DNA from: a virus | DNA length: 23,849 nt | Virus record (IMG/VR): IMGVR_UViG_3300048034_000303 | Coordinates: 1-23,849 of that record | Reading direction: 5' to 3' (one strand) | Program-made: the position numbers and the translations under genes | Notes under the pieces: model-generated | What the model was told of the DNA's origin: nothing | The model's database searches: none | The model's input: only the letters and a program-made list of their open reading frames with translations | Shown: piece after piece, positions 1 to 23,849 of the stretch | Layout of the letters: each line of letters begins with the position of its first letter | Position numbering within the stretch: the first letter of the stretch is position 1

Positions 1-348
1 AATCCACGATTCTACCACAGACAAGCCGTGAAGCTCTGCCTGATGCTCTAAAGTGCTTCTATTTTGATTTCCTTGCATCAAAAACAGCTCAGCAGCCTTT
101 CTTACGGTATCTTCAGAGAAATATATATAGTATTCATCCTCGCCATTACGTCTGTAAATATTCTTGTTGGGTATAAGTGCCGCACCCATGAGAATCTTCT
201 TCTCCTTATCTACTTCTGCGAGTTGTACTTGTTTTTCTTCTGATAGGGCGATAAAATTTTCTTCTATCGCTGGTTTCTCTACGATTGATATGGCATCTAT
301 GCCAGATAACAACCCTTCTTCATCTATAAAAAGCTCTATAATCTTCAT
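1..348 (-). CDS. XkdF-like phage serine protease, N-terminal part (runs off left edge)
   Basis: The frame is open from an ATG at 348 to the window edge (116 codons seen). After a short leader the protein has a stretch beginning MGAALIPNKNIYRR, then YYIYFSEDTVRKAAELF, a QNRSTLEHQ segment and VVESWI. This run is typical of the Peptidase_S78_2/XkdF family, a prohead maturation protease; the histidine in LEHQ is probably catalytic in such enzymes. The rest, including any serine, is outside the window. It lies 9 bp after the tape measure stop. If the assignment holds, head genes come after tail genes here, an unusual order. The A/T-rich stretch TTAATTTAATACT before the ATG replaces a Shine-Dalgarno sequence. 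The family call is from memory of the motif and was not searched. Confidence 0.72.
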   Translation of the reverse strand, partial: MKIIELFIDEEGLLSGIDAISIVEKPAIEENFIALSEEKQVQLAEVDKEKKILMGAALIPNKNIYRRNGEDEYYIYFSEDTVRKAAELFLMQGNQNRSTLEHQAELHGLSVVESWI

Positions 349-357
349 AGTATTAAA

Positions 358-2412
358 TTAACCGAATGATGCGGTATTTGTTATGTTTCTATCGAGTTCT
401 TGTTGTGTCGAAACATCTTTTCCGACTACAAACGCTTTAACTGGTCTTGATTCTGCACCAGCTACTGTTTGGGCGAGTAACGATTGACCTGATGCGCCCA
501 CCACATTAAAATCAGGTGCTTGAATTTGTGCGCCACCACCACCGCCCGCACTATCACCACCGCCTTTCATTCCTCTAAATGAAGATATTGTCTGCGCAAC
601 TATTGAGCCTATCGCAAACCCAGCAGATAGCTTAGTCAATTTAACCCCTTTAAGGAATTTTGCTTCGTTAAAAATTACCTCCCCAGTTGAAAGTGGACCA
701 AGTCTGGCTAATGCTTTTGCGTTAGCAACATCAGTAGAAGCTCTTTGCTGTGCTATACTGCTACTCGCTCTAATAACAACACTTGCTATTGCAGAACCTT
801 TTTCAAGTATGAGGGCTGCTGTTGCTATCGCTTTTGTTTGTTTAAATGCAGTCCTAAGAACACCTGCTGTTTGGGTTACATATCCAAGATAAATGTCGTT
901 TATTCGCATTTTCTCCCTTATAAGCTCTACCTCCTGAGAGCTAAGTTGTTCTTGATACCTGATGCGTTCTACTCCATTTTCAAACTCAATATCACGCATT
1001 CTCTTTTGCTGATATGCAGTTAGCTGAATCATTACGTCTGCGTGTTCTGCTTCAGCTTGTTCTTTAGATGCGTTAAAAGCCTTCTCTGCTGCAAGTATCT
1101 CCGCATCAGTAGCCCCGCTCTGCTTGAATTCCTCGAGCCTTTGTTCTTGCCTTTTTATAAAAGAATCTCTCCTTGCGTCTAAAACTCTTTGAGCTGATTC
1201 TATTTCTATTTTAAGTTGTGTTTCAGCATTGTATCTTTTACTTTGTAATGACTTCTTCCTGAAGTTCTCCTCCATTGAACTTAAATCAAGTAGTCCTTTC
1301 TTAAATACTTTAAATGATTCTTCGTCACCTTCTTTCTCTTGTGCTTTTTTTTGAGCTTTATTCTTAGCAGCCTCAACTCTTGCGACAAGTTTAGCATACT
1401 CCAAGCTCTGAGTATACTGCTCAGCTTTATTTCCAAATAGTTCCTGAGACTTTTTGTATATAGTAAGTTCTCTCTCTGCTTCTTCTACCGCATCAAAAGC
1501 ACCGAGTATTCTACCAACCTCTAATTCTCTTTGTAGCCCAAATATTTCATTAGCAAGTTTTTCTACGGTTTGTCCTCGACCAACCAAGTCTTCTATGTAT
1601 TTTTTTTCTTTGAGCCTTGTTCTATCAACCTCAATTCCGTACTTCTCAAACACCTCAATAGATTTCTCTATCTGTTTATTGTATTCTCCTTGCTTATCTC
1701 TACTTTTGCTCTTATTAGTTGATTCCTCCTTATAAAGCCTACCTAATCTAAGAAGTTCGTCTCCAGCATTCTTTAATAACTTCTCTTGCTCTAATAATGA
1801 TTCGTTGTTATCCTCTCCTTTTTTTATGAGGTCATCAAGGGTTTTTGTTAATTCCTTTTGCGCATCAGTAAGGTCATCTGTTCCCTCTCTCCACGCCTTA
1901 AATCTCTTTATTAGACCAGGCAAAAAAGATATTAAAAGTTGAATACCTATAAGTAGTCCACCAGTTCCCCATAAAGACCTTAGTAGCTTTTTCATTGAGT
2001 TTGTAAATCCCCCAGCAGTAGCACTAAAGCTCGTAAATAAACTAACAACCTGAGACAAGTTGTTCGCAATCGCAGTAAATCCATAACTCGCATCAGAAGC
2101 TAATCGACCAGTTTCAAGAAGTATAGCGTTGTTAAGACCTGCTTGCGCTCTTGATGATTTAAGAGCAGCAGAACTTTGTCGAGTAGCACTCGCTAAGCCA
2201 AGCTCAGATTTAGCAAGACCTGTATTTATGTCTTTCTGTACTTTTTGAAGTTGATTTATCTTCTCTAATTCAATAGCTTTGTCGCTTCTAAGGAAGTTGA
2301 GTTTTTCCTCCGCTTTAGCTACCTCGTCAATAGACTCTTTTACCTTCTTTGTTTCGACAGTAGCTGTTTTTGAATCTACTATCAGTTTTAATACTATTTC
2401 CTTACTTGCCAT
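358..2412 (-). CDS. Tail tape measure protein
   Basis: This 684 aa protein should set siphovirus tail length and sit inside the tail tube. Residues about 15-70 and 190-480 are charged, heptad-like and rich in K, E and Q, as expected of long coiled coils. One strong hydrophobic segment (about 149-167, LWGTGGLLIGIQLLISFLPG) could cross a membrane during DNA entry. Another Ala-rich region lies near 545-615. The C-terminus has a Gly-rich linker (GGGDSAGGGGG), then an APDFNVVGASG segment and TQQELDRNITNTASFG, an ending I associate with tape measures of Bacteroidetes phages. It is short for a tape measure, which would predict a tail of about 100 nm by the usual 1.5 Angstrom per residue rule. The start overlaps the stop of the 54 aa gene before it (ATGGCAAGTAA). 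Confidence 0.85.
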   Translation of the reverse strand: MASKEIVLKLIVDSKTATVETKKVKESIDEVAKAEEKLNFLRSDKAIELEKINQLQKVQKDINTGLAKSELGLASATRQSSAALKSSRAQAGLNNAILLETGRLASDASYGFTAIANNLSQVVSLFTSFSATAGGFTNSMKKLLRSLWGTGGLLIGIQLLISFLPGLIKRFKAWREGTDDLTDAQKELTKTLDDLIKKGEDNNESLLEQEKLLKNAGDELLRLGRLYKEESTNKSKSRDKQGEYNKQIEKSIEVFEKYGIEVDRTRLKEKKYIEDLVGRGQTVEKLANEIFGLQRELEVGRILGAFDAVEEAERELTIYKKSQELFGNKAEQYTQSLEYAKLVARVEAAKNKAQKKAQEKEGDEESFKVFKKGLLDLSSMEENFRKKSLQSKRYNAETQLKIEIESAQRVLDARRDSFIKRQEQRLEEFKQSGATDAEILAAEKAFNASKEQAEAEHADVMIQLTAYQQKRMRDIEFENGVERIRYQEQLSSQEVELIREKMRINDIYLGYVTQTAGVLRTAFKQTKAIATAALILEKGSAIASVVIRASSSIAQQRASTDVANAKALARLGPLSTGEVIFNEAKFLKGVKLTKLSAGFAIGSIVAQTISSFRGMKGGGDSAGGGGGAQIQAPDFNVVGASGQSLLAQTVAGAESRPVKAFVVGKDVSTQQELDRNITNTASFG

Positions 2413-2566
2413 TTCTGTATGCTTTAGATTCTTTTACTCTTTTCACTTGTGATACAACATCATTCCAGTTGCGACAACCACTATACATTCCTTTCGCTAT
2501 ATCTACATTATGAGATACGCCATGCCAGTCAGAGAGTTGCAATAGGTCTATTATATTCTTTATCAT
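2402..2566 (-). CDS. Small 54 aa protein between tail protein and tape measure
   Basis: A 54-codon frame exactly fills the gap between the 752 aa tail protein and the tape measure. Its ATG overlaps the preceding stop in the sequence ATGA (2563-2566), and its TAA lies inside the tape measure start, so both junctions look translationally coupled. The product is mixed charge with a basic tail (VKRVKESKAYRNGK), one Cys, and the segment SDWHGVSHNVDIAKGMYSGC. I do not recognise a family. Its position next to the tape measure suggests a tail assembly role, but that is inference. Confidence 0.7.
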   Translation of the reverse strand: MIKNIIDLLQLSDWHGVSHNVDIAKGMYSGCRNWNDVVSQVKRVKESKAYRNGK

Positions 2567-4821
2567 AATACGTTCAATAATTCAAGTTTAGATTCGCCTG
2601 TCTTTAGATTGGTGTCTATTGAATTTATAGTAAACACCTTATCGCCTATCTGAAATCTATCATTCAGATTATAGTTTAGTAATATACTGTTTGGCAAATG
2701 TGCTGTCAGCTTAAATATACGCTTCTTTGGATTAAAAGCATCTGTAATGTATGTTTCGTAGAATACCTTAAACAATGAGTTTGTGTTTGCACCATAATTG
2801 TTTCTTGAGTATTCATCAATCTCAATATCGAAGTTAAGCGTAAAATCAGGTGCGCTAACGATGTTAATTTCATTTGCATTAGATGGCATCCAATAAGAAG
2901 TTAAATCATCGTGAGTCGAGCCTTCAAGCCAACTCAGGGGTGTTGAGGAAAGACCTGTTCTTATGATTCCGTAAAATAATATTGGCGCAGTAAGAACAGA
3001 ATCGTAATCAGCTGTTGGAGGCGAAGAACCATCAGAAGGTTCAGGTTTAAAGTTATCACCTGCTGAGTAACCCCATTGATAAGGAGTTAAATCTCCTGTA
3101 TCTTCATCTTCTAACCTCTCAAACTTGAGATGCTCAAATGGAAGCTCTACTTTGTATGGTTTACCTCTGTCTGCTTCTCTTTCACTATATTCAGAATCGC
3201 CAAATATATCGTTAAACGCTTCTTTATGCTGAAGCATCAATAGTGTCTTAGGGTCTTTGTACTTAAACTCTATTTCATTAAATGGTATTGTAGCATCAAT
3301 ATCTGTTTGAGATGAATCTACATATTTTGTTATGTCAAATATCTGAGGGTTGTCATCATAAAAGTCATCAAGAGGTAAAACTCTTATCTTGCCAAAGTCA
3401 GCATCAGCTACATCATTTACATAATATGCTGTAAGATTAAACATCTTAAACAGACCAGTCATAAAGTCGTAAACCTTAATATCGGGTACTCTTTCCGTTA
3501 GAACTATATCAAAAGATGTATTAACATCAGAGGGGTTGTAAACGGCAGTAAAAGTATCAATAGTTGATACTCCGCCTGGTCTAACTTTCTTTATTTTTTC
3601 TATAATCTGCATTGACTCTGTTGATTCAAATCCTGTATCAGACAATACAATCCATTGAACTGAGTAAGTTCTGCTTTTTGAGGACTCCCTGCCTGTTGAA
3701 AATACAACAGTTTGAGTTCCTGTTAGGTTAGAAAATTCCTGCAAAACTTCATTGTTGTTTAACGTATCAATCATCTTTACGCCATAAACTTCAGTAGTTG
3801 AGCCTACTTTTGGTGTTATAGTGAGATTAAATGTAAATTCATTGTATTTAAAATCAATTTGCCTATACAAGAAGAATCTAAAATTACTATCTGTTAAAGA
3901 ACCTGAGTCCTCAAAATAAACCTCCCCTTCAGGTTGAAAATCACTAAGCAAATCTCCCGATGAATAAGTAAAGTTGTTCAGTATGCTTTCGGGGTTAGCA
4001 GCAGATATTTTTCCTTTCTCACGACTGAGCCACATATATAATCCATCAAGAACATTTGTAGAAGATGAGCCGAAGAAATCATCTGTAAATTGTATTCCGT
4101 ATCTATCTTCTATCGCCTCTATTATGTATTCTAATTTAACAGCAGGTTTCAAGTCTGTGTAATCTACACCTCTTATGTGAACACCGCCACCTCCTGCGTC
4201 ATAAGCTATGTTTCCTGTTGGCGTAGATTGACTATTGTTTGACGAATTATAGAATAATCTCTTTGTTGGAGTTATAAGGGGGTATATAATTGCGTTTGTC
4301 TTTGTAGAAGAACCAATAGTTGTGCTTAAACCTGTGGTGAATCCACTTTTAACTGTGGCATTATCCCAACTATGATTGAAATTATTAAGCCAATCTAAAA
4401 CCTGTAACTTATCATCTCCAAACAAGTCTTTTAGGTTTACAGTATTTCCGAAAAATGTTATGTTGTAGGCGTAAGGTTTATTATCCTTCATTTTAACGCC
4501 ATTTAAAAGTATCTTACCTCTACGGAACGGAATATAGTTTATCTCAAGTATAGCATCTTTTTTACTCCTTGCGTCAAATACCCCCACCTCTTGAGTGCCT
4601 GATGATTGACCATCTAAGAAGTAATTATAGAAATGGGCGAATATCTTATTGTTTGTTTTAGATGCAGGTAAAGTAAATGACTGGGAAAAGTCCGTAAATA
4701 TCTTCGACACGTCTTTTATGTCCTGTATCTTAGATGTTACGGATATTGTTTCATCGTCAAACAAGTCTACCATTTGGTACTCGTCATAAGTGTCTTTTAT
4801 GTATAGAGTAACTTTATTCAT
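2563..4821 (-). CDS. Large tail structural protein (distal tail or baseplate-like)
   Basis: The 752 aa product is beta-rich with no signal peptide or membrane segment. The N-terminus contains IFTDFSQSFTLPASKTNN, then a segment with INYIPFRRGKILLNGVKMK and ITFFGNTVNLKDLFGDDKL. I associate this pattern with structural proteins of Flavobacterium and Cellulophaga phages that precede or follow the tape measure. A middle region (about 290-420) is rich in Ser/Thr/Gly. The C-terminus (GDKVFTINSIDTNLKTGESKLELLNVL) looks like a short beta domain. The gene overlaps its upstream neighbour by one base (TAATG) and its downstream neighbour by four. The exact role (tail tip, hub or adhesin support) cannot be told from sequence alone. 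Confidence 0.6.
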   Translation of the reverse strand: MNKVTLYIKDTYDEYQMVDLFDDETISVTSKIQDIKDVSKIFTDFSQSFTLPASKTNNKIFAHFYNYFLDGQSSGTQEVGVFDARSKKDAILEINYIPFRRGKILLNGVKMKDNKPYAYNITFFGNTVNLKDLFGDDKLQVLDWLNNFNHSWDNATVKSGFTTGLSTTIGSSTKTNAIIYPLITPTKRLFYNSSNNSQSTPTGNIAYDAGGGGVHIRGVDYTDLKPAVKLEYIIEAIEDRYGIQFTDDFFGSSSTNVLDGLYMWLSREKGKISAANPESILNNFTYSSGDLLSDFQPEGEVYFEDSGSLTDSNFRFFLYRQIDFKYNEFTFNLTITPKVGSTTEVYGVKMIDTLNNNEVLQEFSNLTGTQTVVFSTGRESSKSRTYSVQWIVLSDTGFESTESMQIIEKIKKVRPGGVSTIDTFTAVYNPSDVNTSFDIVLTERVPDIKVYDFMTGLFKMFNLTAYYVNDVADADFGKIRVLPLDDFYDDNPQIFDITKYVDSSQTDIDATIPFNEIEFKYKDPKTLLMLQHKEAFNDIFGDSEYSEREADRGKPYKVELPFEHLKFERLEDEDTGDLTPYQWGYSAGDNFKPEPSDGSSPPTADYDSVLTAPILFYGIIRTGLSSTPLSWLEGSTHDDLTSYWMPSNANEINIVSAPDFTLNFDIEIDEYSRNNYGANTNSLFKVFYETYITDAFNPKKRIFKLTAHLPNSILLNYNLNDRFQIGDKVFTINSIDTNLKTGESKLELLNVL

Positions 4822-6257
4822 TATCGAATATTGTTTATCTTGTCAAACGCCATATCAAATTCAATAGTGTAGTTTACAAGTCTATCGTTAATGTGAGTTT
4901 TGTATTGTACTGATTGTGTTCTCGCTTTCAATGGTAGTACAAGTTCTTCGTCCGTTAGCTTTGTCATCCATATCTGTTCAGATAACATTAACTGTCTTAT
5001 CACTTCATTATATGAATCATCAATGAATCCTGTATTAAGCGTGATTCTTTCATTGCCCATTAAATTCAATGTTCTCATTTGATGGGCGTTTGTGTTATAG
5101 GTTAGATTCGCAAAATCAACAACAGAAGCCTTGTAAGATTCAGTCTTTGTTTGTATAGCTTCCATACTTTTCTTATCGAACCAAATATCTTGTAGTGCGC
5201 CAAACTTGTTTACGAATGTAACTCGTACTGGCTCATACTTTGAACACTCAAGTGTTTTTATCTTAATTATAACTGTCTTAGTGTCCTCTGTTGAAGTGTT
5301 ACTTGCGCCTGTAAATGTAGTACCTGTATCATAATTGACCCACACCTCATCAAATGCGCCAACATCAATGCTGTTCAGGAATCTCTGTAAGCATGCGCTA
5401 TCTTCAAATGTACCCCCATCTTCAAGTACTCTTTCCTCGTATGTTGCAGAATCTGAGTTTCCGCTACTTGCGATGTATTGAATCTTTTGGTCGGTATTGT
5501 CGTTGTCGGATATTATTTGTGTTCTTACAAGCTCTCCATTGTTGTAAAACGCTAAGCTGTTAGTGCCTCCTGCAAATATCGGTATGTTTATACTTCCATC
5601 TTCAGGGCGATATGATATTAGATTGGATTGTAATAGACCTGTACTTGGTTCAGGATTGATTCCCTCTTCAAAGTAACCATACCCCTCTGTTGCTATCATA
5701 TTAAAGTATGACCTCCTGTATATAAAATATCCAGAGCCTGACTGATATATATTATCGTCTAATGTCAATGTGGTATTTGAATCAACGGAAGTTACAGTAG
5801 CAAAAAAACCACTTTGGTCTTCCACGGCAATATCCCCAATTTGAACTGTTGATGTAAATGAGGCAGAGCTATCTATAAGTTTGTTTGTTGATGTTCCTGT
5901 TGCAGTTCCCGATGCTGCTAATATGTTTTGTAGGTTAGATGGTGTTGATGTCCACCCAAAAATTGCATCACCTACTGCATTTGTAACATCTACATCAAAC
6001 ATTACCCATAAGGAGTAGCTGTCGTATTCCCCATCATATTTAACATTTATGTAATCTCTTATAAGCTCTGATATTTCAAACATAACATAATCATTGTTCT
6101 CAATGCTTGACTTACTTATAGTGTATTTCAAATCTGAAGAATCAGGAGATGTTTTTTTACTTCCTTCGTATATATAAAGTTTTAGCGTAACATTCCCTAA
6201 ACTTGCATTTTCTACTTTTACAAAGAACGGACTTCTTGCGTTAATTATTGTCGCCAT
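4821..6257 (-). CDS. Tail/virion structural protein with an inserted beta domain
   Basis: The protein is 478 aa and begins MATIINARSPFFVKV, a start I associate with Bacteroidetes phage virion proteins. Residues about 117-181 form a separate Gly/Ser/Thr-rich block with TNKLIDSSASFTS, VQIGDIAVEDQSG, ATVTSVDSNTTLTL and FIYRR. Blocks of this shape recur in many unrelated phage structural proteins and probably fold as small beta domains. The flanking protein resumes with SYFNMIATEGYGYFEEGINPE, which suggests an inserted module. The C-terminal third is a mixed region ending in a beta-like stretch (VNYTIEFDMAFDKINNIR). It sits one base after the next gene's end in the tail operon. It may be a tail tube, fibre-base or baseplate protein. 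Confidence 0.58.
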   Translation of the reverse strand: MATIINARSPFFVKVENASLGNVTLKLYIYEGSKKTSPDSSDLKYTISKSSIENNDYVMFEISELIRDYINVKYDGEYDSYSLWVMFDVDVTNAVGDAIFGWTSTPSNLQNILAASGTATGTSTNKLIDSSASFTSTVQIGDIAVEDQSGFFATVTSVDSNTTLTLDDNIYQSGSGYFIYRRSYFNMIATEGYGYFEEGINPEPSTGLLQSNLISYRPEDGSINIPIFAGGTNSLAFYNNGELVRTQIISDNDNTDQKIQYIASSGNSDSATYEERVLEDGGTFEDSACLQRFLNSIDVGAFDEVWVNYDTGTTFTGASNTSTEDTKTVIIKIKTLECSKYEPVRVTFVNKFGALQDIWFDKKSMEAIQTKTESYKASVVDFANLTYNTNAHQMRTLNLMGNERITLNTGFIDDSYNEVIRQLMLSEQIWMTKLTDEELVLPLKARTQSVQYKTHINDRLVNYTIEFDMAFDKINNIR

Positions 6258-6258
6258 A

Positions 6259-6813
6259 TTATTTTGTTTCTAAAGTATAACTGTTTCCTTTTTTGACATA
6301 CCCTGATTTTTTCAGCTTGTCCTCTATATCAACAGTAACATCGCTAACAACTGGGTCTGTTATATTATTAAGTAACTCATTGTATCTGTTTTCGTATAGG
6401 CGCTGAAGAAAGTTCATTGGCTGAATTCCGTTTCTGCCAAGAGATGTTTGAATTAGTTTAGCTAAATTCTCTGGGGTTGCACCTCCCATAGACTCAAGAG
6501 TCGCACTTGGCTGTATTGTAACTGGTTTTCTTTCTATCCAATTAACAAGGTCGTTTAAGTTGGCGCTTACACTTGTAGAACCCTCGTCTAATGTGTGTAT
6601 ATATTCATTCGCCAATAAGTCAAAGTTGAACGAACTATTAGTTCCTTCTTCCTTTACCTCTAAGCTATTTACAAGTTCGCCAGTAGCATTTATCTTGAAT
6701 TGACCATATCTTCTTGTTACAGGTGTATTTAGTATAAAGTTTTTGTAGTATACCCTTGCATTAGCCATAAAAGACCTTAAATACGCTCTTGTATTTTTTA
6801 ATCTAATATCCAT
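6259..6813 (-). CDS. HK97 gp10-like tail completion or neck protein
   Basis: The 184 aa product has a basic, helical N-terminus (LKNTRAYLRSFMANARVYYKNF), then a central stretch with NEYIHTLDEGSTSVS and LVNWIERKPV. That pattern (polar strand, D-E-G-S loop, then a W helix) resembles gp10/neck-type proteins that join head and tail. A second half with LIQTSLGRNGIQPMNFLQRLYENRYNELL is helical. It overlaps the 164 aa gene upstream by one base (TAATG). Alternatives are another minor tail protein of unknown fold; the match is by general shape only. Confidence 0.5.
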   Translation of the reverse strand: MDIRLKNTRAYLRSFMANARVYYKNFILNTPVTRRYGQFKINATGELVNSLEVKEEGTNSSFNFDLLANEYIHTLDEGSTSVSANLNDLVNWIERKPVTIQPSATLESMGGATPENLAKLIQTSLGRNGIQPMNFLQRLYENRYNELLNNITDPVVSDVTVDIEDKLKKSGYVKKGNSYTLETK

Positions 6814-7307
6814 TATCTACAAGCGTCTCCTGTGTCGTTAATCAAACTCATATCATCATTGGCGACTTGAAGCGTTACGTTCATACTCCAACCAGTAAGT
6901 AGGTTCTCAAACCTATCCTCAAACAGACTTGCGTTTATGTCAGATACGATTTGGTATTTATCCCTAAACAACTCACCTCTGCGTAATGAAGCCTGTAACC
7001 CATTGATTACTGTCAGTTGGGTGTTCAATATGTCGTGCTTGTTGTCAAGTCCTCTGTACGGAATAGTCGCTGTGGCGAGTTTATCATCTTTCGTCTCATC
7101 TACTAAATCCATACAAATTACCTGCAAGTTAAACTCCATTACATAATCCGTGAACGATACGCTTTGGATATTGACGTGCGCCAATGGGAATATAGTTTGC
7201 TTAGACAAGTCCACTTGGAATATATCGCCAAAGGTAACTGTATTGACAGATGGGCTGCCGTTTAGGTAGGTGTATAATTTATCTACTAAGTCGTAATACT
7301 CTCTCAT
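6813..7307 (-). CDS. Probable tail terminator / minor tail protein
   Basis: A 164 aa protein with an N-terminal helix (MREYYDLVDKLYTYLN), strands containing FPLAHVNIQSVSF and VMEFNLQVICMDLVDE, a helix with LNTQLTVINGLQASLRRG, and a final FENLLTGWSMNVTLQV. Strand-helix-strand proteins of this size that contain a 'xxLVDE' strand followed by a long helix are typical of tail terminator-type proteins in Bacteroidetes phages. The ATG overlaps the stop codon of the frameshifted upstream product (TGA at 7304-7306), which supports reading of that hidden frame. Family assignment is by pattern only. Confidence 0.5.
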   Translation of the reverse strand: MREYYDLVDKLYTYLNGSPSVNTVTFGDIFQVDLSKQTIFPLAHVNIQSVSFTDYVMEFNLQVICMDLVDETKDDKLATATIPYRGLDNKHDILNTQLTVINGLQASLRRGELFRDKYQIVSDINASLFEDRFENLLTGWSMNVTLQVANDDMSLINDTGDACR

Positions 7308-7573
7308 TTGTTTTTATTGTATGCGTTCTTTATTAGTTGTGATTCCAATTCGTTCTTCTCTTTTTCAAATGTTAGGTAGTTGAGGCATTGGAATAATTCG
7401 CTTTCTGTGACGGCATCGAACCGAAGGACATTTCCTTGAGCGAGTCCATATATTGACTGATACCATCCCCACTTTGAGCCAAAGTTTGCTTGAGCAGATA
7501 GGTCTGTTCTTCCGTCAGACTCTTTTGTATATAGCTCGGGATAGCTCTCAATAACTCCTTCGCTAAATCGTAA
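7304..7573 (-). CDS. -1 frame extension of the tail chaperone (translational frameshift product)
   Basis: A second frame, offset by -1, is open from about 7630 to a TGA at 7304-7306. It has no ATG that I can find, so it needs a shift from the 237 aa gene. Entered at the T9 tract it adds 89 residues after Phe171, giving a 260 aa fusion. The added sequence reads like a real domain: ANFGSKWGWYQSIYGLAQGN, then VLRFDAVTESELFQCLNYL and an end TFEKEKNELESQL. Its stop overlaps the next ATG as ATGA, the same junction style as the rest of the operon. About 200 bp are therefore read in two frames. Lambda G/GT-type frameshifting is established knowledge; the site here is inferred. Confidence 0.72.
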   Translation of the reverse strand, partial: LRFSEGVIESYPELYTKESDGRTDLSAQANFGSKWGWYQSIYGLAQGNVLRFDAVTESELFQCLNYLTFEKEKNELESQLIKNAYNKNK

Positions 7574-8085
7574 AAAAAAACCATAGCACTCATAGCTACG
7601 CTGAGTGGCATCTCCTTCATTAGTTCAGACACCTCATCACTTGGGTCGTATGGCGCAATAGTATATTTTTCTTTACTTCTAAAGTTTACTGGGCGATAAA
7701 GCACAGCCATCGCTTTGTGCATTGTTTCCCATTCTGAGATGTTGTCTTCTGCGTCTATATATTCGCCAAGTGATATACGTTCTAGGTTAGGTATGAACCC
7801 CATATCTACATTGAGTAGTTTAAAATGGCGAATTATCTCAGGTCTTTCCTCAAACGCTTTGCCGAGTATTGCCAATACTTTCTCAACCTCCGATACTGGA
7901 ATACGCATTACGTCTTTTAGTTCTACATTACAGAATATCTCGATGAGTTTCATATTTAGAAAGTCAGTTGCGCTCTCATCATCTTTGTTCTGTTCAACAA
8001 GTTTCATATACCTCTGATATTGTCCAAGCGTAATATCGCCAAGAGTAGTAGGTACTGATAATGTTAGTTCTACTTGTTTTCCCAT
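7372..8085 (-). CDS. Probable tail assembly chaperone, short (non-shifted) form
   Basis: The 237 aa zero-frame product is mostly helical: LTLGQYQRYMKL-type N-terminal segment (about 18-32), FLNMKLIEIFCNVELKDVMRIP, then FIPNLERISLGEYIDAEDN and a helix with WETMHKAMAVLYRPV. A hydrophobic stretch (LSVAMSAMVFFYDLAKELL, 161-179) is encoded over a run of nine T residues. The C-terminus carries SGDGISQYMDSLKEM. Its role as a chaperone is inferred from the overlapping -1 frame described separately and from its place in the tail operon; lambda G/GT is the model. It could instead be a structural adaptor. The promoter at 8530-8560 may serve this operon through the 83 aa gene. Confidence 0.55.
   Translation of the reverse strand: MGKQVELTLSVPTTLGDITLGQYQRYMKLVEQNKDDESATDFLNMKLIEIFCNVELKDVMRIPVSEVEKVLAILGKAFEERPEIIRHFKLLNVDMGFIPNLERISLGEYIDAEDNISEWETMHKAMAVLYRPVNFRSKEKYTIAPYDPSDEVSELMKEMPLSVAMSAMVFFYDLAKELLRAIPSYIQKSLTEEQTYLLKQTLAQSGDGISQYMDSLKEMSFGSMPSQKANYSNASTT
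7572..7580 (-). promoter_or_regulatory. Candidate -1 frameshift slippery tract (T9)
   Basis: Nine T residues in the zero frame read G-GTT-TTT-TTT-TAC (Val-Phe-Phe-Tyr). Both tRNAs can re-pair after a one-base backward slip on T TTT TTT. This is the only strong homopolymer inside the region where zero and -1 frames are both open (about 7630-7372). A later site such as the C-AAG-CAA-ACT-TTG stretch near 7490 cannot be excluded. Confidence 0.5.
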
Positions 8086-8138
8086 ATTAAATTAACATTT
8101 GTTTAGTTTATTGTTTGCCCAACTGCCGTAGTGGCAGT

Positions 8139-8280
8139 ATATATAATACACTCTTATATATAGTACATTGTATAGTATATAGTACATTGTATAATAGAGT
8201 ACGTTGTATAGAATGAAATAATATATTAGTACGTTGTATATATAATACATTGTATAGTATATGGTACAATGTATTATACT
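8139..8280. repeat. TACRTTGTA repeat array C1
   Basis: Six copies of a 9 bp core lie at 8164, 8183, 8200, 8230, 8246 (TACRTTGTA) and 8265 (inverted, TACAATGTA), spaced 16-30 bp apart. The larger unit is about TAGTACRTTGTATA. The last two copies form a perfect 14 bp inverted repeat (8241-8254 with 8265-8278, 10-base loop) whose right arm contains the stop codon of the 83 aa gene. A separate short hairpin, CTGCC-GTAGT-GGCAG, sits at 8123-8137. No coding frame here is convincing. The array lies between the 83 aa gene and the tail chaperone gene; a similar array lies at 21443-21570. Confidence 0.85.
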
Positions 8281-8525
8281 TGCTCACCGTTGTTTTTGTT
8301 GTAGTAATGGCGATATATCTCCCATATTTTAGTGTACCATTCGCCCTTTTTGTATGTCTGAGGCGAAATAAGCGTTTCTGCGCCACTTTCTATGGCTATC
8401 TGGTACTCAGTCCCACTTGGTACGGGATATGCTCTTATATCGTTTCTAATGCACCAAGAGAAGGCTCTTAGAGATTCTTCGTGATTGTTCAAATCTTCTA
8501 CTGTACGTTTCTTTCTTTTTGCCAT
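8274..8525 (-). CDS. 83 aa phage protein, first gene of the tail operon
   Basis: The start is placed at MAKRKKRT (8525) rather than the longer frame to 8558, because the promoter -7 box lies at 8530-8537 and would fall inside the longer reading. The product has a basic N-terminus, a helix with NHEESLRAFSWCIRNDI, then YPVPSGTEYQIAIESG and ISPQTYKKGEWYTKIWEIYRHYYNKNN. I do not recognise a function. Predicted transcription starts within a few bases of the ATG, so the mRNA may be leaderless. The stop codon is inside repeat array C1. Confidence 0.75.
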   Translation of the reverse strand: MAKRKKRTVEDLNNHEESLRAFSWCIRNDIRAYPVPSGTEYQIAIESGAETLISPQTYKKGEWYTKIWEIYRHYYNKNNGEQV

Positions 8526-8529
8526 ATCA

Positions 8530-8560
8530 CAAATATACGAAAAGGGTATTAGATTCACAA
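8530..8560 (-). promoter_or_regulatory. Bacteroidetes-type promoter for the 83 aa gene and tail operon
   Basis: On the minus strand TTG (8560-8558), 20 bases, then TATATTTG (8537-8530). The -7 box ends 4 bases before the ATG at 8525. A motif B copy (8544-8561) fills the spacer and covers the -33 TTG. Confidence 0.7.
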
Positions 8561-8874
8561 GGGTATTGAATTGAATGGCAGTTGGAAATGGGGTTGTGTA
8601 TAGAGTTTGGGTATATAATGTTATTTACGATATATCCCGTTAGAGTACCCCCTTTTTTGCGTTTTTTCGTTAGGGTTGGGGGGTATGGTGTTGAATTTGG
8701 GGTTGGGGGTGCTGAATTTATGCCCATTCCCCTACTGAATTGATAAAAATGGGTATTAAATTTGGTGGATTGAGGGAAAAAAAGTACCAATTCTGCCCCT
8801 ATTTGATTGTTTTTCCGCTGTTATCCGTTTGAATTTATGCGTTTTAGCGTTGGTCTGGTCTGGCTATTGGGTAC
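8540..8874. other. Non-coding 335 bp stretch with degenerate motif B copies
   Basis: No gene is visible between the promoter at 8530 and the terminator at 8875. The stretch holds at least six copies or near copies of motif B: 8544 (GGGTATTAGATTCACAAG), 8561 (GGGTATTGAATTGAATGG), about 8687 (GGTGTTGAATTTGG), about 8709 (GTGCTGAATTTATG), 8731 (CCTACTGAATTGATA) and 8751 (GGGTATTAAATTTGG). The plus strand between 8672 and 8710 has G runs of 3, 6, 4 and 5, but loop lengths do not fit a canonical G-quadruplex. Most divergent copies look decayed, as if this were an old expansion of the motif. Confidence 0.55.
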
Positions 8875-8900
8875 AAAAAAAGGGGCAAAATGCCCCCTTT
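8875..8900 (-). terminator. Rho-independent terminator after the amidotransferase gene
   Basis: Minus-strand GGGGCA-TTT-TGCCCC stem followed by seven T residues, about 20 bases after the stop codon. It closes the amidoligase cassette. Confidence 0.88.
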
Positions 8901-8920
8901 AGAATTAAATTAACTTTAAT

Positions 8921-9928
8921 TTATACGACGCCTAGACAAGTGTTGCAGTAACTTTCGTTTGTGTACTCGTCCCAAACTACGCTCGGTTGATTGCAACCGC
9001 AATACTCGTCCTCCTCTTGAGTTGTCGTGCTGTTGTTGTAGCTCGGTTCATAGTCGTTAAAAAGGTACCTATTGTAGCTGTTGTAGTTGTAGCTTGGTTC
9101 GTATGACTTCATATACTTACCTGTGTCGGTCGTGTCGTTGAAGTATAGCCATGCGTTAACCTGTTGGCCATTATCAAGCGTTACAAGGGTCTTTTCTCGC
9201 TTGTACCATGTTGGGTGTCCTTCAAGCCCATCAACCGCTTTCAGGGTCTTTGAATTGACTGCGAAAACGTCAACAGCTATATTATGACCTTTGCCGTTTT
9301 TTGGTAGCGCAAAGGGTATGCCGTCTCCAACCATTCGAATCTTATCTACGCTCTTTCCTTTGCCTATATAGCTGGCTTTGCTTAGGTAGTGATAGTAGTT
9401 ACTATTGCCTTTTTTGAGTGTACCATATACCGCCAATAGATGCTCGTCCAATACATTGTCCTTGCTGTATAGGGTTCCGTCTTGCTCGTGCCAATCCTCC
9501 TCGTTGTAAATTGCGAATTTACGTTTCTGTGTGTCTGCGGTTACAAACCTACAATTGTACGTCTCCAGTAATGAGCGCCAATGGCGTGGGTGCAAGTCGT
9601 CCAATATCTCGGATAAGTGTTTGGTGTCGCTCTTGACTTGGTTGCCAAGTCCTCGAATCGTCCCATTTTGGAAAAGGTACGCCTGTTGCCTGTCCATGTA
9701 AAATGGGTGGTAGTTAGATTTATCAACTGCGCCAATGGTAGCGTATCTAAAGTGCGCAATGTATGGGCGCTTGGTTTGTAGGCGTTTCCAGTCCTGTGAA
9801 TCGTGGTAACTTACTTTCCAGCTGTCCAACCATAAGATACCAAGCCCATCGGGGTTGATTTCTGCTGACTTTCTTAGAATTGATTTACTGATTTGCTTGT
9901 CGTGGTCTTTTACAATTATTATACACAT
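8921..9928 (-). CDS. Class-II glutamine amidotransferase fused to gamma-glutamylcyclotransferase
   Basis: Two catalytic domains are joined in one 335 aa protein. Residues 1-~150 are an Ntn-type glutamine amidotransferase: Met-Cys start (Cys2 as nucleophile), HFRYAT at 59-64, HPF at 74-76 and QNGTIRG at 87-93. Residues ~160-265 are a GGCT/AIG2-like domain: VYGTLKKGN (167-175) and GLEGHPTWY (234-242), with Glu236 the likely acid/base. A Tyr/Asn-rich linker and a C-terminal CGC...CNTC cluster (310-331) may bind zinc. GGCT releases 5-oxoproline from gamma-glutamyl amines; the class-II domain splits glutamine. The gene lies 27 bp after an amidoligase gene, the partner expected for such enzymes. 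Natural substrate unknown. Confidence 0.88.
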   Translation of the reverse strand: MCIIIVKDHDKQISKSILRKSAEINPDGLGILWLDSWKVSYHDSQDWKRLQTKRPYIAHFRYATIGAVDKSNYHPFYMDRQQAYLFQNGTIRGLGNQVKSDTKHLSEILDDLHPRHWRSLLETYNCRFVTADTQKRKFAIYNEEDWHEQDGTLYSKDNVLDEHLLAVYGTLKKGNSNYYHYLSKASYIGKGKSVDKIRMVGDGIPFALPKNGKGHNIAVDVFAVNSKTLKAVDGLEGHPTWYKREKTLVTLDNGQQVNAWLYFNDTTDTGKYMKSYEPSYNYNSYNRYLFNDYEPSYNNSTTTQEEDEYCGCNQPSVVWDEYTNESYCNTCLGVV

Positions 9929-9955
9929 GATTTTAAATTTAAGTTAGTATTTGAT

Positions 9956-11161
9956 TTATTGAATGAAGTCTTCGATTTCAGGGTGTGTCGCATCGTTTAT
10001 AAGGTAGTACCTAAAATGTCTTGACAGGCGGTTTATTTTCTCAACCTGTCTTTCGGTTGCTTCCTTGCTGTCACGCTTGTACATACGCTTTAAATTGGGC
10101 CTTAGCTTAGACAACAGTACTTCGAATGATACAGGACGCTCGAACGTGTGGTACAATATCTTGAACATAAGGTCGTACCTATTTTTCAACTGCTCTGCGT
10201 TTTCAACTTTAGAAGGTAGGCGCAATTCAATACGTCCTCCGCTTTTGACAACTACTGGGCTGTATTTGGTATTTTCGCCTTTATCCATCTTCTTGTTATT
10301 CTTGCAATAACTATTTTGCAACCTGTATCGGTACATGGCGTATATGACCGCTAAATTGTGTTTTAGCTTGTCTAATATATCCCAACCATCTTCAAGACCT
10401 TGTTTCTTGCTTGATATGTTTATATGTCCTCCGCAACTGCTGTTGGTTGGGCTGTTGATGATTTCAGCGGCTTGGTCGATTAAGTAAAAAACATATTCTC
10501 TCGCCTTGGATTGCTTTCCGCCTAATGGTAGCACGTTTGTTATTGCCTCAACTCCGCAACTGCTGTCGGTCTCGAATCCTTTAAACAGGTCGAAACTTCC
10601 TACATGGTCTCCCCTATCAACTAAGTTTGAACCATCTACACAAAAATGATTTTTTTCTATCTCGAACCCTATCGAAAAATCGGTGCGGATTGAACCACAA
10701 TTCAAGTCCTTATGGGTCGGGCTGTCGTGGTAGCTGGATATGACTTCATCTCGTGGGTGTCGTGGCTCGATTTCATCGTCCTCGTGGTAGTACATTCCTC
10801 TTATTGCGTCCCATTGGGCGTGGTCTATATGTATCCATTCGCCTTCATGCCTTCCTCCTTCCAATATAACATAGTCGCTGTCGTCTTCTAAATTATCCCT
10901 GTGCGCTGTAATTCCGCAAAGGGTTTGACGTTGGTAGTCGGTGTCTAAGTAGCAGTTGTCGCTAATCTCACAATAAAAGTGGTCTGTGCTTTCATGAATC
11001 CAGCCGCTGTCGTATGTGTCAATAGCTTCGTCTATATGGACAAACTCGTCCTCGTGTTCACTCCATATAAACTCGTCCCTGTTTTCTTCCGTTACTTCAG
11101 TTCCACAATAGGCAATACCTAATACTTCAACTTCTGTGTTTTCTGTGTTTTGTGTTTCCAT
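9956..11161 (-). CDS. COOH-NH2 amidoligase family protein
   Basis: The 401 aa product carries the ordered motifs of the Amidoligase_2 family (a glutamine-synthetase-like fold): SIGFEIEK (163-170, E-x-E), ETDSSCGVEAIT (197-208), SSCGGHINIS (241-250, G-x-H-x-N) and GGRIELRLP (308-316, R-x-E-x-R). These probably hold metal, ATP and the carboxylate substrate. The C-terminal third is helical and basic. The first ~150 residues are strongly acidic with scattered Cys/His (CGT, HESTDHFYCEISDNC, TLCG) and may be a degenerate metal-binding module. The enzyme should form an amide or isopeptide bond using ATP. It sits between a 41 aa membrane peptide and the amidotransferase-GGCT fusion, all one operon. 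Confidence 0.85.
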   Translation of the reverse strand: METQNTENTEVEVLGIAYCGTEVTEENRDEFIWSEHEDEFVHIDEAIDTYDSGWIHESTDHFYCEISDNCYLDTDYQRQTLCGITAHRDNLEDDSDYVILEGGRHEGEWIHIDHAQWDAIRGMYYHEDDEIEPRHPRDEVISSYHDSPTHKDLNCGSIRTDFSIGFEIEKNHFCVDGSNLVDRGDHVGSFDLFKGFETDSSCGVEAITNVLPLGGKQSKAREYVFYLIDQAAEIINSPTNSSCGGHINISSKKQGLEDGWDILDKLKHNLAVIYAMYRYRLQNSYCKNNKKMDKGENTKYSPVVVKSGGRIELRLPSKVENAEQLKNRYDLMFKILYHTFERPVSFEVLLSKLRPNLKRMYKRDSKEATERQVEKINRLSRHFRYYLINDATHPEIEDFIQ

Positions 11162-11173
11162 GTTTTTACGTTT

Positions 11174-11299
11174 TTAGATGAAATTATATGATAGTTTGTC
11201 CCAGTCGGGAATGATGACGCTAAGCGCGCCAACAAAGATTGCTAACCATAAGATTAGTGTACAAATTAAAATAAAATTGTCTCTGTTAAATGATTTCAT
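11174..11299 (-). CDS. 41 aa single-pass membrane peptide, first gene of the amidoligase cassette
   Basis: A 41-codon frame starts at 11299 and stops 12 bp before the amidoligase ATG. The sequence is a short polar head (MKSFNRDN), a hydrophobic span of about 20 residues (FILICTLILWLAIFVGALSV), then IIPDWDKLSYNFI. This is a textbook small membrane protein, with the basic head predicted inside. It is likely the first gene of the operon. Whether it anchors the enzymes, is their substrate, or is unrelated cannot be seen. The A/T-rich stretch before the ATG holds no Shine-Dalgarno sequence. It is too short for most gene callers. Confidence 0.65.
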   Translation of the reverse strand: MKSFNRDNFILICTLILWLAIFVGALSVIIPDWDKLSYNFI

Positions 11300-11309
11300 A
11301 AAATTGATT

Positions 11310-11341
11310 TTTGTTAAACTTCTAACTTTTTGTTATATTTG
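11310..11341 (+). promoter_or_regulatory. Plus-strand promoter embedded in two motif A dyads
   Basis: TTTG (11310-11313), 20 bases, TATATTTG (11334-11341). The -33 box overlaps the dyad at 11311-11328, and the -7 box overlaps the dyad at 11330-11347. It points toward the 11731 gene and would transcribe the motif A array as a leader of about 380 bases. Confidence 0.55.
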
Positions 11342-11374
11342 TAACAAATTCCGTCTTATCGGAACATGCACGCC

Positions 11375-11405
11375 CAAACATAGCAAATCCGTTCCAACTG
11401 CCAAA
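11375..11405 (-). promoter_or_regulatory. Candidate promoter for the amidoligase cassette
   Basis: Minus-strand TTTG (11405-11402), 19 bases, TATGTTTG (11382-11375), which fits the Bacteroidetes consensus spacing exactly. The RNA would start about 70 bases before the 41 aa gene, with two motif A dyads (11311-11347) in its leader. Confidence 0.55.
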
Positions 11406-11615
11406 ACTTTAGGCGGATTATTTTGTTACATTTATAACAACATGAAAAAAACGCAAAACCCTAAAAACGCAAAGCTGTATTGTTACAGATTTAACATTTT
11501 CTACGGATTTTGTTATATTCCTAACAATATCGACATTTTGTTATATCTGCAACACTTTTGTTACATTCCTAACATTTTGTGTCAAATCCAACAGGCCACC
11601 ACCAAAAGGCACAGA

Positions 11616-11688
11616 CCCCTATTGAATTCATAGGGGGGTATTGAATTCATAGACCTATTAAATTCACAGGCCCATTAAATTCATAGAG
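11616..11688. repeat. Four tandem copies of motif B
   Basis: Four units about 18 bp apart: CCCTATTGAATTCATAGGG (11617-11635), GGTATTGAATTCATAGACC (from 11637), CCTATTAAATTCACAGG (from 11654) and CCATTAAATTCATAGAGG (from 11672). The last ends 4-5 bases before the -33 TTG of the promoter for the DUF5664-type gene. The EcoRI-like core GAATTC or AAATTC is flanked by C and G runs, so each unit is partly palindromic. Confidence 0.8.
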
Positions 11689-11691
11689 GCA

Positions 11692-11722
11692 TTGTTATGA
11701 ATAAAACTTTTTGTTATATTTG
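11692..11722 (+). promoter_or_regulatory. Promoter for the DUF5664-type gene, overlapped by a motif A dyad
   Basis: TTG (11692-11694), 20 bases, TATATTTG (11715-11722), ATG at 11731. The last dyad (11711-11728) covers the -7 box and the likely start point, so a bound regulator would block it. The transcript would have a leader of at most a few bases. Confidence 0.7.
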
Positions 11723-11730
11723 TAACAATT

Positions 11731-12183
11731 ATGAAACAAACAGATACGGGCCAAGTTACATTCACAGGAAATTATCTCGATGAGGCGATTGAATATAACC
11801 AACAGCATGGCCAAGACATTGACTCAAGCGGCCAAGAGGGTATTGAATTCACAGATACCCCTATTGAATTCACAAGCAGACTCCAAGAGGAGGCTGTTAA
11901 GAAACGAAGGAAACAAACACCTATTTATTCGGGCGTACTTAACTATTTCCCTGATGCGATAAGAGAGGTGGCAAGATGCTCTTACGCTGGTAATGAGCAG
12001 CACAATCCTAACACACCTTTACATTGGGATAGAAGTAAATCTGGCGATGAGTTAGATGCACTTACAAGACATCTACTTGAAGCTGGTACAATAGATAGTG
12101 ATGGTATTCGCCATTCAGCTAAAGTAGCGTGGAGAGCATTAGCAAACCTTCAAAAAGAAATAGAAAATGATTTACAAAGCTGA
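11731..12183 (+). CDS. DUF5664-type protein (dATP/dGTP diphosphohydrolase N-terminal-like)
   Basis: The 150 aa product contains YSGVLNYFPDAIREVARCSY (66-85), a loop with HNPNTPLHWDRSKSGDELDA and DALTRHLLEAG, then HSAKVAWRALANLQKEI. This all-helical pattern matches the family I know as DUF5664, listed as an N-terminal domain of dATP/dGTP diphosphohydrolases and common in phages; it suggests nucleotide pool handling. The first ~50 residues are unlike the family and include GIEFTDTPIEFTS (37-49), which is two motif B copies read as protein. It is the first of two plus-strand genes in a minus-strand genome, with its own promoter. The match is from memory and the enzyme activity is unproven. Confidence 0.68.
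   Translation: MKQTDTGQVTFTGNYLDEAIEYNQQHGQDIDSSGQEGIEFTDTPIEFTSRLQEEAVKKRRKQTPIYSGVLNYFPDAIREVARCSYAGNEQHNPNTPLHWDRSKSGDELDALTRHLLEAGTIDSDGIRHSAKVAWRALANLQKEIENDLQS
11839..11875. repeat. Two motif B copies inside the DUF5664-type gene
   Basis: GGTATTGAATTCACAG (11839-11854) and CCCTATTGAATTCACAAG (11858-11875) are read in frame as GIEFTD-TPIEFTS. Confidence 0.85.
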
Positions 12184-12394
12184 TTTAATTAGATTAGGTT
12201 TTCGTGAAGAAAACGAACTTGGACACGATTATTTAGTGTACCCACTTGATTTGAACTTGAAGTTAGTATCAACTGCTGATGATGAGGACTCACCTCTTTC
12301 AGTAGAGTTTGAACCAAACCAAGTGAACGTATCATTCGACACAGAAGAAGACGTTAAGTCGCTTATAGACGTAATAGAAAGGAACAGTTATTAG
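12167..12394 (+). CDS. Small phage protein, similar in layout to the one at 14868-15119
   Basis: A 75 aa protein overlapping the previous gene by 17 bases. It begins with a LIRLGF-R segment, then DYLVYPLDL, an acidic linker (DDEDSP) and a C-terminal VEFEPN...DVKSLIDVIERN. The minus-strand gene at 14868-15119 has the same layout (LVGLGFERV, YYYYAYEL, VFEFPDLKL, LITFMNSI). The two look related by eye. No function is known to me. Confidence 0.65.
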   Translation: MIYKADLIRLGFREENELGHDYLVYPLDLNLKLVSTADDEDSPLSVEFEPNQVNVSFDTEEDVKSLIDVIERNSY

Positions 12395-12483
12395 GTTGGT
12401 CTTTTTCGCCATACAGGGCGTTTAAATTCACAAAGGTATCTGAGTACCACTTAGGTCGAGAAGTGCGCTTAAATCTCAAATAG

Positions 12484-12506
12484 CAGGGCTTAAAACGCCT
12501 GTTTTT
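12484..12506 (+). terminator. Weak terminator-like hairpin after the plus-strand genes
   Basis: CAGG-N10-CCTG with a partial extra pairing, followed by TTTTT and further T-rich sequence. It sits between convergent genes and reaches the terminase stop. The stem is short, so this is tentative. A shorter CGCC-ATACAG-GGCG hairpin lies at 12407-12420. A motif B copy, GTTTAAATTCACAAAGG, lies at about 12420-12436. Confidence 0.35.
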
Positions 12507-13719
12507 ACTTTATTACATACATACCCTTTGGTACACTACGAGTAAGTAGGTATTGAATTGCGTATCTACTTCCATCAATACCGTGATTCCAGTTGTCAAT
12601 CGGAATACTACCCTTCAACTTCCAAGCATAGTTATTGAACTCTTTAATAAGGTTTATAGAACCTTTATCAACTACCATATCGTAATCTTGCATTAGGGCG
12701 ATTCCTGTTAAGATACTACCCTTCTTTTTTATGGTAGGCGTTATGTTGAGTCCTTTCATCTTCAACTCACTTATTAGTCGAGGCTCACTATTATCGCACA
12801 CTATAAGCTGTTTTCCTGCGATTCTACGGCACATCTCAAAGATATTAGAGGTGGACATACCAGCCTTGTAGAAATGCTCTCTAATCCATATTATTTTGCG
12901 TGTCTTGTCTATGGCGATTTCTGTAAGCGCTGAGGGGTCTGTTGAGAAACCAAAGTCCAATCCAAAGATTGTGTCTTGTTCTTCATCGAACTCACCAATG
13001 CGCCAATGAGTAAATACAACGCCCTCTGCTCTATCGAGCCACCCACCGAGTATCTGGTGCTTATACTTATCTGGTCTGCGCTCTCTCATATCTTCTACTT
13101 GGGCGACAAAAGATTCAGACAAATGCACCTTGTTGTCAAGGTAGGTCGTGTGAATGTAGTTTATATTTTCGCTATCGCCTAAGAACCCATCGGCAATACC
13201 TCTGTTCTGAAAGAACCTCTGATATATCCAATGCTCTTTTGTGGTAGGGTTTAAAATTAAGATACACCTGTTCTGTTTACCAGTCGCTCTAACCGAGTAG
13301 TCAATCTTGTCGAATGATTCTTCATCTGTAAGTTCTTCTGCTTCATCAAGAACAAAAGTAGTTACACCTTGAATGGACTTGAGCTTTGCTGTTTGGTCGC
13401 CACTCGCTGTCTTGATACCGCTAAAGAATATACTACTACCAGTTAGGTTGTTTATGATTTCTGTTTTGGTTACGGTGAAGTGTTCGCCAATGCCCATAAG
13501 TTCCAGCTTCTCTAAGAACTCAGGTATAATCGACATACTTGCCGAAGTCATTGTGTATCGTGTGAAAAGTATCTTGTGTCCTTGCTCATAAGTGAGAAGT
13601 ACAAGGAATGTGTTTACTGCAAACGATTTACCGCTACCTCGCCCACCAGTACAGATATGGTATCTACTTGGCGAATTGAATAAGCTGTGATACTTTGGAT
13701 TTAGATTTACTTTTTTCAT
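12505..13719 (-). CDS. terL: Terminase large subunit
   Basis: The 404 aa protein has both domains of a DNA packaging motor. ATPase: Walker A GGRGSGKS (25-32), Walker B TFVLDEAEE (121-129) and a coupling segment RCILILNPTT (151-160). Nuclease (RNase H fold): FGLDFGFSTDPS (252-263) with Asp255, then CDNSEPRLI (308-316) with Asp309, and NHGIDGSRYAIQY (378-390) with Asp382, giving the expected acidic residues. The arrangement is that of the Terminase_3/PBSX-like family. It cuts concatemers and drives DNA into the prohead. The ATG overlaps the stop of the 44 aa gene (ATGA). Confidence 0.95.
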   Translation of the reverse strand: MKKVNLNPKYHSLFNSPSRYHICTGGRGSGKSFAVNTFLVLLTYEQGHKILFTRYTMTSASMSIIPEFLEKLELMGIGEHFTVTKTEIINNLTGSSIFFSGIKTASGDQTAKLKSIQGVTTFVLDEAEELTDEESFDKIDYSVRATGKQNRCILILNPTTKEHWIYQRFFQNRGIADGFLGDSENINYIHTTYLDNKVHLSESFVAQVEDMRERRPDKYKHQILGGWLDRAEGVVFTHWRIGEFDEEQDTIFGLDFGFSTDPSALTEIAIDKTRKIIWIREHFYKAGMSTSNIFEMCRRIAGKQLIVCDNSEPRLISELKMKGLNITPTIKKKGSILTGIALMQDYDMVVDKGSINLIKEFNNYAWKLKGSIPIDNWNHGIDGSRYAIQYLLTRSVPKGMYVIK

Positions 13720-13850
13720 TGAATACTACAAAAGGTACATTGCTTTTCACATCGCTCACCCTTTAGGTCGTAGTCGATGCAGTCGAAGTCCTCTTTCTTC
13801 AATCCCTTTGCAAAGGGCGAATATCTATTTTGTATCTTTTTTTTCGCCAT
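13716..13850 (-). CDS. 44 aa Cys-rich protein between terminase subunits
   Basis: A short frame (MAKKKIQNRYSPFAKG...) starts inside the small terminase gene (26-base overlap) and ends ATGA-coupled to the large terminase. It has a basic N-terminus and a C-terminal cluster DFDCIDYDLKGERCEKQCTFC with four Cys residues that could bind zinc. The overlap at both ends and unbroken frame support a real gene. Function unknown. Confidence 0.58.
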   Translation of the reverse strand: MAKKKIQNRYSPFAKGLKKEDFDCIDYDLKGERCEKQCTFCSIQ

Positions 13851-14331
13851 CGTTTTTTATTTCAGCTTCAATATCAATAGTCTGCTCAGGATTAAGGAAC
13901 GACACAACAGGAATGTTAATCTCTTGCTTTACGTTCAAATCCTTTTGCTCTTTCGGTTTACCATACTTGTATTCCCATAATAAGCGCAAGTGAGGGAATG
14001 AATCTTTGCTCATGTTTGCAAGTGCTTCCCACGCTTTCTTCTCACTACCAAAGGCTCGTTTCATTGAACCAAGTGCAAAGTTCTTTATTTCTTCTTCCTT
14101 CGCTTTTGGCTTACGACCTTGCCCTCTTGATATTCCTTTGACTGCGCCATTGTTTCTGCGCCCATCGGAATACTTTTGGTGAGGTTCTTTTACAAATGTT
14201 GGCTTGTTTTCTTTGGGTTGTTCTTTGGGCGCTTGTTTAGCTTCAGCTTCTTTTCGCTTCTTCTCTGCTAACCACTTTTGCGTTTTTGCGCTTATAACAC
14301 CCTGTTTCTCAAACTTTTGTTCTTCGGACAT
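13825..14331 (-). CDS. Probable terminase small subunit
   Basis: The 168 aa product has a long basic, charged N-terminal arm (about 1-75; SAKTQKWLAEKKRKEAEAKQ, GRRNNGAVKGIS) and a helical core with KEEEIKNFALGSMKRAFGSE and KKAWEALANMSKDSFPHLRL, then LLWEYKYGKPKEQKDLNVKQ. The FxxxRLLWEYKYGKP ending of the helical core is a pattern I associate with phage small terminase proteins and their host-like relatives. Its position just before the large subunit supports DNA recognition for packaging. A short hairpin lies upstream (14350-14385). Confidence 0.65.
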   Translation of the reverse strand: MSEEQKFEKQGVISAKTQKWLAEKKRKEAEAKQAPKEQPKENKPTFVKEPHQKYSDGRRNNGAVKGISRGQGRKPKAKEEEIKNFALGSMKRAFGSEKKAWEALANMSKDSFPHLRLLWEYKYGKPKEQKDLNVKQEINIPVVSFLNPEQTIDIEAEIKNDGEKKDTK

Positions 14332-14349
14332 TGATTCCCTTTATTTAAA

Positions 14350-14385
14350 GTAACAGATTTATCTCTGATTGTTTTCATCTGTTAC
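14350..14385. repeat. 9 bp inverted repeat before the small terminase gene
   Basis: GTAACAGAT (14350-14358) pairs exactly with ATCTGTTAC (14377-14385) around an 18-base loop. The stop codon of the 40 aa gene is at 14359-14361, and the small terminase ATG lies 18 bases further on the minus strand. No T run follows, so it is not a typical terminator. Confidence 0.6.
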
Positions 14386-14481
14386 CTTGTCTATAAGCGC
14401 CTGAACCATCATGTACAGATTAGCTACTGCCTTTTCAAGTTGAACAATTCTTTGAATTTGTGTGTATTTCTTTGGCTTCAT
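14359..14481 (-). CDS. 40 aa helical protein
   Basis: MKPKKYTQIQRIVQLEKAVA, then NLYMMVQALIDKVTDENN. It reads as one amphipathic helix, possibly a short coiled coil. Its ATG overlaps the stop of the next gene upstream (ATGA), one of a chain of tightly overlapping small genes before terminase. Function unknown. Confidence 0.6.
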   Translation of the reverse strand: MKPKKYTQIQRIVQLEKAVANLYMMVQALIDKVTDENNQR

Positions 14482-14612
14482 CGCTTCTTATTTATATCAA
14501 CTTGCGTTGCTCGTTTGTTTGTTCTGTGATACTGATATACGTTCTTCCACTCAGGGGTTGGTATAAATCTGATGTTTGAGTCTATTTCTGCTTGTGTCTT
14601 TTTAGCTCTCAT
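14478..14612 (-). CDS. 44 aa basic protein
   Basis: The frame starts MRAKKTQAEIDSNIRFIPTP and continues with EWKNVYQYHRTNKRA. It is basic, without Cys or membrane segments. It overlaps neighbours by 4 bases downstream (ATGA) and 11 bases upstream. Function unknown. Confidence 0.6.
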   Translation of the reverse strand: MRAKKTQAEIDSNIRFIPTPEWKNVYQYHRTNKRATQVDINKKR

Positions 14613-14739
14613 AATCTTTTATTATAAATTCAATGTAGTAAATACCTAAGTCAATCACAATGTACTTTACATTGTTTGGGCAAATGTAATGAATACCAAA
14701 TCCCATTTGACTATGGTATGTTCCAGTTCTAATTTTCAC
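14602..14739 (-). CDS. Probable 45 aa protein with GTG start
   Basis: No ATG opens the full frame; GTG at 14739 (or 14742) would. An internal ATG at codon 12 would leave 34 aa (MGFGIHYICPNNVKYIVIDL). The sequence reads like beta strands (YIVIDLGIYYIEFIIKD). It overlaps both neighbours by 11 bases, matching the local pattern. The TTTACATTG and CAATGTA matches in this gene resemble the C motif but may be chance. Confidence 0.45.
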   Translation of the reverse strand: MKIRTGTYHSQMGFGIHYICPNNVKYIVIDLGIYYIEFIIKDYES

Positions 14740-14878
14740 CACCCCACTCTAAACATAAGTACCAGTTGAATATTGCAAATCCTATTTCGTAATTACCATA
14801 CCAAGTCTTGTCAAAAACCACAGCTATTGTTGGCACTATAAAGAATGAAGATGCGTTTCTTATTGCTCTAAATTTCAT
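14729..14878 (-). CDS. 49 aa hydrophobic protein
   Basis: The frame (MKFRAIRNASSFFIVPTIAV...) has two apolar stretches, SSFFIVPTIAVVF and IGFAIFNWYLCLEW, separated by DKTWYGNYE. It may be membrane associated. It overlaps the upstream gene by 11 bases. Function unknown. Confidence 0.52.
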   Translation of the reverse strand: MKFRAIRNASSFFIVPTIAVVFDKTWYGNYEIGFAIFNWYLCLEWGGEN

Positions 14879-15119
14879 TTCCTTGTTTTATTGAGTTCAT
14901 AAATGTTATTAACTTGTCATACTCTTTTAGCTTCAAGTCAGGAAACTCAAAGACCTCAACAAACCATTTATCGTTTTCCAATTCGTCATTAGCTGGTGTG
15001 ATAAGACCAAACCCATTTACAAGTTCATAGGCATAGTAATAGTACGAGTTCTCTCCGCTTTCCTCAGAAGAAATATCTACACGTTCAAATCCAAGTCCAA
15101 CAAGTTGTTGCTCTGTCAT
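14868..15119 (-). CDS. 83 aa phage protein, similar in layout to the plus-strand 12167-12394 gene
   Basis: The layout is LVGLGFERVDISSEESGE, then YYYYAYELVNGFGLITP, an acidic loop, VEVFEFPDLKLKEYDKLITF. Proteins of this kind are common in phages near replication or packaging genes, without a known role. It begins 4 bases inside the upstream gene's end (ATGA). Confidence 0.65.
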   Translation of the reverse strand: MTEQQLVGLGFERVDISSEESGENSYYYYAYELVNGFGLITPANDELENDKWFVEVFEFPDLKLKEYDKLITFMNSIKQGNEI

Positions 15120-15664
15120 ACTCCTGCTACTACGTTTGCTTGTATTATCTCAGCCTGTTGATTACGAGGCTTTATATCTTTTTTGGCGACTTGAATCATT
15201 ATAGACAGCTTCTTCTTAATGTCGTCAATCTTATGCTTTGGTAATTCATTTATCATTTCATTAAACTCCTCAATACGGATTAGCTTATCCCTATATCTAT
15301 CCACCTCTTTCCTCAGCTTTTCTACCTCAGCATAAACAGTATTGACCTCAGTATTAGTATTTTCAACTTCAGTAGTGTCTAATATACATTGTACATAAGC
15401 TGACGAAATTAAGTCATATCGCTCTCTGAATTTACTGTCTGACTTATATATATGGCTAAAACTTTTCAAGGAGTGTAATACGGTTGCATGATTACATTTA
15501 AACATCTTGGCGATGTTAGTATATGTGCAAGAATGCACTCTCTTTAAAACCATATACATCATCGCTCTTGCATCAACAAACTCTCTCTTTCTTGTTTTCT
15601 TTAGTGGGTTTACACCACAATACTTTTTGGTTAGTTTAGCTAAAAACTTAAAATCAATATTCAT
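15116..15664 (-). CDS. Protein with DnaA domain IV-like HTH and a coiled coil
   Basis: Residues about 25-69 (RKREFVDARAMMYMVLKRVH, then CTYTNIAKMFKCNHATVLHS) match the DNA-binding domain of DnaA, including the NHATVLH recognition-helix signature (DHTTVLHA in DnaA). There is no AAA+ domain. Residues about 95-160 are a charged coiled coil (EVEKLRKEVDRYRDKLIRIE). The family DnaA box is TTATNCACA; I found no cluster of these in the window. Stand-alone domain-IV-like proteins are known in Bacteroidetes phages. It could be a replication regulator or transcription factor. Confidence 0.8.
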   Translation of the reverse strand: MNIDFKFLAKLTKKYCGVNPLKKTRKREFVDARAMMYMVLKRVHSCTYTNIAKMFKCNHATVLHSLKSFSHIYKSDSKFRERYDLISSAYVQCILDTTEVENTNTEVNTVYAEVEKLRKEVDRYRDKLIRIEEFNEMINELPKHKIDDIKKKLSIMIQVAKKDIKPRNQQAEIIQANVVAGV

Positions 15665-15851
15665 CTAATTCGTCTTTAAATTCTGCATAAGCGTTAGCCA
15701 GTCCTTGACAGCCTTCATAGTTTTCTTCACTCTTGAAGTGTTCAAGCAAATACTTTAACTCATTCACTTGAAGCACTCCAAGGCGCAAGGACAACAGAAT
15801 ATCGTTTTTATATTCTTCTATTAGGTCGTGATATTTCTCATCTACACTCAC
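15654..15851 (-). CDS. 65 aa acidic helical protein
   Basis: Two amphipathic helices: EKYHDLIEEYKNDILLSLRL and NELKYLLEHFKSEENY, then GLANAYAEFKDELDEY. It overlaps the gene upstream by 4 bases and the DnaA-like gene by 11. No known family; it may be a small protein-binding partner. Function unknown. Confidence 0.6.
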   Translation of the reverse strand: MSVDEKYHDLIEEYKNDILLSLRLGVLQVNELKYLLEHFKSEENYEGCQGLANAYAEFKDELDEY

Positions 15852-16627
15852 AGGGTATCTCTCACAATATAGTTGTGCAGTTCGTTCATACCTCTTTCTA
15901 TCTTGTCGGTATATACCTCAACTGCTTGTTCAACTAAACTCTCGCCTAAGTTATAGAAATCTTCTGAAATATCAAACACCCCAATGTCGTTAGTGTTCTT
16001 GTCAATCACAAGGAAGTAAAAGTCCTTATAATCTATACCGAACAAATTGCAGTATATGTACACTTGACACATATATTTAAAGTCTTTGGCGTTCCACTTA
16101 AATTTATTAAGGTCAGCACAGGTCTTCAAATCAACGATTCTACCATGTCCAATAGCGTCTGCCTTACCTCTAAATGGTTTACCAAATAATTCGCCAACCA
16201 TAGGAATCTCTCTCTGCATATCGTTTAACAACTCATTGGCGTGTTTATTCTTATGCAAGGCTTCTGCTAAATACATAGCTGAATTGTACTCCTTGATTGT
16301 AAATGTATCAGGATTCTCAGCAAGTGCCTCTTTAAACACTTTTGCGTTTCTGCTCTGTACATCAATGAAGTTCAACTCTTGAAACTTCTCAGGCTCTAAC
16401 ACAGCTAAGTGGACAAGTCGCCCAGCAATTAGAGCTGGGCTATTGTCGCTTTGTCTTAAAGATTTAATGTAAGCCTTTGGCGAATCCAAAAGTTTCTTTA
16501 CAGAACTACTACTAAGGGAATACTGACCCAAATAAGAGTAGTAGAAGTGGTCATCGTACATTTCGTTTATGAGCTTATCTTTCTCCCAAAATCGCCCATC
16601 TAAAGTCATTATCATATTATCTTTCAT
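15848..16627 (-). CDS. ExoVIII/RecB-like PD-(D/E)XK nuclease
   Basis: I place the start at MKDNMIMTLD (16627), where TAATG joins it to the methyltransferase, giving 259 aa; the frame is open further upstream. Catalytic order: IAGRLVHLAVLEPE (67-80) with His73; FGKPFRGKADAIG (148-160) with Asp157; VDLKT (165-169) with Asp166 and Lys168; and MCQVYIY (187-193) with Gln188. This is the pattern of the DUF3799/RecE C-terminal type, a 5'-3' dsDNA exonuclease. Together with the ERF annealing protein (22483-23034) it could form a phage recombination pair, though the genes are 6 kb apart. Confidence 0.82.
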   Translation of the reverse strand: MKDNMIMTLDGRFWEKDKLINEMYDDHFYYSYLGQYSLSSSSVKKLLDSPKAYIKSLRQSDNSPALIAGRLVHLAVLEPEKFQELNFIDVQSRNAKVFKEALAENPDTFTIKEYNSAMYLAEALHKNKHANELLNDMQREIPMVGELFGKPFRGKADAIGHGRIVDLKTCADLNKFKWNAKDFKYMCQVYIYCNLFGIDYKDFYFLVIDKNTNDIGVFDISEDFYNLGESLVEQAVEVYTDKIERGMNELHNYIVRDTL

Positions 16628-17277
16628 TAGAATATTCTTATTTGTTGTTTGTGTTCGTTTATTCGCTTCATAGCTGCTTCGTAATAATCTTTGTCGAGTT
16701 CGCACCCTGTGAGTTCAAATCCTAAATTATGACACGCTATTGCTATTGAGCCACTACCTAAATGAGTATCGAGTATCTTATCGTTTTCTTTTGCATAATT
16801 CATTAAAAGCCATTCATAAATTTTAACGTGTTTTTGTGTTGGGTGTATTTTCTTTTTGTGTTCATAATCAACTGAAATATCTTTTCCAAATCCAATTAAA
16901 TTTCCAATTTGAGTAAACCTTAACATCTTTGGCTTTTTCTTAAATGATGTCCAAGCCAACTCAAAATCTTGCATATTTTCACGAGGAACACCGCCCTTTG
17001 TAAGTTTTTTTTCTCTTACATCATCATTAAAAACCTTATCCCAACAAATCCAACCTTGTGAATGCGGAAGATGGAAATAATTGCCACCCCAAATAATTTG
17101 GTTTTTTGACACCCTAAATAATTCATTAAAATAATCATCATTTGGCTTCATATCTATTGCATCCCATTTAGCAATATCAATCCCATAAGGCGGGTCAACG
17201 ATAGCTAATTCAAAATACCCATCAGGATATCTTGCCATTAAGTCCATACAGTCCTCGTTTGTTATCATGTCATTCAT
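16627..17277 (-). CDS. DNA adenine/cytosine-N4 methyltransferase
   Basis: The 216 aa enzyme has IVDPPYGIDI (26-35, motif IV DPPY), then HPTQK (145-149), DTHLGSGSIAI (170-180, AdoMet loop) and GCELDKDYY (191-199). DPPY before the AdoMet loop is the beta-type order of the N6_N4_Mtase family. There is no adjacent endonuclease of the same system, so it is probably a solitary phage enzyme that protects DNA or marks sites. The start MNDMITNEDC overlaps the preceding gene by 8 bases. The target sequence cannot be read off. Confidence 0.88.
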   Translation of the reverse strand: MNDMITNEDCMDLMARYPDGYFELAIVDPPYGIDIAKWDAIDMKPNDDYFNELFRVSKNQIIWGGNYFHLPHSQGWICWDKVFNDDVREKKLTKGGVPRENMQDFELAWTSFKKKPKMLRFTQIGNLIGFGKDISVDYEHKKKIHPTQKHVKIYEWLLMNYAKENDKILDTHLGSGSIAIACHNLGFELTGCELDKDYYEAAMKRINEHKQQIRIF

Positions 17278-17509
17278 GGCTATCTAATATTTGTTCTACA
17301 ATTTTTTCAAGAACCTCGTCTGACATAACTTCATACAAGTCTTGTTCATTCCCATCTACAAACACTCCTTGTATTTCTACTGATGGGGGTGTTTCGGGTT
17401 GTCCACTCATATCTTTGTAATACATTACCATTGGTTCACCCCTATCGTAATCGTAGTCTACCTCAAACTCTAAACCCCAAATAATAACCTTTTTAGTCAA
17501 TAATTCCAT
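17270..17509 (-). CDS. 79 aa acidic phage protein
   Basis: The protein is beta at the N-terminus (VIIWGLEFEVDYDYDRG, then MVMYYKDMSGQPE) and helical at the end (EVMSDEVLEKIVEQILDSHE). Strongly acidic. I have seen similar short proteins in phage genomes next to methyltransferases, without function. Two bases separate it from the next gene. Confidence 0.6.
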   Translation of the reverse strand: MELLTKKVIIWGLEFEVDYDYDRGEPMVMYYKDMSGQPETPPSVEIQGVFVDGNEQDLYEVMSDEVLEKIVEQILDSHE

Positions 17510-17511
17510 AG

Positions 17512-17709
17512 CTATATCTTTTTAGAGTTAATCTTACTTATGGCGTTGTACTGGTGGTAGAACCCTTCAAATAGCGAGTTCAACACCTCTCTTGCAGTAT
17601 CTTTGTGATACTTCTTAGAGTAGTAATCTTTCTCAGCGACTTCAATCCAATCGAAGTCCTCTGCATTTTCTTCTCTGTCCTTGATGAACATTTCACTTGA
17701 TTTTCCCAT
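17512..17709 (-). CDS. 65 aa helical phage protein
   Basis: The frame (MGKSSEMFIKDREENAEDFD...) continues with WIEVAEKDYYSKKYHKDTA and VLNSLFEGFYHQYNAI. It joins the 63 aa gene by TAATG. Function unknown. Confidence 0.55.
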   Translation of the reverse strand: MGKSSEMFIKDREENAEDFDWIEVAEKDYYSKKYHKDTAREVLNSLFEGFYHQYNAISKINSKKI

Positions 17710-17900
17710 TACTTTATGTATTTAGTTATGTATTTAATTAGTGCCTCAAGTTTGTTAAGTATGAATCGAAGTGGGGTTTCTACCAAATAGTAAACAGCAA
17801 GTAACACCGACTCTATGCAAAAGAATAGTACAAGAACTATTAGTGCAATGGCGGCTCTTACTGCGTTAAATGGTTTGGTGATAATTGTCTTTGCTTTCAT
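17709..17900 (-). CDS. 63 aa membrane protein, first gene of the methylase-terminase operon
   Basis: I use the ATG at 17900 (MKAKTIITKPFNAVRA) because the promoter -7 box lies at 17920-17927; the frame extends a few codons further. One long hydrophobic segment (AIALIVLVLFFCIESVLLAV) is followed by an amphipathic helix (LNKLEALIKYITKYIK). It may be a small membrane effector; no homology recognised. Confidence 0.6.
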   Translation of the reverse strand: MKAKTIITKPFNAVRAAIALIVLVLFFCIESVLLAVYYLVETPLRFILNKLEALIKYITKYIK

Positions 17901-17919
17901 CTGTATCAATTTGATGATA

Positions 17920-17951
17920 CAAATATAAGACAAATGAATTTAATTCACAAA
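17920..17951 (-). promoter_or_regulatory. Bacteroidetes-type promoter for the methylase-to-terminase operon
   Basis: TTTG (17951-17948), 20 bases, TATATTTG (17927-17920). A motif B copy lies across the spacer and -33 box (TTTGTGAATTAAATTCAT on the minus strand). It is about 20 bases before the ATG at 17900. The downstream genes to 12505 are closely spaced or overlapping. Confidence 0.75.
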
Positions 17952-17958
17952 TTGTGGA

Positions 17959-18114
17959 TTACTTTTTTGGGTCGAACTGGTCTTTCCAGATTGTCTGGCA
18001 AACACCAAAGCGTTGGTCTCTATCAGGAAACTCTGAACCCATCTTGGCGTTACCCATGCAACGCTGAATGAAGTCTTTGTTCTTCTCGTATTTTTTAGGT
18101 CGAAGTAGTGGCAT
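17959..18114 (-). CDS. 51 aa short conserved phage protein
   Basis: The sequence starts MPLLRPKKYEKNKDFIQRCM, then continues GNAKMGSEFPDRDQRFGVCQ and TIWKDQFDPKK. This matches a short conserved pattern (FI-RCM...-EFPD--QR--VC--W) that I know as a stand-alone phage protein and as a tail on other phage proteins. Start is coupled to the preceding stop by TAATG. Role unknown. Confidence 0.7.
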   Translation of the reverse strand: MPLLRPKKYEKNKDFIQRCMGNAKMGSEFPDRDQRFGVCQTIWKDQFDPKK

Positions 18115-18515
18115 TAGAATTTACATTTAGGGCAGTTCCATTTCTGACCTATCCTATTTAAGTAACTAATAAGTTCAGGTTTGTTTTCTATTTCGTGCCA
18201 AGTATTGTTAGCGTAAACAGAAGTAACAACACACTTGTCAAGAGGTATGTCTATTGTATTGTCATAGCAATCGTGTTCTACTTTAAGTACGCAAGATTTC
18301 TCTGTATGCCAAGAGTCGCATATTCTCTCAAGCAGTAGTCTTTGCCCTACGGGAATGTTGTTACCCACTTTCTTTACCTCCATGAGAATAAGCACCTCAT
18401 TATCGAACTCAAACACAGCGTCAATATCTGATGGGTGCATCTTACCATTCTGTACGCCAGTAAAGTCTATTGTCTGACGAACATCTCTTGAATTTCTAAT
18501 CAAACTGCTTTGCAT
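18114..18515 (-). CDS. PD-(D/E)XK-like nuclease fold protein
   Basis: The 133 aa protein has a HPSDIDAVFEF strand (27-37; Asp30 and Asp32) and LILMEVKKVG (42-51; Glu46-x-Lys48), followed by PVGQRLLLERICDSW (55-69). Asp, E-x-K and a Q in the next helix are the nuclease signature. The C-terminus has CPKC (128-131), possibly zinc binding. The partner or substrate is unknown. It overlaps the gene before by 20 bases. Confidence 0.6.
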   Translation of the reverse strand: MQSSLIRNSRDVRQTIDFTGVQNGKMHPSDIDAVFEFDNEVLILMEVKKVGNNIPVGQRLLLERICDSWHTEKSCVLKVEHDCYDNTIDIPLDKCVVTSVYANNTWHEIENKPELISYLNRIGQKWNCPKCKF

Positions 18516-18882
18516 ACTCCTTGTATATCTTATATAGTTTTGTGTGAATGTTGCTCATAAAACAAGGTGTACATCTTGTAGTCTTCGCCTTCTGGTGTAG
18601 TACTCTGTTGTATATAGCGACCAATCTCTTTTGTTGGTCAGCAGTAATTGTGCTTGGTCTATTTGTAAAGTACCAATGTAAGTATTCAAATTCTTCTTCT
18701 GTAAGGCACTCAGGCTTAACGTAAGGAAACAATCTATTGAGGAACTCCTTACGTTCTTCACAACCGCAATCCTCGCCTAACATCCACTTGGCAACCTTAT
18801 CTACACCAGTAGCCTTAAACACCTTCTCTACGGTGTCTCCTAAGCCCTTACTCTTTTGTTTTTTTGTATTCTTCGTACCCAT
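18496..18882 (-). CDS. Conserved phage protein with Cys cluster
   Basis: The 128 aa product starts with a basic segment, GLGDTVEKVFKATGVDKVAK (14-33), then GEDCGCEERKEFLNRLFPYV and PECLTEEEFEYLHWYF. Cys residues also recur near CTPCFMSN. This type of protein is frequent in Bacteroidetes phages and is unassigned. It may bind metal. It overlaps the sigma-like gene by 35 bases and the next gene by 20. Confidence 0.6.
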   Translation of the reverse strand: MGTKNTKKQKSKGLGDTVEKVFKATGVDKVAKWMLGEDCGCEERKEFLNRLFPYVKPECLTEEEFEYLHWYFTNRPSTITADQQKRLVAIYNRVLHQKAKTTRCTPCFMSNIHTKLYKIYKEYAKQFD

Positions 18883-19402
18883 CTCTTAGGTTTTTTCGTA
18901 TTTGTGTTTTTGCGTTTTTGAGTGTGTTAAATATACTACTCAATGTTATTTTAGTCTTATCAGAGATGTCTCTCATCGACATATCAGTTCTGTAATACAA
19001 TTCAAACATCTTCTTGTCGTACCAGTACCAAGTATCTATCAGGGACTCAACACTATTGAAAACCCTTTCCAGATGTTCCTTTCTGGAGGTCTCACCATAA
19101 TTAGGCACCTCAAAGTCGTTTACCATCTCGTCAATTATCTTATCTACAAGCACGATTCTCTTTCCTTGAGTGTGTGCGTTTGAGTAAAAAAGATTCCTTA
19201 GCGTTACATAAACGTAAAAGGTATTGACTTCAGACTCATTGTACATCAGCTTCTCAGGCTCTTTGACGTAATCAAATATGCGTATGAACATCTCTTGCAC
19301 AAGTTCCCTTGCGCTGTCCTCGCTAATGTTAAACGACTTCGCCATGTGAATCCAGTCGTCATACTTTTCAGCGAGTTTTTCTAATAACTCATTCTTGGTC
19401 AT
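18848..19402 (-). CDS. RNA polymerase sigma factor-like protein
   Basis: The 184 aa product resembles a small sigma factor. Residues ~8-75 contain a region 2-like segment: YDDWIHMAKSFNISEDSARE, LVQEMFIRIFDYV and TFYVYVTLRNLFYSNAHTQG. Residues ~125-175 look like region 4: KKMFELYYRTDMSMRDISDK, then TKITLSSIFNTLKNAKTQIR, with an HTH. The match is partial and not every ECF family motif is clear. It could direct host polymerase to phage late promoters; the tail operon array region has no standard box of its own. It overlaps the VRR-NUC gene by 14 bases. Confidence 0.72.
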   Translation of the reverse strand: MTKNELLEKLAEKYDDWIHMAKSFNISEDSARELVQEMFIRIFDYVKEPEKLMYNESEVNTFYVYVTLRNLFYSNAHTQGKRIVLVDKIIDEMVNDFEVPNYGETSRKEHLERVFNSVESLIDTWYWYDKKMFELYYRTDMSMRDISDKTKITLSSIFNTLKNAKTQIRKNLRDGYEEYKKTKE

Positions 19403-19679
19403 AATCTATAAGTTGCAAAATTTGTTCCAATGAATTGCATACTGCATAGTTCCCACCCCACTTTGAGGCGAACTCTAATTCATCAGGTGTTAATTTCTGC
19501 TGACTCTTAGATTTATTCCCATCTTTAATTTCAATCAGGTAGTTGTAATTCATATAGCCGACTATTATGTCAGGCGCACCTTTTCCTAATTGGTGCGTAT
19601 GAAGTACAGATATACCTCGCTTTCTTAGTTGTTGTACTATTTCCTTTTGGTTGGCATCTACTCTCGCTTTTTTTCGCAT
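19389..19679 (-). CDS. VRR-NUC domain nuclease
   Basis: 96 aa, about one bare VRR-NUC domain. Key features: KGAPDIIVGYM (33-43, Asp37), LIEIKDGNKSKSQQKL (48-63, E50-x-K52) and LTPDELEFASKWGGNYAV (63-80). Such nucleases act on structured DNA such as Holliday or flap substrates in repair and phage replication. It overlaps the primase-helicase gene by 22 bases and the sigma-like gene by 14. Confidence 0.88.
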   Translation of the reverse strand: MRKKARVDANQKEIVQQLRKRGISVLHTHQLGKGAPDIIVGYMNYNYLIEIKDGNKSKSQQKLTPDELEFASKWGGNYAVCNSLEQILQLIDYDQE

Positions 19680-21412
19680 CTCAAAACATCTATTTCACTA
19701 AATGGGGTGTACCCATTAAAGTAATAACGCTGTTCCTTAATGTTAAAGTTTATGCCTGTAACCTCCTGCGGAATACCCACAAGTTTTTGTTTCTTAATCT
19801 TCTGTGAACCAAATATAACACTTGTGTCTGAGAAATCCAAAGCTCTGTTTGGTCGCCACACGAACATTACATTGTCTGCTTTGTCCGCAAACGTACCTCC
19901 ACCTTTGATTCTATTCACATCAGGCTTATAGTATCTACCATCTTCACCTTTAATGGGCGTAACTTGATGCGCCACTAAATTCACACTTATGTCGTAATCT
20001 ATGGCAAACCTTTTCAGTTCGCTCATAAACCTACTAATGTAAAGGTCTTCTCTCTCGCCACTATACATCTTATGTTGGACTGTATTGTAGGGGTCGATGA
20101 TTAGCGACCTAATTCCTTTTTGGCGCACTAAAAACTTCGCCCTCTCAAAGATATTGTCAAGCGTAAAGTTCTTCTTAGGGTATATAACAAAGAAGTGCTT
20201 CTTTACAAACTCTATACCTTCTTTGTACTCTGCTTCGGTCATTTGATGATTGTAGTAAGGGTCTGCACTCTTGCCAATGTACATCTCGATAATATCGTTA
20301 AAGAAGTCTCTCATAGGCATATTCTCAGGCGAGAAGATACCGAACTTCCAACCATCTTTAATGGCTTTGATTGTCGCCAGTTGATTCAGAAACAAGCTCT
20401 TTCCCTCGTTTTGGTAGCCAGTCCAAATGTTTACCTCTTGCATTCGCCAAGTCCAAGCATTGTCCACTTCTGAAACGTAAGTAGTTGTACCTCTTTCTTG
20501 ACCATTCTTAAAACCATCAAGCATAGATTCCATTACATCATTCACTTCAAAGATGCCCTCTACTTTAGGGTCATAAGCCGTTTCTATGCGTTTTCTGAGG
20601 CTTTCTACGCCTTCCTTTAGCAAGACCTCATTAGCGTCCTTAAACGGTCTTAAATCGACTAATTTGCATTTATCAGCTCCAAAACGTCTTAACAACTCTC
20701 TTTCAAGGATTCTACCATTCTCGTCATTATCTGTGGCGATATATATTTTCTTAGCCTGTTCAAAGACCTCGTAGCAGTTAGACAAACACTCTAACTTCTT
20801 ATCAATGTTCTTATCACCTTTATTAGGTGCGCCCATATTTACAGAAGTGTGCCAAGGCAATCCAGCAACTTCCCAAGACAGAGAGTCCATTTCGCCTTCA
20901 CAAATAATGATACTTGGTTCTTCCTTTACTCTATCGTAGTTATAGATAATTGGCTGTGCATCTTTAGCTTGAGTAAACGACTTTCCGTTTATTTGGCGAG
21001 TCTTGTAGTTGGTAACTTGACCGTTCTTGAAGTAAGGGAATACAACGCTTCTGTTGTCCTTTGACGATACAATGTTGTTGTTTTTTATTACCTCATCAGT
21101 AATACCTCTTTCGTTAAGGAACTTTCTTCCCTCGTCTTTCAGTTTCGCCATGTATTCAGTACTTGGCTTTTTGTATGCTCTTTTAACTTGAGTGGGTTGA
21201 TTATTTGTCGCCATATAATTGTTATTCTCGTTTATTTTTCCGTGATAACCGCACTTATGGCAGTTATAAAGTCCTTGTTGTATGTTGATAGACAGACAGG
21301 TGTCCTTCCAGTTTGTCTTACCAAGCTGTACACACTTAGGACAAATCACCTTCTGTTCAACGCTGTTGCCCTTCGGTGTGATGCCCATATTTAAAAATTC
21401 TTGTACAAACAT
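19658..21412 (-). CDS. DNA primase-helicase (Twinkle/T7 gp4-like)
   Basis: The 584 aa protein has an N-terminal zinc finger (CPKC at 24-27, CHKC at 51-54), a TOPRIM domain (PSIIICEGEMDSL at 166-178; YIATDNDENGR at 224-234) and a RecA-like helicase: NIWTGYQNEGKSLFLN (328-343, Walker A), IRSLIIDPYNT (434-444, Walker B), NLVAHQ (478-483) and RIKGGGTFADKADNVMFVWR (501-520). This is the order of Twinkle and T7 gp4. It primes and unwinds at the phage fork. The frame starts just after repeat array C2; a second Met (position 9) is possible. Confidence 0.93.
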   Translation of the reverse strand: MFVQEFLNMGITPKGNSVEQKVICPKCVQLGKTNWKDTCLSINIQQGLYNCHKCGYHGKINENNNYMATNNQPTQVKRAYKKPSTEYMAKLKDEGRKFLNERGITDEVIKNNNIVSSKDNRSVVFPYFKNGQVTNYKTRQINGKSFTQAKDAQPIIYNYDRVKEEPSIIICEGEMDSLSWEVAGLPWHTSVNMGAPNKGDKNIDKKLECLSNCYEVFEQAKKIYIATDNDENGRILERELLRRFGADKCKLVDLRPFKDANEVLLKEGVESLRKRIETAYDPKVEGIFEVNDVMESMLDGFKNGQERGTTTYVSEVDNAWTWRMQEVNIWTGYQNEGKSLFLNQLATIKAIKDGWKFGIFSPENMPMRDFFNDIIEMYIGKSADPYYNHQMTEAEYKEGIEFVKKHFFVIYPKKNFTLDNIFERAKFLVRQKGIRSLIIDPYNTVQHKMYSGEREDLYISRFMSELKRFAIDYDISVNLVAHQVTPIKGEDGRYYKPDVNRIKGGGTFADKADNVMFVWRPNRALDFSDTSVIFGSQKIKKQKLVGIPQEVTGINFNIKEQRYYFNGYTPFSEIDVLRCEKKRE

Positions 21413-21442
21413 TTGGATAATTGATTTTTGTTTTGTTTTTTA

Positions 21443-21570
21443 TACTATATATAGTACAATGTATAGTAATAGTACATTGTATTATACGCTATACAACGTA
21501 CTATGGTATATTTACTTATAGTACATTGTACTCTATTATACAACGTACTATAAGTCATACGTTGTATCAC
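21443..21570. repeat. TACRTTGTA repeat array C2
   Basis: Six cores: 21455 (TACAATGTA), 21473 (TACATTGTA), 21492 (TACAACGTA), 21522 (TACATTGTA), 21539 (TACAACGTA) and 21558 (TACGTTGTA). A 17 bp inverted repeat with one mismatch pairs 21514-21530 with 21539-21555 around an 8-base loop. The upstream HTH gene ends inside the array (TAG at 21548-21550), so its last residues are encoded by repeat sequence. The array sits between the HTH gene and the primase-helicase, where phage origins often lie. Compare array C1 at 8139-8280. Confidence 0.82.
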
Positions 21571-21847
21571 AAAGATTACGATAGTCAGGGTTTATGTAAA
21601 TCTTACGTTGCTTCCCATCATTACCAATACTCTTTGTAACTCGTGTTATGAAATCTCTGTCCTCAAGATTAGATAACACCCTAAAGAGAGTTCTGTCTGT
21701 CAAGTTCAGACTCTCACATATATGTTTATTAGTGGCGTAACAAAACCCAGTCTTATTCGCCAATGAGCAAACATAGCTCAGCACAGCGTTCTCAGTAACG
21801 CTCAAATTAAATTCGTTCATAACCAGTTTTATGTATTTAGCTTTCAT
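21548..21847 (-). CDS. Winged-helix HTH protein, possible replication initiator
   Basis: 99 aa with an N-terminal winged-helix domain: FNLSVTENAVLSYVCSLANK, TGFCYATNKHICESLNLTDR and TLFRVLSNLEDRDFITRV. The layout is that of the HTH_36 domain found in phage replication initiators. The ATG at 21847 is only 5 bases from the T tract of a strong terminator (21853-21878), with no visible promoter between. Lambda O-type initiators bind iterons in or next to their own gene; here array C2 overlaps the 3' end. DNA binding to it is a guess. Confidence 0.68.
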   Translation of the reverse strand: MKAKYIKLVMNEFNLSVTENAVLSYVCSLANKTGFCYATNKHICESLNLTDRTLFRVLSNLEDRDFITRVTKSIGNDGKQRKIYINPDYRNLCDTTYDL

Positions 21848-21852
21848 AATAG

Positions 21853-21878
21853 AAAAAAAAGGGGAGGTTGCCCTCCCC
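21853..21878 (-). terminator. Strong rho-independent terminator 5 bases before the HTH gene
   Basis: Minus strand: GGGGAGG-GCAA-CCTCCCC followed by eight T residues. Perfect 7 bp stem. It lies 20 bases after the stop of the 89 aa gene. Confidence 0.93.
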
Positions 21879-21898
21879 GATTAGTTAGAGTGGGTTGA

Positions 21899-22168
21899 TT
21901 ACGCCCAAGGTAAATCATTGTTACCCTCAACTTTGTTAGGGGTAGAACTTGTTGCGCCTTCTTTTGGCTTCCATGTATTGATTTTGACATTGTGTGTCTT
22001 ACCATACATAGGCTCTTTTTTAGGCTCAATAGTTAGGCGAACATAGCGTTCTCCATTGTACTCATACCAATGGTCTCTTAGTTTACTTTCAGACACGCTG
22101 AAGTTAATGCCATTGAAGTTCTCAGGTTTTGTTCCTGAGCCAACGAAAATTGATTGTTGATTTTCCAT
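21899..22168 (-). CDS. 89 aa phage protein, possible SSB-like
   Basis: The product is strand-rich (NFNGINFSVSESKLRDHWYE, then YNGERYVRLTIEPKK) and ends NNDLPWA, which resembles the acidic hydrophobic tip of SSB proteins. The gene follows the ERF and AT-hook genes in an early operon, where a single-strand DNA binder would fit. I could not find a clear OB-fold signature, so this may be a different early protein. Confidence 0.5.
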   Translation of the reverse strand: MENQQSIFVGSGTKPENFNGINFSVSESKLRDHWYEYNGERYVRLTIEPKKEPMYGKTHNVKINTWKPKEGATSSTPNKVEGNNDLPWA

Positions 22169-22180
22169 AATAAATAAAAA

Positions 22181-22471
22181 TTAAGAGTTTAATAATTGTT
22201 CTAATACATCGTCTGAAGCTCGTTTTTTGGGTCTTCCAACTGGGCGCTTATATTGTTTTGTTAGCTTCTTGCCCAAAGTTACCCAGCTTTCTTTTATCAA
22301 CTCGTCTTCGGCTGATACTTCCTGCTGAGTTAAAGAGATTATACTTGGTAAGTCCTTGAATAATTCTCTTGCGTAAAAGGTTATAACTTTACCTTCATTG
22401 GTCTCGATAACGACTTCACCGTTTCCGTTTCCATACAATGTGGTTGTACCACTTACATACATTTCTGTCAT
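22181..22471 (-). CDS. 96 aa early protein with AT-hook-like motif
   Basis: N-terminal beta block (MTEMYVSGTTTLYGNGNGEV, then VIETNEGKVITFYA) and a helical C-terminus with KRPVGRPKKRAS (about 75-86), where GRP flanked by basic residues is an AT-hook. This suggests minor-groove binding to AT-rich DNA. The gene sits between the ERF gene and the SSB-like gene. Function unknown beyond the motif. Confidence 0.6.
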   Translation of the reverse strand: MTEMYVSGTTTLYGNGNGEVVIETNEGKVITFYARELFKDLPSIISLTQQEVSAEDELIKESWVTLGKKLTKQYKRPVGRPKKRASDDVLEQLLNS

Positions 22472-22482
22472 AGTTTCTAATT

Positions 22483-23034
22483 TTAGTTGTTTAATAATTC
22501 TGCTACTTTCTTACTGACTTTATACTTCTTGCGAATGTCAGTTATAGACACTTTACCTGATTTTAACGCTGCTTTAGCATTGTCAAACTTAGCGCCACTC
22601 TCAGGAAGCCACTCTAAATCATCATTAGACGCATTCTTAGCCGTTTTACCGTGCGTATTCGTTGCATCTGAGTCTTTGGTATCATCAATCAAAAATAAGC
22701 CGTTTAAAGCGTATTTACGAGCATACGATGAACTACTACCAAACGATTGAGCGATGTCCATACCTTTCTTGTTCACGTCAATACCAGCTTGTGCTGATAC
22801 AGATATTGTTTTCTCGCCATCAGATAAAGTAGCTGTGGCGTGTACAAACAACACTCCGTGATTCTCAATAAAGTCATTGATTGTCAGAACAAGTTTATGT
22901 TCTGTAAGTAGAGGTTTAACAGCCTCTAAAATGTCCTCACAACTGCGGTAGTTATAGTTCCCGAAGTTGTTTCTTTGATTCTTTGGTGCTTTCAGTCTCC
23001 CCTGAATATCCACCAATTTTTCATAAATATCCAT
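22483..23034 (-). CDS. ERF-family single-strand annealing protein
   Basis: The 183 aa protein fits the ERF family: an N-terminal helix (MDIYEKLVDIQGRLKAPKNQ), the YNYRSCEDILEAVKPLL segment, a beta strand pair (LVLTINDFIENHGVLFVHAT) and GSSSSYARKYALNGLFLIDD. The C-terminus has a charged tail with KYKVSKKVAELLNN. It would anneal single strands in recombination-dependent replication, possibly with the ExoVIII-like nuclease. Its start is 4-5 bases from its promoter -7 box, so the transcript may be leaderless. Confidence 0.9.
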   Translation of the reverse strand: MDIYEKLVDIQGRLKAPKNQRNNFGNYNYRSCEDILEAVKPLLTEHKLVLTINDFIENHGVLFVHATATLSDGEKTISVSAQAGIDVNKKGMDIAQSFGSSSSYARKYALNGLFLIDDTKDSDATNTHGKTAKNASNDDLEWLPESGAKFDNAKAALKSGKVSITDIRKKYKVSKKVAELLNN

Positions 23035-23038
23035 AGTG

Positions 23039-23070
23039 CAAATGTAGTAATCCCAACTGACACTACCAAA
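23039..23070 (-). promoter_or_regulatory. Bacteroidetes-type promoter for the ERF operon
   Basis: TTTG (23070-23067), 20 bases, TACATTTG (23046-23039), ending 4 bases before the ATG at 23034. The promoter lies between the nuclease stop and the ERF start. Confidence 0.75.
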
Positions 23071-23075
23071 TGTTT

Positions 23076-23453
23076 CTATGATATTTTTGCAAAATTATTG
23101 AAGTTTTGTCTGTGTCTATCAGATAGAGATACGCTGAAAGACCTTTGTTCTTTGTTCTTAATTATAAAGAACCCTTTGTAAGTATCGTGCCATACAGCAA
23201 AGTAGTCCACCTCGTTCTTATCGTACTTTCTATTCATTATACGCACCTCAGATTTATTATCATCGTTACGATTAAAATACTTCTTGGAACGAGACATAAA
23301 CTTAATCTGAATCTTGAATATCTCTCCGCCTCTCTCTAATAGACAATCGTATGGCGAGGCATCTAATAGTGGCATAGATACGTTAAATCCGTTCTTCATA
23401 GCCATAGTGGCGAATCTATATTCAGCGAAACAGCCCTTTTGATTTGTGTTCAT
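23076..23453 (-). CDS. PDDEXK_5-type endonuclease
   Basis: I use the ATG giving MNTNQKG (23453), because the longer frame upstream crosses a terminator. The 125 aa protein has NQKGCFAEYRFATMAMKNGF (4-23; Glu11), DASPYDCLLERGGE (31-44; Asp36) and IFKIQIKF (45-52; Gln49-x-Lys51). This set (E, D, QxK) is that of small PD-(D/E)XK_5 enzymes related to I-Ssp6803I-type homing endonucleases. It is probably a phage recombination or host-DNA nuclease. A perfect 8 bp inverted repeat is in its leader (23471-23492). Confidence 0.75.
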   Translation of the reverse strand: MNTNQKGCFAEYRFATMAMKNGFNVSMPLLDASPYDCLLERGGEIFKIQIKFMSRSKKYFNRNDDNKSEVRIMNRKYDKNEVDYFAVWHDTYKGFFIIKNKEQRSFSVSLSDRHRQNFNNFAKIS

Positions 23454-23470
23454 TTTCTTCGTTTTTGCGT

Positions 23471-23492
23471 TTTTGCGTGGATTAACGCAAAA
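23471..23492. repeat. 8 bp inverted repeat in the nuclease leader
   Basis: TTTTGCGT (23471-23478) and ACGCAAAA (23485-23492), 6-base loop, next to extra TTTTTGCG repeats. It sits upstream of the endonuclease ATG. Confidence 0.6.
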
Positions 23493-23514
23493 TTGTTTCT
23501 GGACACCAATATAC

Positions 23515-23549
23515 AAAAAAAAGTGGCAACCTATTGAGATTACCACTTT
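23515..23549 (-). terminator. Minus-strand terminator before the nuclease gene
   Basis: Minus-strand stem AAAGTGGTAA / TTGCCACTTT, with one G-U pair, a 10-base loop and a T8 run. The G-U pair fits only the minus strand. Confidence 0.8.
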
Positions 23550-23612
23550 CCTAACATGAAAACAAAAATCAAATAAAAGATACAGAATGTTCTTCAGGAC
23601 ATCAGAAACTAT
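23521..23612 (-). ncRNA. Candidate small RNA from the 23621 promoter to the terminator
   Basis: The -7 box at 23621-23628 predicts a start near 23614, and a strong terminator follows at 23515-23549. The 90-100 nt between holds no plausible frame (only a five-residue one). It could be a true sRNA or an attenuated leader of the endonuclease gene. Confidence 0.35.
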
Positions 23613-23620
23613 CTATGGTA

Positions 23621-23628
23621 CAAATATA
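23621..23628 (-). promoter_or_regulatory. TATATTTG box with two motif B copies
   Basis: TATATTTG on the minus strand, but the nearest TTTG is only 15 bases away, so a canonical -33 box is missing. Two motif B copies follow (CCCCTATTAAATTCACAAAG, 23629-23648, and GGTATTGAATTCATAAAG, 23650-23667). Confidence 0.4.
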
Positions 23629-23670
23629 CCCCTATTAAATTCACAAAGGGGTATTGAATTCATAAAGTTA

Positions 23671-23796
23671 TTAACGCCCTTGTCCACGATACTTCTTCTT
23701 CCAACCCTTCTGTCCAACAGATGCGTTCTTAGAATGTACGTTTGGTCGTTTAGCTCTCGCAGAAGGCGAGTATGAATTAACTATCTTTTTTGCCAT
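23671..23796 (-). CDS. 41 aa basic conserved phage protein
   Basis: A 41-codon frame reads MAKKIVNSYSPSARAKRPNV, then HSKNASVGQKGWKKKYRGQG-R. Short basic proteins with the pattern SPSARAKRP-VHSKN...K-YRGQGR recur in phage genomes, often as separate genes. Function unknown to me; the charge suggests nucleic acid binding. It overlaps the partial upstream frame. Confidence 0.7.
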   Translation of the reverse strand: MAKKIVNSYSPSARAKRPNVHSKNASVGQKGWKKKYRGQGR

Positions 23797-23849
23797 TACT
23801 TTTACCTTTTTCCCAAGTTCTTCCAACAAAGTACGCACCGTAAACAGTA
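23777..23849 (-). CDS. C-terminal end of an upstream gene (partial, tentative)
   Basis: One frame entering from the right edge reads TVYGAYFVGRTWEKGKSNGK and ends KDS at 23777, overlapping the 41 aa gene by 20 bases. A rival frame (ending KNLGKR at about 23802) has three Cys. I favour the first by composition only. Too short to assign. Confidence 0.3.
   Translation of the reverse strand, partial: TVYGAYFVGRTWEKGKSNGKKDS

Follow-up and report, generated by a model that had tools for sequence, protein, structure and literature searches.

The window, a stretch of viral DNA of 23,849 nucleotides, carries on its minus strand a 237-aa open reading frame (8085-7372) which, judging from the ORF list, a 34-member alignment and an AlphaFold model, would encode the short, "G-like" product of a gene with two products. 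Within this frame lies a run of nine T's (7580-7572, minus strand; coding strand TTTTTTTTT), decoded in the zero frame as GTT TTT TTT TAC (G TT|TTT|TTT|T AC), which is the window's sole homopolymer of at least nine nucleotides. The -1 frame is open from stop to stop over 7624-7304 (106 codons) and contains no ATG; an ORF of at least 60 aa initiated by ATG, GTG or TTG was looked for in it and none was found, and the frame is without an in-frame start. The position of T9 is compatible with joining the two frames, and a slip there would lead into a C-terminal, "T-like" domain of 89 codons and a TGA (LRFSEGVIESYPELY...NAYNKNK; 7573-7304, minus strand), as supported by alignment A6 and an AlphaFold model. 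The predicted fusion would consist of residues 1-171 of the 237-aa product (to Phe171), common to both forms, and 89 aa from the -1 frame (7573-7307), giving 260 aa. Beyond the slip, a region of ~66 codons (7571-7372, minus strand) appears to be read in both frames, as indicated by codon-position and synonymous-shuffle tests. The -1 frame TGA (7306-7304) and the ATG of the next gene (7307-7305) overlap as ATGA. These coordinates agree with a first-pass annotation made from the sequence alone, which had described a 237-aa zero frame ending at 7372, a nine-T run in the overlap probably joining the upstream protein to the -1 frame in a 260-aa fusion, the ATGA overlap and about 200 bp read in both frames; its -1 frame, open to 7304 and lacking ATG as claimed, starts at 7624 and not at about 7630.

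The next gene (7307-6813, minus strand; 164 aa) is a homologue of P12024L_42 and is followed by a 184-aa gene (6813-6259, minus strand), a homologue of P12024L_43, with a weak HK97-gp10-like tail-component match of the homologue. At 2412-358 on the same strand lies a gene for a 684-aa homologue of P12024L_50; the protein has no family match, and its make-up, a coiled coil and a hydrophobic segment, suggests that it is tape-measure-like.

Conservation of the run and of both frames

A tblastn search with the zero-frame protein led to the isolate phages P12024L and P12024S (30% identity), and a search with the -1 sequence, for which the first-pass annotation had expected conserved phage matches, hit the same two phages at the same place and in the -1 frame. 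These Nonlabens (Persicivirga) phages are direct relatives with the same T9, frames and gene order, and their corresponding genes (40/41 in P12024L and 38/39 in P12024S) are annotated as separate hypothetical proteins, without a frameshift. Viral contigs scanned with four queries, together with scanned bacterial genomes, gave more than 200 loci; after removal of duplicates, 240 distinct sequences cover the junction, and one contig stops short of it. The relatives range down to ~30% identity and include the Nonlabens phages as well as Flavobacteriaceae genomes. The run is T9 in 185 and T10 in 55 of the 240, with none shorter or longer, and the profile of the -1 domain finds its best match in the -1 frame in every one of them, which upholds the earlier claim that this frame encodes a real domain. 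No version of the domain fused in frame, and none in a +1 relation, occurs among these distinct sequences. When loci were retrieved blind to the run, by way of a motif ~100 nt downstream, the run was present in 79/79 readable cases, and T9 is also carried by three Flavobacteriaceae genomes found with the -1 profile. In one sequence (L042:4471-4578) a stop interrupts the -1 frame 33 codons past an intact T9 while the zero frame is intact, which may be an error or a natural loss.

In most relatives the conservation of the -1 domain roughly matches or exceeds that of the shared N-terminal part, and alignment A6 contains a WGWY motif and four invariant residues (F34, W40, Y41, and L70). The zero-frame tail after the run spans 54-66 codons in most relatives and about 25-27 in P12024L; compared with the window, the tail of P12024L/S is short (only ~27 codons). 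Upon synonymous reshuffling of the -1 frame, the per-sequence probability that the zero frame stays open as far as is observed has a median of 0.008. The three codon positions also differ less in their substitutions in the overlap (0.33/0.29/0.38, in -1 frame order) than they do in the N-terminal part (0.36/0.25/0.57). Together these two results suggest that the overlap is dual-coded, with both frames under constraint and the -1 frame more strongly so. Overall, the alignments point to two constrained frames, a fixed relation between them and a run length fixed at 9-10. Since the -1 frame and T9/T10 are kept in 240 relatives and both frames are apparently constrained, the 260-aa fusion is near certain as the predicted second product of the gene.

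AlphaFold models the zero-frame product with pLDDT values mostly of 82-96 over residues 11-180 and below 50 after residue ~206; an N-terminal domain is confidently modelled and the end of the protein is probably disordered. The -1 domain is modelled as helical with moderate confidence (pLDDT 73). The +1 frame meets a stop no more than three codons past the run in 171/176 relatives; transcripts lacking one U would truncate neatly where the shared domain ends, and this stop may simply follow from the conserved TTTA.

Proposed slippage of polymerase or ribosome

What appears to be conserved in the run is its length and not its codon register. Among the relatives the first T of the run falls on codon position 1, 2 or 3 (phases 0, 1, and 2), and on a tree of 207 sequences the register has changed at least 11 times and the length 10. 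Five sequences have lost the right-hand T and in 5/5 the left side had gained a T, while three have lost the left-hand T and in 3/3 the right side is extended (Fisher 7e-6 for right loss and 0.004 for left loss, uncorrected for relatedness; on the tree, the right-hand losses are only about two independent ones). The counts as a whole are only partly adjusted for phylogeny. Amino-acid constraint (Phe-Phe followed by Tyr/Trp/Phe/Leu) could account for the retention of some of the flanking T's. The missing silent changes of TTT to TTC within T9 were set aside as an argument, as they could stem from a preference for TTA over CTA as the Leu codon of the -1 frame.

The same two products could be made by programmed -1 ribosomal frameshifting on an in-frame U_UUU_UUU in the fashion of lambda G/GT, a route which we regard as possible, at about one chance in four. 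Every T9 contains this heptamer in frame whatever its register, all sequences thus offering a canonical X_XXY_YYZ site, and the identical protein would result from a -1 slip of the ribosome on U_UUU_UUU and from a single U inserted by the polymerase. The ribosomal route is, moreover, the one taken for the tail chaperone shift in lambda and most tailed phages (PMC5009743). However, a T7 or T8 retaining the heptamer in the right register would suffice for the ribosome, yet neither is ever seen among the 240 relatives, in which the register slides while the length holds at 9-10. An RNA stimulator 3' of the run was also looked for and not found (z-scores of individual folds from -1.0 to +1.2; 0 pairs by RNAalifold), nor is there an Rfam match in the window, and in E. 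coli U_UUU_UUU shifted less than A_AAA_AAG (PMC5009743).

The distribution of T-runs in other genes bears on the same choice. Runs of T≥9 number 0 against 25 expected under two shuffling schemes in 1,191 other genes of the same contigs, a set from which chaperone genes were excluded by a profile filter; 201 chaperone genes together contain 201 such runs. Shorter T-runs appear to be avoided irrespective of register and with no excess in the slippery-heptamer register: in other phage genes T7 is depleted about equally in the three registers (observed/expected of 0.58/0.60/0.52), and T8 stands at 0.15 in the register without an in-frame heptamer versus 0.37/0.31, on small counts (2, 6, and 3). 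Ribosomal slippage would predict avoidance to be strongest in the heptamer registers, and the observed pattern therefore argues against it. In a 280-kb Flavobacteriaceae genome stretch carrying the element, runs of 6-7 are avoided little or not at all, and those of 9 drop (T, 0 versus 4.7 expected; A, 1 versus 17). Long runs could in part also be avoided because they are unstable in replication. In coding sequence of the phage genes of the fetched loci, runs of A≥9 are also depleted (19 versus ~95-97 expected), less completely than those of T≥9.

The fixed length, the sliding register, the avoidance of T-runs and the lack of a stimulator fit slippage of RNA polymerase (+1 U) better than a ribosomal -1 shift. 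The slippage threshold of Baranov et al. is 9T/9A (PMC1088944), and transcriptional insertions in E. coli and Buchnera are mostly of a single base and occur at A/T runs (PMC5574713). Programmed slippage is recognized by an uninterrupted A/T run of at least nine in an ORF overlap that is kept among homologues, as is the T9-T10 of 240/240 relatives, and by selection against such runs elsewhere in coding sequence, as is found here. Another of its marks is a set of transcripts that differ in run length. The genes that are known to use it (Shigella mxiE, Thermus dnaX, 9A IS elements, and Citrobacter tssM1) likewise have a long A/T homopolymer in the ORF overlap, no stimulator structure was found, and runs of at least nine are otherwise avoided in coding sequence. 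In contrast to those genes, the present case belongs to a tailed-phage tail module, appears to be lineage-wide with selection on both frames, and its slippage is putative, resting on sequence.

Under polymerase slippage, standard decoding would give the 237-aa protein; stuttering of RNA polymerase on T9 would add one U and yield an mRNA that is read into the -1 frame, and this reading would produce the 260-aa fusion with its helical WGWY domain. The two products would probably constitute a tail-assembly chaperone pair made in a set ratio, by analogy with lambda gpG/gpGT. We infer that slippage takes place at transcription, that both proteins are produced and that they have a chaperone role. 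The explanation as a whole, in which RNA polymerase slippage on T9 yields a tail-chaperone-like pair of 237 and 260 aa, is assigned a probability of roughly 0.68. It is likely, to a marginally smaller degree, that in this marine Bacteroidetes tailed-phage lineage the ratio of the chaperone forms is set by RNA polymerase slippage on T9-T10 and not by the ribosome, with ~60 codons read in both frames. A ribosomal contribution alongside polymerase slippage is possible.

The gene as a putative tail chaperone

In lambda, G/GT lies directly upstream of the tape measure and after the major tail protein, and chaperones of the lambda type bind the tape measure and are absent from the mature virion. As in lambda gpG/gpGT, here a single gene is predicted to give two products with a common N-terminus by means of a -1 shift close to where the first ORF ends, the C-terminal domain lies in the -1 frame without a start of its own, and the gene is situated upstream of a tape-measure-like gene in a tail block. 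By the same analogy, the shared domain would bind the tape measure and the -1 domain would recruit another tail subunit. The present gene differs from gpG/gpGT in that sequence similarity was not found, the overlap is long (~66 codons) and dual-coded, the putative shift site is a homopolymer (T9/T10) instead of a mixed ribosomal heptamer, and four genes lie between the gene and the tape-measure-like gene. The first-pass annotation had implied a ribosomal shift of the lambda type immediately ahead of the tape measure; with these intervening genes, and with the evidence favouring RNA polymerase slippage, that part of its reading is not supported in the form given.

The order of terminase, the homologues of 42, 43, 45, 46, and 50, and the protease-like 01 is identical between the window and P12024L. 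The terminase is followed by the dual-product gene and then by tail-like genes, the last being the coiled-coil tape-measure-like gene; unlike in P12024L, several extra genes separate the terminase from the chaperone gene in the window. Known tail chaperones are very diverse. Comparison by hhalign with lambda G and T gave no similarity, profile and Foldseek searches returned no homologue of solved structure and no PDB match, and the VIA structure comparison reached Z ≤2.7 only. As these comparisons revealed no homologue among lambda G/T or solved structures, the chaperone role is proposed from context, namely the operon position, the downstream tape-measure-like gene and the G/GT-like architecture. 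The "tail chaperone" of the first-pass annotation is thus sustained by position and architecture, although the profile comparison with lambda G/T contributed nothing.

The same lack of homology would suit a dual-product gene with another role, such as a head-tail connector or other assembly factor, as would the position of the P12024L gene, which lies between the terminase and small tail-like genes and away from the tape measure. We consider such a role unlikely, more so than the ribosomal route. A block of this kind that encodes a product pair with a shared N-terminus plus a -1 domain conforms to the pattern known for tail assembly chaperones (PMC5009743), and two products from one N-terminus by a -1 shift are their hallmark. 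The downstream block of conserved order runs to the tape-measure-like gene, and there are weak matches to a PHROG "tail protein" and, in BFVD, to a viral fold annotated as tail assembly chaperone (E 0.11). A distant fold match was also obtained with gp10 of Flavobacterium phage 6H (L300:10352-10927), in which a downstream domain is seemingly in another frame; the ORFs around its T6/T5 stretch do not join simply.

Remaining alternatives and significance

At the DNA level a homopolymer of 9-10 is prone to mutation, and replication slippage could in principle toggle the gene between fused and unfused states. Such phase variation was rejected as highly improbable: the -1 relation is identical in 240/240 sequences, with none fused in frame or in +1, and the T10 forms keep the frame relation, having arisen without a net one-base shift (e.g., by GTT to TTT beside the run). 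Some sequencing methods are error-prone at homopolymers, but a T9 created by sequencing or assembly error, or a -1 frame that is merely a decayed gene end, is the most improbable reading of all and was rejected, as the same run occurs in isolate phages, Flavobacteriaceae genomes and hundreds of metagenome contigs and the -1 domain is strongly conserved.

A tail chaperone gene with two products is of a known kind; what is new is the route through a T-run and the long dual-coded overlap. The -1 shift of tail chaperones is among the most conserved recoding events of tailed phages and has been described as ribosomal (PMC5009743). We found no description of transcriptional slippage in a phage tail chaperone in the literature searched, from which most subscription papers were absent, among them the 2004 chaperone-frameshift survey. 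If polymerase slippage is true, this lineage would attain the same two-product outcome by way of the polymerase, and selection would thus hold the product pair and not the mechanism. A parallel is provided by dnaX, in which frameshifting is ribosomal in E. coli and occurs by transcriptional slippage in Thermus. For annotation, a T9-T10 followed ~100 nt later by the WGWY motif may serve as a rule for a pair now entered as two hypothetical genes in isolate phages. The presence of the element in cultured phages makes it an easily testable case, and polymerase slippage would, if true, be a new means to a familiar phage end.

Two further features of the window were observed. Between the terminase and the tail genes lies an adjoining pair of genes (8921-9928 and 9956-11161); the first carries a domain of the gamma-glutamylcyclotransferase (GGACT) type along with a weak match to glutamine amidotransferase, its partner (401 aa) has no Pfam match, and the pair may modify peptides or nucleotides. 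The motif TATACAAYGTACT occurs nine times with one mismatch allowed (0.3 expected by chance), in two AT-rich clusters (8162-8256 and 21453-21549), one of them just upstream of the chaperone gene; the copies resemble operator or phage-specific promoter elements.
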